In this document: positions 1 through 64,000 of the stretch, one piece after another
Layout: each line of letters begins with the position of its first letter
Position numbering within the stretch: the first letter of the stretch is position 1
Assembly: GCF_029626225.1 (NCBI RefSeq)
Contig: NZ_JARUBP010000001.1
Span: forward strand, 4,402,001-4,466,000
From: Asanoa sp. WMMD1127
GTDB lineage: Bacteria > Actinomycetota > Actinomycetes > Mycobacteriales > Micromonosporaceae
DNA: 64,000 nucleotides
Direction of reading: 5' to 3'
The notes under the pieces: model-generated
The model's database searches: none
Told to the model about the DNA's origin: nothing
Seen by the model: only the letters and a program-made list of their open reading frames with translations
Program-made: the position numbers and the translations under genes

Positions 1-734
1 GGAGCAGGCCGGTCACCCGGTCGGCCTGCTCCACATTGGCCAGATGTGCCGCGCCGGGCACCACGACGAGCGTCGCGTCGCCACCGACACCGTCCACAAT
101 GGTCGAGGCCAGCGCGGCCGGTGTGGCCGGGTCCGCGTCGCCGGCGACGACCAGGGTCGGCGCGCTGATCCGGCCGAGCACCGGCCGCAGGTCCATGCCG
201 GCGATGGCCGCGCAGCAGCCGGCGTAGCCCTCCGGGTCGATCGCCACCAGGGCGCCGGTGAACGCGGCCACCACCTCGGGCGCGCAGGCGGGCGTGAACC
301 AACGCGCCACCACCGCGTCGGCGACCGCTGCCATGCCACGGGCCCGCACGGTAGCCGCCCGCTCGTGCCAGCCGGACGCGGGCGGCAGGTGCGCCGCCGT
401 GCACAGCAACGCCAGCCGGTCGACCCGCTCGGGCGCGTGGGCCGCGAGCCACATCCCGACCATGCCGCCCAGTGACAGCCCGGCGTAGTGGACCCGCGCG
501 AGCCCGAGGTCGTCGAGCAGCGCGAGCACGTCGTGCCCCAACTCCTCCAGCGCGTACGGCCCGGGCGGCACCGGCGAGCCGCCGTGTCCGCGATGGTCGT
601 AGGCCACGATCCGGAAGCTGTCCCGCAGCGCCGCCACCTGTGGCGCCCACATCGCGTGGGTCGTGCCGAGCGAGCTGCCCAGCACCAGAACGGGGCGCGT
701 CCGGCGGCCCGGCCGTCTCGTATGCGAGCAACAC
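1..734 (-). CDS. 3-oxoadipate enol-lactonase-like alpha/beta hydrolase, partial and apparently frameshifted
   Basis: This alpha/beta-hydrolase continues past the left edge of the window. The downstream frame shows the oxyanion region (GSSLGTTHAMW), the nucleophile elbow GLSLGGMVG and a late catalytic-His segment PGAAHLANVEQ, as in PcaD-type enol-lactone hydrolases. The N-terminal strand (VLLAYETAGPPDAP), starting at GTG 734, lies in a different frame. One extra base in the GGGG run at 692-695 (CCCC on the coding strand) would restore a standard N-terminus. It is therefore either a pseudogene or a sequencing error. It starts 25 nt after the stop of the oxidoreductase and is probably translated from the same mRNA. 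The family call is good; the exact substrate is inferred. Confidence 0.7.
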   Translation of the reverse strand, partial: MLLAYETAGPPDAPRSGAGQLARHDPRDVGATGGGAAGQLPDRGLRPSRTRRLAGAARAVRAGGVGARRARAARRPRARAGPLRRAVTGRHGRDVARGPRARAGRPAGVAVHGGAPAARVRLARAGGYRAGPWHGSGRRRGGGALVHARLRARGGGRVHRRPGGDRPGGLRRLLRGHRRHGPAAGARPDQRADPGRRRRRGPGHTGRAGLDHCGRCRWRRDARRGARRGTSGQCGAGRPGDRPA

Positions 735-758
735 CGACTCCTGAAAGTCGAGCGGGGC

Positions 759-1751
759 TCACGACGTTAGCAGGTCCAGGACGACGCGCCCCCGGGCCGA
801 ACCCCGCTCGAGCAGCTCGTGCGCCTCCGCGATGTCGGCCAGCGGCAGCCGGGCTTCGATCGGGTAGCGCAGGTCCCCGGCGACCAGGGCCGCGGTCAGG
901 TCCGTCGCGGCGGCCTCGTTGGCCGCTTCCGGGAAGTCGTCGTTGCTGAGGAACCGGATGGTGATGTTCCGGAAACCCAGCTCCCAGTACGGGATCCGCG
1001 GCTGCGCGTCGCGGGTCGCGTAGGTGGCGACGACGCCGTTGTAGCGCAGGATCTCCAGGTTGGTGGCCAGGTTGGCGTCGAACGCGAGCTCGGCCACCCG
1101 GTCGACCGGCTCGCCGCCCGTGGCTTCCAGGATGCGGGCGGCCACGTCGCCGCCGGCGGTGTCGACGGCGTGGTGCGCCCCGGCCGCCAGCGCCTCGTCG
1201 ATCTGGTCGGCGCTGCGCACGGTGGCGATCACCGTCGCACCGCCCCGGCGGGCCACGGCCATCGCGGCCCGGCCGACCGCGCCGAGACCGCCCGTGACGA
1301 CGATCCGCTGCCCGGTGACCGGGCCGTCCGCGAAGATCGCCCGGTGGCCGGTGATGCCGGGGATGCCGAGCCCGGCGGCCTGCTCGTCCGGCACGGCGGC
1401 CGGCAACGGGACGGCGTGGTGGGCCGGGACGACCGTGTAGTCGGCGGCGGTGCCGAACGGCCGGTAGGACTGGGCGAGGTAGACCCAGACCCGCTCGCCG
1501 ACGCGAGCCGGGTCGACGCCCGGCCCGACCGCGTCGATGGTGCCGGCGCCGTCGCCGTGCGGCACGACGCGGGGGAACGGCATGGTCGAGCCCCACCAAC
1601 CCTGCCGTTTGCCGATGTCGCCGACGTGGATGCCGGAAACGGACACCCGCACCCGAACCTCGCCCTCGCCTGGCGTCGGGTCGGGCAGCTCGCCGACCTG
1701 GAGCACCTCGCGGGCCGGCCCCTGCCGGTCGTACCACGCGGCCCGCATCAC
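759..1751 (-). CDS. Zinc-free MDR-superfamily NADPH:quinone oxidoreductase
   Basis: This 330-residue protein has the two-domain medium-chain dehydrogenase/reductase layout: an N-terminal GroES-like domain (GEGEVRVRVSVSGIHVGDI) and a Rossmann domain with the NAD(P)-binding stretch VVTGGLGAVGRAAMAVARRG. No structural-zinc cysteine cluster is visible, which fits the quinone oxidoreductase (QOR) branch rather than zinc alcohol dehydrogenases. Its ATG overlaps the stop of the upstream monooxygenase-like gene by 4 nt, so the two are translationally coupled. The enol-lactonase-like gene follows. The natural substrate cannot be read from the sequence. Confidence 0.85.
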   Translation of the reverse strand: MMRAAWYDRQGPAREVLQVGELPDPTPGEGEVRVRVSVSGIHVGDIGKRQGWWGSTMPFPRVVPHGDGAGTIDAVGPGVDPARVGERVWVYLAQSYRPFGTAADYTVVPAHHAVPLPAAVPDEQAAGLGIPGITGHRAIFADGPVTGQRIVVTGGLGAVGRAAMAVARRGGATVIATVRSADQIDEALAAGAHHAVDTAGGDVAARILEATGGEPVDRVAELAFDANLATNLEILRYNGVVATYATRDAQPRIPYWELGFRNITIRFLSNDDFPEAANEAAATDLTAALVAGDLRYPIEARLPLADIAEAHELLERGSARGRVVLDLLTS

Positions 1752-2038
1752 GCCACCGCCTCGTCGGTGGTGCCTTCCTCACTGCTGACCAGCTCGTCGA
1801 TCAGCGCGAAGAACGCCTGGATCCCGGGCCGGTCGGCGCCGCGGCGGCGGGACTCGGCGAAGTCCTCCGGCGCGCGCCAGACGACGATGTCGAGCCATTC
1901 GTCGCCGGGCAGCCGGACCAGCCGCGCGCCCAGGAAGCCGGCGCGATCGGACTGGAAGTCGCCCAGCATGGCCGGGCGGGCGGCCAGCAGCTCCTCGCCG
2001 CGGGCCGCCCGGAAGCGGGTGATCTCTACGGTGGTCAT
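1748..2038 (-). CDS. Small antibiotic-biosynthesis-monooxygenase-like (dimeric alpha/beta barrel) protein
   Basis: A 96-residue protein beginning MTTVEITRFRA. The pattern of a beta strand, a helix, a strand with LVRLPGDEWLDIVVW, and a terminal helix rich in small residues is that of ABM/DUF-type dimeric ferredoxin-like barrels. ATG 2038 is preferred because the upstream in-frame extension lies inside a long inverted repeat (2048-2084) that looks like the operator/promoter of the operon. It is the first gene of a three-gene reverse operon with the quinone oxidoreductase and the enol-lactonase-like gene. The function is inferred from fold resemblance only. Confidence 0.6.
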   Translation of the reverse strand: MTTVEITRFRAARGEELLAARPAMLGDFQSDRAGFLGARLVRLPGDEWLDIVVWRAPEDFAESRRRGADRPGIQAFFALIDELVSSEEGTTDEAVA

Positions 2039-2047
2039 GCTCCCAAC

Positions 2048-2084
2048 GTAGTCCAGGTTCGTGATAGTCACAAACTTGGACTAC
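2048..2084. promoter_or_regulatory. Long inverted repeat, probable operator/promoter of the 2038-1 operon
   Basis: Two 17-bp arms (2048-2064 and 2068-2084) match at 15 of 17 positions around a 3-bp centre (TAG). The arms begin GTAGTCCA and end GTGA at the centre. The element sits directly upstream of the monooxygenase-like start and just downstream of the preceding gene, where a repressor would cover the promoter. The regulator is not encoded next to it. MarR, HxlR or TetR families all use sites of this type. Confidence 0.7.
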
Positions 2085-2094
2085 ATCCGGAGCG

Positions 2095-2598
2095 TCAGTC
2101 GTTGAGCACGGCCGAGAGGCGGTCGCGGAAGATCCGCTCCGAGTCGGTGACCACGTCGCCACCGACGCCGAGGATGCCGCCGGACGGGGCGGCCGTGACC
2201 ACCTGCTCGGCGATCGTCACGAGCCAGTGCTTGTAGGCGCCGGCCTCGCCCTCGCTGGCCTTGGCGGTCAGCAGCTGGGCCGCCGCCCGGGCCCGGGCCA
2301 GCACGTCGTCGGCGTACGCCTGCGGGTCGCTCGGCTCGATGGCCGGCAGCTCCTCGCCGGTCTCCGGGTCGCCGACGCGGGTGACCAGCTCCGCCGCGAC
2401 GGCGGTGACCAGCGGGCTCGCCGACTCGCGGCCCTCGGCGATCGCCTCGAGGCCGGCGTGGTTCTCGGCCAGGGTGCGGCGGGTGCCGTCGTGTTCGGCC
2501 GCGCTGGCGGCGGTCAGCACCGACTGGGGCAGGCCCACGAGCAGGCCCCACTCCGCGTCGGAGAAGCCGAACTCGGTGAACACCGGGAGGTCAGTCAC
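2095..2598 (-). CDS. Conserved hypothetical cytosolic protein
   Basis: A 167-residue, mostly helical, acidic protein without signal peptide or membrane segment (VTDLPVFTEFGFSDAEWGLL; Ala-rich helices such as DDVLARARAAAQLL; C-terminal FRDRLSAVLND). I do not recognise a characterised domain. GTG 2598 is preferred over TTG 2607 because the AAAGG ribosome-binding sequence is about 9 nt from GTG but abuts TTG. It appears monocistronic, with RecQ ending 42 bp upstream of it on the same strand. Confidence 0.7.
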   Translation of the reverse strand: MTDLPVFTEFGFSDAEWGLLVGLPQSVLTAASAAEHDGTRRTLAENHAGLEAIAEGRESASPLVTAVAAELVTRVGDPETGEELPAIEPSDPQAYADDVLARARAAAQLLTAKASEGEAGAYKHWLVTIAEQVVTAAPSGGILGVGGDVVTDSERIFRDRLSAVLND

Positions 2599-2639
2599 GT
2601 CGCGCAACCTTTCAGTGGGATAACAGTGCTACAGCGTAG

Positions 2640-4280
2640 TCAGGAGGTCTCGGCGACCAGCAGGCCCTGCTCGGAGACGACCGGCACCGACAGGGTCTTG
2701 TAGCCCACCTCGTCGAACAGCACCGTCATCTTGTCGTCCTCGTAGCCCATCACCAGCCCGCTGCCCCACTCGGCATGGCGGACGGTGCTGTGGACCGGGA
2801 AGGGGCCGACGGCGCCGTTGTCCGGCTCGCCCCGGCCGGCCGCGCAGTTGTCGCAGTGCCCGCAGACGTGGTTCATCTTCTCGCCGAAGTACGCGAGCAG
2901 CGCCTGACCGCGGCAGCCGCGGGCCTCCGCGTAACCCCGCATCATGTCGGTGCGGGACTTCTGCAGGCTCTGCTGCCGCTCCGCCTCGGCCACGGCGAGC
3001 GCGGCGACCTCGGCCGGTTGTGGCGCGTACCGCGGGCTCGCGACCTTGCCGCCCGATCGGGTGACCGCGCCGCCGACCTGCTCCAGGAGGGCGACCAGCT
3101 GGCCGAGCTTGCGGGTGCCGAGGCCGGTGCGCTCGCCCAGCGCCTTCTTGGTCAACGGGCCGTCGGCGCGCAGCACGGCGGCCAGGTCACGCAGCTCCTC
3201 GGCCGCGGGCGGCGCCCCGGTGAAGTAGCGCTGCAGCCCTTCGTCCTCGGCCCGCCACAGCAGCAGCGTGCGGGCCGGCAGCCCGTCGCGCCCGGCGCGG
3301 CCGATCTCCTGCAGATAGCTGTCGGGCGAGTCGGGCAGCGCGACGTGCGCGACCCAGCGGATGTTGGGCTTGTCGATGCCCATCCCGAACGCCGACGTGG
3401 CCACCATGATCGGCACCTTGTCGGCGAGGAACTCCTCGTGCAGCTTCTCGCGCGCGCCGGCCGCCATCCCGCCGTGGTAGTGCGCGGCCGCGTGGCCGGC
3501 GGCGGTGAGCCGTTCCGCGAGCTCCTCGGCGGCGCGCCGGGTCGGCACGTAGACGATCCCCGGCGTCTCGCCCTCCGCCAGCAGCGCCAGCAGGCGGCGC
3601 CACCGGTAGTCCTCGGTGGCGCAGTTGGCGGCCTCGAGAAAGAGGTTGGGCCGGTCGAGGCCGGTGACGATCAGCTTCGGCCGCTCCAGGCCGAGCCGGT
3701 CCACGATGTCCTCGCGCACCGGCGGCGACGCGGTCGCGGTCAGCGCCACGACGGGCGGGCGACCGAGCTGCTTGATCACGTGGCCGAGCGCGAGGTAGTC
3801 CGGCCGGAAGTCGTGCCCCCACGCCGAGATGCAGTGCGCCTCGTCGACCGCGACCAGCGACGGCTTGAGCGCCTTGACGGCGGCCAGCCGGTCCGGGTCG
3901 GCGAGCTGCTCCGGGGTGATGAACAGGAACTCGGCCCGCCCGTCGCGCAGGGCCTCCAGGGCGGCCTCGCGCTGCTTGGGCGTCTCGGCCGACGAGATGC
4001 GCACGGCCTTGAGCGGGGCGGAGCCGCGCCGTTCCAGGCCGCCGATCTGGTCCTGTTGCAGGGCGAGCAAGGGGGAGATGACCAGGGTCGGCCCGGGCAG
4101 CTGGGTCGCCGGCACCTGGTAGAGCGCCGACTTGCCGGCACCGGTGGGCATGATGGCCAGCACGTCGTGGTGGCGCAGGATCGCGCGCATCGCGTCGAGC
4201 TGACCGGGGCGCAGGGTCTTCCAGCCGAAGAGGGTACGGGCGGCCCGGCGCAGGCGCAGGGAGGTGATGGTTGATTTCAT
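2640..4280 (-). CDS. recQ: RecQ family ATP-dependent 3'-5' DNA helicase
   Basis: This 546-residue helicase unwinds recombination and repair intermediates. Motif 0/Q (FGWKTLRPGQ) is near residue 20, Walker A (MPTGAGKS) at 44-51, and the DEAH box at 146-149 followed by CISAWGHDFRPDY, the RecQ aromatic-rich loop. Motifs IV-VI include YVPTRRAAEELA, ATSAFGMGIDKP and QEIGRAGRDG. A C-terminal cysteine set (GCRGQ...CGHCDNC) forms the zinc-binding element. No HRDC domain follows, so it is a short RecQ. Its last ~60 residues (FPVHSTVRHAEWGSG...) resemble the small beta domain found in several actinobacterial RecQ proteins. Confidence 0.95.
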   Translation of the reverse strand: MKSTITSLRLRRAARTLFGWKTLRPGQLDAMRAILRHHDVLAIMPTGAGKSALYQVPATQLPGPTLVISPLLALQQDQIGGLERRGSAPLKAVRISSAETPKQREAALEALRDGRAEFLFITPEQLADPDRLAAVKALKPSLVAVDEAHCISAWGHDFRPDYLALGHVIKQLGRPPVVALTATASPPVREDIVDRLGLERPKLIVTGLDRPNLFLEAANCATEDYRWRRLLALLAEGETPGIVYVPTRRAAEELAERLTAAGHAAAHYHGGMAAGAREKLHEEFLADKVPIMVATSAFGMGIDKPNIRWVAHVALPDSPDSYLQEIGRAGRDGLPARTLLLWRAEDEGLQRYFTGAPPAAEELRDLAAVLRADGPLTKKALGERTGLGTRKLGQLVALLEQVGGAVTRSGGKVASPRYAPQPAEVAALAVAEAERQQSLQKSRTDMMRGYAEARGCRGQALLAYFGEKMNHVCGHCDNCAAGRGEPDNGAVGPFPVHSTVRHAEWGSGLVMGYEDDKMTVLFDEVGYKTLSVPVVSEQGLLVAETS

Positions 4281-4319
4281 CGCCGAGCCGGACTACCCGG
4301 GCCGCCGCACCGCGAAACG

Positions 4320-5273
4320 CTACCGGCGCAGCTTCGGCAGCACCGACGACTCGTAGAGGTCCATCAACCCCTGCCAGTGCGGGCCGGTATTGGCCACGTA
4401 GATCTCGTCGAAGCCCGCCTGCGCGTACCTGTCGATCATCTCGAGGTGCTCGCCCGCGTCGTTGCCGCACACGAACGCCTCGGCCACCTTCTCCTGGGTG
4501 GCCAGCTGCGACGCCTGCTCGAAGTGCTTCGGCGTCGGCAGGATCTGCGAGAGCTCGCCCGGCACGGCGGCGTTGGGCCACTTCTCGAACGCGATCCGCG
4601 CGCCCTCCTCCGCGCTGTCGGCGTAGGCCGCCTTGAAGCCCGCCTGGGCCGGCTTGTCGCCGCCGCCGTTCTCGCGGAACGCCTTGACGAGGTCGCCGTC
4701 GGGCATGGTGCTGACGTAGCCGTCGCCGATCCGCCCGGCGAGCTCGACGGCCTTGGGGCCGAACGCGCTCACGTACACCGGTGGCGGCTTGTCGGGCAGG
4801 GTGTAGAGGCGCGCGTTGCGGACCGTGTAGTGGGGGCCGCGGTGCGAGACCACGCCGCCCTGCCACAGCTCGCGCATCACGGCGACGGCCTCCTCGAGCA
4901 TCTCCAGGCGCACGTCGGCCTCGGGCCAGTCGTCGCCGAGGATCTGCTCGTTGAGCGCCTCGCCGCTGCCGACGCCGAGGCGGAAGCGGCCCTCGTGCAG
5001 CACGGCGCTGGTCGCGGCGGCCTGCGCGACCACGGCGGGGTGGATCCGGATCGTCGGGCACGTCACGGCCGTGGTCACCGGCAGCGTGCAGACCTGGCTC
5101 AGCGCGCCGATCGTCGACCAGACGAACGGGCTCTGCCCCTGGGCGTCGACCCAGGGGTGGTAGTGGTCGGAGATCCACAGTGCCTGGAAGCCGGCCTTCT
5201 GCGCGGCCTTGGCCTGGGCGATCAGCTCCGCGGGGGTGTATTCCTCCGAGGACAGGAAGTATCCGATGCGCAT
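4320..5273 (-). CDS. F420-dependent LLM-class oxidoreductase (G6PDH-like subgroup)
   Basis: A 317-residue TIM-barrel luciferase-like flavin/F420 enzyme beginning MRIGYFLSSEEYTPAEL. The segments ISDHYHPWVDAQGQSPFVW, TTAVTCPTIRIHPAVVAQ, RFRLGVGSGEALNEQILG and EIYVANTGPHW are those of the subgroup containing F420-dependent glucose-6-phosphate dehydrogenase and related oxidoreductases. ATG 5273 is chosen because it places the first beta strand correctly. This is good evidence for the family and for F420 use; the actual substrate is open. It is separated from recQ by 39 bp on the same strand. Confidence 0.85.
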   Translation of the reverse strand: MRIGYFLSSEEYTPAELIAQAKAAQKAGFQALWISDHYHPWVDAQGQSPFVWSTIGALSQVCTLPVTTAVTCPTIRIHPAVVAQAAATSAVLHEGRFRLGVGSGEALNEQILGDDWPEADVRLEMLEEAVAVMRELWQGGVVSHRGPHYTVRNARLYTLPDKPPPVYVSAFGPKAVELAGRIGDGYVSTMPDGDLVKAFRENGGGDKPAQAGFKAAYADSAEEGARIAFEKWPNAAVPGELSQILPTPKHFEQASQLATQEKVAEAFVCGNDAGEHLEMIDRYAQAGFDEIYVANTGPHWQGLMDLYESSVLPKLRR

Positions 5274-5314
5274 GGCGGGTCGGTACCCCCGCGCGGTCGC
5301 GTCAACCCTGGCCG

Positions 5315-5428
5315 CTACTTGAAGATGCGCCGGATCGCATAGATCAGGATGAGCGTGCCGATGATGGCGCCGAAGATCTGGACACCGGGTACGTCGTACC
5401 AACTCACGTTCTCCGCCGCCACGCGCAT
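5315..5428 (-). CDS. 37-residue single-pass membrane protein
   Basis: A short frame starting ATG 5428 reads MRVAAENVSWYDVPGVQIFG and continues with one hydrophobic segment (AIIGTLILIYAI), ending in the basic tail RRIFK before TAG. The regular codon usage, clean N-terminal amphipathic part and positive-inside tail suggest a real small membrane protein. It lies upstream of the F420 enzyme (gap 41 bp) and divergent from the GH3 gene. I do not know its function. Confidence 0.6.
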   Translation of the reverse strand: MRVAAENVSWYDVPGVQIFGAIIGTLILIYAIRRIFK

Positions 5429-5447
5429 GCGGGCAGCGTAGCGCCGT

Positions 5448-5473
5448 TAACAATTGGAAAGTTTGTTGACTAT
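5448..5473. promoter_or_regulatory. Imperfect inverted repeat upstream of the GH3 gene
   Basis: The A/T-rich stretch upstream of the hexosaminidase contains GTTAACAAT and TTTGTTGAC (7 of 9 matches when inverted) around TGGAAAG. The GGAAAGTTT core resembles operators used by ROK-family sugar regulators in actinomycetes. Binding by such a regulator is inference. Confidence 0.35.
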
Positions 5474-5532
5474 TTCCGGGGCGGGTGTGACCATTTCGGG
5501 GACCGGATGCCTGTCTACGGGGGGATACACAG

Positions 5533-7032
5533 ATGACCGAGCCTGGCGGCGAACTGCTGCGGCTGGCCGCGACCGTTCTGCAGCCCGGGTTCGTGGGGAC
5601 GGCGCCGCCCGACTGGGTGCGCCGGTGGCTGGGGGAGGGGCTCGGTGGTGTCGCGCTGTTCGCCCGCAACGTCCGCTCGCCGGAGCAGATCGCCGCGCTG
5701 ACCGCGACGTTGCGGGCCGAGCGGGCCGACGTGCTCGTGGCGATCGACGAGGAGGCCGGCGACGTCACCCGCTTCGAGTCCCGCACGGGCAGCTCGCGTC
5801 CCGGCAACCTGGCCCTCGGCGCCGTCGACGACGTCGCGCTCACCCGGGAGGTCGCCTGCGATCTCGGCCGGGAGCTGGCCGCGGTGGGCGTCAACCTCGA
5901 CTACGCGCCGGACGCCGACGTCAACAACAACCCCGACAACCCGGTCATCGGCGTACGCAGCTTCGGCGCCGACCCGGCCCTCGTCGCCCGCCACACCGGG
6001 GCGTGGGTGACCGGCCTCCAGGCCGCCGGCGTGGCCGCCTGCGCCAAGCACTTCCCGGGCCACGGCGACACGGCCGTCGACTCGCACCACGACCTGCCGC
6101 ACATCCCGCGCGACCGCGCGGGCCTCGACGCGGTCGAACTGCTCCCGTTCCGCGCCGCGATCGCCGCCGGCGTGCAGGCGGTGATGACCGGCCACCTGCT
6201 CGTGCCGGCCATCGACCCGTCGGTCCCGGCGACCCTGAGCCGCAACGTCCTCACCGGACTGCTGCGCGACGAGCTCGGCTTCGAGGGCGCGGTGATCACC
6301 GACGCCATGGAGATGCGCGCGGTCGTCGACCGCTACGGCTTCGAGGGCGCGGTGGTGGCCGCGCTCGCGGCGGGCGCCGACGCGATCTGCGTGGGCGGCG
6401 AGAACGCCGACGAGGCCACCGCGGACCGCCTGCGCACGGCCATCGCCCGCGCGGTGGTCGACGGCCGCCTGGCCGAGGACCGCCTGGTCGAGGCGGCCAA
6501 GCGGGTGCAGCACCTGGCAGCCTGGGCCGCGACGGCGCGGGCCTCGTCCGCACCGGGCCCGTGGTACGGCGCGGCCGGCTCACCCGTCGGCCTGGCCGCC
6601 GCCCGCCGCGCCGTCAAGGTCGGCGGCTTTGCGCCGTCGTTGCCGCTGCCCGCGGCGCCGCACGTGGTCGAGCTGTCGCCACCGGCCAACATCGCGGTGG
6701 GCACCGACACCCCGTGGGGCGTCGCGGCCCCGCTGGCGGCGCTGCTCCCGGGCACGACCGCGGTCCGCCTGACGCCCGCGGACCAGCCGTCCCCGACGAC
6801 GATCCTCGCCGCCTCGGCCGCCCGCCCACTGGTCGTCGTGGTCCGCGACCTCCACCGCCACGCGTGGATGTCCACTCTGGTGGACGCGTTACTCTCCGCC
6901 CGGCCGGATTCCGTGGTGGTCGAACTCGGTGTGCCGGCCGCGGTGATCGGCGCGACCCACCTCGCCACCCACGGCGCAACCCGCTCAGGCGCCCTCGCCG
7001 CCGCCGAACTCCTGGCGGGCAGGCGCCCCTGA
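5533..7032 (+). CDS. Glycoside hydrolase family 3 beta-N-acetylhexosaminidase (NagZ-like)
   Basis: This 499-residue GH3 enzyme releases terminal N-acetylhexosamine, for example in cell-wall recycling. The NagZ signature is complete: DEEAGDVTRF near residue 75, KHFPGHGDTAVDSHHDLPHI with the catalytic His/Asp loop near 170-190, and the nucleophile region VITDAMEMRAV near 255. After the barrel there is an extra C-terminal domain of about 150 residues ending in AAAELLAGRRP. There is no signal peptide, so it is probably cytoplasmic. A GGGGG ribosome-binding sequence precedes ATG 5533. The last bases of the gene are echoed in the tandem array that starts immediately after the stop. Confidence 0.88.
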   Translation: MTEPGGELLRLAATVLQPGFVGTAPPDWVRRWLGEGLGGVALFARNVRSPEQIAALTATLRAERADVLVAIDEEAGDVTRFESRTGSSRPGNLALGAVDDVALTREVACDLGRELAAVGVNLDYAPDADVNNNPDNPVIGVRSFGADPALVARHTGAWVTGLQAAGVAACAKHFPGHGDTAVDSHHDLPHIPRDRAGLDAVELLPFRAAIAAGVQAVMTGHLLVPAIDPSVPATLSRNVLTGLLRDELGFEGAVITDAMEMRAVVDRYGFEGAVVAALAAGADAICVGGENADEATADRLRTAIARAVVDGRLAEDRLVEAAKRVQHLAAWAATARASSAPGPWYGAAGSPVGLAAARRAVKVGGFAPSLPLPAAPHVVELSPPANIAVGTDTPWGVAAPLAALLPGTTAVRLTPADQPSPTTILAASAARPLVVVVRDLHRHAWMSTLVDALLSARPDSVVVELGVPAAVIGATHLATHGATRSGALAAAELLAGRRP

Positions 7033-7033
7033 C

Positions 7034-7353
7034 GTCGGTGGGTCGGTTCTTGGGTCGGCCAGTGGTTTGTTGGCGGGTGGGTGCCGGTGATGTGGGTGGG
7101 TCGGTTCTTGGGTCGGCCAGTGGTTTGTTGGCGGGTGGGTGCCGGTGATGTGGGTGGGTCGGTTCTTGGGCCCGCCAGTGGCTTCTTGGCGGGCAGGTGC
7201 CGGTGATGTGGGTGGGTCGGTTCTTGGGCCCGCCAGTGGCTTCTTGGCGGGCAGGTGCCCGTGAGGTCGGTGGGTCGGTTCTTGGGCCCGCCAGTGGCTT
7301 CTTGGCAGGGAGGCGCCCCTGACGTCGGTGGGCCGGCCCTTGGGCTGGCCAGC
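7034..7353. repeat. 58-bp tandem repeat, five full copies plus a partial one
   Basis: Units begin at 7034, 7092, 7150, 7208 and 7266, with a partial copy at 7324. Each contains GGTGGGTCGGTTCTTGGG near its start and GCCAGTGG in the middle. The period is not a multiple of three and there is no conserved frame, so it is non-coding. The end of the fifth copy (GGCGCCCCTGAC) matches the last codons and stop of the GH3 gene, which suggests the array grew from the gene's 3' end. Confidence 0.95.
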
Positions 7354-7766
7354 CTCGACCGCGTGGCCGCTGAACGGCGGCAGGGACGAGACCGACCGCA
7401 GGCTTCTGGGTCGTCGACGCCGAGGCGGCGGGCGCGCACGCACGGGCTCTGTGGCGCCATCACCGCGCCGCGACAGCCCGGCTGCGGCCCATCGCCATCC
7501 TCGATCAGCGTTGGCGCCGCGGCGGTTGATCCAGCACCGGCTCGTGCGAAACGACAGCGGCGTCGTGTTGAACGCCGGCTTGACGATTGTGGCATTCCGG
7601 GTCGCGGGCGCGATCGGACAACTCGGCCGCGACGGATGATCACGTCGGGGCCACGGCATGTCTTGGTTGGTTTGTTCCTGGTAGGGCAGGACGCCGCGAA
7701 TTGCTGTTAAACGCCCGAGGACCCGGCCTATGGCAGCAAGCTCGATGCCCGTGTTGAGCAAACCGG
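7354..7766. other. Gap without a recognisable gene
   Basis: About 410 bp between the 58-bp array and the end of the next reverse gene. I see no credible coding frame, RNA gene or terminator in it. It is slightly less GC-biased than neighbouring coding DNA. Confidence 0.5.
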
Positions 7767-8648
7767 TTATGCATTCTGCAATGCGCCATGTTCCGGTCTG
7801 ACCGACTCTACCTGTCGGTGTCGAAATGCGCGGGGCGCGGCCGTCGATGGACCCGCGCCCAATTTCGCTGATTCACCAGACCGACTGAATCCGCGGCGGC
7901 GCGGCCTTTGTCGGCGGCGCGGATTGGCCGGTGCCGTGGCAACGGCCGCCTTTTTGGACTCGGTCGACCTCGCGTTCCTGATCGAGGTCATTGCCTTGGT
8001 TGGGCGTGGGTCGTGGGCCGGGGTTTTGGTGAATGTCGTCGCTTTGGTTGGGCTTGGGTCGTGGGCCGGGCATGTGGGTTGGTCGGGTGTCGAGGGCTTG
8101 GTGGAGGTCATTGCTGTGAATTGGGCCGGCTGGGTGGGTTGGTCGGGTGTCGGGGCGTTGGTGGAGGTCACCGCTCTGGTGGCGCTCAGCGGGTTTTCCG
8201 GGCTTCCGTCTTCGGCCGAGCTCGCGTTGTCGACCGGCCCCGCTTTGGTCATTGCCTTGATCGGGCTCACGGCTTCGAGCGAAGTCGTGAGCCCGACCGG
8301 CTTCACGTCCGCGCCCGAAGTCGCCGCCTCGAGCCGGCCGGGCTCGTGGGCTTCGTCGTTGGCCGGAAGGCCGCGCGATGGACAGCAAGGAGGGGGGCTC
8401 GGCACTCCGGACGGGACTCGGTCGACGCGGGCCCGCTCGCTCGTAGGCCTGGGTGCCACCCGTTGTTCCGCGTCCTGTTCCGCGCGTATCCGGCGGAGCT
8501 TTTCGGCGTGGCGCTGCGCCAATCCCCACGTTCGCCGACATTGATGCGCGCGGCGGAATGCCTCGCGCTCCGGGGAATATCCGCGTGCCCTCGTCCGGTC
8601 ACGCATGGCGGCCAACTCAGCCTTGGTAAACAACTGAAGCTGCCGCAT
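7767..8648 (-). CDS. Hypothetical protein with conserved N-terminus and low-complexity Thr/Pro-rich tail
   Basis: The first ~55 residues (MRQLQLFTKAELAAMRDRTR, then SPEREAFRRAHQCRRTWGLAQRHAEKLRRIR) form a basic helical module that I recognise as recurring in actinobacterial small proteins of unknown function. The remaining ~235 residues are low complexity with imperfect repeats of the type TPDQPTQPAQ and DPRPTKAMTS, encoded by degenerate DNA repeats at about 7970-8260. The natural protein may be only the N-terminal part, with the tail an expansion. Function unknown. Confidence 0.5.
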   Translation of the reverse strand: MRQLQLFTKAELAAMRDRTRARGYSPEREAFRRAHQCRRTWGLAQRHAEKLRRIRAEQDAEQRVAPRPTSERARVDRVPSGVPSPPPCCPSRGLPANDEAHEPGRLEAATSGADVKPVGLTTSLEAVSPIKAMTKAGPVDNASSAEDGSPENPLSATRAVTSTNAPTPDQPTQPAQFTAMTSTKPSTPDQPTCPAHDPSPTKATTFTKTPAHDPRPTKAMTSIRNARSTESKKAAVATAPANPRRRQRPRRRGFSRSGESAKLGAGPSTAAPRAFRHRQVESVRPEHGALQNA

Positions 8649-9553
8649 GCTTCAATTATCCTGCGGCGAGTCGCTTCGCGCATCCCCGGCTCGGCAATCA
8701 AGCATGCCAATCTTTTGACCGTGCTGGAATCAATTCGCCGCGCCGATCCGCAGGGCACGCTCCCTCCGCACCAGCCCGGCGCGATGAGATAGGCGACATG
8801 CACACCCACAGCGACAGCGCGTGGCTGTGGATGCCGAATGCGGCTGTCGCGACGCGCGAGAAGTGGTGCAGCGTGACTCGAACAATTGCCGATTCGGCGC
8901 GTGAGCGAGCCGGCTCCGGTCCCGGCTTCGTGCGGCGCGAGGAGTGGTGCCGTGATTCCCGTCATCGGCGCAGCGCGCGTGCGGACCGGCCTCCGGTCCC
9001 TCCGAGCCGCTTTGTGCGGCGGACCGGACGGCTGCTGTGCGGCGGGCCGCATGTTGGGCGGCGGGCCGGAGGGCTGCTGTGCGGCGGGCCGGATGTTGGG
9101 CGGCGGGCCGGAGGGCTGCTGTGCGGCGGGCCGGATGTTGGGCGGCGGACCGGAGGGCTGCTGTGCGGCGCGCCCGTTCTTGCGCGGCGGGCAGGCCGGC
9201 TGCTGCGCGGCGGGTGCGTTGCTGTGCGGGCCGGCTGTTGCGCGGGCTCGTTGTCCGCGCGGGCCGGTTGTGGCGTGGGCTCGATGGGCGTTGGCCGGCT
9301 GTTGCGCGGGCTCGTTGGCCGGCTGTTGGGCGGCGGGCTGGACCGGTTGGGATGGCGGGCCCGTTCTTGCGCGGTGGGCAGGCCGGCTGCTGCGCGGCGG
9401 GTGCGTCCCTGCGCGGGCCGGCTTCTCCGCGGGCTCATTGGCTGCGCGGCCCGCTGTTGCACGGGCCCGCAGTTGCGCGGACTCGTTGGCCGCGCGGGTC
9501 CGTTGTGCTCTGGCCAGTTGGCGCACAGGCCGAGACCTGTGCGGGCGGCCGGC
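8649..9553. other. GC-rich low-complexity gap containing a 42-bp repeat
   Basis: Nine hundred bases with no gene I can defend. The stretch 8970-9540 is built of degenerate GCGGGC/GGCTGCTG words. All frames stay open because A/T-containing stops are rare, so long open frames here carry little weight. One reverse frame starting 28 nt after the P-loop gene would encode Ala/Gln/Pro repeats and is discussed under findings. Confidence 0.5.
9020..9180. repeat. 42-bp tandem repeat, about 3.5 copies
   Basis: Units of 42 bp contain GGCTGCTGTGCGGCGGGCCG followed by GATGTTGGGCGG, with only a few substitutions between copies. The period is a multiple of three, but no convincing gene contains the array. 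Confidence 0.85.
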
Positions 9554-10078
9554 TTATTGCCCGGTCAGGCGGAGGATTTCGTCGACGACGTGGGTGATCG
9601 GGGCGGTGGTGTCGATTGCGGTGCCGGTTTGTGGAAGCATTTCTCGCGCACGGTGTCGCCGCGCGATTAATTCCCGCTCTTCGGGTCTGCCGCCCCAGTC
9701 CGACGGGTCGACGGCCACGCGCTCGTCGATCCGGCGCATCACCTCGGCGAGGTCGGGGACCTCGAGGATGAAGACGCCGTCGAACAGGTCGACGTACTTC
9801 GCGACGTTGCCGGAGCCTCCACAAAAGAACGTCACCGGCTCGCTCTCGTCCGCGATGATCGTGCGCACGCGGTCGAGGTTCCAGATTCGGGGTCTGGTCG
9901 GGGCGGGCGGTCTCGGCTCGCCGGTCTCCGGGTCGCCGGCATAGGACAACTCCCGGTCGCCGTGGATCACGTGGTGACCGCGGCGCTGCAACTCCGTGGC
10001 GACCGTGGTCTTGCCGGTCCCGGAGCCTCCGTCGATCAGGTAGTTCCGGACGCCCAATGCCTCACCCCCGATCATCAC
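9554..10078 (-). CDS. P-loop NTPase, nucleoside/shikimate-kinase-like
   Basis: A 174-residue small kinase-like protein. Walker A (DGGSGTGKTTVA) is near residue 17, followed by a substrate-binding-like GHHVIHGDRELSYAGDP segment, a Walker-B-like strand (VFILEVPD), and an Arg-rich lid (RRHRAREM). The size and order resemble AAA_18/AAA_33 'adenylate-kinase-like' proteins of unknown substrate. The start could also be a few codons further in. It is divergent from the TetR gene at 10188, so the TetR operator between them may also affect it. Confidence 0.75.
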   Translation of the reverse strand: MMIGGEALGVRNYLIDGGSGTGKTTVATELQRRGHHVIHGDRELSYAGDPETGEPRPPAPTRPRIWNLDRVRTIIADESEPVTFFCGGSGNVAKYVDLFDGVFILEVPDLAEVMRRIDERVAVDPSDWGGRPEERELIARRHRAREMLPQTGTAIDTTAPITHVVDEILRLTGQ

Positions 10079-10117
10079 TGTGCGGCCTCGATCCGGCCAA
10101 CGCCAGCCAAATAGCTG

Positions 10118-10139
10118 GCGGAGTGAGTGCTCACTCCGC
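10118..10139. promoter_or_regulatory. Perfect TetR-type operator palindrome
   Basis: Two perfect 10-bp arms, GCGGAGTGAG (10118-10127) and CTCACTCCGC (10130-10139), separated by TG. It lies between the divergent P-loop gene and the TetR gene, 48 bp before the TetR start. It is the typical form and place of a TetR autoregulatory operator. Confidence 0.8.
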
Positions 10140-10187
10140 TAGCCTCGGGCTTGACCTGACGTGGGGTAGAGGTTCGAGGGTGGGCAC

Positions 10188-10790
10188 ATGACCGAGAGCG
10201 AGACCCGGCGGCGCGCGCCGGGGATGAGTCCCGAGCAGCGGCGGGAGGCGGTGGTCCGGGCCGCGTTGCCGTTGGTGGCCGAGCACGGGGCCGCCGTCAC
10301 CACCGCCCAGATCGCGCGGGCGGCGGGGATCGGCGAGGCGACGATCTTCCGCGTCTTCGAGGACAAGGCGGCGGTGCTCGACGCCTGCGTGAGCGCGGCG
10401 CTCGATCCGACGGTGGTGTTGCAGGAGCTGCGGTCGATCTCGCTCGAGCAGCCGCTCGCGGTGCGCCTGGTGGACGCCGCCGACGCGCTCGAGGCGCATT
10501 TCGCGCGGATCGGGTCCGTGCTCGGCGCCCTGCACGCCACCGGGCACGCCGGGCCGCGGCGTGGGCCCGCGCCGGAGGGTGGCCGGGAGCGGTCGGTCAG
10601 CGAGACCTTCGCGGCCGTCGCCGAACTCATCGAGCCCGACCAGGACCGGCTCCGGCTCCCGGTGGAGACCCTCACCAACGCCTTTCTCGGCCTGCTCTTC
10701 CCCGCCCGCGTGGGCGGACCGAGCACGCCGCGCGCGGTGCCGATCGAGGACCTGGTCGACGTCCTCCTCTACGGCGCCGTCAAGGCTTAG
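10188..10790 (+). CDS. TetR/AcrR family transcriptional regulator
   Basis: A 200-residue regulator. The N-terminal helix-turn-helix is at about residues 20-65 (RREAVVRAALPLVAEHG...TTAQIARAAGIGEATIFRVFEDKAAVL), followed by an all-helical ligand domain typical of TetR proteins. It probably represses itself, and possibly the divergent P-loop gene, through the perfect palindrome at 10118-10139. The ligand is unknown. Its 3' end faces the convergent amidohydrolase gene across a hairpin. Confidence 0.9.
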   Translation: MTESETRRRAPGMSPEQRREAVVRAALPLVAEHGAAVTTAQIARAAGIGEATIFRVFEDKAAVLDACVSAALDPTVVLQELRSISLEQPLAVRLVDAADALEAHFARIGSVLGALHATGHAGPRRGPAPEGGRERSVSETFAAVAELIEPDQDRLRLPVETLTNAFLGLLFPARVGGPSTPRAVPIEDLVDVLLYGAVKA

Positions 10791-10809
10791 GGCCACCCCG
10801 CCGCTCAAC

Positions 10810-10838
10810 GCGGCGCCTGCGACGGAGTCAGGCGCCGC
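10810..10838. terminator. Bidirectional hairpin between convergent genes
   Basis: A perfect 10-bp GC-rich stem (GCGGCGCCTG / CAGGCGCCGC) with a 9-nt loop lies between the TetR stop (10790) and the amidohydrolase stop (10865). No T-tract follows, as is usual in high-GC actinobacteria. Confidence 0.65.
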
Positions 10839-10864
10839 CTCGCGGCTGATCGGCAGGCCCGGTC

Positions 10865-12022
10865 CTAGACCACCCGGACGCCGGCGCGGAAGACGGCCTC
10901 GACCGTGCGGAGCGCGGTGATGTCCGTCGTCGGGTCGCCGGCCACCGCCAGCAGGTCCGCGTCGTAGCCGGCGGCGACGCGACCCTTCGCCGAACCGACC
11001 CCGCAGGCCGCCGCCGCGTCGGCGGTCACCGCGCGCAGCGCCGCGGCCGGCTCGTCGCCGAAGAGCAGGAACATCTCGGCGGCGTACGGGAGGACGTCGT
11101 GCGGCTTGGACGGGTCGATGCCGGCGTCGCTGGTGACGATCATGCGGACGCCGGCCCGGCGTTGCTGGGTGAAGATCGCCGTCAGGGTGGCGGAGATGGC
11201 CGCCGTGCGCGGGTTGACCGGTTGGCCCGGCAGGTAGCCCAGCGTCGCCGAGACGATCGAGTCGCTCGCGGCCAGCTGCGCGATCACCGCCTCGTCGGCC
11301 GCCGCGCCGGCCTCGGTGAGGAACGAGCCGTGCTCGATCGTGTCGAAGCCCGCGTCCACCGCCGCGGCGATCGCGGCCGCGCTGTGGGCGTGGGCGGCCG
11401 CCGGCAGGCCGTGCCGGTGTGCCTCCTCCGCCGCGACCGCGAGCTCGGCGGGGGTGAACTGCGGGAGGTACGGCTTGGTGCCCGGAGTGATCTCGCCGCC
11501 GGTGGCCAGCACCTTGATCACGTCGACGCCCCGGGCCGCGTGGTCGGCGACCGCCGCCCGGATCTCGTCGGCGCCCGAGACCTCGCCGCCCAGCCACCAG
11601 CAGTGGCCGCGGGGGCTGGTCAGCGGCGGGCCGGCCGACAGGACCAGCGGGCCGGTGTGCGGCGCGGCGTCGAGCTCGGCCCGCAGGCGGCGCGCCACGT
11701 AGCCGCGGTCGCCCAGGTCGCGCACCGTGGTGATGCCGGCGTGCAGGGCCCGGGTGGCCGCCACCCGGGCGCCGCGGAGGAGCTCCTCGTCGTCGACCGT
11801 GCGCAGCCGCGACACCGGGTCCGGGCCGCTGTCGAAGACGAGGTGGGTGTGCGCGTCGACCAGGCCCGGCAGCAGGGTCGCCGCGCCGAGGTCCAGCACC
11901 GGCACGCCCGAGGGCGGCGGCGTGGAGGTCACGTCGACCACGGTGCCGCCCTCGACGTACACCGTCGGGTCGGAAACGATCGCCAGCCCGTCGAACAGCC
12001 GCGCCGCGCGGATGGCCAGCAC
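10865..12022 (-). CDS. Amidohydrolase-superfamily metal-dependent hydrolase (imidazolonepropionase-like)
   Basis: A 385-residue TIM-barrel hydrolase. The first metal motif, VDAHTHLVFD, is near residue 57; HAHSAAAI and EHGSF supply the next metal histidines; and the final aspartate is in VTSDAGID. The barrel is flanked by the small beta domain typical of aryldialkylphosphatase/imidazolonepropionase relatives. GTG 12022 is chosen because it lies one base after the GNAT stop (12024), indicating translational coupling. The substrate (probably a cyclic amide or dipeptide) cannot be determined. Confidence 0.85.
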   Translation of the reverse strand: MLAIRAARLFDGLAIVSDPTVYVEGGTVVDVTSTPPPSGVPVLDLGAATLLPGLVDAHTHLVFDSGPDPVSRLRTVDDEELLRGARVAATRALHAGITTVRDLGDRGYVARRLRAELDAAPHTGPLVLSAGPPLTSPRGHCWWLGGEVSGADEIRAAVADHAARGVDVIKVLATGGEITPGTKPYLPQFTPAELAVAAEEAHRHGLPAAAHAHSAAAIAAAVDAGFDTIEHGSFLTEAGAAADEAVIAQLAASDSIVSATLGYLPGQPVNPRTAAISATLTAIFTQQRRAGVRMIVTSDAGIDPSKPHDVLPYAAEMFLLFGDEPAAALRAVTADAAAACGVGSAKGRVAAGYDADLLAVAGDPTTDITALRTVEAVFRAGVRVV

Positions 12023-12023
12023 G

Positions 12024-12308
12024 TCAGTCGGCGGCCAGCAGGTCCGCGTACTCCGGGTGCTTGTCGATGTAACCCGCGATGAACGGGCACTGGGCGTAGA
12101 CGCGCAGCCCGCGGGCGCGGGACTCGTCGAGCGCGGCGCGGGCCAACTTGCTGCCGAGGCCCTGGCCCTCGAAGCTCGGGTCGATCTGCGTGTGGGTGAA
12201 GGTGATGGCGCCGTCGCGCAGGCGGTACGCCGAGAAGCCGGCATCCTGCCCGTCCACGACGATCTCGAAGCGGTTCCGGCCGGGGTTGTCCTTGACTACG
12301 GGTTCCAC
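12024..12308 (-). CDS. Short GNAT N-acetyltransferase (YidJ-type)
   Basis: A compact ~94-residue acetyltransferase: VVDGQDAGFSAYRL, then the acetyl-CoA loop region FEGQGLGSKLARAALDESRARGLRVYAQCPF and the terminal IDKHPEYADLL typical of the small GCN5-related PF14542-like group. GTG 12308 is preferred because a -10-like TAGAAC lies just upstream, implying a leaderless mRNA. It is co-transcribed with the amidohydrolase and is divergent from the phosphotransferase, with only 17 bp between the two starts. Confidence 0.8.
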   Translation of the reverse strand: MEPVVKDNPGRNRFEIVVDGQDAGFSAYRLRDGAITFTHTQIDPSFEGQGLGSKLARAALDESRARGLRVYAQCPFIAGYIDKHPEYADLLAAD

Positions 12309-12325
12309 GCCTACAGTTCTACCCC
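12309..12325. promoter_or_regulatory. Shared divergent promoter with back-to-back -10 elements
   Basis: Only 17 bp separate two oppositely oriented GTG starts. CTACAGTTCTAC here reads as TACAGT on the plus strand and TAGAAC on the minus strand, each about 7-10 nt before its start. Both genes therefore look leaderless and would compete for the same DNA. Confidence 0.5.
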
Positions 12326-13219
12326 GTGGGCCGCCCCTTGCGATCGCTCCCGGCACCCGCCGACGTCCAGGCGCTCGTGGTCGCCACCTACGACCTGCCG
12401 GCGTCCGGCGTCACCCTGCTGCGGACCCTGGTCAACGACGTCTACCGGATCGACTCCGCCGCCGGTCCGCGAGTGCTCAAGATCTATCGCCACGGTCGGG
12501 CCCACGCCGACGTGGCCTGGGAGGCCCGGCTCGCCAACCACCTCGCGGACGGCGGCGTCCCGGTCGTCCGCGCCCACCCCACGGCGGGCACGTTCGACGC
12601 GCCCGAGGGCGAACGCGCCTACCTGCTGTGGGAGTGGGCGCCGGGCGCGCTCCCGGGCGCCCGCATCGACGACGACGTGGCGGCGGAGTTCGGGCGAACC
12701 GTCGCCGCCCTCCACGCGACCGCCGACGCCGGCGGTCCACCACCGCCCAGCCGCGAGCGCGACCTTCCAATCGCCGCGCTGCACGGCGTCCTCGAGCCCG
12801 CCGACCGCCAGCTGCTCGACCTGCTCGCCGCCGCGCTGCCCGAGCGGATCGCCGGCGCCGCCCTCGACCGGGGGATCTGCCACGGCGACGTCTCGCTGGA
12901 CAACGTCCACGTCGACGGCGGCCGGCTGGTGCTCTACGACCTCGACCGGGCCACTGTGGACTACCGGGCCGCCGACCTGACCGGCGTCGCCACCACCCCG
13001 TGGTGGCCGGCTTTCCTGGCCGGCTACCGCGCGACGCGCGAGCTGGCCGACGCCGACCTCGCCGCCCTGCCCTGGCTGCGGGTGCGGGAGCTGATCGCCA
13101 ACCTGCACTTCCACCTGGTCGACAAGCCGACCTTCCGGGGCACCGACTCGATCGGCGAGGGGTGGGCGGAGCGGGAGCTGTCGGCGCTGCGGGCGGCGGC
13201 CGGCCGGCTGCTGGCGTGA
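12326..13219 (+). CDS. Phosphotransferase (aminoglycoside/choline-kinase-like)
   Basis: A 297-residue kinase-fold protein. It has an N-lobe with RVLKIYRHGR (phosphate-positioning Lys), a hinge (YLLWEWAPG), the Brenner catalytic motif ICHGDVSLDNVHVDGG near residue 185 and the metal-binding LYDLDRATVDY. These are the APH/ChoK signatures. The substrate is unknown; the ordinary genomic context argues against a dedicated resistance gene. It starts at GTG with no visible ribosome-binding site, so it is probably leaderless. Confidence 0.85.
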   Translation: MGRPLRSLPAPADVQALVVATYDLPASGVTLLRTLVNDVYRIDSAAGPRVLKIYRHGRAHADVAWEARLANHLADGGVPVVRAHPTAGTFDAPEGERAYLLWEWAPGALPGARIDDDVAAEFGRTVAALHATADAGGPPPPSRERDLPIAALHGVLEPADRQLLDLLAAALPERIAGAALDRGICHGDVSLDNVHVDGGRLVLYDLDRATVDYRAADLTGVATTPWWPAFLAGYRATRELADADLAALPWLRVRELIANLHFHLVDKPTFRGTDSIGEGWAERELSALRAAAGRLLA

Positions 13220-13238
13220 GGTCCGTACCCTTGGGCGG

Positions 13239-13574
13239 GTGAATACGCGACGAACGACCGTGAGCCTTCTCGCGGCGCTCGCCCTCGGCGGCGCCCTCCT
13301 CGCCGGCTGCAGCTCCGAAGGAGCCTCCACCAACTGCGGCCTCGACCAGTGCACCGTCACCTTCGACCGGGGTGTCCAGGGCAACGCCAGCATCCTGGGC
13401 GTGGACGCCAAGTTCGTGCAGGCCGACGCCAACACCGTCACCCTCGAGGTGGCCGGTGAGCAGATCTCGCTGAGCACCGGCGGCCAGGCCGTCGACGTGG
13501 GTGGCCTGCAGGTCTCCCTGTCGTCCATCACCGACAGTGAAGTGTCCGTGCAGATCGCGCGTAACCCCGGCTAG
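13239..13574 (+). CDS. Small secreted lipoprotein
   Basis: A 111-residue lipoprotein. The signal peptide MNTRRTTVSLLAALALGGAL is followed by the lipobox LLAGC, then an acidic/polar domain with two cysteines (NCGLDQCTVTFDRGVQG) and beta-strand-rich sequence (VTLEVAGEQISLSTGG). It starts at GTG 13239, 19 bp after the phosphotransferase. Function unknown. Confidence 0.8.
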   Translation: MNTRRTTVSLLAALALGGALLAGCSSEGASTNCGLDQCTVTFDRGVQGNASILGVDAKFVQADANTVTLEVAGEQISLSTGGQAVDVGGLQVSLSSITDSEVSVQIARNPG

Positions 13575-13593
13575 CGCGTTTGAAAAGTTGGCG

Positions 13594-13614
13594 TGGCGGT
13601 CACATTGACCGCCA
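13594..13614. promoter_or_regulatory. Perfect inverted repeat ending in the DUF1206 start codon
   Basis: TGGCGGTCA (13594-13602), CAT, TGACCGCCA (13606-13614). The final A is the first base of the ATG. In RNA this makes a 9-bp stem just before the start; in DNA it would be an operator. Which applies cannot be told from the sequence. Confidence 0.55.
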
Positions 13615-14435
13615 TGTCAACAGCCAGTCGCGCACAGTCGACCGCGTCCCGGGCAGCCAACAGCTCGGCCCTCGAGGGCCTGACCCGGGCCGGCTTCATC
13701 GGATACGGCATCGTCCACCTGCTGTTCGCCTGGTTGGCGCTGCAGATCGCGTTCGGCAAGCCCGCCGCCGAGGGCGACCAGTCCGGCGCCCTCATGACCC
13801 TGGCGCAGCAGCCGCTCGGCAAGTTCCTCGTGGTCGCGATCGCGGTCGGCCTGCTGGCCATGGCGATCTGGCAGCTCTCCGAGGCGCTCATCGGGCACCA
13901 GGACGAGCAGGGCAAGCGGCGGGTGTTCGAGCGGATCGCGTCGGCGTTCCGCACGGTCGTCTACGCCTACTTCGCGTACACCGCGTGGAAGGTCTTCAAG
14001 GGCGCGCCCTCCTCGGCCGCCGACAGCCAGCAGAAGAAGACCGAGGACCTGCTGTCCAGCGGCGGCGGCCGGGCCGTGGTGATCATCGCCGGCCTCGCGC
14101 TGGCCGGGCTCGGCATCGGGCTCGTCGTCTACGGCGTCAAGAAGGTCTTCGAGCGGCACCTGAAGACCGGCCAGATGTCGCCCTCCACCCGCCAGTTGTC
14201 CCGGCGCCTCGGCATGGCCGGTTACAGCGCCAAGGGCGTGGCGTACGGCATCGCCGGTGTGCTGTTCGTCGTCGCGGCGGCCACCTACGACCCGCAGAAG
14301 GCGCGCGGCCTCGACGCCGCCCTCGAAACGCTCCGCGGGCAGGCGTACGGCGCTATCCTGCTGACCCTCATGGCCCTCGGGATCGCGGCTTTCGGCCTGT
14401 TCTGCTTCCTGCAGTCGAAGTACCGCAAGGTCTGA
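13614..14435 (+). CDS. DUF1206 multi-pass membrane protein
   Basis: A 273-residue membrane protein with six predicted helices arranged as three DUF1206 repeats (LTRAGFIGYGIVHLLFAWLAL, VFERIASAFRTVVYAYFAY, LGMAGYSAKGVAYGIAGVLF), each carrying the R-x-G-y-x-a-k-G-x-a-Y consensus. ATG 13614 is preferred over GTG 13593 because the latter lies inside the inverted repeat. It is often found near stress-related actinobacterial genes, such as the Holin_X/DUF3618/DUF4235 set downstream here. Biochemical role unknown. Confidence 0.85.
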   Translation: MSTASRAQSTASRAANSSALEGLTRAGFIGYGIVHLLFAWLALQIAFGKPAAEGDQSGALMTLAQQPLGKFLVVAIAVGLLAMAIWQLSEALIGHQDEQGKRRVFERIASAFRTVVYAYFAYTAWKVFKGAPSSAADSQQKKTEDLLSSGGGRAVVIIAGLALAGLGIGLVVYGVKKVFERHLKTGQMSPSTRQLSRRLGMAGYSAKGVAYGIAGVLFVVAAATYDPQKARGLDAALETLRGQAYGAILLTLMALGIAAFGLFCFLQSKYRKV

Positions 14436-14561
14436 CACACTGATCATGGGGATATGTCCGTTCCGGGAGGTATCCGCCACGCACCCGTGACTCGCTCCGG
14501 ACACGAGGATTGACCGGAGCGGACACGGGGCATACGAAAGGCAGCAGTGAGAGGAGGCCCG

Positions 14562-15029
14562 ATGGTCGACGCCCGCAACGCCGCCGCACCGCCCCGTGCC
14601 GACGCCGATCCGTCGACGGGTGAGCTGGTGCAGCGCGCCACCGAACAGGTTTCCCGCCTGGTCCGCGACGAGCTCGCGCTGGCCAAGGCCGAGCTGACGC
14701 AGAAGGCCAAGCACGCCGGCATCGGCGTCGGGCTCTTCGGCGGCGCCGGCGGCCTGGCCTTCTTCGGGATCTCCGTGCTGATCGCCACCGCGATCATCGC
14801 GATCGACATCGCGCTGCCGCTCTGGCTGTCGGCGCTGATCGTCGGCGCGTTCCTGATGATCCTCGCCGGCCTCTTCGCGCTGGTCGGGCGCGGCCAGGTC
14901 AAGCGGGCCACGCCGCCGGTGCCGCCGGACGTCACCGAGGGGCTCAAGGCCGACCTCCAGACCGTCAAGGACGGCTTCCGCCACAATGGCCACAAGAACG
15001 GCCGCGGCTCAGGGGGTACGGCGCGATGA
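14562..15029 (+). CDS. Holin_X-type (phage-holin-family) membrane protein
   Basis: A 155-residue protein. An N-terminal amphipathic helix (ELVQRATEQVSRLVRDELALAKAEL) leads into two membrane helices (GLFGGAGGLAFFGISVLIAT and LWLSALIVGAFLMILAGLFAL) and a charged tail. This is the Holin_X/PF07332 layout. The family name is historical: such genes are chromosomal in actinomycetes and accompany DUF3618. AGGAGG precedes ATG 14562 at the right distance. Its stop overlaps the next start by 4 nt. Confidence 0.85.
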   Translation: MVDARNAAAPPRADADPSTGELVQRATEQVSRLVRDELALAKAELTQKAKHAGIGVGLFGGAGGLAFFGISVLIATAIIAIDIALPLWLSALIVGAFLMILAGLFALVGRGQVKRATPPVPPDVTEGLKADLQTVKDGFRHNGHKNGRGSGGTAR

Positions 15030-15373
15030 CGGCAGGCAACGGCAACGGCCACAGCAACGGCAGCACCTCGTCGGACCCGGCCGTCCTGCGCGCGGAGATA
15101 CGGCGCACGCGGGCGGAGCTCGGCGAGACGGTCCAGCTGCTCGCGGCCAAGGCCGACGTCAAGTCCCGGATGAAGGTCTCGGCGAGCCACGCGGCCGACC
15201 GCTTCAAGGCCAAGGCGAGCACCGCCGCGGCCCGGGTGCGTGACACCAACGGCGGCCGGCCCGCGGGCCAGGCCGCCCTGCGGGCCAATCCGGTGCCGGT
15301 GGCGACGCTGATCGGCGTCGCGGCCAGCGCTGTCGCTGTCATCCTGATGGTGATGCGTAGACGTCGCCGTTAA
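15026..15373 (+). CDS. DUF3618 membrane-associated protein
   Basis: A 115-residue protein with the DUF3618 signature (LRAEIRRTRAELGETVQLLAAKADVKSRMK), a basic amphipathic helix and one C-terminal membrane helix (VATLIGVAASAVAVILMVM) ending in RRRRR. It is translationally coupled (ATGA) to the Holin_X gene and precedes DUF4235. The three are a recurrent actinobacterial operon, probably linked to envelope stress; that role is inference. Confidence 0.9.
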   Translation: MTAGNGNGHSNGSTSSDPAVLRAEIRRTRAELGETVQLLAAKADVKSRMKVSASHAADRFKAKASTAAARVRDTNGGRPAGQAALRANPVPVATLIGVAASAVAVILMVMRRRRR

Positions 15374-15406
15374 CCGGCGAGGTCCGGGGTTCTACGGGGG
15401 GAACCA

Positions 15407-15679
15407 GTGACCAAGCAGATCAGCAAGTCGAGCTACAAGCCGGTCGGCATCGTGCTGGGGCTCGCCGCCGGCACGCTGTCCGGGATGGTCTTCCAGCGGA
15501 TCTGGGCGATGACCATGCGCGGCGACGCGCCGCACCCGATCGACGAGGAGCGGGGCTGGGGCGAGGTGCTGCTGGCGGCCGCCATGCAGGGCGCCATCGT
15601 GGCGGTCATCCGCGCGTCGATCGACCGCGCGGGCGCGACCGGCATCCGGAAGTTCACCGGCCACTGGCCGCACGACTAG
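15407..15679 (+). CDS. DUF4235 small membrane protein
   Basis: A 90-residue protein with one glycine-rich membrane segment (VGIVLGLAAGTLSGMVF), a conserved charged loop (HPIDEERGWGEVLLAAAMQG) and a second hydrophobic segment (AIVAVIRASIDRAG). This is the DUF4235 pattern. GTG 15407 follows GGGGG at normal spacing. Last gene of the Holin_X-DUF3618-DUF4235 operon. Confidence 0.85.
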   Translation: MTKQISKSSYKPVGIVLGLAAGTLSGMVFQRIWAMTMRGDAPHPIDEERGWGEVLLAAAMQGAIVAVIRASIDRAGATGIRKFTGHWPHD

Positions 15680-15715
15680 ACGGGCGGGGAGCGCCGGGAT
15701 GAGTAGCATCCCGGT

Positions 15716-16414
15716 ATGCGTCCTCCCCGCACATTCATCATCGCCGTCCTGCTGGCGGCGCTGGCCTCGGTCGGCGCCTGCGGCGACGGCGACAACGACG
15801 CCACCGCCGGCGACCCGAACCTGCCGGCGGCCGCCACGCTGCTCTCCGAAGCGGCCGCCAAGATGCGCACGGTGACCTCGGCCGCGTTCGACATCACGAC
15901 CGAGGGGGAGACCGGCGCGCTGCCGATCCGGTCCGCCAACGGGTCGATCGACCAGACCGGCACCGCCCAGGGCACCGCGACGCTCGACCAGGTCGGCATG
16001 CCGATCGAGCTGTCGTTCGTGGCCAAGGACCAGTTCCTCTACGTCAAGGGCCTGACCGCCGGCTGGCAGAAGGTGCCGCTGGCGCAAGCGGCCGCCATCT
16101 ACGACCCGACGGCGATCCTCGACCCGGAGAAGGGGATCGGGGCCGTGCTCGCGTCGGCCCAGGGCACCACCAAGAGCCGGGAGACGCTCGACGGGGTCGA
16201 GCACTACGTGGTGGACGCGACCTTCGACGGCGCAGCGATGGCGCGGCTGGTGCCGGGCGTCACCGGCGACGTGAACGGCACGGTCTGGATCGCCGGCGAC
16301 ACCAAGCTGGTCAACCAGCTGCGGTTCACCGTCCCGGGCGACAAGCAGGGCACCGTCACGATCAAGTTCGCCGACTTCGACAAGCCGGTCGATGTCGACG
16401 TCCCCACCGTCTAG
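15716..16414 (+). CDS. lprG: LppX/LprAFG lipoprotein, LprG-like lipid carrier
   Basis: A 232-residue lipoprotein with signal [20 protein letters not shown] and lipobox VGAC. The body has the LprG features [23 protein letters not shown], alternating beta strands, and [11 protein letters not shown] at the end. The family binds triacylated lipids in a hydrophobic cavity and shuttles them across the periplasm. The MFS gene overlaps its last 23 nt, reproducing the mycobacterial lprG-p55 operon. The gene name is given by family and synteny. Confidence 0.8.
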
Positions 16415-17960
16415 TCGCGGCCGCCTCGCCCTCTCCGCGGGCGGGGTGGCGGTGCTGCTGGCGGCGCTCGACGCGTACGTCGTCGTGACCATCCTCGTCG
16501 AGATCATGAAGGACCTCGACGTGCCGGTGAACCGGCTGGAGCGGATCACTCCGGTGGTCACCGGCTACCTGCTGGGCTACGTGGCCGGGATGCCGCTGCT
16601 CGGCCGCCTGTCCGACCGCTACGGGCGGCGCCTGGTGATCCAGGTCTGCCTGGCGGGGTTCGCGGCCGGCTCGCTGGTGGCCGCGCTCGCGCCCGGCCTG
16701 ACCGTGCTCACGGCCGGCCGGGCGCTCCAAGGGCTGGCCGGCGGCGCCCTGTTGCCGGTGACCATGGCCCTGGCGGCCGACCTGACCGTCGAGCGACGCC
16801 CCCTGGCCCTCGGCCTGGTCGGCGCGGCGCAGGAGCTGGGCAGCGTGCTCGGGCCGCTCTACGGGGCGCTGGTCGCCGCCGTGGCGGGCTGGCGTGGCGT
16901 CTTCTGGATCAACCTGCCGCTGGCGCTGCTGGTCGCCGTGGCGGTGCACCGGGGCCTGCCCGGGCGGGCCGAGGAGAGACGCGAGCGGCAACCGGTCGAC
17001 GTGGTCGGCGGGCTGCTGCTGGCGGTGGCGCTGGGCCTGCTGGTGGTCGCCCTCTACAACCCGGATCCGGCCGAGGCGGTGCTGCCCAGCTGGGGCTGGC
17101 CGGCGCTGGGCGGCGCGGCCGCCGTGGTGCTCGCGTTCGTCGCCTGGGAGGCGAAGGCCCGGGTGCGCCTGCTCGACCCGGCGGGGGCGCGGCTCCGGCC
17201 GTTCTCCGCCGCGCTGGTGGCCAACCTGCTGGCCGGCGCCGCGCTGATGGTCACCCTGGTCGACGTGCAGCTGCTCGCGCAGACCGTGCTCGGGCGCGAC
17301 GGGCTCGACGGCGCGCTGGTGCTGACCCGCTTCCTCATCGCGCTGCCGGTCGGCGCGGTGCTCGGCGGGCTGCTCACACGGCGGCTCGGCGAGCGTGCGC
17401 TGACCTTCGCCGGGCTCGGGCTCGCCGCGGCGGCGTACCTGCTGATCGCGAACTGGCCCGCCGATCTCGCGGCCGCCCGGCACGGTCCGCTGCCCCGGAT
17501 GGACACCGACCTCGTGCTCGCCGGCCTCGGGCTCGGTCTGGTGATCGCCCCGCTGTCGGCGGCGGTGCTGCGCGCGGTGCCCAGTGCGCAACATGGAATC
17601 GCGTCGGCGGCCGCGGTGGTCGCCCGTACGGTGGGGATGCTCGTGGGTGTCGCGGCGTTGACCGCCTGGGGCCTGCACCGTTTCCAGGAGCTCACCCGCG
17701 ACCTCGTGCCGCCGCTCGGGTTCGGTGTGGACGCACAGACGCAGGCGGAGCGGATGGCGGCCTACCAGGCGGCCGTCGCGGCGGCGCTGCGGCAGGAGTA
17801 CCGGGAGATCTTCCTGGCCACGGCCGTGTTGTGCGCGCTGGGAGCGCTCGTCGGGCTCGCGCTGGCGGGGCGACACGTCGATGCCCGTACTCCGGATGTA
17901 TCCATTCCGGTATCGAACTCCGACGCCGCAGATCACATGTCGGAGAAATTCGTCGGGTAG
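16392..17960 (+). CDS. 14-TM MFS exporter, P55-like
   Basis: A 522-residue DHA2-type major facilitator. Motif A is [11 protein letters not shown] after the second helix, and motif C-like sequence [37 protein letters not shown] marks the antiporter family. Charged residues such as the buried D of [23 protein letters not shown] in helix 1 fit proton coupling. Translation overlaps the LprG-like gene. In mycobacteria, LprG and P55 (Rv1411c-Rv1410c) export lipids and affect drug tolerance; the same role here is inference from synteny. Confidence 0.88.
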
Positions 17961-18127
17961 GCTATGCGGAGTTTTTCGGTACGTGGTTTGCTGGTCCCCG
18001 CTGTTGATGAGACATCGGGGTTGAGAGACCTCCTTCGTTGAGATGGAGGCCGACTCAGGCGCCGCTGCTCGAAAACGGCCAACCGGCCGCACGGCGTTCG
18101 GCCGCCAGTTTCGACAAGGAGATACAC

Positions 18128-18331
18128 ATGGCGCAGGGAACCGTGAAGTGGTTCAACGCAGACAAGGGCTTCGGCTTCATCACCGTCGACGGCGGGGGTG
18201 CTGACGTGTTCGTCCACTTCTCGGCCATCCAGACCAGCGGCTACCGCACGCTGGAGGAGAACCAGCGGGTGGAGTTCGAAATCGCCCAGGGCCAGAAGGG
18301 TCCGCAGGCCGAGCAGGTCCGCCCCATCTGA
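18128..18331 (+). CDS. CspA-family cold-shock protein
   Basis: A 67-residue single cold-shock domain with both RNA-binding motifs: KGFGFITV (RNP1) and VFVHFSAI (RNP2), on a five-strand OB fold. It binds single-stranded RNA/DNA as a chaperone. AAGGAG stands 7 nt before ATG. The ~165-nt leader has several short inverted repeats (for example GGCCAACCGGCC), as expected for a structured csp leader. Confidence 0.95.
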
Positions 18332-18377
18332 CGTTTCACGAACCAGACGTATAGACCGGCACGCGCCGGTCGCGATT

Positions 18378-18419
18378 GAGTCGAGCTCCGCACCCTGCCC
18401 TGTGTGCGGGGCTCGATTC
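18378..18419 (+). terminator. Hairpin terminator of the cold-shock gene
   Basis: Arms 18378-18393 and 18404-18419 pair at 14 of 16 positions (core CGAGCTCCGCAC with GTGCGGGGCTCG) around a 10-nt loop, 46 bp after the csp stop and before the convergent membrane-protein gene. Confidence 0.65.
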
Positions 18420-18435
18420 GTGTCCGGGCCCATGC

Positions 18436-18642
18436 TCACGGCTGCCGCTTCGCGCGGTTGCGGGCCCGCAGGCCGACGACGAGCAGCACGAGCCCGAGGA
18501 CGACCACGATCGGGCCGACGATCGTCCACACGTCGTCGCCCGACATGAGGCTGCCCCGCAGGTAGCCGAGGCCCTGCAGGGTCCACACCAAACCGACGAC
18601 GACGGCCAGCAGGCCGAGCGTCAGGCGGAACCAGCCCGTCAT
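18436..18642 (-). CDS. 68-residue two-helix membrane protein
   Basis: Two hydrophobic helices (WFRLTLGLLAVVVGLVWTLQGLG and WTIVGPIVVVLGLVLLVVGL) joined by a polar loop with SGDDVW, and a basic cytoplasmic tail (RARNRAKRQP). This is a common small actinobacterial membrane protein of unknown function. It follows the aldo/keto reductase by 4 bp on the same strand and is probably co-transcribed with it. Confidence 0.75.
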   Translation of the reverse strand: MTGWFRLTLGLLAVVVGLVWTLQGLGYLRGSLMSGDDVWTIVGPIVVVLGLVLLVVGLRARNRAKRQP

Positions 18643-18646
18643 GTCG

Positions 18647-19627
18647 TCACCACCGGTCGTGGACCGCCGGCCGGATGAGCTCGTCGTAGGTGTCGCGCAC
18701 GGTGCCCAGCGCGTCCGGCGTGAGTGGCGACAGGTCGGCCGCGACCAGGTTCGCGCGTGCCTGCTCGGGGTTGCGGGCGCCGGGGATCACCACGGTCACG
18801 CCAGGCTGGTCGATCACCCAGCGCAGCGCGAACTGGGCCATGGTGGCGCCGGCCGGCACGTGCGGGCGCAGCCGGTCGACCGCGCGCAGGCCCGTCTCGA
18901 AGTCGACACCCGAGAACGTCTCGCCGGCGTCGAACGCCTCGCCGTGGCGGTTGTAGGTGCGGTGGTCGTCGGCCGCGAACGTCGTGCCCGCGTCGTAGCG
19001 GCCGGAGAGCAGGCCGCTGGCCAGCGGGACGCGGGCGATGATGCCGACGCCGGCCGCCTGGGCCGCCGGGAGCACCTGGTCGAGCGGCTTGAGCCGGAAC
19101 GCGTTCAGGATGATCTGGACACTGGCCACCTGCGGGCGGGCGATCGCGGTCAGCGCCTGGTCGACGGTTTCCACGCTGACGCCGTACGCCGCGATCGCGC
19201 CGTCGTCGACCAGCGCGTCGAGCGCGTCGAAGATCTGGTCGTCGTGGAACACGGCGGTCGGCGGGCAGTGCAGCTGCACCAGGTCGAGCCGGTCGACGCC
19301 CAGGTTGGCGCGGGACCGGTCGGTCCAGGCCTTGAAGTTGGCCGCGGTGTAGTTGGCGTGCTCCTGCGGCACCCGGCGGCCCATCTTGGTGGCCACCATG
19401 AGCTGTTCCGGTCGCCGGCGGAGGAACCGGCCGATGAGCTGCTCGCTGCGGCCGTCACCGTAGACGTCGGCGGTGTCGATGAACGTGGCGCCCGCGTCGA
19501 CGGCGGCGTCGAGCGTGGCGAACGCGTCGTCGTCGCTCACCTCGCCCCAGTCGGCGCCGAGCTGCCAGGCGCCCAGACCCACCACGGACACGTCCCGGCC
19601 GATCCGGCCGAACCTGCGGTACTCCAC
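18647..19627 (-). CDS. Aldo/keto reductase
   Basis: A 326-residue TIM-barrel NADPH oxidoreductase. The catalytic tetrad is visible: Asp in FIDTADVYGDGRSEQLIG (D and Y), Lys in MVATKMGRR and His in LVQLHCPP. The C-terminal cofactor segment is VTVVIPGARNPEQARANL. It belongs to the general stress/Tas-like AKR branch. The substrate is unknown; possible partner of the small membrane protein downstream. Confidence 0.9.
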   Translation of the reverse strand: MEYRRFGRIGRDVSVVGLGAWQLGADWGEVSDDDAFATLDAAVDAGATFIDTADVYGDGRSEQLIGRFLRRRPEQLMVATKMGRRVPQEHANYTAANFKAWTDRSRANLGVDRLDLVQLHCPPTAVFHDDQIFDALDALVDDGAIAAYGVSVETVDQALTAIARPQVASVQIILNAFRLKPLDQVLPAAQAAGVGIIARVPLASGLLSGRYDAGTTFAADDHRTYNRHGEAFDAGETFSGVDFETGLRAVDRLRPHVPAGATMAQFALRWVIDQPGVTVVIPGARNPEQARANLVAADLSPLTPDALGTVRDTYDELIRPAVHDRW

Positions 19628-19724
19628 GGTGGCACCCTATCTGGAACGTTTAAAGGGGCTTGCCGGCGGTCCCGCATGCTCCGTAGTCTCGCTAACAAGA
19701 CGGACGTACGGTTTGGAGGATGCG

Positions 19725-20513
19725 ATGTGGGACCCCGCGGTCTACGGGCGCTTCGGTGACGAGCGCTCCCGCCCCTTCCACGAGTTGGTCGCCCGGATCC
19801 CGGCCGAGCGCCCGCGCCAGGTGGTCGACCTCGGCTGCGGCCCCGGCACGCTGACTGCCACGCTGTCGGCGCGCTGGCCGGACGCCTTGGTCCGCGGCAT
19901 CGACTCGTCCGCCGAGATGATCTCGTCGGCTCGCGCGCTGGACGCGCCCGTCGACTTCGCGGTCGGCGACCTGCGCGACTTCGTGCCCTCGCCCGGCGTC
20001 GACGTGGTCGTCTCCAACGCCGCGCTGCAGTGGGTGCCCGGCCACGAGGCGCTGCTGCGGCGCTGGGCGGGCACGCTGCCGGCCGGCGCCTGGCTGGCCT
20101 TCCAGGTGCCCGGCAACTTCTCCTCGCCGGCCCACGACGCGCTCTACGAGCTGGCCGCCGCGCCGCGCTGGAAGGCGACGCTGGGCGACGTGGCGCGGCG
20201 GATGCCGGTGCCGTCGGCGGCGGAGTACGCGGCCGAGCTGACCGCGGCGGGCTGCGCCGTGGACGCCTGGGAAACTACCTACGTGCACCTGCTCCCCGGC
20301 ACCGCCGCCGACCACCCCGTCCTCGCCTGGCTCGAGGGCACGGCGCTGCGCCCGGTCCGGGCCGCGTTCGGCGCCGACGAGGCCGGCTGGGCCGCCTACC
20401 GGGCCGAGCTGGGTGAGCGGCTGGCGGCGGCCTACCCGATCCGCCACGACCGCGCGTTCTTCCCCTTCCGCCGCGTCTTCGTCGTGGCACAGATCCAAGG
20501 AGCGACCCCGTGA
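19725..20513 (+). CDS. tam: Trans-aconitate 2-methyltransferase
   Basis: A 262-residue class I SAM methyltransferase. WDPAVYGRFGDERSRPFHELVARI is the characteristic Tam N-terminus. Motif I is VVDLGCGPGTLT, motif II is RGIDSSAEMI, and motif IV is VDVVVSNAALQWV. It methylates trans-aconitate, a spontaneous aconitate isomer that inhibits the TCA cycle. GGAGGA precedes ATG 19725 at 4 nt. Its stop overlaps the adenosine deaminase GTG (GTGA), so the two are coupled, although no shared pathway is evident. Confidence 0.85.
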   Translation: MWDPAVYGRFGDERSRPFHELVARIPAERPRQVVDLGCGPGTLTATLSARWPDALVRGIDSSAEMISSARALDAPVDFAVGDLRDFVPSPGVDVVVSNAALQWVPGHEALLRRWAGTLPAGAWLAFQVPGNFSSPAHDALYELAAAPRWKATLGDVARRMPVPSAAEYAAELTAAGCAVDAWETTYVHLLPGTAADHPVLAWLEGTALRPVRAAFGADEAGWAAYRAELGERLAAAYPIRHDRAFFPFRRVFVVAQIQGATP

Positions 20514-21532
20514 CCGACCTCGCCGCGTTCATCGCCGGCCTGCCCAAGGTCGAGCTGCACGTCCACCACGTCGGCTCGGCCTCACCGCGGATCGTGGCCG
20601 AGCTGGCCGCCCGGCACGCCGGCAGCACGCCGGTGCCGACCGACATCGACGAGCTCGCGTCCTATTTCGAGTTCCGCGACTTCGGGCACTTCATCGAGGT
20701 CTACCTGTCGGTGGTCGACCTGATCCGCGAGCCGGAGGACGTGCGGATCCTGACCTACGAGGTGGCCCGGGAGCTGGCCCGGCAGCAGGTGCGCTACGCG
20801 GAGCTGACCGTCACGCCGTACTCGTCGGTCCGCCGCGGCATGCCGGCGCCCGAGTTCTGCGCGGCGATCGAGGACGCGCGACTGGCGGCCGAGAAGGAGC
20901 TCGGCGTCGTGCTGCGCTGGTGCTTCGACATCCCCGGCGAGGCGGGCCTGCCGTCGGCCGAGGAGACGCTGCGGATCGCGCTCGACGAGCGGCCCGACGG
21001 CCTGGTCTCGTTCGGGCTCGGCGGACCGGAGGTGGGCGTGCCGCGCCCGCAGTTCAAGCCCTACTTCGAGAAGGCGCGGGCGGCCGGCCTGCGCCTGGTG
21101 CCGCACGCCGGCGAGACGACCGGCCCGGAGACCGTCTGGGACGCCGTGCGTGAGCTCGGCGCCGAGCGGATCGGCCACGGCATCTCGGCGGCCCAGGACC
21201 CGGCGCTGATGGCGCATCTGGCCGCCGAGGGCATCCCGCTGGAGGTCTGCCCGACGTCCAACGTCCGGACCCGGGCCGTGGCGTCGCTGGCCGAGCACCC
21301 GCTGCCCACCCTGGTCGCGGCCGGCGTCCCGGTCACCATCAACTCCGACGACCCGCCGATGTTCGGCACGACCCTCAACGACGAGTACGCCGTGGCGGCC
21401 CGGCTGTTGGACCTCGACGCCTCGGGCCTGGCCCGGCTCGCGGTTGCGGCGGTGGACGCGTCGTTCCTGCCGGCGGGGGAGAAGGCGCGGATCACCGCGG
21501 AGATCAACGCCTACGCCGCCGCCGCGAGCTGA
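20510..21532 (+). CDS. add: Adenosine deaminase
   Basis: A 340-residue TIM-barrel zinc deaminase. Metal ligands: HVHHVG at the N-terminus, HAGETTGPETVW (His plus catalytic Glu) near residue 200, GHGIS, and INSDDPPMF with the catalytic Asp pair near 280. It converts adenosine to inosine in purine salvage. The second His of HVHH is followed by VGS where many family members have L(D/E)GS. A related adenine-deaminase activity cannot be excluded. Confidence 0.9.
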   Translation: MTDLAAFIAGLPKVELHVHHVGSASPRIVAELAARHAGSTPVPTDIDELASYFEFRDFGHFIEVYLSVVDLIREPEDVRILTYEVARELARQQVRYAELTVTPYSSVRRGMPAPEFCAAIEDARLAAEKELGVVLRWCFDIPGEAGLPSAEETLRIALDERPDGLVSFGLGGPEVGVPRPQFKPYFEKARAAGLRLVPHAGETTGPETVWDAVRELGAERIGHGISAAQDPALMAHLAAEGIPLEVCPTSNVRTRAVASLAEHPLPTLVAAGVPVTINSDDPPMFGTTLNDEYAVAARLLDLDASGLARLAVAAVDASFLPAGEKARITAEINAYAAAAS

Positions 21533-21590
21533 ACCGAGGTCGAAGCGGCGGAAGGGACCCTTCCAATCGGTTTGCGCGCGACGGGCCGCG

Positions 21591-21650
21591 GACCTGGCAG
21601 CGAAGCGGTCCCCGGCGGGAGCGACGGTCGCGCCCACCGCGGGCCCGGGA
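21591..21650 (+). repeat. Dispersed repeat, copy A
   Basis: Contains CCTGGCAGCGAAGCGGTCC, then CGGCGGGAGCGACGGTCG and GGGCCCGGGA. Matching copies lie at 43881-43959, 46927-47006 and, inverted, 52515-52580. It sits between the convergent 3' ends of add and the exported-protein gene. Confidence 0.75.
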
Positions 21651-21659
21651 ACGCCGCCC

Positions 21660-22250
21660 TTATCTCTTGGCCGTCGCCTTGGATCGCGCCGGCTTGGCCG
21701 GCGGCGTCTCGGCCGCGCGGCGGTTGCGGAGCATGAGCGCGAGCACCGCGCAGCCGATGCCCCCCAGGGCCGCGATGCCGATCAGCAGCCAGGCGGTGCT
21801 GTTGCCGCCGCCGTCGCCCTCGCCGGCCGGGGCCGAGGCGGCCAGCGGGGTCGGCGCGTCGCAGTTGGACTGCTGCGTGTTGTTGCTCGTGCCGGCGTCG
21901 AACGCGGCCGTGCAGGTGCGGGCGATCGGCGGGCCGAACTCGACCGTGACGTCCCACTTGCCGGCCGGCAGCGTGCTCATGTAGACGAGGGTGCCGGGCG
22001 CCGACGACTGCACCATCTTGGCCGGCGCGACCGCGGTGCCGTCGGCCTCCTTCGCGGAGAACGTGGCGTCGACGTAGCCCTCCGCCGGATGCCCGTCCTC
22101 GTAGGTCACGTTGACCCAGACCGACCCGCGGCCGTCGGTGTTGACGGTGATCTTCGCTCCGCCGTGCGCGGCGGCCGGCGACGGCCAGGCCAGCAGGACC
22201 AGAACGGCGGCGAGCAACAGACCGGCGGCGCGGCGGGGGGTCAGCGTCAC
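21660..22250 (-). CDS. Exported protein with C-terminal membrane anchor
   Basis: A 196-residue protein. Signal peptide (RRAAGLLLAAVLVLLAWPSPAAAHGG, cleavage near AAA-HGG), an extracytoplasmic beta-sandwich-like domain (KITVNTDGRGSVWVNVTYEDGHPAEGYVDATFSA) with two cysteines (RTCTAAF and SNCDAP), a low-complexity stalk, one membrane helix (AWLLIGIAALGGIGCAVLALML) and a basic tail. The layout resembles CopC/YcnI-type exported domains, but I cannot assign a function. No sortase motif is seen. Confidence 0.75.
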   Translation of the reverse strand: MTLTPRRAAGLLLAAVLVLLAWPSPAAAHGGAKITVNTDGRGSVWVNVTYEDGHPAEGYVDATFSAKEADGTAVAPAKMVQSSAPGTLVYMSTLPAGKWDVTVEFGPPIARTCTAAFDAGTSNNTQQSNCDAPTPLAASAPAGEGDGGGNSTAWLLIGIAALGGIGCAVLALMLRNRRAAETPPAKPARSKATAKR

Positions 22251-22290
22251 CGCGCCAGTATCGCCGCCGGTCGATCGTTCGCGAAAGGGC

Positions 22291-23661
22291 CTAATCTTTC
22301 TGGCGGCGCTTCTCGCGGCGGCGGGCGGCGGGTTCGCGGGCCAGGCGGCCGACCAGGCCGAACCGGCTGACCTGCTTCTCGGGGGTGTCGGGGTCGCGCA
22401 GCAGCATCACGACGCTGGCGCCGCCCAGCTGGGCCCGGTCGATGCTGACCGAGCCGTGTGCCTGCAGCGTGACCCGCTTGGCGATGTCGAGGCCGAGGCC
22501 CGTCGAGCCGCGGTCGCTGGCGCCGCGGCGCAGGGCTCGCTCGGGGTTGGCGATGCCGGGGCCCGCGTCGTCGACCCGGACCGCGACGTAGCCGTCGCGG
22601 CGGGAGATCGCGACCTCGAACGCCGTGCTCTGCGGCGTGTAGCGGAAGACGTTGCCGATGATCGCGTCGATCGCGGCGGCGAGCTCGGCCCGCGGGACCG
22701 GCACCTGGATGCGGGTGTGCGCGCCGACGACCCGGTGGGGGCGGTTCTGGTCGTCGGCGAGCTGCGACCAGAAGACCATCCGCTCGCGGACGACCTCGCT
22801 CGCGTCGCAGCTGCCCGGCCCGGCGTCCTGCGAGATGGTCTTGCGGGTGGTCTTGATCAGCACGTCGATCTCGCCCTCGAGCGTGACGATCGCCTGCCGG
22901 ATCCGCCGGATCGTGCGCCGCCGGTCGAGCTCGGCCTCGCTGAACGAGCCGATGCTGGTGTCGTCGGAGTCCAGGGCGTCGGCGTCCAACCGCAGGACGG
23001 TCAGCGGCGTACGCAGCCGGTGCGACAGATCGGCCACCAGCTCGAACTCGTCGGTGCGGGTGACGCTGAGCCGCTCGGCCATCCGGTTGAAGGCCAGCCC
23101 GGCCAGGGCCAGCTCGTGCGGGCCGCTGGGCTGGACGCGGTAGGTCAGGTCGCCGTCGCCCAGCGCGACCGCGGCGTTGGCCAGGGTGCGGGCCGCGCCC
23201 ACGGCCCGGCCGGCGATCCGGTCGACCACGATCACCGTGACGATCACCAGGGCCAGCGCGATGCCGAACAGGATCAGCCAGGTCTGCCCGGAACCGCCCG
23301 ACAGCACCGGGTCGGCCACGAACACCTCGATCACCGCGATCTTGTTGCCGACCCGCACCGGCTCGAGCCGCAGCGCCCCGCCGTCGACGTCGACCACCAC
23401 CGGCTCGGTGCCCGCCGAGGCGCGCTCGATGTCGACGCCGGCGGCCTTGGACTTGGCCCCGGCCTCGACGCCGTGCACGTGGATGTCACCGCCGGCGGCG
23501 GCGATGGCGGTGTCGAGCTGGCCCGGGTCGGACGTGACGGTCAGCGCGCCGGCCACGATGCCGCTGCGCCGGGCGGCGTTGGCCAGCGCGTCCTCCCGGT
23601 TGTCCCGCTGCACCGTGATGCCGAGCGGGATGAGGAACGCGAGCGCGACGATCGTCGTCAT
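22291..23661 (-). CDS. Membrane sensor histidine kinase
   Basis: A ~456-residue HK. First membrane helix TTIVALAFLIPLGITV, extracytoplasmic sensor ~120 residues, second helix TWLILFGIALALVIVTVIVV, HAMP (AVGAARTLANAAVALGDGDLTYRV), H-box FELVADLSHRLRTPLTVLRL, N-box AAIDAIIGNVFRYTPQ, G1 RVDDAGPGI and G2 GSTGLGLDIAKRV. ATG 23661 is used, but a start a few codons upstream (TTG 23673) would lengthen the first helix sensibly. It follows the response regulator by 29 nt and is co-transcribed with it. The signal is unknown. Confidence 0.9.
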   Translation of the reverse strand: MTTIVALAFLIPLGITVQRDNREDALANAARRSGIVAGALTVTSDPGQLDTAIAAAGGDIHVHGVEAGAKSKAAGVDIERASAGTEPVVVDVDGGALRLEPVRVGNKIAVIEVFVADPVLSGGSGQTWLILFGIALALVIVTVIVVDRIAGRAVGAARTLANAAVALGDGDLTYRVQPSGPHELALAGLAFNRMAERLSVTRTDEFELVADLSHRLRTPLTVLRLDADALDSDDTSIGSFSEAELDRRRTIRRIRQAIVTLEGEIDVLIKTTRKTISQDAGPGSCDASEVVRERMVFWSQLADDQNRPHRVVGAHTRIQVPVPRAELAAAIDAIIGNVFRYTPQSTAFEVAISRRDGYVAVRVDDAGPGIANPERALRRGASDRGSTGLGLDIAKRVTLQAHGSVSIDRAQLGGASVVMLLRDPDTPEKQVSRFGLVGRLAREPAARRREKRRQKD

Positions 23662-23690
23662 GCCGGCCGTCAACGCGGCCAGCGCCGGCC

Positions 23691-24380
23691 TCAGTCGGGG
23701 GCCACCAGCCGGAAGCCGACCCCCCGCACGGTGCGCAGGTAGCGCGGCTTCGCCGCGGACTCGCCCAGCTTGCGGCGTAGCCAGTAAAGATGGACGTCGA
23801 TCGTCTGATCCTCGCCGACGGACGGCTGGCGCCATACCTCCTCCAACAACTCCCGGCGGGAGACTACCCGGCCCGGGCGTGCCGCGAGGTAGGCCAACAG
23901 GTCGAACTCTTTGCGGGTCAATGCCAGCGCCTCGCCGTCGAGGTGCGCGCTGCGTTCGCCGACGTCGACGCGCAGCCCGCCGACCTCGTGCACGGCGGGG
24001 GCGACGGTGCGGCTGGCCCGGCCGACCCGGCGCAGCACCGTGGTGATGCGGGCGTCGAGATGGGCACCGGTGAACGGTTTGACCATGTAGTCGTCGGCGC
24101 CCGCCCGCAGCAGGCGCACGATGCCCTGCTCGTCGTCGCGCGCCGTGGCGATGATGATCGGGACGTCGGTGATGCCGCGCAGCATGCGCAGCGCGTCGGC
24201 GCCGTCGAGGTCGGGCAGGCCGAGGTCGAGCACGACCAGGTCGGGCGTCTCGGCGGCGACCCGGCGCAGGGCGTCGAGCGCGGTGCCGACCGCGTGGACC
24301 GCGTGCCCGCGATCAGCGAGGGACCGCAGCATGGCGCCGCGTACGACATGGTCGTCTTCGACCAGGAGGACCGTGGCCAC
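23691..24380 (-). CDS. OmpR/PhoB-family response regulator
   Basis: A 229-residue regulator. The receiver domain has the acidic pair EDDHVV, phospho-acceptor Asp in VVLDLGLPDLDG near residue 52, Thr in IIATAR and Lys in DDYMVKPF. The C-terminal winged helix has LTRKEFDLLAYLAARPGRVVSRRELLEEVW and QTIDVHLYWLRRKLGES...RTVRGVGFRL. It pairs with the histidine kinase downstream. Confidence 0.95.
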   Translation of the reverse strand: MATVLLVEDDHVVRGAMLRSLADRGHAVHAVGTALDALRRVAAETPDLVVLDLGLPDLDGADALRMLRGITDVPIIIATARDDEQGIVRLLRAGADDYMVKPFTGAHLDARITTVLRRVGRASRTVAPAVHEVGGLRVDVGERSAHLDGEALALTRKEFDLLAYLAARPGRVVSRRELLEEVWRQPSVGEDQTIDVHLYWLRRKLGESAAKPRYLRTVRGVGFRLVAPD

Positions 24381-24471
24381 GTGAAGAACCTACTGCCCTT
24401 GGCAAGTCGGCGAACGCCCGCACTGTCCGTCAAGCGACACACTGCGCCCGAAAAGCCGGGATTGCACCGTC

Positions 24472-24870
24472 TTATTCGGACATTCCCGCCCGATCGCCCG
24501 GTGCATACGGCCATTCCTCGAATTCCCGACACCTGCCGTCGTCGGCGAACCGCATGACCCACAGGTCGCGGTACTCGTGCGGCTGCGGCTCGGCGTAGCG
24601 GACCTCGACCCGCGCAACCGCCGTGTCCCCGTCGACCGCCACGATCCCGGTCGTCATGGTGAACGGCTCTTCGGCGCCGTCCCTGGTCTTCTCCCACATG
24701 GCGCCGATGGCGGGCAACCCGTGCACGGGCTCCTCGTAGGGCCCCTGCGAGTAACGCGCGTCCTCGGTGAAGATCTCCGCCAGCGCCGCGGTGCCCGGCG
24801 TGCGCCACACCTGCTCGTACGCCTCGAGCCAGTCGGTCACCCGGTCCCGGTCAGTCCCTGCTGCGTCCAT
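24472..24870 (-). CDS. SnoaL/NTF2-like protein
   Basis: A 132-residue alpha+beta cone protein: DRVTDWLEAYEQVWRTPGTAALAEIFTEDARYSQGPYEEPVHG, followed by curved strands (TMTTGIVAVDGDTAVARVEVRY, YRDLWVMRFADDGRCREFEEWPY). This is the NTF2/SnoaL pattern with the usual central cavity. It may be a ketosteroid-isomerase-like enzyme or a ligand-binding protein; the sequence does not decide. Confidence 0.8.
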   Translation of the reverse strand: MDAAGTDRDRVTDWLEAYEQVWRTPGTAALAEIFTEDARYSQGPYEEPVHGLPAIGAMWEKTRDGAEEPFTMTTGIVAVDGDTAVARVEVRYAEPQPHEYRDLWVMRFADDGRCREFEEWPYAPGDRAGMSE

Positions 24871-24917
24871 GCCCACCTATTGCCCAAGGAACGGGCCCTT
24901 ATTAACGCTTTACGCAT

Positions 24918-24964
24918 AGGAACGGTCCGTTGCTAACGCTGGGCGTTAACAACGGACCGTTCCT
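24918..24964. terminator. Strong hairpin with 22-bp arms
   Basis: Arms 24918-24939 and 24943-24964 match at 21 of 22 positions around a 3-nt loop; the outer part is AGGAACGGTCCGTTG. It lies just after the MFS stop (24972) on the minus strand. A degenerate third copy of the arm, AGGAACGGGCCCTTATTAAC, is at about 24889-24908, so the element belongs to a small repeat family. Confidence 0.8.
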
Positions 24965-24971
24965 TTCTTCG

Positions 24972-26447
24972 TTACGCCGGTTCGACGACGACGGGCGGCT
25001 CCGGCTGGCGGGTCGGTGGGCGGATCGAGCGGAAGCCGAGGGCTACCGCGACCAGGCCGGCCGCGATCACCACGGACACCACGTTGGCCGCGTTCATGCC
25101 GTGCACGAAGCTCGCCGCGTCCGTCGTGCCCGCCGCGCCGGCCGGACCGACCGCGGCGCCGAACACCGCGATCAGCACCGCGAGCCCCAGCGTCGCGCCG
25201 ATCTGCTGCATCGTCTGCAGCACGCCACTGGCGGCGCCGGCCTCACGCGGTTGCACGGAACCCATGATCACGGGCGTCAGCGGTACGAACGTCAGGCCAC
25301 CGCCGAGGCCGAGCAGGATCATGGGGCCGAGCAGCGCGCCGGCGTACCCGCTGGTGGTGGAGAGCTGGGTCAGCCAGGCCAGGCCGGCGATCATCAGCGG
25401 CGCGCCGGTCAGCGCGAGCGGGCGTGGCCCGATCCGCGGTAGGAGCCGGGGGACGACCCGGGTCATCGCGAACATCGAGGCGGCCATGGGCAGGAAGGCG
25501 AGGCCGGTGGTCAGCGGTCCGAAGCCCAGCACGATCTGGATGAACTGGGTCAGGAAGTAGAACGCCGACATCATCGCGGCGGGGCCCAGCAGGAACCCGA
25601 CGTAGCCGACCGCGCGGTTGCGGTCCTTGAACAGCGACAGCGGCACGAGCGGCTGGGCCGACCGCAGCTGGATGGCCAGGAACGTGATCAGCAGCAGCAC
25701 GCCGAGGCCGAGCGCCGCCAGCGTCTCGCCCGCGGTCCAGCCGTGCGTCGAGGCGTGGATGAAGCCGTAGACCAGCGCGCCGATGCCCAGCGTCGCGGTC
25801 AGCGCGCCCGGCCACTCGAGCCGGCCGGGGTGCCGCTCCGGCTCCCGCACGTGGCGGGGCGCCAGCAGCACCGCGGCGACGCCGAACGGCACGTTGATGA
25901 ACAGCACCCAGCGCCAGGACAGCGCGTCAGTGAGCACGCCGCCGATGATCAGGCCGATCGCGAAGCCGGCGCTGGCCATGGCCGAGAGCAGGGCGAGCGC
26001 GCGGATCCGCTGGCGCGGCTCGGTGAACGTCGTCGAGATCAGGGCGATGGTGTTGGGTCCCGCGAGCGCGGCGCCGACACCCTGCGCGACCCGGGCCGCC
26101 AGCAGCCAGGTGGCCGAGGTGGCCAGCCCGCCGACCAGGGAGGCGAGGGTGAACAGCGCGATGCCGATGATGAACAGGCGGCGCCGGCCCAGGATGTCGC
26201 CGGCCCGCCCGCCGAGCAGGAGCAGGCCACCGAAGGTCAGCGTGTACGCGTTGATCACCCAGGACAGGCCGGCGGTGGAGAAGCCCAGGCCGGCCTGGAT
26301 GTGGGGCAGCGCGACGTTCATGACGGTGCCGTCGACGATCAGCATGAGCTGGGCGCTCACGATGATCAGCAGCGCGAGGCGGCCCGGGGCGCGGGCCTCG
26401 GTGCCGGCGCTCGTCGAGACGGCCGGCACGGTGGTTTGGGTTGACAA
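24972..26447 (-). CDS. DHA2-family MFS multidrug exporter
   Basis: A 491-residue, 14-helix EmrB/QacA-type transporter. Helix 1 has the DHA2 acidic signature (LMLIVDGTVMNVALPHIQAGLGF), motif A is GGRAGDILGRRRLF, and motif C is GFAIGLIIGGVLTDALSWRWVLFINVPFG. TTG 26447 is preceded by GGAAGAGAAA. It is divergent from a TetR gene (26602), with two GGAGAC-type palindromes between them, the normal arrangement for repressor-controlled efflux. Confidence 0.9.
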   Translation of the reverse strand: MSTQTTVPAVSTSAGTEARAPGRLALLIIVSAQLMLIVDGTVMNVALPHIQAGLGFSTAGLSWVINAYTLTFGGLLLLGGRAGDILGRRRLFIIGIALFTLASLVGGLATSATWLLAARVAQGVGAALAGPNTIALISTTFTEPRQRIRALALLSAMASAGFAIGLIIGGVLTDALSWRWVLFINVPFGVAAVLLAPRHVREPERHPGRLEWPGALTATLGIGALVYGFIHASTHGWTAGETLAALGLGVLLLITFLAIQLRSAQPLVPLSLFKDRNRAVGYVGFLLGPAAMMSAFYFLTQFIQIVLGFGPLTTGLAFLPMAASMFAMTRVVPRLLPRIGPRPLALTGAPLMIAGLAWLTQLSTTSGYAGALLGPMILLGLGGGLTFVPLTPVIMGSVQPREAGAASGVLQTMQQIGATLGLAVLIAVFGAAVGPAGAAGTTDAASFVHGMNAANVVSVVIAAGLVAVALGFRSIRPPTRQPEPPVVVEPA

Positions 26448-26511
26448 GGTTTCTCTTCCCCCGGAGAGGCATGGAAGCGGAGATTTCCTCCGCTTAGCTC
26501 TGAGCTAGCAT

Positions 26512-26560
26512 ATGGAGGACGTCTCCGATTTCGCAACACTATCCGGAGACAGTCTCCGGA
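26512..26560. promoter_or_regulatory. Probable TetR operators between exporter and regulator
   Basis: A perfect 9-bp inverted repeat, TCCGGAGAC (26542-26550), A, GTCTCCGGA (26552-26560), plus a related weaker site, GGAGGACGTCTCC (26514-26526). Both share the GGAG...CTCC core and lie in the intergenic region of a divergent MFS/TetR pair. Confidence 0.75.
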
Positions 26561-26601
26561 AATAGTGTGCTGTCCCACAGTGACCTGGAGGTGCGGGAGC
26601 G

Positions 26602-27156
26602 GTGAACACCGAACGTCCGCTGCGCGCCGACGCGCGGCGCAACCGGGAGAAGGTCATGACCGCGGCCCGCGCGGCCTTCACCGAGCACGGCGAGAAGGCG
26701 ACGCTCGACGACATCGCCCGCCGGGCCGGCGTCGGGCCGGGCACGCTCTACCGCCACTTCGCCGACCGGGAGACGCTGCTCGCGACGGTCTACCGGCACG
26801 ACATCGAGGCCCTGGCCGAGCGCGGCCGGGCTCTCTCCGCGCAGCACCCGCCGGGCGAGGCGTTCGCCGAGTGGCTGCGGCTGGAGTTCGAATACATCAA
26901 GGCCAAGCGGGGCCTGGGCACGGCGGTCAAGCAGATGCTCGGCACCGACTCCCCGACCATGGTCGAGTGCAAGAGCCTGATGCGCGGCGCGATCGGCGAC
27001 CTGCTGGTGCGGGCGCAGGAGACCGGCGACATCCGCAAGGACGTCGAGCCCGACGACGTGCTGCGCCTGGTGCACGGCGTGGTCATGGCGACGCAGACGG
27101 CACCCGAGCAGGCCGACCGCCTGCTCGGGTTCGTGCTGGACGGGCTCAGGGCCTAG
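26602..27156 (+). CDS. TetR family repressor of the divergent exporter
   Basis: A 184-residue TetR protein: HTH at about residues 12-58 (RNREKVMTAARAAFTEHGEKATLDDIARRAGVGPGTLYRHFADRETLL) and a SbtR-like C-terminal domain (EWLRLEFEYIKAKRGLGTAVKQML). Its position opposite the MFS gene, with palindromes between, indicates local repression relieved by an exported compound. The TAG stop overlaps the TAG of the convergent methyltransferase gene by two bases. Confidence 0.9.
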   Translation: MNTERPLRADARRNREKVMTAARAAFTEHGEKATLDDIARRAGVGPGTLYRHFADRETLLATVYRHDIEALAERGRALSAQHPPGEAFAEWLRLEFEYIKAKRGLGTAVKQMLGTDSPTMVECKSLMRGAIGDLLVRAQETGDIRKDVEPDDVLRLVHGVVMATQTAPEQADRLLGFVLDGLRA

Positions 27157-28313
27157 GCCGGCGACGCTTCGGGCATCTTGAGCACCCAGCGGTAGGCCTG
27201 CACCAGGCCCGTGTCGAAGCCGGCCGCCGAGCCCCACAGGAACAGCCGGAACCGCCGGTAGAGCGGCTCACCCCAGCGGGCGACGATCTCGTCGCGCCGC
27301 TCGTCGAGCCGCTTCGCCCACTCGCGGCACGTCAGGTAGTAGTTGTGCCGGTCGTCGTCGATGCTGATCAGCTCGAACGGCGAGCGGGCGACCTGCTTGA
27401 GGTACTGGTGCAGCAGCAGCGGCGCCGAGTTGCCCGGGTAGATGTAGCGCTTCATGAACGTCGAGATGCCGTGCTTGCGGCGCATCGCCAGCGCGTCCAG
27501 GTAGACCCGGCCGCCGGGCTTGAGCAGCTCGGCGTACTTCGCCAGCGTGGTCTTGTAGTCGGGCAGGTGCTCGGTGACGCCCATGTTGACGATCGCGTCG
27601 AACTTCTGGTCGCTGCGGTAGCCGAAGATGTGCTGGCGCACCACGTTGACCGGCAGCTTCTCGCGCGCGAACAGGTCCTTGAGGTAGCGCTCCGACTCGA
27701 CCGCCAGCGTGGTCGTCGTCACGTCGATGCCGCGCTTGGCGGCGTGCTCGGAGAACGCGCCCCAGCCGCCGCCGACCTCCAGCACCCGGTCGCCGGGCTT
27801 GACCTCGATCGCCTCGAGCGCGAGGTCCATCTTGCGGGTCATCGCGTCTTCCAGCGGCTCGTCGTCGCTGGCGAACACGCCCTCCGTGTAGCAGCGGTGC
27901 CGGGTGTCGAGGAAGGTCAGGAAGAACTCGCTGTCCTCGTCGTAGTGCTGGGAGATGTTCTTCCGGTCGTTCTCCTTGCGCCCCTCGAACAGGGCGGTCG
28001 GGGTGAAGCGGGACAGGAAGGCGATCGGGTGGAAGTCGTTGAAGAACCTGCGCATCCGCAGTGCGGCGGCCAGGTCGCCGTCGACGTCGAGCCAGCCCTG
28101 GAGGTAGGCGACGGCGACACCGAACTGGTCGAGGGCGGCGAGGGCCTTGGCGCCCCGCCGGTCCTTGACGGTGATCGTGAAGAGCGGGTCACCGTTGCCG
28201 AACACGTGCGCCGGCGCGCCGGCGGGTGCGACGGCGAACGGGACCGCCGGCTCGTTGGCGAAGAACGTCTGGTAGCGGCGCTGCAGCGCGGCGATCATGT
28301 CCGACGGGCTCAC
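27153..28313 (-). CDS. Cyclopropane-fatty-acyl-phospholipid synthase-like methyltransferase
   Basis: A 386-residue SAM-dependent lipid methyltransferase. N-terminal lipid-binding region with [19 protein letters not shown], then [18 protein letters not shown], motif [20 protein letters not shown], and a late [12 protein letters not shown]. These are CFA-synthase family signatures. It would add a methylene bridge or methyl group to unsaturated membrane acyl chains; which product is unknown. It is monocistronic and convergent with the TetR gene. Confidence 0.88.
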
Positions 28314-28408
28314 GAGCTGAATGTAACGCCCGGGTCCGGCTGGCCGCAGCGTCGCCAGGCGTGATGACTAGCATTTACCCAAACGTCCCACCGACCGAGG
28401 AGCTCCGC

Positions 28409-30415
28409 GTGTCCGCATCCCGCACCCCCGCCGTGGCCGACCCCGTCGTCGTCGCCGCGGGGACGACGGCGGCCGACGCGGTGGCCGCGGCCGGCCTGCC
28501 CATGACCGGCCCGAAGGCGATCGTCGTGGTGCGCGACGGCCAGGGACGCCTGCGCGACCTCGACTGGGCCCCGGCGGCAGAGGCCACGGTGACGCCCGTG
28601 GCGATCGACGAGCCCGACGGGCTCAACGTGCTGCGGCACTCGACCGCGCACGTGCTCGCTCAGGCCGTGCAGGACGTGTTCCCCGACGCCAAGCTCGGCA
28701 TCGGCCCGCCGATCGACAACGGCTTCTACTACGACTTCGACGTGGCCAAGCCGTTCCAGCCCGACGATCTCGCCAAGCTCGAGAAGCGCATGCAGGAGAT
28801 CGTCAAGTCCGGGCAGCGGTTCCGCCGGCGCCGGTTCGGCTCCGTCGAGGAGGCCCGGGCCGAGCTGGCCGACGAGCCCTACAAGCTGCAGCTGGTCGAC
28901 CTCAAGAGCGACGGCGAGCTCGACTCCGAGGAAACCGTCGAGGTCGGCGGCGGCGAGCTGACGATCTACGACAACATCGAGGCCGACAGCGGCAAGACCT
29001 GCTGGTCCGACCTCTGCCGCGGCCCGCACCTGCCCAACACCCGGCTGATCGGCGCGTTCAAGCTGATGCGCTCCGCCGCGGCCTACTGGCGCGGTTCCGA
29101 GAAGAACCCCCAACTGCAGCGGGTGTACGGCACGGCGTGGCCGACCCGGGACGCGCTGAAGGCGTACCTGAAGCTGCTCGAAGAGGCCGCCCGACGGGAC
29201 CACCGCAAGCTCGGCGCGGACCTCGACCTGTTCTCGTTCCCGGACGAGATCGGCTCGGGGCTCGCGGTGTTCCACCCCAAGGGCGGCATCATCCGGCGCG
29301 AGCTGGAGGGCTACTCGCGGCTGCGGCACGAGGTCTCGGGCTACGAGTTCGTCAACAGCCCGCACATCACCAAGGGCCACCTCTTCGAGACCTCGGGCCA
29401 CCTGCCGTACTACAAGGACACGATGTTCCCGCCCATGCAGCTCGAGGGCGCGGAATACTTCCTGAAGCCGATGAACTGCCCGATGCACAACCTCATCTTC
29501 TCCTCGCGCGGGCGGTCCTACCGGGAGCTGCCGCTGCGGCTCTTCGAGTTCGGGACGGTCTACCGCTACGAGAAGTCGGGCGTCGTGCACGGGCTGACCC
29601 GGGTCCGCGGCCTGACCATGGACGACTCGCACATCTACTGCACCCGCGAGCAGATGCCGGGCGAGCTGCGGTCGTTGCTGGCCTTCGTGCTCGACCTGCT
29701 GCGCGACTACGGCATCTCCGACTTCTACCTCGAACTGTCCACTCGCGACGATTCGCCGAAGTTCATCGGCGACGAGGCCGACTGGGCCGAGGCCACCGCC
29801 CACCTGGAGGCGGCGGCCCGCGAGTCCGGGCTGGAGCTCGTGCCCGACCCGGGTGGCGCGGCGTTCTACGGTCCGAAGATCTCCGTGCAGGCGCGCGACG
29901 CGATCGGCCGCACCTGGCAGATGTCGACGATCCAGGTCGACTTCAACCAGCCGAAGCGGTTCGGGCTCGAATACCAGGCGGCCGACGGCACCCGGCAACA
30001 GCCGGTGATGATCCACCGGGCGCTGTTCGGCTCGATCGAGCGGTTCTTCGGCATCCTGACCGAGCACTACGCGGGCGCGTTCCCGGCGTGGCTGTCGCCG
30101 GTGCAGGTGGTCGGCATCCCGATCCGCGACGACCACGCCCGTTATCTGCGGTCGTTCGTCGACGCGCTGCGGGCGGAGGGGATCCGGGCCGAGGTCGACA
30201 CGTCCGACGACCGGATGCAGAAGAAGATCCGCACCGCGCAGCAGCAGAAGATCCCGTTCATGGCGATCGCCGGCGACGACGACGTCTCGGGTTCGACGGT
30301 GTCGTTCCGCTACCGCGACGGGTCGCAGCGCAACGGCGTGCCGCTGGCCGAGGCCGTGGCCCACGTGGTCGAGGTGGTCCGGTCGCGGACGAACGTCTCG
30401 CCGTCGGCGGCCTGA
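28409..30415 (+). CDS. thrS: Threonyl-tRNA synthetase
   Basis: A 668-residue class II synthetase. TGS domain (first ~65 residues), tRNA_SAD editing domain with [12 protein letters not shown] near 75, and the catalytic core with zinc Cys in [14 protein letters not shown], motif 2 [21 protein letters not shown] and motif 3 [16 protein letters not shown]. The C-terminal anticodon domain begins near [19 protein letters not shown] 28409 is chosen because GAGGAG stands 6 nt before it. It opens the conserved thrS-HIT-pgsA-...-ruvB chromosomal block. Confidence 0.96.
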
Positions 30416-30939
30416 TGCCGGGCGCTGGGTCGGGGGCGCCGGGCTCGCCGGACGGGCTCGACCGGCTGTGGACGCCGCACCGGATGGCCTACATCAAGGG
30501 CGGGTCGCCGGCGCAGGGTTGCCCGTTCGACCGGGCGCCCCACCTGCCCGACGAGGAGAGCCTCGTGGTGGCCCGGGGCAAGGTCGTCTACGCGGTGCTC
30601 AACCTCTACCCGTACAACCTGGGGCATCTGTTGATCTGCCCTTACCGGCACGTGGCGGACTACACCGATCTCACCGACGAGGAGACGGTCGAGGTCGCGT
30701 CGTTCACCCAGGAGGCGATGCGCACCGTCCGCCGGGTCAGCGGGGCCCACGGGTTCAACATCGGGCTCAACCAGGGCTCGGTGGCCGGGGCGGGGATCGC
30801 GGCGCACCTGCACCAGCACGTGGTGCCCCGGTTCGGCGGCGATGCGAACTTCATGCCGATCGTGGGCCAGACCAAGGTGCTGCCGCAGCTGCTCACGGAC
30901 ACCCGGGTGTTGCTGGCGGAGGCCTGGGGGGACTCCTAA
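30415..30939 (+). CDS. HIT family hydrolase
   Basis: A 174-residue histidine-triad protein: the N-terminal DRLWTPHRMAYIKG and the active-site HLHQHVVPR near residue 135 are clear. It resembles mycobacterial Rv2613c, an Ap4A phosphorylase, which is also immediately downstream of thrS. ATG overlaps the thrS stop (TGATG). Degradation of Ap4A, a by-product of aminoacyl-tRNA synthetases, is plausible but inferred. Confidence 0.88.
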   Translation: MPGAGSGAPGSPDGLDRLWTPHRMAYIKGGSPAQGCPFDRAPHLPDEESLVVARGKVVYAVLNLYPYNLGHLLICPYRHVADYTDLTDEETVEVASFTQEAMRTVRRVSGAHGFNIGLNQGSVAGAGIAAHLHQHVVPRFGGDANFMPIVGQTKVLPQLLTDTRVLLAEAWGDS

Positions 30940-30968
30940 GGTGAGGCGGTCTCTCGTACCCTCTCGCC

Positions 30969-32036
30969 ATGAGACGAACTCGGGCGGCGTTGGTGCTGGT
31001 CGCGGCCGGTGCGCTGGTCGCCGGGTGTGGGGCTGAGGTCGAAGGGCCGCGCTGGCGGTCGGGTGGGCCCTCCCCGTCGGCGTCGCCCACGCCGTCTGCC
31101 ACCGCGGCCGCTCCGGTCGAGCTGACGCTGGCGTTCGCGGGTGACGTGCACTTCACCGGGCGCACGCTGGGTCTGCTGGACGAGCCGTCGTCGGCGTTCG
31201 GCAAGATCAGCTCGACGCTGTCGGACGCGGACCTGACGGTCGTCAACCTGGAGACCGCGGTGACCTCCCGGGGCACGCCCGAGCCGAAGCGGTTCCACTT
31301 CCGGGCGCCGGAGACGGCGTTCGACGCGTTGCGGGCGGCCGGGATCGACGCGGCGTCGGTGGCCAACAACCACGCGCTCGACTACGGCCGGGTGGGGCTG
31401 CTCGACACGCTCACCGCGGCCACCGAGGCGGAATATCCGATCTTCGGGGCCGGTAGGAACACCGACGAGGCGTACGCCCCGTGGGTCACGACCGTCAAGG
31501 GAGTGCGGATCGCGCTGCTCGGGATGTCGCAGGTGGGCGAGCTGGCGGGGTCGTGGAAGCCGACCGCGTCACGGCCCGGGGTGGCGATGGCGTTCGACGG
31601 TGCGCGGGCCTCGGCGGCGGTCAAGGCGGCGCGGGCGCAGGCGGACCTCGTGATCGTGTTCATGCACTGGGGCGTCGAGGGCAGTTCGTGCCCGTCCGGG
31701 CAGATGAAGACGTTCGCGCAACGGATGGCCCGCGACGGCGCCGACATCGTGGTCGGCACCCACGCCCATACGCTGCTGACGGACGGCTGGCTCGACTCGA
31801 CCTACGTCCACTATGGACTCGGAAACTTCCTGTGGTACGGCAACTCGCACAGCACCGACTCGGGCGTGCTCCGGCTGACGGTGCGCTCCGGCGCGGTGGT
31901 CGGCCGCAAGTTCCTGCCCGCGACGGTCTCCGGCACCGGCCAGCCGGTGCTGGTGTCCGGCACGGCCAAGAAGCGCATCGAGGACAAGCTGCGGGTGGCG
32001 GCGCGCTGCACGGGGCTGGGGACCGCGCCGTCCTGA
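30969..32036 (+). CDS. CapA-family lipoprotein with metallophosphatase fold
   Basis: A 355-residue lipoprotein: signal MRRTRAALVLVAAGALVAGC with lipobox, a Ser/Pro linker, then the PGA_cap domain: FAGDVHFTGR, VVNLETAVTS, SVANNHALDYG, VIVFMHWGVEG, VVGTHAHTLL and VHYGLGNFLWY. These supply the Asp/Asn/His metal-ligand set of calcineurin-like enzymes. CapA proteins assist poly-gamma-glutamate capsule export, but no capB/C lies nearby, so a stand-alone cell-surface role is more likely. Confidence 0.85.
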   Translation: MRRTRAALVLVAAGALVAGCGAEVEGPRWRSGGPSPSASPTPSATAAAPVELTLAFAGDVHFTGRTLGLLDEPSSAFGKISSTLSDADLTVVNLETAVTSRGTPEPKRFHFRAPETAFDALRAAGIDAASVANNHALDYGRVGLLDTLTAATEAEYPIFGAGRNTDEAYAPWVTTVKGVRIALLGMSQVGELAGSWKPTASRPGVAMAFDGARASAAVKAARAQADLVIVFMHWGVEGSSCPSGQMKTFAQRMARDGADIVVGTHAHTLLTDGWLDSTYVHYGLGNFLWYGNSHSTDSGVLRLTVRSGAVVGRKFLPATVSGTGQPVLVSGTAKKRIEDKLRVAARCTGLGTAPS

Positions 32037-32052
32037 TGTCACCTCTCCACCC

Positions 32053-32580
32053 GTGTCGTGGGTCGTAGTGGGTGTGACGGTGGACGACGACCCCGACCTG
32101 CGGGCGATCTATCACGCCAGCGTGGCCCGGCTCACGGCGCAACTGTTCGGGCTGACCGGCGACCTGGCCGAGGCGCAGGACGCGGTGCAGGAGGCGTTCG
32201 CGCGGGCGCTGGCCAAGCCGGCCCTGCTGCGCGGCGTGCTCAACCCGGAAGCCTGGCTGCGCACGGTCGCGGTCAACGTGGCGCGGTCGCGGCACCGCCG
32301 ACGGGCGCTGTTCGACCGGTTGGCCCGGTCCGGGCGCCTGCGGGCGGACACGGTCGTACCCGGGATGTCCCCGGACCACGTGATGCTGGTGGCGGCGCTG
32401 CACCGGCTGCCGCGGGCGATCCGCGAGGCGGTCGTCCTGCACTACCTCGCCGACCTGCCGGTCGCCGAGGTCGCCTCGACGCTCGGCTGCAGCGTCGAGG
32501 CGGTCAAGACGCGACTGGTGCGGGGCCGGCGGGCGCTCGCGGCTGAGCTCGGCGACAGGGAGGCGTTGACCGATGCGTGA
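32053..32580 (+). CDS. ECF RNA polymerase sigma factor
   Basis: A ~175-residue sigma-70. Region 2: LFGLTGDLAEAQDAVQEAFARALAKP...WLRTVAVNVARSRHRRR; region 4: LPRAIREAVVLHYLADLPVAEVASTLGCSVEAVKTRLVRGRRAL. No C-terminal extension. The exact start (GTG 32053 or a later GTG at about 32071) is uncertain. The next gene begins inside its last 8 nt, which is the usual layout for a sigma factor and its membrane regulator. Confidence 0.92.
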   Translation: MSWVVVGVTVDDDPDLRAIYHASVARLTAQLFGLTGDLAEAQDAVQEAFARALAKPALLRGVLNPEAWLRTVAVNVARSRHRRRALFDRLARSGRLRADTVVPGMSPDHVMLVAALHRLPRAIREAVVLHYLADLPVAEVASTLGCSVEAVKTRLVRGRRALAAELGDREALTDA

Positions 32581-33700
32581 ACGGGACTACGCCGGACTGG
32601 TCGCGGTGGTCAGGGAGGCGGTCAAGCCGGACTGGGCGGACGTGGTGGCCCGGGCCGGGCGGCGCCACCGTTTCCGGCGGGCGCTGGGAGCGATGGCGGT
32701 GGCGATCGCGGTGGCGGCGGGCGGCGGGGTCGTGGTCGCGACCGGCAGCGGTGATCCGTCACCGGCGCCCACACCGACCCCCTCGTTGGTGCCGGGCTCG
32801 ATGGTGTCGCTGGCGCGCAGCCAGTTGGTCGTCGGCGACCTCGACCGGTACTACACGGTGGTCGACGCGTGCGTGGGCAAGGCGTGCCGGCCGGCGGTGG
32901 CGGTGAGCGAGGACCGCGGCCGCACGTGGACCCGGCGGCCCGCACCGGGCACCGGGATCAACATCAGCATCGCGGGCGCCGGCGGGCGGACGATCGTGGT
33001 CCGCGAGGTCGTGCCGAAGACGAACGACTTCGCCTGGTGGGCGAGCACGGACGCGGGCGAGACGTGGCATCGGTCGCGCGAGCACCGGCGGGCGTCGGTG
33101 CCCGACGACTGGCCCACCTACCGGGCGACGGTCTCGCGAATCGGGGCGTTCGACCCGCGTACCGGTGATCGGGTGGCATTCCCGGTCTCGGGGACGCCGG
33201 TCCGCTCGATCAGCCTGCGGGACGGCGGTCGGTGGCTGGTGACCGTGCGGGACGACGTGGTGACGTCGCTGGTGCGCCCTGGTTCGGATACGACGCGCCT
33301 TGACCTGGTCGGCGCCGCCTTCCGCGACGTGGCCACCGCCGACGGCCGGACCGTCTACCTGGCCAAGTGGGAGAAGGACCTTCGGGTGCGCCTCTTCGTC
33401 TCGACCGACGGCGGCCGTTCGTGGCGTCAGGGGGCGGCGATCCGTGACGAATATCCGGGGCTTCGCCTCCTGGTCGCCGACGACGGGACGCTGTTCGTCT
33501 CGGGCGCGACGGGTGTCTATCGCAGCACCGACCGAGGGCGGACGCTGGAGCCGCTGGGCGCGGACTCGCCGCGGGCGGGGTCGGCGATGGCCCGGTTCCC
33601 GGGCGGCTACGCGATGGTCACCGGCTTCATGGGTCCCGACCAGCGGATCTGGTGGTCGACGGACGGGAAGACCTGGACGGTGGCGCAGCTCCAGCTCTAG
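32573..33700 (+). CDS. Membrane-tethered Asp-box (BNR) propeller protein, possible anti-sigma partner
   Basis: A 375-residue protein: ~40-residue cytoplasmic N-terminus (RDYAGLVAVVREAVKPDWADVVARAGRRHRFRR), one membrane helix ([22 protein letters not shown]), a Pro/Thr linker, then an extracytoplasmic beta-propeller with Asp boxes SEDRGRTW, STDAGETW, STDGGRSW and STDRGRTL. Overlap with the sigma gene and the N-in single-pass topology suggest it controls that sigma factor, with the propeller as sensor. No ZAS zinc motif is visible, so the anti-sigma role is inference. Confidence 0.8.
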   Translation: MRERDYAGLVAVVREAVKPDWADVVARAGRRHRFRRALGAMAVAIAVAAGGGVVVATGSGDPSPAPTPTPSLVPGSMVSLARSQLVVGDLDRYYTVVDACVGKACRPAVAVSEDRGRTWTRRPAPGTGINISIAGAGGRTIVVREVVPKTNDFAWWASTDAGETWHRSREHRRASVPDDWPTYRATVSRIGAFDPRTGDRVAFPVSGTPVRSISLRDGGRWLVTVRDDVVTSLVRPGSDTTRLDLVGAAFRDVATADGRTVYLAKWEKDLRVRLFVSTDGGRSWRQGAAIRDEYPGLRLLVADDGTLFVSGATGVYRSTDRGRTLEPLGADSPRAGSAMARFPGGYAMVTGFMGPDQRIWWSTDGKTWTVAQLQL

Positions 33701-33813
33701 GTCGCGGTCGGCGGGCCGGGTCGCGTAACCGGTTGGGCGCGAGGTCGTTGCGGGGATCAGGAGGCTGGGTTCGCGGGGGACCGGCTCGGCCGGCTCGACG
33801 CGAGGAGGCCGTC

Positions 33814-34266
33814 ATGTTCCCGGCAACCCAGATGCCCAACGACCCGTCGCCGTCGCAGCGGCGGGCCAGGCGGGCGGCGCTGATCATCGGTGGGGCGGCG
33901 GTGCTCGCGCTGGTGATGATCGGGCTCGTGGCGGTGACCGTGTCGCCGGCCGAGGAGCCCGAGAACGTCAACACGCTCGAGGTCGCGCAGTCCGTGTGCG
34001 ACGCGGGCCGGCACGGCACGCGGCTCGAGGACAACGGCTCGACGCTGGTCGTCGACATGCGGGGCGGGGCGGACAAGGCGGGCGTCGACCTGGTCACCCT
34101 CGAGTGCATCCTGGAGAAGCTGCGGGTGCCCGAGGGCGTCAAGCAGAAGATGTTCTCGACCCGGCCGCGCGACGGTCGGCAGGACGGCACCTGGGCCGGC
34201 ACGACCGCGTCGTGGACCTACGACCCGGACACCGGCCTGGACCTGACCGTCAGCCGGGCGGGCTGA
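33814..34266 (+). CDS. Single-pass membrane protein with exported domain
   Basis: A 150-residue protein: a basic N-terminus (SQRRARRAALI), one helix (IGGAAVLALVMIGLVAVTV) and an extracytoplasmic domain with two cysteines (QSVCDAGRHG and TLECILEKLRVPEGVKQKMF) and WTYDPDTGLDLTV. A GAGGAGG ribosome-binding site is 5 nt before ATG 33814. Its last 17 nt overlap the convergent reductase gene. I do not recognise the family. Confidence 0.7.
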   Translation: MFPATQMPNDPSPSQRRARRAALIIGGAAVLALVMIGLVAVTVSPAEEPENVNTLEVAQSVCDAGRHGTRLEDNGSTLVVDMRGGADKAGVDLVTLECILEKLRVPEGVKQKMFSTRPRDGRQDGTWAGTTASWTYDPDTGLDLTVSRAG

Positions 34267-35113
34267 CCGCCCGGAAGTCGTCGGCGTGGTCGGCGGCCCA
34301 GCGCTCGAAGCTGCGCGCCGGCCGGCCGAGGATCTCCTCGACCGTTGCGGTGACCGGCTCGGGACGCTCGACCAGCTCGGCCCAGTAGGCCAGCGCCTGG
34401 TCCGCCCATGCCGCGTCCGCCCAGGCGGTCATCGCGGCACGCGCCTCGTCGGGTGGCTGCTCCACGTGGCGCACCGGTCGGCCGATGGCCGCCCCGATCG
34501 CGGCGACCTGGTCGGCCTGGGAGATCGCGGCCGGTCCGGTGAGCACATAGGACCGTCCGATGTGGTCGCCGGTGAGCGCGGCCGCGGCCACGGCGGCGAT
34601 GTCCGCCTCGTGGATCAAGGATCGTTTCGCCAGCGGGTACGGGATCCGGACCGGCTCGCCCGCCCGGATCGCCGGCGCCCAGCCGAGTGTGTTGGTGGCG
34701 AACCCGCTGGCGCGCAGGAACGTCCACCCGAGCCCGGCGTCGACGATCGCCTGCTCGACCTCGCCCCAGACCCCGACGCTCCGGCGGTTGTCGTCGGTGA
34801 CGTGCAGGGCGGAGACGTAGACGACCTGGCGCACGCCCGCTCCGGCCAGCGTGCCGACCACGTCGTCGATCCCGCCGGATTTCAGTGCCGGCCAGAGCAG
34901 GAACACCCGGTCGACGGTGGCGAGGGCCGGCCCGAGGCTGCCGGGATCGGTGAGGTCGCCGGGCGTCACCGCGGTCCCGGCGGGCAGCTCTTTGACGGCC
35001 GTGGCCGGCCGCCGGGCCAGCACCCGGAACGGCGCCCCGGCGGCGCGCAGGTGGTCGACGAGATGGCGGCCGATGTTTCCGGTGCCGCCGGTGACGAGGA
35101 TGGTGTCGGTCAT
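34250..35113 (-). CDS. NmrA/SDR-type NAD(P)H-binding protein
   Basis: A 287-residue atypical SDR: MTDTILVTGGTGNIGRHLVDHL gives the Rossmann glycine motif, followed by RVLARRPATA, VYVSALHVTDDNR (no canonical YxxxK) and WTFLRASGFATNTLGW. This matches NAD(P)-binding redox sensors or quinone reductases (NmrA, QorB-like). It is divergent from SoxR with an operator-like repeat between, so it is a likely SoxR target that may reduce redox-cycling compounds. Confidence 0.8.
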   Translation of the reverse strand: MTDTILVTGGTGNIGRHLVDHLRAAGAPFRVLARRPATAVKELPAGTAVTPGDLTDPGSLGPALATVDRVFLLWPALKSGGIDDVVGTLAGAGVRQVVYVSALHVTDDNRRSVGVWGEVEQAIVDAGLGWTFLRASGFATNTLGWAPAIRAGEPVRIPYPLAKRSLIHEADIAAVAAAALTGDHIGRSYVLTGPAAISQADQVAAIGAAIGRPVRHVEQPPDEARAAMTAWADAAWADQALAYWAELVERPEPVTATVEEILGRPARSFERWAADHADDFRAVSPPG

Positions 35114-35128
35114 GCCCCCACCCTCAAA

Positions 35129-35147
35129 CCTCAACATTTGTTCAAGT
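35129..35147. promoter_or_regulatory. SoxR-type operator between divergent soxR and reductase
   Basis: An imperfect inverted repeat centred on AACATTTGTT (35133-35142), within CCTCAACATTTGTTCAAGT. It resembles the A/T-centred MerR/SoxR boxes that sit in stretched -35/-10 spacers. A -10-like TAGGGT follows at 35153, seven nt before the soxR GTG, suggesting a leaderless soxR mRNA. Confidence 0.55.
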
Positions 35148-35164
35148 CAAGCTAGGGTGGCCGG

Positions 35165-35620
35165 GTGCCACCCGCGAAAGAGCTGACGATCGGCGAACTC
35201 GCCGACCGCAGCGGCGTCCCACAGTCGGCGCTGCGGTTCTACGAGCGCCAGGGCCTGATCTCGAGCCGGCGCACGAGCGGCAACCAGCGTCGCTACGACC
35301 GCACCACTCTGCGCCGGGTGGCGTTCATCAGGGCGTCGCAACGCGCCGGCATCCCGTTGGCCCAGGTGGGCGAGGTGCTCGGCTTCCTGCCGGACGGCCA
35401 GCCGCCGACCCGCGAGTTCTGGCTGCGGGCCTCGGAATGCTGGCGCGAGGCCCTCGACGACCGCATAGCCCAACTCCAACGCATGCGCGACCGCTTCACC
35501 ACCTGCATCGGCTGCGGCTGCCTGTCCTTCGACGAATGCGCCCTGGTCAACCCCGACGACACCCTCGCCCGACGCGGCCCCGGCGCCCACCTTCTCAACG
35601 CCCGCACCCCGCGCGACTGA
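35165..35620 (+). CDS. soxR: Redox-sensitive transcriptional activator SoxR
   Basis: A 151-residue MerR-family protein. HTH: LTIGELADRSGVPQSALRFYERQGLISSRRTSGNQRRY; dimer helix; then the [2Fe-2S] ligand motif CIGCGCLSFDEC near residue 118, with all four cysteines. In actinomycetes SoxR senses redox-active metabolites and activates small reductase or exporter regulons. The divergent NmrA-like reductase is the likely local target. Confidence 0.93.
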   Translation: MPPAKELTIGELADRSGVPQSALRFYERQGLISSRRTSGNQRRYDRTTLRRVAFIRASQRAGIPLAQVGEVLGFLPDGQPPTREFWLRASECWREALDDRIAQLQRMRDRFTTCIGCGCLSFDECALVNPDDTLARRGPGAHLLNARTPRD

Positions 35621-35730
35621 CCCGGGCCGGCGGTGCGCCGATCCGTCGGCCTGATCCCGCGCCAAGCGGCGGACCGGCCGCCAGATCGCTCGCCGCACCG
35701 CGGAGCGGGCCGCCAAGGCGGACCGCCGGC

Positions 35731-36080
35731 GTAGTGCCGCCGACAGTCGCCGGGTGGGCGCCGGCGTCGTGCGGCTGACGGTGGCCGGGTGGGTGTCGGC
35801 GTCGTGCGGCTGACGGTCGCCGGGTGGGCGCTGGCGTCGTGCGGCCGACGGTGGTCGCCGGGTGGGTGTCGGCGTCGTGCGGCCGACGGTCGCCGGGTGG
35901 GCGCTGGCGTCGTGCGGCCGACGCTGGCCGGGTGGGCGCTGGCGTCGTGCGGCCGACGGTGGCCGCCGGGTGGGCGCCGGCGTCGTGCGGCCGACGGTGG
36001 CCGCCGGGTGGGTGTCGGCGTCGTGCGGCCGACGCTGGCCGGGTGGGCGCCGGCGTCGTGCGGCCGACGGTCGCCGGATG
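35731..36080. repeat. 35/38-bp tandem repeat, about ten copies
   Basis: The word GTCGTGCGG recurs at about 35766, 35801, 35836, 35874, 35909, 35944, 35981, 36019 and 36054, each followed by C(C/T)GACG and GGTGGGCG. Period alternates between 35 and 38 because some units carry an extra GCC/GTC. A degenerate first unit is at 35731. The mixed period breaks any reading frame, so it is non-coding. It fills most of the gap between soxR and the winged-helix gene. Confidence 0.93.
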
Positions 36081-36110
36081 GGCGACGCCATGACCGTGGC
36101 GTCCGTCGAC

Positions 36111-37196
36111 TCAGACGTAGGTGACGGTCACCGGTAGCCCTGTGAAGGCCGCATAGCGGTCGATCTCCGCGGCCAGAGCCTTGCGGTGCCGGGCGGTCGG
36201 CTCGATCAGCAGGTCGATCTCCAGGGCGATCCCTTTCGGCTTGACCTTGCGACGCCAGAAGGCGCCGACCTGGCCGTCGAAAGCGATCGGGTGGAACATC
36301 ATGTTGTCGGTGTAGCGGCCCGGGTCCGGGGACGCGGACGCGACGTTGTAGACGAACTTGGTGTCGCTGTAGGCGACCACGTATTCGTCGTAGCCCTGCA
36401 GCAGCGACGCGGCCGGGGCGGGGGCCGGGGGAGGGGCGTCCGCGGCGAACCACAGCGTCCGGCCGTCGACCACCTCGTGCGCCAACGCGTCACCGCACAG
36501 GGCGATGCCCTGCTTGATCTCCGCGACCGTCAGGCTCGACCACCACGCGAAGTCCTTGACCGTGGCCGGGCCGTGGCTGGTGAAGTAGCGCCGCGTCAGC
36601 TCGGCCAAGGCCTCCGGGGCCGACAGGGTGACCGGGTCCGGCACGCGTTCCGAGACCAGCGCGTAGGTGTGCTGCTTCCCACGCATCACCCCGTTGGCGA
36701 TCAACCCCTCGAGCTCGGCGAACATCACCACGTAGGCCAGCTTGTTGCCCGTCGCCTCGAAGCCGGCGGCGGCCAGCGCGGCGCCGAGCTCGTTGCGGGT
36801 CAGGTGGTTGCCGCCGCGCAGCGCCGAAGTGATCACCTCGTTGGTGCGGGCCGCGACCTCCGGGGTCAGCCCGTGACCGCGGTTGTAGTAGCCGTTGAAC
36901 ACGTGCACCCGGTGGGCCGTCGCCGCCTGGATCCAACCCAGCTCCGAACCCAGCACGAAATGCCACGTCGGACGCAGGATGTGCGTGCGCAGGATGACGC
37001 CCTCGTCGAGCAGCGACTGCACCGCGGCATCGGTGACACCACCGCCCGACCGCTGCCCCAGCGACCACTTGGCCACCGCGTATTCCTGTGCCTGCACGCA
37101 CCCCAGGCGCCGCACCGCCTCGACCGGGTCCGCGGACGGCGGCCCGGCCAGATGCTGCTGGTGCAACCGCCGAGGCCCGATCTCCGTCGCGTCCAT
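36111..37196 (-). CDS. HTH_42/YcaQ-like winged-helix DNA-binding protein
   Basis: A 361-residue protein beginning DATEIGPRRLHQQHLAGPPSADPVEAVRRLGCVQAQEYAVAKWSLGQR, followed by LLDEGVILRTHILRPTWHFV, RNELGAALAAAGFEATGNKLAYVVMFAELEGLIANG and a C-terminal LLQGYDEYVVAY...DNMMFHPIAFDGQVGAFWRR. These are the signatures of the winged-helix DUF1006 family, some members of which are DNA glycosylases that unhook crosslinks (AlkX/YcaQ, AlkZ). A repair role is possible but not shown. Confidence 0.85.
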   Translation of the reverse strand: MDATEIGPRRLHQQHLAGPPSADPVEAVRRLGCVQAQEYAVAKWSLGQRSGGGVTDAAVQSLLDEGVILRTHILRPTWHFVLGSELGWIQAATAHRVHVFNGYYNRGHGLTPEVAARTNEVITSALRGGNHLTRNELGAALAAAGFEATGNKLAYVVMFAELEGLIANGVMRGKQHTYALVSERVPDPVTLSAPEALAELTRRYFTSHGPATVKDFAWWSSLTVAEIKQGIALCGDALAHEVVDGRTLWFAADAPPPAPAPAASLLQGYDEYVVAYSDTKFVYNVASASPDPGRYTDNMMFHPIAFDGQVGAFWRRKVKPKGIALEIDLLIEPTARHRKALAAEIDRYAAFTGLPVTVTYV

Positions 37197-37231
37197 GGCC
37201 AAGAGTCTAAGAAGGACCACCGACAGGAAAC

Positions 37232-37266
37232 GGCGCGGCGGCCCAAGGACGAGGGGCCGCCGCGCC
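37232..37266 (-). terminator. Perfect 13-bp hairpin after fusA2
   Basis: GGCGCGGCGGCCC (37232-37244) and GGGCCGCCGCGCC (37254-37266) pair perfectly around a 9-nt loop, 11 bp after the EF-G-like stop on the minus strand. Confidence 0.8.
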
Positions 37267-37277
37267 ACGCGCGACAC

Positions 37278-39434
37278 CTAGGACGCGTGCTCCTTGCGCA
37301 CCGCCTCGGCCAGGTGACTCGGCATCGGCTCGTACCGCGCGAACGACCGCCCGAACGTCCCCGAGCCGGAGGTCATCGACCGCAGCTCCACCGCGTACCG
37401 CACGAGCTCTGTTGCCGGCACCTCCGCCCGCACCAGCGTGCGCTCACCGCCCGCCGGATCCGGCTCAGTGCCCAGCACCCGCCCGCGCCGGCTCGACATG
37501 TCGGACATCACCGCGCCGACGTAGGCGTCCGGGATCCGGATGACGATCTCGTCGACCGGCTCCAGCAGCGTGACCAGACCCTTGTCGGCCGCGTCGCGCA
37601 GCGCCAGCTGGCCCGCCGTCTGGAACGCCGCGTCGGACGAGTCGACGCTGTGCGCCTTGCCGTCGAACAGGGTCACCCGCAGGTCGACGACCGGGTAGCC
37701 GGCCACTATCCCGCGCTCCATCTGGGCGCGCACGCCCTTCTCCACCGACGGGATGTAGTTGTGCGGCACCGCGCCGCCCACCACCTTGTCGGCGAACTCG
37801 AAGCCGGACCCGCGCTCCAGCGGCTCCACCTCGATGTCGCACACGGCGTATTGCCCGTGGCCGCCGGACTGCTTCACGTGCCGGCCATGGCCCTTGGCGC
37901 CGGTGACGAACGTCTCGCGCAGCGCCACGCGTACGGGCTCGGTGTCGATGTCGGCCCCTCCGCCGCGCAACCGGTCGAGCACGACGTCGGCGTGCGCCTC
38001 GCCCATGCACCACAGCACCATCTGGTGCGTCTCCGGGTTGCGCTCGAGGCGCATCGTCGGGTCGCCCGCCACCAGCCGCCCGAGGTTCTTGGCGAGCGTG
38101 TCCTCGTCGGAGCGGGTCTTGGCGACCACCGCGACCGGCAGCATCGGCTCGGGCATCTCCCAGGGCGCGATCAGCAGCGGGTCGTCCTTGGCCGAGATCG
38201 TGTCGCCGGTCTCCGCGGTGCCCGACTTGGTGATCGCGCAGATGTCGCCGGCGATGCACCGCGACACCTCGCGCAGCTGGGCGCCCAGCGGCGAGTAGAT
38301 GTGCGCGATCCGCTCGTCGGAGTCGTGGTCGGGGTGGCCGCGTTCCTCCATGCCGTGGCCGGAGATGTGCACGGTCGCCTCCGGGGACAGCGTCCCCGAG
38401 AAGACCCGCACGAGTGACACGCGCCCGACGTGCCGGTCGATCGTGGTCTTGACCACCTCGGCCACCAGCGGGCCGTTGGGGTCGCACGTGAGTGGCGGCC
38501 GCGGCGAGCCGTCGACGCCGGTGACCACCGGCAGGTCGTGCTCGAGGGGCGACGGGAAGGCCGACGTCAGCACCTCGAGCAGCGCGTCGATGCCCACCTT
38601 GCTCTCGGCGCAGGTCGGGATCACCGGATAGAAGTGGCCGCGGGCCACCGCCGTCTCCAGGTCGTTGATCAGCACCTCGGTGTCGATCTCCTCGCCGGCG
38701 AGGTAACGCTCCATCAGCGTCTCGTCCTCGCTCTCGGCGATGATCCCCTCGATCAGCTCGTTGCGGGCCTCGGCGATCGCCGGCACGTGCTCGGGATCGG
38801 GGTCGCGCACCTCGGGCGGGTAGCCCTTGCTGTAGTCGAAGACCCGCTGCGTGATCAGCCCCATCAGGCCGACGGTCGAGACGCCGTCGTCGCCGAGCAT
38901 GGGCAGATAGAGCGGGAGTACGTTGTCGCCGAACACGCGCTGGCAGAGCGCGACCGTCTCGTCGAAGTCGGCGCGCTGGTGGTCGAGCCGGGTGACCGCG
39001 ACCGCGCGCGGCATGCCGACGCTGGCGCACTCCTCCCACAGCGTCGCGGTCGCCGCGTCCATCCCGTCGGCGGACGGCACCACGAACAGCGCCGCGTCGG
39101 CCGCGCGCAGGCCGGCGCGCAGCTCACCGACGAAGTCGGCGTAGCCCGGGCTGTCGAGCAGATTGACCTTGATGCCGTTGTGGACGAACGGCGCGGCGGC
39201 GAGGCTCACCGACCGCTGCTGTTTGACCGCGGCCGGGTCGTGATCACAGGTCGTGGTGCCCTCGGTGACCGAGCCGGCGCGGCTGATCGTGCCGGTGGCG
39301 GCCAACAGTGCTTCGACGAGGGTCGTCTTTCCCGACCCGGAATGTCCGACGAGCACCACGTTGCGTACCCTGCCGGGCTCATCCACCACCGGCGCGGGGC
39401 CGGTGACTCCCTTCTCCTGACCCTTCTGAGCCAT
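37278..39434 (-). CDS. fusA2: Elongation factor G-like protein (EF-G2)
   Basis: A 718-residue translational GTPase. G1 is GHSGSGKTTL near residue 31, G3 is DSPGYADF, and the G4 position reads TRLDHQRADF instead of NKxD. Later EF-G domains II-V are present (GAKGHGRHVKQSGGHGQYAVCDIEVEPL; PDAYVGAVMSDMSSRRGRVLG). The replacement of NKxD and the QQRSV switch region are characteristic of the EF-G2 paralogue, not the essential FusA. GGGAGG precedes ATG. It is divergent from pgsA. Confidence 0.9.
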   Translation of the reverse strand: MAQKGQEKGVTGPAPVVDEPGRVRNVVLVGHSGSGKTTLVEALLAATGTISRAGSVTEGTTTCDHDPAAVKQQRSVSLAAAPFVHNGIKVNLLDSPGYADFVGELRAGLRAADAALFVVPSADGMDAATATLWEECASVGMPRAVAVTRLDHQRADFDETVALCQRVFGDNVLPLYLPMLGDDGVSTVGLMGLITQRVFDYSKGYPPEVRDPDPEHVPAIAEARNELIEGIIAESEDETLMERYLAGEEIDTEVLINDLETAVARGHFYPVIPTCAESKVGIDALLEVLTSAFPSPLEHDLPVVTGVDGSPRPPLTCDPNGPLVAEVVKTTIDRHVGRVSLVRVFSGTLSPEATVHISGHGMEERGHPDHDSDERIAHIYSPLGAQLREVSRCIAGDICAITKSGTAETGDTISAKDDPLLIAPWEMPEPMLPVAVVAKTRSDEDTLAKNLGRLVAGDPTMRLERNPETHQMVLWCMGEAHADVVLDRLRGGGADIDTEPVRVALRETFVTGAKGHGRHVKQSGGHGQYAVCDIEVEPLERGSGFEFADKVVGGAVPHNYIPSVEKGVRAQMERGIVAGYPVVDLRVTLFDGKAHSVDSSDAAFQTAGQLALRDAADKGLVTLLEPVDEIVIRIPDAYVGAVMSDMSSRRGRVLGTEPDPAGGERTLVRAEVPATELVRYAVELRSMTSGSGTFGRSFARYEPMPSHLAEAVRKEHAS

Positions 39435-39596
39435 CGGGACCTCCCTGGTGAGCTAGCTCACGTCATCTCTCGATCCCACACCCGCAACCCGCCGTACACA
39501 AGCCCGACGCCAAAGGTGAGCAAGTGACGGACGACCCGCCCGGGAACAGCGGGCACCGTATCGTCGCGGGCGTCGCACCGTTATCGTGGGTGCGCC

Positions 39597-40247
39597 ATGG
39601 CGAAGATCTTCCAGGTGTCCGCGCGGGCCGCGATGGCCCACGTGATCGAACCCACCGCCCGGCGGCTCATCGCCTGGGGCGTCACGCCCAATCAGGTGAC
39701 GGTCGCCGGGACCATCGGCGTGGTCGGCGCCTCGGTCGGTCTGGGCGCGACGGGCCATTTCATCGCCGGCGCGCTGGTTGTCACGGTCTTCGCCCTTGTC
39801 GACCTGGTCGACGGCACGATGGCCCGGCTGTCCGGGGGTTCCACCCGGTTCGGCGCGCTGCTCGACTCGACCATGGACCGCATCGCCGACGGCGCGATCG
39901 TCGGCACGGTGATCTACATCCTGGCCGGGCGGGGTGACCGCTGGGGCGTGGTGGGCGGCATCGTCTGCCTGGTCCTCGGCGCGGTCGTGTCCTACGTCAA
40001 GGCGCGGGCCGAGGGGCTGGGCATGACGGCCAACGTCGGCATCGCCGAGCGCGCGGAACGTCTGATCATCATCGGCGTCGGCGGGCTGCTGGCCGGCTTC
40101 GGCCTCGCGTGGGGTTTCGCGGCGGCCATCTGGTTCCTGGCCGCGCTCTCGACGATCACGGTCGGGCAGCGCCTGGCGTACGTCTACAAGCAGGCGAAGG
40201 CGGCCGACGAGGCCGACCGGGCCCGGGCCGCCGAGTCGCCGTCGTGA
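39597..40247 (+). CDS. pgsA: CDP-alcohol phosphatidyltransferase, phosphatidylinositol-phosphate synthase
   Basis: A 216-residue polytopic enzyme with the full CAPT motif DLVDGTMARLSGG...RFGALLDSTMDR, which binds two metals and CDP-diacylglycerol. Six membrane helices follow. The position immediately before the PIM acyltransferase and pimA identifies it as the actinobacterial PIP synthase (mycobacterial PgsA1) rather than a phosphatidylglycerol-phosphate synthase. It makes the inositol lipid that PimA mannosylates. Confidence 0.92.
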   Translation: MAKIFQVSARAAMAHVIEPTARRLIAWGVTPNQVTVAGTIGVVGASVGLGATGHFIAGALVVTVFALVDLVDGTMARLSGGSTRFGALLDSTMDRIADGAIVGTVIYILAGRGDRWGVVGGIVCLVLGAVVSYVKARAEGLGMTANVGIAERAERLIIIGVGGLLAGFGLAWGFAAAIWFLAALSTITVGQRLAYVYKQAKAADEADRARAAESPS

Positions 40248-41143
40248 ATCCCGTCGACCTCGGCTACGCGGCCGGGTGGAAGCTGGTCCGCGGCATGCCC
40301 GAGCCGGTCGCGCGCTCGGTGTTCCGGGCCGCCGCCGACTACGCGCACCGCAAGGGCGGCAAGGGCACGGCCCGCCTGCGCGGCAACCTGCGGCGGGTCG
40401 TCGGGCCGGACATGCCCGAGGCCGAGCTCGACGAGCTGACGCAGGCGGCCCTGCGGTCGTACGCCCGGTATTGGCGTGAGGCCTTCCGCCTGCCGTCGCG
40501 GACGCACGAGCAGCACCTGGAGGACTTCCGGGTCGCCAACTGGCACCTGCTGGCGAAGATAATGGAGGAAGACCCGGGCGTGATCATGGCGCTCAGCCAC
40601 TCCGGCAACTGGGACATCGCCGGCGCCTGGGTCACCGCGATGGGCTGGAAGCTGACCACCGTCGCCGAGCGGCTCAAGCCGGAGTCGGTCTACGAGCGGT
40701 TCGTCGAGTTCCGCCGCAGCATCGGCATGGAGATCATCCCGCTGACCGGTGGCGAGCAACCGCCGTTCGACATCCTGGTGGACCGCCTGCAGGCCGGCGC
40801 GATCGTGCCGCTGCTGGCCGACCGCGACCTCTCGAAGCGCGGGGTCGAGGTCTCGTTCTTCGGCGGGCGCACGCGGATGCCGTCCGGTCCCGCGTTGCTG
40901 GCGATCCGCACGGGCAAGCCGTTGCTGGTGATCGACGTGTGGTACGACGACGAGTGCACCCGGGGGTACGTGAACCCGCCGGTCGAGATACCCGGGCCGG
41001 AAACGGGAACGTTGCGGGAACGGGTCGCGGTGGTGACCCAGCGTATGGCCACCATGTTCGAGGCCGCGATCGCCAGACATCCCCAGGACTGGCACATGCT
41101 CCAGCGGGTCTGGTTGGACAAGCCGCCGACCCCGGAGGTCTGA
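40244..41143 (+). CDS. patA: Phosphatidylinositol mannoside acyltransferase
   Basis: A 299-residue LpxL/HtrB-family acyltransferase. The catalytic HxxxxD-type motif is in ALSHSGNWDIAG near residue 122, preceded by an N-terminal membrane-binding region and followed by LLADRDLSKRGVEVSFFGGRTRMPSGPALLAI. It acylates a mannose of PIM, like mycobacterial Rv2611c. GTG 40244 overlaps the pgsA stop (GTGA). The symbol follows the mycobacterial orthologue by synteny. Confidence 0.9.
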   Translation: MNPVDLGYAAGWKLVRGMPEPVARSVFRAAADYAHRKGGKGTARLRGNLRRVVGPDMPEAELDELTQAALRSYARYWREAFRLPSRTHEQHLEDFRVANWHLLAKIMEEDPGVIMALSHSGNWDIAGAWVTAMGWKLTTVAERLKPESVYERFVEFRRSIGMEIIPLTGGEQPPFDILVDRLQAGAIVPLLADRDLSKRGVEVSFFGGRTRMPSGPALLAIRTGKPLLVIDVWYDDECTRGYVNPPVEIPGPETGTLRERVAVVTQRMATMFEAAIARHPQDWHMLQRVWLDKPPTPEV

Positions 41144-41156
41144 GGAGGTGGGCAGC

Positions 41157-42293
41157 ATGCGGATCGGCATCGTGTGCCCCTACTCCTTCGACGTGCCGGG
41201 TGGCGTGCAGAACCACGTCCTCGACCTGGCGCGGGCCCTGATCGCGCTCGGTCACGAGGTCTCGGTGCTGGCGCCGGCGGACGACGAGGCGGAGCTGCCG
41301 CCGTTCGTGGTCTCGGCCGGCCGGGCGGTTCCCCTGCCCTACAACGGTTCCGTGGCGCGGATCGCGTTCGGGCCGATCTCCAGCGCGCGGGTACGGCGAT
41401 GGCTGTCGCGCGGCGACTTCGACGTGCTGCACGTGCACGAGCCGTTGACGCTGAGCCTGTCGATGCTGGCGGTGCTCAACAGTCGGGGGCCGGTGGTGGC
41501 GACGTTCCACACGGCCATGACGCGCTCGCGGGCGCTGTCGGCGGCGCAGGGCGTGCTGCGGTTGGTGCTGGAGCGGATCACCGCGCGGATCGCCGTGAGC
41601 GCGTTGGCGCGCAAGGTGCAGGTGGAGCATCTCGACGGGGGAGCGGTCGAGATCCCGAACGGGGTGGATGTCGCCCGTTATGCCTCTGCGGTTCCGCTGC
41701 CTGGTTGGCCTGGGCCCGGCGGGGCGCTGGGCTTCCTTGGGCGCTTCACGGAGCCGCGTAAGGGCTTTCCGGTGTTGCGGGACGCGTTCGTGCGGCTGGC
41801 GCCGTCGCGGCCCGGGCTGCGGCTGCTGGTGGCCGGCCCCGGTTCGCGCGACGAGCTGCTGTCGGGTGTGCCGGCCGGGTTGCACGACCGGCTCACGTAC
41901 CTGGGGCTGGTGTCCGAGGCCGAGAAGACGCGGATGTTGCGTAGCGTCGATCTCTATGTCGCGCCCAACACGGGCGGCGAGTCGTTCGGGATGATCCTGA
42001 CCGAGGCCATGGCCGCCGGTACGGCGGTCGTGGCGAGCGACCTCGACGCGTTCCGCCGGGTGCTGGACGGTGGCCGCGCGGGGCAGTTGTTCCCGACGGG
42101 GGACGCGAGCGCTTTGTGCTCCTCGCTGTCGTCCCTGCTGGACTCGCCCGCGACGCGTTCGGAGCTGGTGTCGGTGGCCAGGTCGGTGGTGGCGGGCTAC
42201 GACTGGCCGGTGGTCGCGCTGCGCGTGCTGGAGGTCTACGCGGCCGCGATCGAGGCGACCGACGGCCGTGTCATCGATGTCGAATGGTTGTGA
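41157..42293 (+). CDS. pimA: Phosphatidyl-myo-inositol mannosyltransferase PimA
   Basis: A 378-residue GT4 glycosyltransferase. The N-lobe has IGIVCPYSFDVPGGVQNHVLDLARAL with the glycine-rich donor loop, and VLHVHEPLTLSLSML and TFHTAMTRS; the C-lobe has GFLGRFTEPRKG and the EX7E motif in GGESFGMILTEAMAAGTAV. It transfers the first mannose from GDP-Man to phosphatidylinositol at the inner membrane. ATG 41157 is preferred over GTG 41148 because GAGGAGG is then 8 nt away. Confidence 0.93.
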   Translation: MRIGIVCPYSFDVPGGVQNHVLDLARALIALGHEVSVLAPADDEAELPPFVVSAGRAVPLPYNGSVARIAFGPISSARVRRWLSRGDFDVLHVHEPLTLSLSMLAVLNSRGPVVATFHTAMTRSRALSAAQGVLRLVLERITARIAVSALARKVQVEHLDGGAVEIPNGVDVARYASAVPLPGWPGPGGALGFLGRFTEPRKGFPVLRDAFVRLAPSRPGLRLLVAGPGSRDELLSGVPAGLHDRLTYLGLVSEAEKTRMLRSVDLYVAPNTGGESFGMILTEAMAAGTAVVASDLDAFRRVLDGGRAGQLFPTGDASALCSSLSSLLDSPATRSELVSVARSVVAGYDWPVVALRVLEVYAAAIEATDGRVIDVEWL

Positions 42294-42347
42294 ATCTTCT
42301 TCACTCGCCGGTAGGACATGATCCCTGTTCCGGGTACTCGCACTACG

Positions 42348-42899
42348 ATGCGCAACATGTGGTGGGTCGTAGTCGTGGTCGCCGTGGTCGCGGTGCTGGC
42401 CACGTACCTGACGTGGACGGCCCAACGGGTCGACCGCCTGCACGACCGCTCCGCCGCGGCCGCCCGCGCGCTGGACGCCCACCTCATGCGCCGCGCGGCC
42501 GCCGCCGCGGTCCTGGCGGAAGACCGCCAAACACCCGAGTTGTACGCCGCCGCCCGGATCGCGCTCGACGCGGTCCCTGAGGAACGTGAGGCCGCCGAGA
42601 ACGACCTGACCCGGCAGCTCCGTGCGATGGACCTGTCGGCGGAGGAGCGGCGTGAGGACGCGGTGATCGCGGCCAGCCGGCGCCTGGTGCTGGCCCGGCA
42701 GGTGCACAACGACCTGGCCCGGGAGGCGCATGCAGCCCGGCGGCGGCGCCTGGTGCGGATCTTGCTGCTGACCCGGCGGCACGACCGGCCGCGCTTCTTC
42801 GACATCGACGACCCGACCTTGACGCCGGCCCGCGCGGCGGCGCCGGTCTCACCGGCCCCGGTGATCGCCCAGCCGCCGGCTGCGGGGGTGGCCGGCTAG
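42348..42899 (+). CDS. Single-pass membrane protein of the pimA-pdxS locus
   Basis: A ~183-residue protein: one N-terminal membrane helix (WWVVVVVAVVAVLATYLTW), then a long charged helical region (RVDRLHDRSAAAARALDAHLMRRAAAAAVLAEDR ... REAAENDLTRQLRAMDLSAEERREDAVIAASRRLVLARQVHNDLAREAH) and a Pro/Ala-rich tail. It has a LemA-like topology. ATG 42357 is an alternative, because TACGAT just upstream could be the -10 of a leaderless mRNA. Function unknown. Confidence 0.75.
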   Translation: MRNMWWVVVVVAVVAVLATYLTWTAQRVDRLHDRSAAAARALDAHLMRRAAAAAVLAEDRQTPELYAAARIALDAVPEEREAAENDLTRQLRAMDLSAEERREDAVIAASRRLVLARQVHNDLAREAHAARRRRLVRILLLTRRHDRPRFFDIDDPTLTPARAAAPVSPAPVIAQPPAAGVAG

Positions 42900-43880
42900 G
42901 TCGAGCGGTGCAGGCAGCGTGTTCTCGGCGCCGGCGCGGAGGTGACACTGACGCTGCCGGCGTGTCGCGGCTGCGCGCGGTGACACCGGGCCGGACACGT
43001 GATCGTGTGCAGCACGTCGAGACCTCAAGCCGCTCTCCGCATGATCAGGTGCAGCCCATCGCGACGTTCAGCGGCGTGTCGCCCAGATCTGACGCACCTG
43101 ATCGTGGACGCATCAGTCGATCCGCCAGGCAGGGCGCACACGATCAAGTCGACCGCCGCGGGCCGTGCCGGTCAGCATCTGGGCTGGCTCGCCTTCGGCA
43201 CGCCAGCCGGCTCGATACTGACCCGATTCGTGATCGGCCAGCGCCGGTCTGTGCTGTTGGCGGCCCGATGCCGTTGAGTCTGATCATGGGATCGGCACCA
43301 TCTCAATTCCGATCGGAGCGGCGCGTCCGCCCATAACCACTGACGCCTGCAACCCTTCCGCCGAGGCCACAGATATTCGCGCCAATTTCGTGTCGGTCGT
43401 GAACCATCGCCGGCCACTTCGGTACTCATCAGCATGAGACCAACGATCTGGCGACCGGCCCCGCAGGCACGGCGAATCCGCGGCGCGGCGCCACCTGTTG
43501 GCGGCGCAGATGAGCCCGCTGTCGATGGTCATCGACGGCTCACCCGCCGCCGGCAGGTAGACCCATGCGCCTGACGTTGAGTCCCGATCCGCCGACAGGC
43601 CCGCCCGGGGGAGACGGCGTCCGGCGTCGACGCCAACGCGTTCAGACGCACCTGCGACATCCCGAAGCGCCTCGAGATCAGCCCCGTCCGCGCGTGCGAC
43701 GCCGAGCTGCTGGGCGTGCCGGGGCGGGCGTCGCCGCCAACCAGATCGGCCGTTCCCGGATGACCAAGGGGGAGGCGGTCGTTTGTGCGAATTGGTCCGA
43801 CCGGCAGCGCGCGGCCGGCCACCGCGGCCTGGTCGGATCGGCGGCATTTCGGTTGCTGGTTGTTGGCCTTGTCCGCCGCG

Positions 43881-43959
43881 GATCTGGCAGGGACGGGCCC
43901 CCTCGGGCCCGGCCCGGTCTCCGGCGGGAGCGACGGTCGTGCCCACGGCGAACCCGGGA
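43881..43959 (+). repeat. Dispersed repeat, copy B
   Basis: CTGGCAGGGACGGGCCCC, a short GGGCCC hairpin, CGGTCTCCGGCGGGAGCGAC and GGTCGTGCCCACGGCG. Nearly identical to copy C at 46927-47006. Confidence 0.85.
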
Positions 43960-44018
43960 CATGATTTTGATCGATTGGTGTTAGACAGGCCACCAGGGGG
44001 TCGATTGGATATCGGTTG

Positions 44019-44046
44019 AGAGCCAATTCCGCACTAACCTGGCTCT
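44019..44046. promoter_or_regulatory. Inverted repeat upstream of pdxS
   Basis: AGAGCCA (44019-44025) and TGGCTCT (44040-44046) are perfect 7-bp arms 14 bp apart, 32 bp before the pdxS start and spanning a -10-like TAACCT. It is a candidate site for control of vitamin B6 synthesis; no MocR/PdxR gene is in the window. Confidence 0.4.
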
Positions 44047-44077
44047 TCGACGGGGTCGGCGAGAGGAGTGTGGGCAC

Positions 44078-44983
44078 GTGACCGAGACCACCGAGCAGGG
44101 CGGCGTGACTGGCACGTCGCGGGTCAAGCGCGGCATGGCGGAGATGCTCAAGGGCGGTGTGATCATGGATGTGGTCACGCCGGAGCAGGCCAAGATCGCT
44201 GAAGACGCTGGCGCGGTCGCGGTCATGGCGCTCGAGCGGGTGCCGGCCGACATCAGGGCGCAGGGTGGGGTGTCGCGGATGAGCGACCCCGACATGATCG
44301 ACGGCATCATCAACGCCGTGTCCATCCCGGTGATGGCCAAGGCGCGGATCGGGCATTTCGTCGAGGCGCAGATCCTGCAGGCGCTCGGCGTCGACTACGT
44401 CGACGAGTCGGAGGTGCTCACGCCGGCCGACTACAGCAACCACATCGACAAGTGGGCGTTCAGCGTGCCGTTCGTGTGCGGCGCGACCAACCTCGGCGAG
44501 GCGCTGCGGCGGATCACCGAAGGCGCCGCGATGATCCGGTCCAAGGGCGAGGCCGGCACCGGCGACGTATCCAACGCGACCACTCACATGCGCAAGATCG
44601 GCGGCGAGATCCGCCGGCTGACGTCGCTGTCGCCCGACGAGCTCTACGTGGCGGCCAAGGAACTGCAGGCGCCCTACGAGCTGGTCGCCGAGGTCGCCAG
44701 CACCGGCAAGCTGCCGGTCGTCCTGTTCACCGCGGGCGGCATCGCCACCCCGGCCGACGCGGCGATGATGATGCAGCTCGGCGCTGAGGGCGTCTTCGTC
44801 GGCTCGGGCATCTTCAAGTCGGGCAACCCGGCGGAGCGCGCGGCCGCGATCGTCAAGGCCACCACGTTCCACGACGACCCCGACGTGCTCGCCAAGGTCT
44901 CCCGCGGCCTGGGCGAGGCCATGGTCGGCATCAACGTCGACGACATCCCGCAGCCGCACCGGCTCGCCGAGCGTGGCTGGTGA
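44078..44983 (+). CDS. pdxS: Pyridoxal 5'-phosphate synthase lyase subunit PdxS
   Basis: A 301-residue TIM barrel, nearly invariant in the family: [56 protein letters not shown], then [18 protein letters not shown] with the first active-site Lys and [11 protein letters not shown] with the second. It makes PLP from ribose 5-phosphate, glyceraldehyde 3-phosphate and ammonia supplied by PdxT. Twelve PdxS/PdxT pairs normally form the complex. pdxT follows after the repeat-containing spacer 44984-45362. Confidence 0.98.
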
Positions 44984-45366
44984 CCCGACCAAGCGAGCGC
45001 GGCTCGCGGTCGCGCCTGTCGGGGCCGAGCGAGCTCGGCCTGCGGCGGCGACCGTTCGGGCTGAGTGAATGCGGCCCGCGGCGCCCGTCCGAACGGAGCG
45101 AGCGCAGCCATAGGCCGCGCTCGTCCCGGCCCAGCGAGCGCGGCCTATGGCGGCGCCCGTCCCGGCCCACCGAGCGCAGCCTGCGGCCGCGCTCGTCCCG
45201 GCCCACCGAGCGCAGCCTGCGGCCGCGCTCGTCCCGGCCCACCGAGCGCAGCCTGCGGCCGCGCTCGTTCGGGCGGAGTGAGTGCGGTCTGCGGTGGCGT
45301 CCGTCGGAGCCGAGCGAGCGCGGTCTGCGGTTGGACCCGTTCGAGCGGAGCGAGGTAGCGGAATGA
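44980..45366 (+). CDS. Open frame of 12-residue repeats bridging pdxS and pdxT (doubtful gene)
   Basis: The frame begins with GTG overlapping the pdxS stop (GTGA) and ends with a TGA overlapping the pdxT ATG (ATGA). It encodes 128 residues, Arg/Ser/Pro-rich, with units like [12 protein letters not shown] (12 residues, 36 bp). The perfect fit at both ends looks like a coupled gene, but composition and repetition look like expanded GAGCG-type intergenic DNA kept free of stops. I regard it as possibly translated rather than as a protein of known kind. Confidence 0.3.
45098..45277. repeat. 36-bp tandem repeat, about five units
   Basis: Units contain CCGAGCGCAGCCTGCGGCCG followed by CGCTCGTCCCGGCCCA. 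The last three (from about 45170, 45206 and 45242) are identical over most of their length, and earlier ones are diverged. The period keeps the pdxS-pdxT bridging frame open. Confidence 0.9.
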
Positions 45367-45983
45367 CGGCTCGTCCGGTTGTTGGCGTGTTCGCGTTGCA
45401 GGGCGACGTGCGTGAGCACGTACGCGCGTTGACGGCCTGCGGCGCCACCGCTGTCCCGGTGCGCCGGCCCGCGGAGCTCGACGAGGTCGACGGCCTGGTC
45501 ATCCCCGGCGGCGAGTCCACCACGATGAGCAAGCTGTCGATCGATTTCGGCCTCTACGACCCCATCGCGAAGCGGCTCGCCGACGGCATGCCCGTCTACG
45601 GGTCCTGCGCGGGCATGATCATGCTGGCCACCACGGTCCTGGACGGTCGCGCGGACCAGCGCAGCTTCGGCGCGCTACCGATGACGGTGCGTCGCAACGC
45701 GTTCGGGCGCCAGGTGGACTCGTTCGAGGCCCCGGTCGCGGTGGCGGGCCTGGAAGGCGACCCGTTCCACGCGGTCTTCATCCGGGCGCCCTGGGTGGAG
45801 TCGGTGGGCGACGAGGTCACCGTCCTGGGCACGATCGACCGCGCCGGCGCCGACGGCGTCACCGCCCCGCACGTGGTGGCGGTGCGCCAGGGGTCGGCGC
45901 TCGCGACGTCGTTCCACCCGGAGCTGACCGGCGACCTCCGCCTGCACAACCTGTTCGTCGAGATGGTCCGCGAGGCGGCCTGA
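45363..45983 (+). CDS. pdxT: Pyridoxal 5'-phosphate synthase glutaminase subunit PdxT
   Basis: A 206-residue class I glutamine amidotransferase: [28 protein letters not shown], nucleophile Cys in [11 protein letters not shown] near residue 79, and the His/Glu pair in SFHPELTGD near 175. It hydrolyses glutamine and channels ammonia to PdxS. ATG 45363 is the conserved start. Confidence 0.96.
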
Positions 45984-46000
45984 GCGTCGGCGCGAGCCGA

Positions 46001-46270
46001 CTACCTCTCGAGGGCATCGAGTGGGCTGGGCGTCAGCCAGCGGAACTGAAGCTCGCCGTCGTCGTCACGATGGTCGAGTACGCCGGCCTGCGTGAGGTTG
46101 AACAGCATGTCGTGCAGCGCCTGCCCGAGTGGGTTGTCTGTCCAGAACACCCACTTCACGTCCCCGAACGATTGATCGGCGAACAGGCCGACCACTCGCC
46201 CGAGTTGATACTGGGCTCCGTCGATGTCGGTCCAGTCGGCCAATGCGTCCGCGAGCGCCACGAGCGGCAT
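46001..46270 (-). CDS. Small hypothetical protein
   Basis: An 89-residue acidic protein: MPLVALADALADWTDIDGAQYQLGRVVGLF, VKWVFWTDNPLGQALHDMLFNLTQAGVLDHRDDDGELQFRW. Composition and codon use are protein-like. There is no membrane segment. It could be a self-contained adaptor or immunity-like protein, but I do not recognise it. It lies convergent to pdxT (gap 17 bp). Confidence 0.6.
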   Translation of the reverse strand: MPLVALADALADWTDIDGAQYQLGRVVGLFADQSFGDVKWVFWTDNPLGQALHDMLFNLTQAGVLDHRDDDGELQFRWLTPSPLDALER

Positions 46271-46443
46271 CGTCGCACACGGACGGGCCCGTCAACCGCC
46301 CGCGAACGTCGTGTGCGCCCGGCTTGGTCCCTGCCGCGGCTCGACGGGACGGTGGTTCGGAGTGAATCGGTTCGATCGTGGGAGCGGCGTCAATGGGACC
46401 GTTCGGGCGCCTTTGTTCGGTCTCGGTACAGCCCGGCCGGCTT

Positions 46444-46820
46444 GGGGTCTGACGACGGTCCGGGCGTGGGTCGGCGGGCGGTGACCGGCTTGGGGTCTGA
46501 CGACGGTCCGGGCGTGGGTCGGCGGGCGGTGACCGGCTTGGGGTCTGACGACGGTCCGGGCGTGGGTCGGCGGGCGGTGACCGGCTTGGGGTCTGACGAC
46601 GGTCCGGGCGTGGGTCGGCGGGCGGTGACCGGCTTGGGGTCTGACGACGGTCCGGGCGTGGGTTGGCGGGCGGTGACCGGCTTGGGGTCTGACGACGGTC
46701 CGGGCGTGGGTCGGCGGGCGGTGACCGGCTTGGGGTCTGACGACGGTCCGGGCGTGGGTTGGCGGGCGGTGACCGGCTTGGGGTCTGACGACGGTGCCGG
46801 CGTGGGTCGGCGGGCGGTGT
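46444..46820. repeat. 48-bp tandem repeat, eight copies
   Basis: Units start at 46444, 46492, 46540, 46588, 46636, 46684, 46732 and 46780 (the last slightly changed). Each contains GGGGTCTGACGACGGTCCGG and GGCGGGCGGTGACCGGCTT. Copies differ at only one or two positions (GGGTCGG or GGGTTGG), so the expansion is recent or kept uniform. All six frames remain open, but no gene start or conserved protein is associated. Confidence 0.97.
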
Positions 46821-46878
46821 CCGACGCGGAGGCGCGGCGGCCCAGTGCGGGCTGCCGGGTTCAGTCTTCTCCGACCGA

Positions 46879-47006
46879 GGGCCTGGCAGGGACGGCTCCC
46901 TGGGCTTGGCCCCCGCATCCGACCGCGGGCCTGGCAGGGACGGGCCCCCTGGGGCCCGGCCCGGTCTCCGGCGGGAGCGACGGTCGTGCCTACGACGGGC
47001 CCGGGA
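46879..47006 (+). repeat. Dispersed repeat, copy C with a partial tandem copy
   Basis: A partial copy (46879-46912, GGGCCTGGCAGGGACGGCTC) is followed by a full one (46927-47006) containing a GGGCCCC-CT-GGGGCCC hairpin and CGGCGGGAGCGACGGTCGTG. It lies 140 bp upstream of yebC and shares almost all of copy B. Confidence 0.85.
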
Positions 47007-47148
47007 CAGGCTCCCCGGTTTGATCTTGTTGATCTTCTGCCGTTGAGGCGGGTGGGGCCTGGGCCGCTCTGCTCGGTAGACTTGGTGGCTTGGGCAGCCC
47101 AGCCCGCCCGTTTCCGCTGCCCAACTGGGGTTATTTCGGAGGTCATCC

Positions 47149-47901
47149 ATGTCCGGCCACTCAAAGTGGGCGACGACCAAGCACAAGAAAGCAGTCATCG
47201 ACGCCAAGCGCGGCAAGATGTTCGCCAAGCTGATCAAGAACGTCGAGGTCGCGGCGCGGACCGGTGGTGGCGATCCGGCCGGTAACCCCACACTTTACGA
47301 CGCCATTCAGAAGGCCAAGAAGAGTTCCGTGCCCAACGACAACATCGATCGCGCGGTCAAGCGTGGGTCGGGGCTCGAGGCCGGCGGTGCGGATTACCAG
47401 ACGATCATGTACGAGGGGTACGGCCCGAACGGTGTCGCCCTGTTGATCGAGTGCCTGACCGACAACCGCAACCGGGCGGCGACCGAGGTGCGGACCGCGC
47501 TCACCCGCAACGGTGGGTCGTTCGCCGACGCCGGGTCGGTGTCCTACATGTTCACGCGCAAGGGTGTCGTGATCGTGCCCAAGGCCGGCCTGTCGGAGGA
47601 CGATGTGCTTCTGGCCGTCCTCGACGCCGGCGCGGAAGAGGTCAACGACCTGGGCGAGGCCTACGAGGTGGTCTCCGAGCCGACCGACCTCGTCCCGGTG
47701 CGCACGGCACTGCAGGACGCGGGCATCGACTACGAGTCGGCCGAGTCGTCGCTGGTGCCGAGCGTCAACGTGCCGCTCGACGAAGAAGGCGCCCGCAAGA
47801 TCTTCAAGCTGATCGACGTGCTGGAAGACTGCGACGACGTCCAGAACGTGTACGCGAACTTCGACGTCTCCGACGACGTGATGGCGCTGATCGACGCCTG
47901 A
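47149..47901 (+). CDS. yebC: YebC/PmpR-family protein
   Basis: A 250-residue protein of the YebC/TACO1 family: [72 protein letters not shown] is the invariant N-terminal module; [22 protein letters not shown] and the C-terminal ferredoxin-like domain follow. Members act as transcription regulators or as translation factors at proline stretches. Standard actinobacterial synteny places it before ruvC; here 13 kb of accessory DNA intervenes. Confidence 0.97.
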
Positions 47902-47924
47902 CCGGCGGACGGGCTGGCGCTGGT

Positions 47925-47963
47925 ACGACAAAGACCCCCAGAGCTTTCGGGGGTCTTTGTCGT
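47925..47963 (+). terminator. Perfect 15-bp hairpin terminator of yebC
   Basis: ACGACAAAGACCCCC (47925-47939) pairs perfectly with GGGGGTCTTTGTCGT (47949-47963) around a 9-nt loop, 24 bp after the yebC stop. Confidence 0.92.
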
Positions 47964-48035
47964 CTCGCCCTGGATTGAAGATGTCTATCAGGCCCACCTG
48001 TATCCAGCGCGTCGTTGGATATCGTCCGCTCGGAG

Positions 48036-48254
48036 GTGTCTGAATGGCCAAGACTGATCGACGTTGACGAGGACCTTCTCGCGGAAGCAACGACGGCTCT
48101 GGGCACCGCGACCAAGAAAGACACCGTGAACGAAGCGCTGCGGCAAGCGGTCGAATCTTCGCGGGAGCGGCGACGTGATGCGCTCGAGAGCCTGCAACGC
48201 ATCGCGGACGACGGCGGGTTCGACTTCGACCGGCTCGACGAGCTCGACAGGTGA
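48036..48254 (+). CDS. VapB-family antitoxin, N-terminus probably disrupted
   Basis: The body (LIDVDEDLLAEATTALGTATKKDTVNEALRQAVESSRERRRDALESL) is a typical VapB with ribbon-helix-helix and basic helix. The normal start should be ATG 48044, exactly 7 nt after GGAGG (48032-48036), giving MAKT, but that frame stops after seven codons (TGA). A 2-nt loss within ACTCTG would explain it. The frame given here uses GTG 48036, which overlaps the ribosome-binding sequence and is unlikely to work well. Its stop overlaps the toxin start (GTGA). Confidence 0.6.
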   Translation: MSEWPRLIDVDEDLLAEATTALGTATKKDTVNEALRQAVESSRERRRDALESLQRIADDGGFDFDRLDELDR

Positions 48255-48475
48255 GGTACCTCGTCGACACGAGCGCGCTGGTCCGGATCATTCGGCGTCA
48301 GGTCGACCCGGTCTGGTATGACACCGTCGATCGAGGGCTGGTCGCGATCTGCGATCCCGTGCTGGTCGAGACGCTCACGATCGCTGACGCCAAGAGCTAC
48401 AGCCGGGTCGAGGAGGAGCTTCGCGCCGCGTACCCGTGCGTTCCCGTGCCGGACGACGTTTGGGCCGTGGTCACA
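48251..48475 (+). pseudogene. VapC PIN-domain toxin, C-terminally truncated remnant
   Basis: The first ~74 codons are VapC-like: MRYLVDTSALVRII with the first catalytic Asp, then a conserved Glu in DPVLVETL, and VPVPDDVWAVV. After 48475 the frame runs into unrelated sequence antisense to a small membrane-protein gene; the second half of the PIN domain with its later Asp residues is missing. The RNase would be inactive. Together with the disrupted antitoxin, this is a dead toxin-antitoxin module. Confidence 0.7.
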
Positions 48476-48541
48476 TACGCATATCCATGGAGGTGTGACC
48501 TCGCCTCGTCGGGCGCGCCCTGGCCCGTAATGGGGCGTTCG

Positions 48542-48739
48542 TCATTTCCAGCCGTCGGTGCGGGCTCGGACGAAGGCGCCGCCGATCGCGCCGACGATGG
48601 ATCCGGCCGCGCCGATCATGAGGGCGACGCTGCCGGCCACTCCCGCCGCGCCGTCAGCGACGATGTTCAGCACGCCGCCAGCGATGATCAGGACCGCTGA
48701 CGTGGCCATGGTCGCGATCACTTTGGGCCAGGTCCACAT
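48542..48739 (-). CDS. 65-residue two-helix membrane protein
   Basis: MWTWPKVIATMATSAVLIIAGGVLNIVADGAAGVAGSVALMIGAAGSIVGAIGGAFVRARTDGWK in outline: two Gly/Ala-rich membrane helices and a short basic C-terminus. It is convergent with the VapC remnant and divergent from the next small membrane gene. Function unknown. Confidence 0.6.
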   Translation of the reverse strand: MWTWPKVIATMATSAVLIIAGGVLNIVADGAAGVAGSVALMIGAAGSIVGAIGGAFVRARTDGWK

Positions 48740-48806
48740 CGTCGCTCTGCCTCCGCTCCGCGAGATCGGCAACCGCGAATCTACCCGGGCCCCTAGACTG
48801 CGGCGG

Positions 48807-49031
48807 GTGACCGAGAGAAGGCCCGGGCTCATCGCCAGCATGTTGGGGACGGTCGTCGCGGCGGCGGGCGTGATCAGCATCTTCGCGCAGTACGGCCGGC
48901 CCCACGAACCCGACGGCATCCTCATCGGTGGCGTACTCGTCATCGCCGGTCTGTTGTTGCGCATCGAGGGTGCGATCCGCGCCGTCCGGTCCGCTGATGA
49001 CGCCGAGCCGGATCCCGACCCCCGGTCGTGA
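48807..49031 (+). CDS. 74-residue two-helix membrane protein
   Basis: Basic N-terminus (VTERRPGLIASM), helix GTVVAAAGVISIFAQYG, loop RPHEPDGI, helix LIGGVLVIAGLLLRIEGAI, acidic tail. GTG 48807 with a -10-like TAGACT 9 nt upstream suggests a leaderless mRNA. Function unknown. Confidence 0.6.
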   Translation: MTERRPGLIASMLGTVVAAAGVISIFAQYGRPHEPDGILIGGVLVIAGLLLRIEGAIRAVRSADDAEPDPDPRS

Positions 49032-49136
49032 CGTCCGGTTCGCCGCCACGCCGCCGTGGGCGACGCACCGCTTGAGCGTGAAGTGTCCACAGTGGTCAGA
49101 CGACAAATCTGTGGCGGGCGCCGGTAACGTGAAGGC

Positions 49137-50723
49137 GTGACCGAGCCGCGTAGCGCACCCGCATGGTTGTCCGACGCCGTCCTTTATCAGATCTATCCGC
49201 AGAGTTTCGCCGACTCCAACGGGGACGGCATCGGGGATCTGCCGGGCATTCTGGACCGGCTCGACTACCTGCAGTGGCTGGGTGTCGACACGGTGTGGTT
49301 CAGCCCGTGCTTCCGCTCGCCGTTCGCCGACGCGGGGTACGACGTCAGCGACTACCTCCAGATCGCGCCGCGCTACGGGACCAACGACGACCTCGTCGCG
49401 GTGACCGAGGCGGCGCGGTCCCGTGGCATCCGGATCATGCTCGACCTCGTCGCGGGGCACACGTCCGACCAGCATCCGTGGTTCCGGGCCTGGGCCGACG
49501 ACGCCGACGACGACCGCTACATCTGGTCACCGCGCGTCGGTGCGCCGGCCGGGGCGTGGGCGCCGACGCCGGGGCAGCGGGGCGGCTACTTCATGCTCAA
49601 CTTCTATCCGTGCCAGCCGGCGCTCAACTTCGGCTACGCCCGCGACGACGCGCGCGAGCCCTGGCGGCAGCCGGTCGACGCGCCCGGGCCACGGGCCAAC
49701 CGCGAGGCGTTGCGCGAGATCATGGCCTACTGGTTCGACCGTGGCGTCAGCGGCTTCCGCGTCGACATGGCGTCGTCCCTTGTCAAGGACGATCCCGGGT
49801 ACGTCGAGACCGGCAAGCTCTGGGGCGAGATGCGCGCCTGGATGGACCGCGCGTACCCCGACAACGTCCTGATTCCCGAATGGGGCGACCCGGCCGTGGC
49901 GGTGCCGGCCGGCTTTCACGCGGACTTCTTCCTGCACTTCCGCGGCAACGCGCTGCTCTCGCTGTGGCACATGGGCATCGGCACCGCCGACCCGTCGTGG
50001 CCGGCCGAGCCCGCCTACTTCGACGCCGAAGGGCTCGGGGCGATCACCGAGTTCGTGACGCAGTGGCAGCGCGCGGCGGAGGCCATCGGCGGCACGGGGC
50101 AGATCGCGCTGCCGACGTCCAACCACGACTACGCCCGGCTGGTCACCGGCACGCGGTCGCGCGAGCACGCCGGCGCCGCGTACGCCTTCCTGATGACCTG
50201 GCCGACCCTTCCCACGATCTACTACGGCGACGAGATCGGCATGCGGTACGTGCCCGACATGCCCGACAAAGAAGGCAGCATGCTGTCGCCGCTGAACAAC
50301 CGGACCGGATCGCGTACGCCGATGCAGTGGGACGCCTCGCCCAACGCCGGCTTCTCGACGGCGCCGGCCGACCAGCTCTACCTGCCGATCGACCCGGACC
50401 CGGCCCGGCCGACGGTGGCGGCGCAGCGCGACGACGAGGGCTCGCTGCTCAACCTGGTCCGGCGGTTGATCGCGCTGCGGCGGGCGACGCCGGCACTCGG
50501 GAGCGGGTCGCCCGTCGAGGTGCTGCACTCCGGTTATCCGTTCGTCTATGTGCGCGGCGGGAGTCATCTGGTCGCGGTCAACCCGCGTCGTGCGCCGGCC
50601 GCGGCGCCGCTGCCGGCGGGGTTGGTCGGCGACAGCGTCCGTGCGCTCGAGGTGCACGGGGCCCGGCTCGCCGACACCGAGATCAAGATCGACGGCTTCG
50701 GGTACGGGATCTACGCGCTCTGA
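49137..50723 (+). CDS. GH13 alpha-glucosidase-type glycosidase
   Basis: A 528-residue alpha-amylase superfamily enzyme: VLYQIYPQSFADSNGDGIGDLPGI, conserved region I DLVAGHTSDQH (many relatives have VNH), region II GFRVDMASS with the nucleophile Asp, region III LIPEWGDP with the acid/base Glu, and region IV PTSNHDYARL. The QYPQSF/GDLPGI loops place it with oligo-1,6-glucosidase/alpha-glucosidase members. No signal peptide, so it probably acts on internalised oligosaccharides. A long 18-bp repeat array begins about 55 bp after the stop. Confidence 0.9.
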   Translation: MTEPRSAPAWLSDAVLYQIYPQSFADSNGDGIGDLPGILDRLDYLQWLGVDTVWFSPCFRSPFADAGYDVSDYLQIAPRYGTNDDLVAVTEAARSRGIRIMLDLVAGHTSDQHPWFRAWADDADDDRYIWSPRVGAPAGAWAPTPGQRGGYFMLNFYPCQPALNFGYARDDAREPWRQPVDAPGPRANREALREIMAYWFDRGVSGFRVDMASSLVKDDPGYVETGKLWGEMRAWMDRAYPDNVLIPEWGDPAVAVPAGFHADFFLHFRGNALLSLWHMGIGTADPSWPAEPAYFDAEGLGAITEFVTQWQRAAEAIGGTGQIALPTSNHDYARLVTGTRSREHAGAAYAFLMTWPTLPTIYYGDEIGMRYVPDMPDKEGSMLSPLNNRTGSRTPMQWDASPNAGFSTAPADQLYLPIDPDPARPTVAAQRDDEGSLLNLVRRLIALRRATPALGSGSPVEVLHSGYPFVYVRGGSHLVAVNPRRAPAAAPLPAGLVGDSVRALEVHGARLADTEIKIDGFGYGIYAL

Positions 50724-50778
50724 CAGCGGACTCGGCTGGCGCGGGTGGGCTCGGTTCCCGCAGCGGCTCGGTTCGCGT

Positions 50779-51117
50779 GGCGGTCTCGGCTTGTGTGGCG
50801 GTCTCGGCTTGTGTGGCGGTCTCGGCTTGTGTGGCGGTCTCGGCTTGTGTGGCGGTCTCGGCTTGTGTGGCGGTCTCGGCTTGTGTGGCGGTCTCGGCTT
50901 GTGTGGCGGTCTCGGCTTGTGTGGCGGTCTCGGCTTGTGTGGCGGTCTCGGCTTGTATGGCGGTCTCGGCTTGTGTGGCGGTCTCGGCTTGTGTGGCGGT
51001 CTCGGCTTGTGTGGCGGTCTCGGCTTGTGTGGCGGTCTCGGCTTGTGTGGCGGTCTCGGCTTGTGTGGCGGTCTCGGCTTGTGTGGCGGTCTCGGCTTGT
51101 GTGGCGGTCTCGGCTTG
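50779..51117. repeat. 18-bp tandem repeat, about 19 copies
   Basis: GGCGGTCTCGGCTTGTGT repeated almost without change; one copy has GTAT for GTGT at about 50956. Because 18 is a multiple of three, every frame reads a six-residue periodic peptide on both strands (for example VAVSAC or GLGLCG), but none has a plausible start or partner domain. It is best read as a minisatellite 3' of the glucosidase. Confidence 0.97.
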
Positions 51118-51461
51118 CGCAGCGAGCGGGGCTCGCGGCGGGGCGGCTCGCGGGGCGAGCAGCCTTCGTGCCGCGAGCAAGGCGAGAACGACCCTCGGCG
51201 AGCACGACTCGGCGCGGGCAGACCTGCGAGCGGGCAATTCCGCAGGCGTGCGAGGCAGTCCGGGCCCTCGCGGCGGGCACGGTGGGCTTGGTCCGCACGG
51301 CGGCCACGGGTGGGCTTGGTCCGCACGGCGGCACGGTGCGGTTGCTCGGCACGGCGGTCACGGTGCGCTTGGTCCGCGCGGCGAGTCGGGCGCGTCTGCC
51401 GGACCAGGGTTCGCGGATTGGACCGTGTGGTGGGCGGCGGTGGCGGGATAGCGTCGGGATC
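51118..51461. other. Gap without a recognisable gene
   Basis: Low-complexity GC-rich DNA with degenerate GGGC(T/A)TGGTCCGC(A)CGGCGG words at 51285-51390. No protein, RNA or terminator is supported. A -10-like GATAGCGT near 51447 may drive the aminotransferase-like gene. Confidence 0.5.
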
Positions 51462-52487
51462 ATGGATCTTGTCGCTGCGCAGCAGCTCTGGGAGCCGGTT
51501 CCGGGTTGGCTCAACACGGCGAGCTATGGCCTGCCGCCGAAGCCCGCGTGGGACGCGCTGCAGGCCGCGCTCGACGACTGGCGGGTCGGGCGCACGTCGT
51601 GGGAGCCGTGGGACGAGGCGACGCAGCGCTGCCGGGCCGCGTACGCCCGGTTGATCAATGTGCATCTCGCCGACGTCGCGGTCGGGAGCGCCGTTTCGCA
51701 GCTTGTCGCACCGATCGCCGCGGCCATCCCCGCGGGCACCAGGGTCGTGCTGCCCGAGGTCGACTTCACCTCGATCGTCTTCCCGTGGGCGGCGCACGGC
51801 CTCGACGTGGTGGCGGTGCCGGTCGAGAAGCTGGCCGACGCCGTCGACGCGAACACCGGCGTGATCGCGTTCAGCCTGGTGCAGTCGGCGGACGGCACGA
51901 TCGCGGCGTACGAGGACATCGTCGCCGCCGCCCGCGCCGCCGGCGCGCTGGTGATCGTCGACGCCACGCAGGCCTGCGGCTGGCTGCCCATCGACGGCTC
52001 GCTCGCCGACGCGGTGCTGACCGGCGGCTACAAGTGGCTGATGGGCCCGCGCGGGACGGCCTACGGCTACTACTCGCCGGCGTTGCGGGAGCGGATGACG
52101 CCGTCAGCGGCGGGCTGGTACGCGGCCGCCGACGTGCACAGCTCCTACTACGGCCTGCCGATGCGCCTCGCCGAGGACGCCCGCCGCTTCGACATCTCGC
52201 CGGCCTGGCACAGCTTCGTCGGCTCCGCGCCGGCGCTCGAGCTGATCGAAGAAGTCGGCGTGGCCGCGATCCGCGACCACAACGTGCGACTCGCCGACCG
52301 GTTCCTCGCGGGGCTCGGCAAGCCGCCGGCCGGCAGCGCGATCGTCACGGTCGACGTCCCGGACGCCAAGGACAAGCTCGCGCGCGCCGGAATCCGGGCC
52401 GCGGTCCGCGCCGGCCGCGTCCGCGCCAGCTTCCACGTCTACTCCACCGACCACGACGTCGATCTCGCCCTCGAGGCGTTGGGGTGA
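51462..52487 (+). CDS. Class V aminotransferase-fold PLP enzyme
   Basis: A 341-residue fold-type I PLP protein: WLNTASYGLPPKPAWDALQAAL, then VGSAVSQLVAPIAAAIPAGTRVVL, the PLP-binding Asp in VIVDATQACGWLPID and the Schiff-base Lys in LTGGYKWLMGPRGTAYGY near residue 195. The class V/cysteine desulfurase-like branch contains kynureninases, isopenicillin epimerases and aminotransferases; the reaction here is not evident. Confidence 0.85.
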   Translation: MDLVAAQQLWEPVPGWLNTASYGLPPKPAWDALQAALDDWRVGRTSWEPWDEATQRCRAAYARLINVHLADVAVGSAVSQLVAPIAAAIPAGTRVVLPEVDFTSIVFPWAAHGLDVVAVPVEKLADAVDANTGVIAFSLVQSADGTIAAYEDIVAAARAAGALVIVDATQACGWLPIDGSLADAVLTGGYKWLMGPRGTAYGYYSPALRERMTPSAAGWYAAADVHSSYYGLPMRLAEDARRFDISPAWHSFVGSAPALELIEEVGVAAIRDHNVRLADRFLAGLGKPPAGSAIVTVDVPDAKDKLARAGIRAAVRAGRVRASFHVYSTDHDVDLALEALG

Positions 52488-52514
52488 AGGGATAGGAGCT
52501 GGTTCCTGGCTCGG

Positions 52515-52580
52515 GACCGCGGTGGCCCGGACCGTTCCTCCCGCGAGGGACCGCTCCGCTTCGCTCCGCTGCCAGGCCCG
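52515..52580 (-). repeat. Dispersed repeat, copy D (inverted)
   Basis: On the minus strand it reads GGCCTGGCAGCGGAGCGAAG, CGGTCCCTCGCGGGAGGAAC and GGTCCGGGCC, matching copy A with a small internal duplication. It is 28 bp after the class V gene. Confidence 0.65.
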
Positions 52581-52610
52581 CCGCTGGTTGCGGCCAGGGA
52601 ATCAACCGCC

Positions 52611-52950
52611 CGACCTGCGGCGCCCGACCTGCGGCGCCCGACCTGCGGCGCCCGACCTGCGGCGCCCGACCTGCGGCGCCCGTCCCGCGGTGCCCGACCT
52701 GCGGCGCCCGTCCCGCGGCGCCCGTCCCGCGGCGCCCGTCCCGCGGCGCCCGACCCGCGGCGCCCGACCCGCGGCGCCCATCCCGCGGCGCCCGACCGAC
52801 GCGCCCGACCGACCCGCGGCGGCCGTCCCGCGGTGCCCGACCGACGCGCCCGACCCGCGGCGCCCGACCCGCGGCGCCCGACCCGCGGCGCCCGACCCGC
52901 GGCGCCTGACCGACGCGCCTGACTGACGCGCCTGACCGACGCGCCCGCCG
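52611..52950. repeat. 14-bp tandem repeat, more than 20 units
   Basis: Units start at 52611, 52625, 52639, 52653, 52667 and 52681 and go on with substitutions: CGACCTGCGGCGCC, CGTCCCGCGGCGCC, CGACCCGCGGCGCC, shortened CGACCGACGCGCC. The period is not a multiple of three, so it cannot be a coding repeat. Confidence 0.93.
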
Positions 52951-53375
52951 GGCGCGCCCGGCCGCCTCGCGATCGCACCGACGCGGCGTGAGCACCTCCG
53001 CGAGGTCGGCGGCCAAGCTTGGATGACTCGCCTGGCCACCATCCACCGCGACGGCGCGACCAGGATCAGCCGCCGGCGGCGGAACGGTGAGTGGATGGGC
53101 GCGGCGAGAACGAAGCAGGTGTTGGTCAGCCAAGAACGTGGTTGGTCGGCCAGCTCCCTGCGGCAACGCGGCGCGCAGGTGAAAGCCGCGCACGTGAGAA
53201 AACCGACCGGTCCACTACCGCCATGCGGCGTCGATAATCTCGTTGAGCGGCCAATCGTCCGAAGTGGACTTGACGCACGACGTGTGTTGGCGACTGATGC
53301 ACCCGCCCTTGCCGCCCAACGCGGTGGTCATGCGCCGCAATCACCAGCGGCAGGGACGTGGGACGCGGCCGCCGG
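52951..53375. other. Gap without a recognisable gene
   Basis: About 420 bp with mixed composition, lower GC than neighbours around 53190-53330. I find no supported gene. It may be the remnant of a displaced gene. Confidence 0.45.
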
Positions 53376-53990
53376 TCAGGCGTTCTGCTGCGGCGCCATC
53401 CCGGCCAGCAGCAGGTCGACGACCTGTTCCGGCATCTTGTCGGCGTCGAGGTCCGGGTGCCAGCGCATCACGCGCTGGACCAGGATCGGTCCGATGAGGA
53501 CGGTCATCGTCAGCTCGATGTCGAGGTCCGCGCGGAGCTCGCCGTTCTCGACGCCGCGGCGCAGGACCTCGCGGATCCGGCGCCGACGCGGCTCGATGAT
53601 CTCCTGGTAGGCCTGGTAGTTGGCCTCGCTCCGCGCCACCTGGGGCAGGATGCACGGCATGATCTTGGCGAACCGCGGGTCCTTGTTGGCCGGGCCGCCG
53701 ACCTGCGACAGCATCGTGATCAGGTCGTCGCGGACGGAGGTGCCGGCCGGCTCGGGCCCGGGCTGCTTCAGCGTGGCCAGCGCGTCGACGAGTAGGGCAT
53801 CCTTGCCCGGCCACCGGCGGTAGATCGTCGCCTTGCCGACCCCGGCGCGCGACGCGATGGACTCGATCGAGAGCACATCGATCGACGTGCCCTCGGCGAG
53901 CAGGTCGAGGGTGGCGGAGATGATGGCCTCGTCGACGCGGAGGCTCCGCGGGCGACCCGGCGCCCGCGGAGCTTCCTCGACGTCTGGCAT
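53376..53990 (-). CDS. TetR family transcriptional regulator
   Basis: A ~204-residue TetR protein: HTH RVDEAIISATLDLLAEGTSIDVLSIESIASRAGVGKATIYRRWPGKDALL, then a TetR_C-like domain (EIIEPRRRRIREVLRRGVENGELRADLDIELTMTVLIGPILVQRVM). It is downstream of the MFS gene on the same strand (20-bp gap) and so is in its operon. The two TACGRAAC-type palindromes upstream of the MFS gene are its probable sites. Confidence 0.9.
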   Translation of the reverse strand: MPDVEEAPRAPGRPRSLRVDEAIISATLDLLAEGTSIDVLSIESIASRAGVGKATIYRRWPGKDALLVDALATLKQPGPEPAGTSVRDDLITMLSQVGGPANKDPRFAKIMPCILPQVARSEANYQAYQEIIEPRRRRIREVLRRGVENGELRADLDIELTMTVLIGPILVQRVMRWHPDLDADKMPEQVVDLLLAGMAPQQNA

Positions 53991-54010
53991 GAAACCCATT
54001 CTCGCTTATC

Positions 54011-55582
54011 TCAGCCGGCCGTTGCCAGTTCCCCGGCTTCCACCTCGACCGGCTGCACGTGCTCGGCGCCCGCGCGGCGGCCCGGCATCCAGATCAGCGC
54101 GGCCAGGATGCCGAACGCCAGGATGATCGCGCCGGAGCCGGCCGCCCAGTGCATGGCGGTCATGAAGGCGTCGTTGGCCGCCGAGATCAGGCCGTTGCCG
54201 GCCGGGCCCGCCTGGGCCGCGACCCCGTACGCCCCCGAGATCGACTCGTTGGCCACCTCCCGGGCCGGGCCGGGCAGCGCGGTGGTGGTCGGCTCGATCT
54301 GGCTGCGGTAGACCGCCGCGAGGATCGAACCGAGGATCGCGATGCCGAGCGCGCTCGCCACCTGGCGGATCGTGTTGCTGACCGCCGAGCCGACGCCGGC
54401 CTTCTCGCGGGGGAGCGACGACATGATCGACTCGGTGGCCGGCGCCATGATGTTGGCCATGCCGACGCCCTGGATGAAGAAGATCAGCAGCAGGAGCCAC
54501 ACCGCCGTCTGGGCGTCGACGAAGACGAAGCCGACCAGCGAGAGCGCGACCAGCGACAGGCCGACCGCGGTGACCGCCTTCGCCCCGAACCGCTGCACCA
54601 TGGCGTGGCTGCGCGGCGCGAAGATCAGCTGAGCGGTGGCGAACGGGAGGAAGAGGAGGCCGGTCTCCAGCGGCGAGTACCCGCGGACGAGCTGCAGGTA
54701 GAACGAGCTGAAGAAGAACACGCCCATCGACGCGAAGAACGTCAGGCCGATCGCGGCGATCGGGGCCGAGAACCGGGGGATCTTGAACAGGCGTACGTCC
54801 AGCGACGGGAACGCGATCCGCGACTCGTACCAGACGAATGCCGCCAGCACGACGAGCCCGCCGCCGCCGGTGATCAGCACCTCGGCGTTGCCGAAGCCGT
54901 TCTCGCCGCCCTTGATGATGCCGTAGGTCAGGCCGACCAGGCCGACCACCGACATGAGCACGCCGGCGATGTCGATGCGACCGGGGCGCGGGTTGCGTGA
55001 CTCGGGCACCAGCAGCGCGACGGCTACCAGGCCGACGATCACCACCGGCACGTTGATCAGGAAGACCGAGCCCCACCAGAAGTGCTCGAGCAGCGCGCCG
55101 CCGAGAATCGGGCCGATCGCGATGGCCAGGCCGACCGCGCCGGACCAGACGCCGATCGCCTTGCCTCGCTCGCGCGGGTCGAACACGTTGGAAATGATCG
55201 ACAGCGTCACCGGCATGATCGCCGCGCCGCCGAGGCCCATCAGCGCACGGGCGCCGATCAACTGCGCAGGACTCTGCGCGTACGCCGAGAGCAGCGACGC
55301 CAGGCCGAACAGCGCGAGGCCGATCATGAGGAACCGCTTGCGCCCGAAGCGGTCGCCGAGCACACCGAACGAGAACAGCAGGCCGGCGAACACCAGCGTG
55401 TACGAGTTGATGGCCCACTCGAGCTCGCTCTGCGTCGTGCCGAGCCCGTGCACCGGGTCGGCCAGCGTACGCAGGGCGACGTTGAGGACCGTGTTGTCCA
55501 GCACGACGACGAGCAGGCTCACCACCAGCACACCGAGGATCGCCCAGCGCCTCGGGTGCCCGGTGTTGGCGTGTTGCTCCAC
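54011..55582 (-). CDS. DHA2-family MFS exporter
   Basis: A 523-residue 14-TM transporter: VVSLLVVVLDNTVLNVALRTLADPV in helix 1, motif A FGVLGDRFGRKRFLM, motif C GLAIAIGPILGGALLEHFWWGSVFLINVP. It is the first gene of an operon with a TetR regulator, a standard self-regulated efflux module. The closing domain (RRAGAEHVQPVEVEAGELATAG) is a polar cytoplasmic tail. Confidence 0.9.
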   Translation of the reverse strand: MEQHANTGHPRRWAILGVLVVSLLVVVLDNTVLNVALRTLADPVHGLGTTQSELEWAINSYTLVFAGLLFSFGVLGDRFGRKRFLMIGLALFGLASLLSAYAQSPAQLIGARALMGLGGAAIMPVTLSIISNVFDPRERGKAIGVWSGAVGLAIAIGPILGGALLEHFWWGSVFLINVPVVIVGLVAVALLVPESRNPRPGRIDIAGVLMSVVGLVGLTYGIIKGGENGFGNAEVLITGGGGLVVLAAFVWYESRIAFPSLDVRLFKIPRFSAPIAAIGLTFFASMGVFFFSSFYLQLVRGYSPLETGLLFLPFATAQLIFAPRSHAMVQRFGAKAVTAVGLSLVALSLVGFVFVDAQTAVWLLLLIFFIQGVGMANIMAPATESIMSSLPREKAGVGSAVSNTIRQVASALGIAILGSILAAVYRSQIEPTTTALPGPAREVANESISGAYGVAAQAGPAGNGLISAANDAFMTAMHWAAGSGAIILAFGILAALIWMPGRRAGAEHVQPVEVEAGELATAG

Positions 55583-55615
55583 GTCCGTCTCCCCCCGATA
55601 GATCTACTTCTGCAT

Positions 55616-55689
55616 TACGAAACGGCACAGGTTCGTATCGGCTCGGAACGCTACGCCGGTCGGAATGCGATACGGAACGGTCCCGTATC
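55616..55689. promoter_or_regulatory. Two related palindromes upstream of the MFS-tetR operon
   Basis: Site 1: TACGAAAC (55616-55623) and GTTCGTA (55631-55637). Site 2: GATACGGAAC (55669-55678), G, GTCCCGTATC (55680-55689), 9 of 10 matches. The shared TACGRAAC half-site and position before the exporter fit TetR operators. Site 2 lies closer to the divergent gene at 55779. Confidence 0.7.
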
Positions 55690-55778
55690 AAAATGTGAGG
55701 CCCGTCACCGCGGGGACTTGCGGGCCCGCCGCCGGCGGCGATGATGGTGGTGGATGCGCTTGTCGGGAGGAGGGCGCG

Positions 55779-56705
55779 GTGGTCGAGCTGCTGCCGAAGA
55801 TGGCGCCCGAGGCGCCGGACGGCTACGTGTCCTTCGTCGACCGCCACCTCGCGGCCCTGCGGTCGGAGTCGGCCCAGCTCGCGGGGGACGCGTGGCGGGC
55901 GGAGGAGATCTATCCCGAGGTGCTCAGCGACGTCGCGGCCCGTTGGCAGTGGTTGGAGCTGCTGGCGACGCGGTTCGGGCGGCCGCGTGCGGCCGACGAC
56001 TACCTGCGGCAGGTGCTGACCAGCCGGGCCAAGCGGTGGCGGGCCGAGCAGATCTACGAGGTCGAGATGGTCGTCCTGCGCGCCGATCCCGCAGCGCCGG
56101 CGATCGACGCGGGCCAGGCGCCGTCCGGGGTCGCGGTCCGGCCGATTCTCGGCGACACGGCGTCGGAGCGGGCGACGGCGGTCGCGGCACGCCCGACGGC
56201 GGCGCCCTTCGGGGGTGGCGCACCGGTGGTCGAGGGCCGCCCGGTGGCGCCCTTCGCGGGTGGCGGGCCGGTGGTCGAGGGCCGCCCGGTGGCGCCCTTC
56301 ACGCGCGGCGGACCGGCAGTCGAGGGCCGCGGCCCGGCGGCGCCCTTCGCGGGTGGCGGACTGGCGGTCCAGGGTCGCCCGGCGGCGCCCTTCTCGCGCG
56401 GCGGGCCGGCGGTCCAGGGCCGTTCGCCGGCGCTGCCGGCGCCCTTCACCGGCGGCGCGGCGGTGGGCGGCAGCGCCGGCCTGGCCCGATACCGGCGCAC
56501 GGGTCCGGGCCGGAGCAGCATGGGGTTGAAGCAGGCGAAGTTCCTCAGCCCGCTGCGCCACCAACCGGCACCGATCGCGGAAGCGGCGATCGCGTGGTGG
56601 CACGCCTACGTGGCCCAACGCCGCCGCAAGCGCGTGGCGGCCGTGATCGCCGTGATCCTGGTCCTGGCCGCCCTGTTCAACCTCCGCGCCACGAACCAGA
56701 TCTGA
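55779..56705 (+). CDS. Tail-anchored protein with sigma-region-2-like N-terminus and repeat linker
   Basis: A 308-residue protein. Residues 12-95 (GYVSFVDRHLAALRSESAQLAGDAWRAEEIYPEVLSDVAARWQWLE...DDYLRQVLTSRAKRWR) follow the helix pattern of ECF sigma region 2, including L-x-GD-x3-AE and the W-x-R end. Residues 141-230 are six ~15-residue repeats around APF(A)GGGP(V)VEGRP. RRRKR (281-285) precedes one C-terminal membrane helix (286-301), placing the N-terminus in the cytoplasm. No region 4 is present. GGGAGGAGG is 5 nt before GTG 55779. The resemblance to sigma factors is my reading and needs a profile search. Confidence 0.65.
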   Translation: MVELLPKMAPEAPDGYVSFVDRHLAALRSESAQLAGDAWRAEEIYPEVLSDVAARWQWLELLATRFGRPRAADDYLRQVLTSRAKRWRAEQIYEVEMVVLRADPAAPAIDAGQAPSGVAVRPILGDTASERATAVAARPTAAPFGGGAPVVEGRPVAPFAGGGPVVEGRPVAPFTRGGPAVEGRGPAAPFAGGGLAVQGRPAAPFSRGGPAVQGRSPALPAPFTGGAAVGGSAGLARYRRTGPGRSSMGLKQAKFLSPLRHQPAPIAEAAIAWWHAYVAQRRRKRVAAVIAVILVLAALFNLRATNQI

Positions 56706-56776
56706 CTCATCCTAGGACGCTCTGGAGGTGGTGCCGCACCACCTACGAGCAGAAGGCATCGAGCGGGCGGTGCGGG

Positions 56777-58672
56777 TCAGGAGGTCGTGCCGGTGCGGAG
56801 GCGGTGCAGGCGGAGCGCCAGTTGAACCTCCAGCGCCCGTTCGGGCTGCTGCCAGTCCGTGCCGATCAGCTGGCCCACCCGCTCGAGCCGCTGCGTGACC
56901 GTGTTGACGTGCACGTGCAGCAGCTCGGCGGCCTTGGCCAGCCCACCACCAACGCCGAAATACGCCTCCAGCGTCCGGACCAGCGCCGTCCCGCGACGGA
57001 CGTCGTAGTCCACCACCGGGCCGATCGCCGCCGCGATGAAGCGGGCCACCTCGCCGTCCCCGGCCGCGCCCGTGGTGCCCAGCAGCAGACCCACGAAGCC
57101 CAGCTCCGCCGCGCCCGCTCCTTCGCCCACCCGGCCCAGCGCCGTCAACGCCGACAGGCACCGATCCGCCTCGGCGAAAGCGGCGCCCAACGAATCAGGC
57201 CCCGACGTCGGGCCACCCGCACCGGCGGTCATCGGCCGACCCGCCACGCGAGCCGCGTCCTTCGCCACCAACCGCGCCGCCGCGCCAGGGTCCGAGCCCG
57301 GCAGCATCAACAGGACCCGGCCATCGCGCGCCGCGGCCAGCCCGCCCCGCGACAACGCAAAAGAGGTAGCCCACGACAACACCCGCTGCCGCCCCGCCGT
57401 GTCGTCGCCGACCGCGACCAGCACCTGCGGCGCGTCCAGGTCGACACCCAGCCGCCGCGCCCGGGCCCGCAGCGACTCCGCGTCGCGTACCGGGCGGGAG
57501 ACCAGCTCGTCGAGCAGCTCACCGCGGACCCGCCCCTCGGCCTCAGCCACCGTCCGCCGAAAGAGCAGCAGCAACGCCGTGACCAGGGCCGCCCGTTCCA
57601 AAATCCGCTGGTCCGCGTCGACCAGCTCGGCGGTCGGCCGCAGCACCAGCGCGCCGAGGTCCTCGGTGCCCGCGACGACCGCCGCGTACCAGCTGTCGCC
57701 CCGCCGCACCGACCGCCGCTCCGCCCGCGACGCCGCGACCGCCTCGGCCAGGGTCGTCCGGTCCGGCTCGTCGATCGAGCCGACGCGGGCCAGCTCGCGG
57801 CCGTCGGCGTCCAAGGCCAGCAGTGCGCCGCCGAGCACGTCGGTCACCGCCGCCACGACGTCCTCGACCCCGCCGCCGCGCAGCACCAGGGCCGTCATCC
57901 GGTCGTGGGCCGACGCCGCCCGCTCGACCGACGCGCTGTGCGCCTGGATCGTCGAGTTCGCCAGCGACAGCTCGGCCAGCGCCACCCGCGTCTCGGTCAG
58001 CAGCCGCGCCGTGTCGAGCGCGACCGCCGCGTGCGCGGCCAGCGAACCGAGCAGCGCCACCTCCTCCCGCGCGAACGGGCGCGCCGACCGGTTGGCGGCA
58101 TACAGCACACCCAGGGACGACGAACCCAGCCGCAGCGGTACGCCGAGGATCGCGACGAGCCCCTCCTCGCGTACGCCGGCGTCGATCTCGCCCGTGTGCC
58201 GGAACCGCTCGTCGACGTGGTAGTCGGCGGTGACGTAGGGCGTGCCCGTCTGCGCGACCAGCCCGCCGAGCCCGGCCCCCAGCGGGAGCCGCAGCCGCTG
58301 GAAGCGGGCCGACACGGAACCGTCCGTGACCCGCATGTAGATGTCGCCGCGGTCGTCGTCGTTGAGAGTCAGGTAGGCCACGTCGGCGCCGAGCAGCGTC
58401 CGGGCCCGGTGCACGATCGCCCGCAGCACGTCGTCGACGTCGCGCAGGCCCGCCAGGTCGGCCGCCGTGTCCACCAGGCCGGAGAGCTCCACCTCGCGCT
58501 GCCGGCGCCGTTCCAGCAGGGAGCGCACCCGCAGCGCGGCGACCTTGGCCCGTTCGAGGTCCGCGACCTGGTCCGGGGGCAGGCCGGCGGCCCGGGCGGC
58601 CAGCAGGGGGCCCTCGAACTCGACCGCCGCGGCCTCCCGCGCCAGCAGTTCGAGATACTCAGCCGCCGTCAT
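56777..58672 (-). CDS. GAF-containing PucR/CdaR-type transcriptional regulator
   Basis: A 631-residue regulator. GAF domain at about residues 75-210 (GLRDVDDVLRAIVHRARTLLGADVAYLTLND...GSLGVLYAANRSARPFAREEVALLGSLAAHAAVALDTARL), a second sensory region, a GGDEF-like CdaR domain, and the C-terminal PucR helix-turn-helix (LVRTLEAYFGVGGGLAKAAELLHVHVNTVTQRLERVGQLIG). ATG 58672 lies 5 nt after the upstream stop; ATG 58693, overlapping it, is possible. Translation is coupled to 3-hydroxybutyrate dehydrogenase, which it may regulate. Confidence 0.88.
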   Translation of the reverse strand: MTAAEYLELLAREAAAVEFEGPLLAARAAGLPPDQVADLERAKVAALRVRSLLERRRQREVELSGLVDTAADLAGLRDVDDVLRAIVHRARTLLGADVAYLTLNDDDRGDIYMRVTDGSVSARFQRLRLPLGAGLGGLVAQTGTPYVTADYHVDERFRHTGEIDAGVREEGLVAILGVPLRLGSSSLGVLYAANRSARPFAREEVALLGSLAAHAAVALDTARLLTETRVALAELSLANSTIQAHSASVERAASAHDRMTALVLRGGGVEDVVAAVTDVLGGALLALDADGRELARVGSIDEPDRTTLAEAVAASRAERRSVRRGDSWYAAVVAGTEDLGALVLRPTAELVDADQRILERAALVTALLLLFRRTVAEAEGRVRGELLDELVSRPVRDAESLRARARRLGVDLDAPQVLVAVGDDTAGRQRVLSWATSFALSRGGLAAARDGRVLLMLPGSDPGAAARLVAKDAARVAGRPMTAGAGGPTSGPDSLGAAFAEADRCLSALTALGRVGEGAGAAELGFVGLLLGTTGAAGDGEVARFIAAAIGPVVDYDVRRGTALVRTLEAYFGVGGGLAKAAELLHVHVNTVTQRLERVGQLIGTDWQQPERALEVQLALRLHRLRTGTTS

Positions 58673-58677
58673 GGCGT

Positions 58678-59460
58678 TCAGCTTGCCGTCCATCCCCCGT
58701 CCATCGCGATCGAGGCCCCGGTGATGAAGGATGCCGCGGGCGTGCACAGATAGGCCAGCAGCTCGGCGACCTCGGCCGGTTCGACCAGGCGCTTCATCGC
58801 CGACCGGGCCAGCATGATCGACGAGACGACCTCCTGCTCGGGGATGCCGTGGGTGCGGGCCTGGTCGGCGATCTGACCTTCGACCAGCGGCGTACGCACG
58901 TACCCGGGATTGATGCAGTTGGCGGTGACCCCGTGCGGCGCGCCCTCCAGGGCGATCACCTTCGACAGGCCCTCGACGCCATGCTTTGCCGTGACATATG
59001 CCGACTTGTACGCCGAAGCGCGCAGACCGTGCACCGACGAGACCGTGACGACGCGGCCCCAGCCCCGCTCGTACATGTGCGGCAGCGCCCGCCGGACCAG
59101 CCGGAACGGCGCCTCCACCATGACCCGCTGCAGGACCGCGAACGTGTCCGGCGGGAACTCCGGCAGCGGCGCGACATGCTGGAAGCCGGCATTGTTGACC
59201 AGCACGTCGACGTCGACGTCGATGCGGTCGACGGCCTCGGAGTCGGCGAGGTCGAGCTCGACGGCGACGCCACCGATCTCGGCCGCCACCTCCTGCGCGG
59301 CCGCCGCGTTGCGGTCGACGACCACCACCTTGGCGCCGGCCGCGGCGAGCCGGGCGGCGCAGGCCCGCCCGATGCCGCTGCCGCCGCCGGTGACCAGCGC
59401 GGTGCGCCCGGTGAGGTCCAGCCGTACGACGTGGTGGTCAGCCACCCGATCTGCCGCCAT
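58678..59460 (-). CDS. D-3-hydroxybutyrate dehydrogenase (SDR)
   Basis: A 260-residue short-chain dehydrogenase: TGGGSGIG cofactor motif, NNAG, catalytic Ser in VVTVSSVHGLRAS, YVTAKHG with Tyr and Lys, and INPGYVRTPLVEGQIADQARTHGI...MLARSAMKRLVEPAEVAEL, a stretch typical of 3-hydroxybutyrate dehydrogenases. It converts 3-hydroxybutyrate to acetoacetate with NAD+. The downstream PucR gene is coupled to it. ATG 59460 is chosen from the cofactor-domain position. Confidence 0.88.
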   Translation of the reverse strand: MAADRVADHHVVRLDLTGRTALVTGGGSGIGRACAARLAAAGAKVVVVDRNAAAAQEVAAEIGGVAVELDLADSEAVDRIDVDVDVLVNNAGFQHVAPLPEFPPDTFAVLQRVMVEAPFRLVRRALPHMYERGWGRVVTVSSVHGLRASAYKSAYVTAKHGVEGLSKVIALEGAPHGVTANCINPGYVRTPLVEGQIADQARTHGIPEQEVVSSIMLARSAMKRLVEPAEVAELLAYLCTPAASFITGASIAMDGGWTAS

Positions 59461-59527
59461 GGCGCATGAATGTACGAGCCCGGCGGGGTGCCGCCCATGG
59501 CGTGCCGCCACACACTGCCCCGGGGTG

Positions 59528-61066
59528 TTATGTGGCAGGGGCGTCGATGCGCGGGAAGACGGCGGCGGGCTTGTCGACCCGGGTGCCGGCCAGACCGTCG
59601 AGCCAGGTGCCCGGGTCGAGCCGCCACGAGGCCGGTGCGCCCAGCGCGCCCAGGATCTCCGCCGCCGCGTCCGGCAGCACCGGGCGGAGCAGCGCGGCCA
59701 GGGCGCGGACCGCTCCGGCGGCCTGGAGCAGGCAGGTGTCGAGCCGGTCGGCTTCGGCGGGCTGCTTGGCGAGGTGCCAGGGCGCGTGCTCGTCGACGTA
59801 CGCGTTGGCCCGCCCGACCAGCGTCGTCAGGTGCTGGATCGCGACGCGGTGGTCGAAGCCCTGCCACGCGGCGGCGGAGTCGTGGAGGGCGGTGGCGACC
59901 GCCGGGCCGAGGCCGCCGGCCGGGTCGCCGGCGGGCACGACGCCGCCACGGTAACGGCCGATCATGCTGGTCACCCGGCTGACCAGGTTGCCGAGCCCGT
60001 TGGCCAGGTCGTTGTTGTAGACGGCGACGATCCGGTCCTCGGTCAGGTCGCCGTCACCGAACGGCGCGAACGTGGCCAGCAGTGCATATCGGACAGCCCG
60101 CGCGCCATGACGGGCGATCAGCTCGCCGGGGTCGACCGCGTTGCCGAGGCTCTTGCCGACCTTGCGGCCGCCGGCCGTGATGTAGCCGTGCACCACCAGG
60201 TCGGTCGGCAGCGGCAGGCCGGCGGAGAGCAGCATCGCCGGCCAGTAGACGGCGTGGAACCGGATCACGCCCTTGCCCAGCACGTGCACGCGCCGCGCGG
60301 CGTCGGCCCAGAACCGCTGGTAGCGGGGGTCGTCGCGGGTCCAGCCCAGCGCGTTGACGTAGTTGGTCAAGGCGTCGATCCAGACGTACATCACCTGGGT
60401 GTCGTCGCCGGGCACCGGGATGCCCCAGCCGCGCGCCCGATGCGCCGAGCGGGAGACGCTGATGTCCTGCAGGCCGGCGCGGACGAACGAGATGACCTCG
60501 TTGCGGCGGGTCTCGGGGTGGATGGCCAGCTCGCCGGATTCGAGGACTTTGAGCAGGTCGTCCTGGTAGCGCGACAGCCGGAAGAAGTAGTTCTCCTCCC
60601 GCACCCGCTCCGGCGCGACCAGGTGCTCGGGGCAGCGTCCGTCGACGAGCTCGTCCAGCTCCCAGAACTGCTCGCAGCCGACGCAGTAGAGCCCCTCGTA
60701 GGCCCGCGAGTAGATGTCGCCGCTCGCGGCCAGCCGCCGCCAGATCTCCACCGCGCCTTCGAGATGCAGCGGGTCGACGCTGGTGCGGACGAAATGGTCG
60801 GGCGCGCAACCGAGGTCGGTCTGCAGCCGCGCGAAGGCCTGCGCGTTGCCGGCGACGAGATCGGCGGTCGACATTCCCGCGGCCTCGGCGGCCAGCACGT
60901 TCTTCAGCGCGTTCTCGTCGGAACCCGTCAGGAAGAAGACGTCGTCGAGCTCGGTGCGCATGAATCGCGCATAGGCGTCGGTCTCGACGAACTCGAGCGC
61001 GTGACCGAGATGGGGGCGCGCATTGACGTAGGGAATCGTCGTGGAAATGAAGCCGGTGCCCGTCAC
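59528..61066 (-). CDS. metG: Methionyl-tRNA synthetase
   Basis: A 512-residue class I synthetase. The HIGH motif is HLGH in NARPHLGHALEF; the zinc knuckle is YCVGCEQFWELDELVDGRCPEH; the tryptophan/anticodon region includes NNDLANGLGNLVSRV. The signature KMSKS is replaced by KVGKS (GGRKVGKSLGN). No C-terminal dimer domain. GTG 61066 is preferred because TAGCGT upstream suggests a leaderless mRNA. It is divergent from ruvC. It may be a second MetRS; the rest of the genome is needed to say. Confidence 0.9.
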   Translation of the reverse strand: MTGTGFISTTIPYVNARPHLGHALEFVETDAYARFMRTELDDVFFLTGSDENALKNVLAAEAAGMSTADLVAGNAQAFARLQTDLGCAPDHFVRTSVDPLHLEGAVEIWRRLAASGDIYSRAYEGLYCVGCEQFWELDELVDGRCPEHLVAPERVREENYFFRLSRYQDDLLKVLESGELAIHPETRRNEVISFVRAGLQDISVSRSAHRARGWGIPVPGDDTQVMYVWIDALTNYVNALGWTRDDPRYQRFWADAARRVHVLGKGVIRFHAVYWPAMLLSAGLPLPTDLVVHGYITAGGRKVGKSLGNAVDPGELIARHGARAVRYALLATFAPFGDGDLTEDRIVAVYNNDLANGLGNLVSRVTSMIGRYRGGVVPAGDPAGGLGPAVATALHDSAAAWQGFDHRVAIQHLTTLVGRANAYVDEHAPWHLAKQPAEADRLDTCLLQAAGAVRALAALLRPVLPDAAAEILGALGAPASWRLDPGTWLDGLAGTRVDKPAAVFPRIDAPAT

Positions 61067-61179
61067 AGTTCCCACGCTAGTGAGGCCCGCCACCGGTTAT
61101 CGGGCGCCGGTGTGTCCGGGCCACCGCCGCGCCGGCCGACCCGTAAGGTGTCGAACACACGTACAGGGGGAGGACGGTT

Positions 61180-61704
61180 GTGCGGGTGCTCGGCGTCGAC
61201 CCGGGGCTGACGCGCTGCGGCGTCGGCGTGGTCGAGGGTGTGCCGGGTCGACCGTGCACATTGGTCGCCTACTACGTGGTCTACACCGACCCCGGCGACG
61301 ACCTGCCGCTGCGGCTGCTGCACCTCGACCGCACGCTGACGGACCTGGTCGCCGAGCACAAACCGCAGAGCGTCGCGGTGGAGCGGGTGTTCAGCCAACA
61401 CAACGTGCGTACGGTGATGGGCACCGCCCAGGCCAGCGCCGTCGCCGTGCTGTCCGGGGCGCGGGCCGGGCTGCCGGTGTCGACCTACACGCCGAGCGAG
61501 GTCAAGGCCGCCGTCACCGGCTCCGGCCAGGCCGAGAAGGCGCAGGTGACGTCGATGGTGACCCGGCTCCTGCGGCTCGACGCGCCGCCGAAGCCGGCGG
61601 ACGCCGCCGACGCGCTGGCGCTGGCGATCTGCCACATCTGGCGGGGCGGCACCAAGGCGAAGATCGAGGCGGCGGCGGCCGTCAGAAGGGCAGGTCGAAG
61701 GTGA
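61180..61704 (+). CDS. ruvC: Crossover junction endodeoxyribonuclease RuvC
   Basis: A 174-residue Holliday-junction resolvase with an RNase H fold. The acidic quartet is visible: Asp in [12 protein letters not shown] (D7), Glu in [11 protein letters not shown], Glu near [13 protein letters not shown], and Asp in [13 protein letters not shown]. It cuts junctions delivered by RuvAB. The start GTG follows GGGGGAGG. Overlaps ruvA by 4 nt. Confidence 0.97.
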
Positions 61705-62300
61705 TCGCCAGCGTGAGCGGGGTCGTCGCCGCGGTGTCGCCGGACGGCGCGGTCATCGAGGTCGGCGGCGTCGGGCTGTCGGTGCACTGCGCCCCCGGCA
61801 CGCTCGCCGGCCTGCGGCTGGGCCAGCCGGCCCGGCTCGCCACCAGCCTGGTGGTGCGCGAGGACTCGCTTACCCTCTACGGCTTCGCCGACGACGACGA
61901 GAAGCACCTCTTCGAGCTGCTCCAGACGGCCAGCGGCGTCGGGCCGCGGCTGGCCCAGGCGGTGCTCGCCGTGCACCACCCCGACGTGGTGCGCAAGGCG
62001 ATCGCCAACGCCGACACGGCGACCCTGACCCGGGTGCCGGGCATCGGCAAGAAGGGCGCCGAGCGCCTGGTGCTGGAGCTACGCGACCGAATCGGCCCGA
62101 TCGCGGTCGGCGGCGACGGCGCGACGGGCGTGGTCGGCGCGGTGTGGCACGAGCAGGTCCGCCAGGGCCTCGTCGGTCTGGGTTGGACGGCGTCGCAGGC
62201 CGACCAGGCCGTGGCCGCGGTGGCCGAGAAGGCGACCGGCACCGAGCCCGTGCCGATGCTGCTCAAGATGGCGATCCAACTGCTCGGCCGCACGCGATGA
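61701..62300 (+). CDS. ruvA: Holliday junction DNA helicase subunit RuvA
   Basis: A 199-residue protein: OB-fold domain I ([30 protein letters not shown]), two helix-hairpin-helix motifs in domain II ([19 protein letters not shown] and [21 protein letters not shown]) and the flexible domain III that contacts RuvB ([22 protein letters not shown]). It recognises four-way junctions. It overlaps ruvC and ruvB by 4 nt each (GTGA, ATGA), forming one tight operon. Confidence 0.97.
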
Positions 62301-64000
62301 GCGAGGTCTCCGCCTACATCGCCGAGGGCGAGAGCGACGCCGAGGCCACGGTCCGCCCGAAACGCCTGGCGGAGTTCATCGCCCAGCACCGCGTACGCGA
62401 CCAGCTGGACCTCCTGCTGCGCGGCGCCATGGGCCGCGGCACCCCACCGGACCACATCCTCCTCTCGGGGCCTCCTGGCCTGGGTAAGCCTGTGTCGGTC
62501 GACGCGCTGGTGCTGCTCGAGGACGGGACGCGGCGGCGGCTCGGCGACGTCGTGGTCGGTGACCGGGTCATCACCCGCACCGGCGAGGCGGCGCGGGTCG
62601 AAGCAGTGCACGAGCAGGGCGAGCTGGATAGCGTGCGGATCCGCACCACGACCGGCCGCGAGGTCGTCGCCGCCCCGGACCATCCGTTCTGGACCACCGA
62701 CGGCTGGGTCAAGGCCGGTGACCTGACGGTCGGGGACAAGCTGGCCAACGTGCTGCGGCCGGAACTGGTCGCCGACGGCACCGAGCGGACCGAGGAGTTC
62801 GCGCTGGCCGGCTACCTGGTCGGCGACGGCTGTGTCACCAACCAGGTCACCTTCACCAGCGGCGACGACGACGTCCTGGCCGACTTCAAGGCGACCTGTG
62901 ACCGCCTGGGCCACCGGCACCTCACCCGGCCGAACTCGGCCAACAGCTCACTCGTGCGGATCTCGGGCCTGCGCGGGTGGTTGGCCGAGCACGGCCTGCT
63001 CGACAAGAACGCCTGGCAGAAGCGCGTTCCGGAGTTCGTGTTCAAGGGCGACGAGTGGCAGGTCAGCGCCTTCCTGGGCGCCTACTTCGCCTGCGACGGC
63101 ACGGTGAGCCGCCGCGGTCGCGACCGCTACGACGTGGTGATCGAGTTCTACAGCGTCTCCCGCGAGCTGTTGCAGGACGTGCAACACCTGTTGCTGCGCC
63201 TGGGAATCCAGTCGCGACTCAAGCTCAAGCGCGGGCTCTACCAAGGCCGTCGCCACGAGTCGTGGCGCTTGAGCGTCACGAGTCAGGACGACGCCGCTCG
63301 GTTCGTCGAGCGGATCACCGTGATCGGGCGGCGGGGCGAGCGACTGCGGGAGTGGCAGCCGCGCCGGGACCGGTTCGAGGAGTCGCTCGCGGTCGACGGC
63401 GTGGCGGCGGTCGAGCCGGCCGGCCTGCACGAATGCCGCTGCCTGACCGTCGCCGGCGATCACACGTTCACCGTCAACGACCTGGTCGTGCACAACACGA
63501 CCCTGGCCAACATCGTGGCGGCGGAGTTGGGCAGTGGGATCAGGGTGACCAGTGGGCCGGCGATCGAGCGGTCCGGGGATCTCGCGGCCATTCTGACCAG
63601 TCTCGGCGCCGGTGATGTGCTGTTCATCGACGAGATCCATCGCATCGCGAAGCCGGCCGAGGAGCTGCTCTACTCCGCCATGGAGGACTTCCGGGTCGAC
63701 GTCGTCGTCGGGAAGGGGCCCGGCGCCACCGCGATCCCGCTCGACGTCGAGCCGTTCACGCTGGTCGGGGCCACCACCCGGTCCGGGCTGCTGACCGGGC
63801 CCATGCGCGACCGGTTCGGGTTCGTCGCGCACCTCGACTTCTACGCCGCCGCCGATCTGGAGGCGCTGCTGCACCGGTCAGCGCGGATTCTCGGCGTCCC
63901 GATCACCGACGAGGGCGCCGTGGAGATCGCCGGGCGGTCGCGGGGGACGCCGCGCATCGCCAACCGGCTGCTGCGCCGGGTCCGCGACTACGCCGAGGTC
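62297..64000 (+). CDS. ruvB: RuvB Holliday-junction motor, interrupted by an intein, partial
   Basis: N-extein: 64 residues ending SGPPGLGK, the first part of Walker A. C-extein resumes with [33 protein letters not shown], Walker B FIDEIHRI, sensor 1 LVGATTRSG and the arginine finger/sensor region [18 protein letters not shown]. Together they form a normal AAA+ RuvB that powers branch migration; without splicing the ATP site cannot form. The gene runs past the right edge. A 336-residue intein (62489-63496) lies between Lys64 and the Thr. Confidence 0.96.
62489..63496 (+). mobile_element. RuvB intein with LAGLIDADG homing endonuclease
   Basis: In-frame insertion of 336 codons. The N-terminal Hint half has [26 protein letters not shown] (block A region) and [22 protein letters not shown] (block B). 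The endonuclease has two catalytic motifs, [11 protein letters not shown] and [12 protein letters not shown], both with the acidic residue. Blocks F/G read [21 protein letters not shown], ending His-Asn before extein Thr. The first intein residue is Pro (codon CCT), not Cys or Ser, which implies either a class 3-like mechanism or loss of splicing. Both exteins are conserved, so splicing is expected. Confidence 0.93.

Follow-up and report, generated by a model that had tools for sequence, protein, structure and literature searches.

The analyzed window, a stretch of 64,000 nucleotides, carries near its end a cluster of three forward-strand genes with overlapping ends, namely ruvB and two upstream genes that we take to be ruvC and ruvA from their sequence type (Table 1). 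The ruvB gene starts with the ATG at position 62297 and encodes a precursor of 681 amino acids, whose frame is open throughout and ends 342 bases beyond the window. An intein splits the Walker A motif of RuvB precisely between its Lys and first Thr (GPPGLGK/P...HN/TT, where slashes mark the junctions). The Lys codon AAG ends at position 62488, the intein extends from the codon CCT (Pro) at 62489 to the codon AAC (Asn) ending at 63496, and RuvB resumes with ACG ACC (Thr Thr). In the Pfam search, RuvB_N matched around the intein (E 4e-66) and RuvB families matched on both flanks, while LAGLIDADG_3 matched inside it at E 1e-24 and Intein_splicing at E 4e-8 (33.5 bits, slightly below the Pfam cut-off of 35.8). 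The Intein_splicing domain was also matched at E <=0.001 in all 34 family members that were scanned. An AlphaFold2 model of the intein, based on an alignment of 34 relatives, reached a pLDDT of 90.3 and a pTM of 0.89, and Foldseek found it similar to intein-endonuclease structures, with TliVMA as the top match (TM 0.72).

Table 1. Coordinates of the ruv cluster, the RuvB intein and its parts in the window
Feature	Position	Strand	Basis or remark
ruvC	61180..61704	+	ORF; part of ruvC-ruvA-ruvB cluster, ends overlapping
ruvA	61701..62300	+	Overlaps ruvB at ATGA; read from ORF list
RuvB N-extein, 64 aa, C-terminal end is Walker A GPPGLGK	62297..62488	+	Pfam RuvB_N
Intein, 336 aa, Pro1 to Asn336	62489..63496	+	ORF, Pfam, alignment of relatives, empty sites
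Pro1 (A:1), codon CCT	62489..62491	+	CCG/CCC/CCT among 25 distinct copies
N-terminal Hint part (blocks A and B), residues 1-95	62489..62773	+	Alignment of relatives, model
His65 (B:10)	62681..62683	+	Block alignment
Phe67 (B:12; Trp in canonical class 3)	62687..62689	+	Class 3 comparison
LAGLIDADG homing endonuclease part (predicted), residues about 100-285	62786..63343	+	Pfam, model
LAGLIDADG motif 1 (LAGYLVGDG)	62804..62830	+	Block alignment
LAGLIDADG motif 2 (10 residues)	63071..63100	+	Block alignment
C-terminal Hint part (blocks F and G), residues 290-336	63356..63496	+	Codon alignment, model
Cys316 (F:2), partner in C-x-C pair	63434..63436	+	Block alignment
Cys318 (F:4), proposed first nucleophile	63440..63442	+	Block alignment
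Val334 (G:5; Thr in canonical class 3)	63488..63490	+	Class 3 comparison
His335-Asn336 (G:6, G:7)	63491..63496	+	Read from sequence
RuvB C-extein from Thr+1	63497..64000, on to window-equivalent 64342	+	ORF

The intein is absent from four of the six same-genus genomes, where ruvB is joined at GK/TT and the flanks of the empty site share 50-57 of 60 bases per side with the window. The region is thus an intein with known empty-site homologues, in which a Hint splicing domain is combined with a homing endonuclease. An earlier note, made from the letters alone, had placed an intein beginning with Pro between the Walker A Lys and Thr of an intact RuvB frame, and this placement is exact to the base; the intein-free ruvB genes that it proposed to seek in related genomes are those described above. 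It also read correctly the two LAGLIDADG motifs with their acidic residues, which Pfam matched as well, the terminal His-Asn followed by Thr, and a block F Cys at the expected place (CRCLTV). A junction elsewhere that would make residue 1 a Cys, Ser or Thr, which the note saw as the way in which its reading could fail, is ruled out by the four same-genus empty ruvB genes together with the Pro1 that is constant in all 30 related carriers described below.

To assign the blocks, DnaB was searched in 20 genomes taken as mycobacteria, and class 3 inteins were read from eight of them. In one of these reference inteins, blocks B, F and G read DAEHQWLT, VRCVQV and VPTHN, as against APDHPFWT, ECRCLTV and VVHN/T in the window intein. 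Of the W-C-T triplet of class 3, the window intein has the C only (Phe, Cys, Val); its Trp68 falls at B:13, one past Phe67. Residue 1, which is Cys, Ser or Thr in class 1, is Pro in all 30 Micromonosporaceae carriers. The KlbA host and Cys+1 of class 2 are not found either, since the host is RuvB and residue +1 is Thr. What the intein shares with class 3 is a non-nucleophilic residue 1, a Cys at F:4 and a Thr at +1. Across the aligned family, Cys occupies F:4 in 63/63 rows and G:5 is Val in 62 of them and Ile in one, while B:12 is Phe in all 25 distinct 336-aa RuvB-intein copies. Among the best 80 of 209 viral relatives, Trp at B:12 was found in none of 49 rows (two of which are misplaced Cys1 rows), and residue +1 is Ser or Thr in the Pro1 rows. 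Both LAGLIDADG Asp residues are present in the window intein and each is retained in 24 of the 25 distinct copies, in keeping with the predicted homing endonuclease.

The working definition of class 3 in PMC7891396, which asks for a Cys at F:4 and for none at the N-end, covers the window intein as judged from its sequence, and the definition by the W-C-T signature does not. The same source counts rare deviants, 6.1% at the Trp and 4.6% at the Thr, among 1701 sequences, and members of the Pro1 / Phe-Cys-Val family may already be within that set. The block B Trp and the Thr before the penultimate His, about which the earlier note was in doubt, are absent by comparison with mycobacterial class 3 inteins. 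Its suggestion of a class 3 variant stands: the evidence below supports class-3-like working, and does not support a class 3 intein by signature.

We analyzed the conservation of the intein among Micromonosporaceae in several ways. Genome contigs were scanned with patterns taken from block B and the stretch ahead of it, which are blind to residue 1 and F:4. This identified 19 loci with 78-93% identity, from the genera Asanoa, Micromonospora, Plantactinospora, Actinoplanes and Paractinoplanes. All 19 have Pro1 and Cys F:4 and share their blocks (the corresponding alignment has 22 rows, counting the window and two duplicates of loci already collected). In 354 Micromonosporaceae genomes, a codon pattern consisting of GPPGLGK and any following codon not beginning with A gave 38 matches in 37 genomes, of which 30 are RuvB inteins; seven genomes had chance matches alone, and a second match in one carrier (G389) is also due to chance. 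When the 354 genomes were searched for the RuvB protein, all but one had a match (G010 had none, and G062 and G235 a single weak one). Two matches were found in 32 genomes, namely 30 of the 37 flagged by the pattern and G060 and G066, where the two RuvB pieces adjoin with no insert between them. The junctions of all carriers were read, and Pro1, Cys F:4, VVHN and TT are present in 30/30, which rules out a sequencing error at codon 1. No RuvB intein with Cys1 or Ser1 at the GPPGLGK site was found with the codon pattern in the 354 genomes.

Outside the family we used a narrower pattern (a Pro, Arg, Ser-TCN, Cys, Trp or stop codon followed by Val, Ile or Met), which is blind to other residues. 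In 397 order-level genomes, family members included, its one match beyond Micromonosporaceae lies in an AAA protein that is unrelated (L093), and in 396 phylum-level genomes it gave only the window and one locus that is not RuvB (L094). A plasmid search returned three weak records. Simple incongruence between intein and host as a sign of recent homing was not found among 20 sequences (r 0.72), in which the nearest neighbours of intein and host mostly agree by genus. Because of this agreement, the patchiness of carriers (30/354 genomes; 2/6 in the genus) may reflect loss as much as gain.

The median dN/dS of the intein was 0.145 (up to 300 pairs among the 25 distinct 336-aa copies), with 0.124 for the N-terminal Hint part, 0.094 for the C-terminal Hint part (294 pairs) and 0.158 for the endonuclease. 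The value for the RuvB C-extein, 0.095 in at most 190 pairs, is near that of the C-terminal Hint part. The Pro1 codon varies among the 25 copies (CCG in 19, CCC in four, CCT in two) and the residue is invariant. The RuvB intein is under purifying selection, and is neither a decaying gene nor the product of a sequencing error. We nevertheless considered decay in its stronger form, in which the loss of Cys1 would have abolished splicing and left RuvB inactive, as in the pseudogene intein of Arthrobacter Arth_1007. Such a class 3-like intein pseudogene is on record (PMC3196547), and the window intein lacks part of the canonical class 3 triad. However, selection acts on intein and extein alike, the residues are identical in all 30 carriers from several genera, and Pro1 is constant despite its codon changes. 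Moreover, in two of the 30, which are 221-aa inteins with an eroded endonuclease (L064, L065), Pro1, His B:10, Cys F:4 and HN are still kept, so that the Hint residues outlast the endonuclease. Each carrier has two RuvB matches, which we read as the two halves of the split protein (positions were viewed for G389), and in every carrier the best RuvB E-value is weaker than that of the intact ruvB of its own genus, which suggests that carriers have no second intact RuvB and likewise speaks against decay. We consider a dead intein very improbable.

The top-ranked phage matches of the window intein are full-length inteins in the large terminase subunit (TerL) of Caulobacter and Brevundimonas phages, with about 34% identity. 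In the seven of these that were read, Pro stands right after the Walker A Lys (PPGHAK/P) and block F contains C-x-C-L-T-V; six end in VVHN/S and one in VVKN/S. A viral scan with the RuvB-TerL alignment identified 44 loci, some of them near-identical. Thirty-six were matched by the block F pattern alone, which is uninformative on residue 1, and of the 35 readable starts among these, 34 are Pro and one is Glu (L125); the loci matched by the Pro1 pattern alone have Cys F:4 in 3/3 cases. Many of the 44 loci are TerL-like and follow a P-loop Lys, the TerL annotation being available in GenBank phages only, and one intein (L143) lies in a different protein, after a Met.

The association between residue 1 and F:4 was assessed in viral contigs with patterns blind to both positions, using the best 80 of 209 relatives. 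Altogether 68 of these were readable and 61 distinct. Twelve were omitted. In 11 of them the C-terminal block could not be read, and the residue placed as the first is a Cys in each; the other has no N-terminus (L274). Among the best 80, the rows with a non-nucleophilic residue 1 (44 with Pro and one each with Asp, Gln and Glu) have Cys F:4 in 47/47, and the 12 Cys1 rows have Asp (7), Asn (3) or Gly (2) there and Cys in none; these counts describe related sequences and not independent events. Two further rows, L278 and L284, stand as Leu1 and Tyr1 in the raw table, which therefore reads 47/49; their start was placed too late, a Cys lying just ahead of it, and they have Asp and Asn at F:4. Of the 56 non-Cys placements, 52 have a Lys before the intein, and these two rows are among the four exceptions. 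Neither Trp B:12 nor Thr G:5 occurs in any of the 47 non-nucleophile rows. At B:7, 45 of these 47 have Ala or Glu, and ten of the 12 Cys1 rows have Thr or Ser, a shift that fits the loss of the class 1 TxxH spring (PMC6195587, PMC7891396). In a separate set of 32 Cys1 inteins, the residue at the F:4 distance is Asp in 26, Gly in two, and Leu, Ala, Thr and Cys in one each. The single Cys, in another intein of the window's own genome (L005), adjoins an Asp that is more likely to be F:4.

Taken with the conservation in RuvB, this co-occurrence suggests that the window contains a working RuvB intein with a homing endonuclease, which very probably splices by a class 3-type route without the class 3 signature. 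The first step of class 1 is excluded by Pro1, because proline has no side-chain nucleophile. We propose a route that begins with Cys318, because Pro1 cannot undergo the acyl shift and F:4 co-varies with residue 1; in class 3 inteins, F:4 is the attacking residue (PMC5222942, PMC7891396, PMC6195587). Cys318, aided by His65 (B:10), would attack the carbonyl of Lys64 and displace Pro1, giving a block-F thioester branch, and the acyl group would then pass to Thr+1, the first Thr of the P-loop. Cyclization of Asn336, aided by His335, would release the intein, and an O-N shift would restore the native ...GLGKTT..., the RuvB P-loop becoming continuous only at this point. Pro1 itself may pre-strain the junction; a strained junction is required in the class 3 AceL intein, in which Ala1Gly kills splicing (PMC7891396). 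We infer every one of these steps, and the role of Pro1, from conservation and co-occurrence. Since a Cys at F:4 is known from some class 1 inteins as well (PMC3196547), its presence alone is no proof of its role. In canonical class 3 inteins, Thr G:5 is part of a proposed Cys-His-Thr triad (PMC7664689) and mutation of the Trp impairs the intein (PMC5222942). For members of the Pro1 / Phe-Cys-Val family, no splicing data were found in the excerpts of the literature covered.

Two other assignments of the first attack were weighed. If Thr+1 attacked the Lys-Pro bond directly, in the manner of class 2, Cys318 would only have a coordinating role, like the Asp F:4 of class 1. This would suit the class 1-like scaffold of the window intein, class 2 being also non-nucleophilic at residue 1 and otherwise class 1-like (PMC3196547). 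However, class 2 was described from KlbA only (PMC3196547) and there a Cys+1 attacks (PMC7891396), in contrast to the Thr or Ser found here, and the route leaves unexplained why, among the best 80 of 209 relatives, Cys F:4 is present in 47/47 non-nucleophile rows and in 0/12 Cys1 rows. We regard it as very improbable. Slightly less probable still is a first attack by Cys316 (F:2), alone or jointly with Cys318. Position F:2 is indeed Cys in 61 of the 63 family rows, but it is Thr or Met in the remaining two, whereas F:4 is Cys in all 63, and in the DnaBi1 structure F:4 is central between the junctions, at the place of the class 1 Asp (PMC6195587).

With the Lys and the Thr of the P-loop parted by the insertion, unspliced RuvB is expected to be unable to bind ATP. 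Conservation and the interrupted P-loop together suggest that RuvB activity in the carriers depends on splicing. Since ruvB is not essential in every bacterium, slow or partial splicing may be tolerable in this host.

The similarity of the proposed chemistry to class 3 raises the question of ancestry, for which two readings were compared. We give about an even chance to an independent gain, in which a class 1 scaffold acquired the block-F-Cys route in the RuvB/TerL family by replacing Cys1 with Pro and Asp F:4 with Cys, without the Trp, the Thr and the insertion between blocks F and G, and in which the RuvB insert came from the P-loop of a phage terminase. If this is true, the class 3 mechanism would be polyphyletic and reachable from class 1. 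A single origin, with the family as a divergent member of canonical class 3 that lost the W and T, is compatible with the same chemistry and is a serious, if somewhat doubtful, possibility.

Anatomy and profile scores favour a separate origin. The spacing between blocks F and G is 19 in 63/63 family rows as opposed to 21-22 in 19/19 class 3 rows; the 19 residues from F:4 to the terminal Asn are also found at Asp F:4 in 26 of 32 class 1 rows. With the trait positions masked, all 63 family rows fit the class 1 profile better than the class 3 profile (medians of 89.8 and 34.6 bits), and this holds with class 1 subsets of equal size, the rows of the class 1 profile having been partly collected by similarity to the window intein, which favours the class 1 score. 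A profile search against the PDB is free of that bias, and its top matches are class 1 inteins, with best E-values from 3e-12 (the first aided by the endonuclease) as compared to 0.035 to 0.16 for class 3; in this search, the scores of several class 1 DnaE inteins do not exceed those of class 3, as a single origin would allow. Also in keeping with a single origin, Pro1 occurs in four of the 19 canonical class 3 rows, and insertion after the P-loop Lys is common to class 3 DnaB inteins.

The phylogeny leans towards a separate origin in one of two trees, both of them unrooted and built on short alignments. In the smaller tree (78 thinned rows, unmasked), class 1 and class 3 each lie on one side of a branch, with class 1 thus kept together as a single origin would predict. 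The RuvB inteins group with viral Pro1 rows (99/92), and all Pro1 rows as a single clade were not rejected (p 0.543). In the larger tree, built from 118 thinned rows after masking of the trait positions, the family (100/83) forms one side, as does class 3 (98/95), and the class 1 rows lie between both clades, against a single origin. On the other hand, an AU test did not reject a grouping of the family with class 3 on a single side of the tree (p 0.435).

Compared to canonical class 3 inteins (mycobacterial DnaB type, MP-Be DnaB, Dra Snf2), the window intein shares the non-nucleophilic residue 1, Cys F:4, His B:10 and Ser or Thr at +1, as well as a position that is often after a P-loop Lys and a Pro1 that some of them have. 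It differs in Phe B:12, Val G:5, the C-x-C pair, a spacing from F:4 to the end of 19 and not 21-22, and higher class 1 profile scores. The split AceL NrdHF intein, an MCT variant, similarly combines class 3 chemistry without the Trp with a class 1-like B:12, but it is split, starts with Ala1, keeps Thr G:5, misses His F:13 and G:6, and resides in nrdHF (PMC7891396). Class 1 inteins of P-loop ATPases, found in RecA (L033) and in TerL of the Corynebacterium phages P1201 and PotatoChip (L099, L152), share the spacing and the site after the P-loop Lys and differ by Cys1, Thr or Ser at B:7, and Asp or Gly at F:4. The phiCbK-like TerL inteins (PMC3556154) belong to the same family as the window intein, with Pro1 after the Walker A Lys, C-x-C-L-T-V and HN or KN followed by Ser, and differ in that their host is a phage terminase; by eye, five TerL inteins (L095-L098, L103) lack a LAGLIDADG Asp at the aligned place.

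Several of these features are not new. RuvB is listed in a table of intein hosts (PMC5874633), although no paper matched the exact phrase 'RuvB intein' in our literature search, and the position behind the P-loop Lys is a classic site for intein insertion (PMC5050341). Pro1 itself is known from four of the 19 W-C-T rows and from phiCbK TerL, where the Pro in place of Ser or Cys was already noted and Tori 2010 was cited for functional Pro1 inteins (PMC3556154); in the excerpts of that report available to us, no discussion of the block F Cys, W or T was found. A description of a Pro1 / Phe-Cys-Val family, of its class 1-like build or of its joint occurrence in TerL and RuvB was not found in the excerpts of the literature searched. 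By its sequence relationships, the window intein is one member of this large phage and actinobacterial family.

The three intein classes are distinguished by the first attacker, and class 3, which is recognized by its W-C-T triplet, has been described as monophyletic. Direct evolution from class 1 to class 3 was argued to be implausible, and grafting of W, C and T on the class 1 intein gp41-1 gave no splicing (PMC7664689). The present family, with a class 1 build and without the W and T, persists in phage packaging genes and a repair helicase, and whether and how fast it splices would bear directly on that argument. Phage packaging genes are essential. A natural family with the attacking Cys and without the Trp and Thr makes it testable whether class 1 can reach the block-F-Cys route, and also asks what Trp and Thr really contribute. 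The RuvB member would offer a host system in which assembly of the ATP-binding loop is predicted to await a single, possibly redox-sensitive Cys. Natural mini-inteins without an endonuclease, 134-161 aa in length, are present in eight viral rows, and such mini-versions with a Lys-Pro type junction are a starting point for protein-ligation tools.

Proline is not the only residue found at the first position of the intein family that combines Pro1 with a Cys at F:4 in actinobacterial RuvB and phage or viral TerL. Four members begin with Glu (loci L125 and L249), Asp (L220) or Gln (L245), and all four carry Cys at F:4: non-nucleophiles besides Pro are tolerated at position 1. Pro1 also occurs in four canonical class 3 inteins with the Trp/Cys/Thr signature (L292, L293, L301 and L302), where it is preceded by Ala or Gly. 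Two RuvB inteins of 221 aa each (L064 and L065) have an eroded endonuclease and retain Pro1 and the Hint residues intact, and a Pro1 mini-intein of 152 aa with the CRCLTV motif (L143) lies in a different viral protein, after a Met rather than a P-loop Lys.

A natural contrast, at a site apparently of the same kind, is provided by four Cys1 inteins with Gly at F:4 (L099, L152, L260 and L276), which are inserted after the Lys of a GSAK or SHAK motif; the host protein of L099 and L152 is TerL.

The Asanoa RuvB intein has a C-x-C pair in block F, and the first Cys of this pair (F:2) is present in 61 of the 63 family rows. The thiol proposed to make the attack lies only two residues further on, and the pair could serve as a switch that places splicing under redox or metal control. 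A different class 3 intein is locked by a disulfide to its own block F Cys (PMC6195587).

Three further inteins of the Asanoa genome are listed in the table. The class 1 intein L002 has Asp at F:4 and shares 31% identity with the RuvB intein over the matched stretch. The insertion site of L003 looks like the P-loop of a SNF2-type helicase. L005, whose host protein looks similar to radical SAM enzymes, has Cys-Asp in the F:3/F:4 region and could thus combine Cys1 with a nearby block F Cys.

Locations of the block F cysteine pair and of other inteins in the Asanoa genome (slash, intein-extein junction)
Feature	Location	Strand	Position or junction
C-x-C pair, RuvB intein	window 63434-63442		intein residues 316 and 318
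L002, class 1 intein in DnaB-like helicase	G000:C1:2019724-2020491	-	RESG/C ... HN/S
L003, Cys1 intein	G000:C1:1452044-1452781	+	directly after DMGLGK/
L005, Cys1 intein	G000:C1:2598217-2598450	+	directly after ...CSHACTY/

In two other genomes, G060 (L200, L202) and G066 (L201, L203), ruvB consists of two adjoining pieces with no insert between them, probably through a frameshift or an assembly error.
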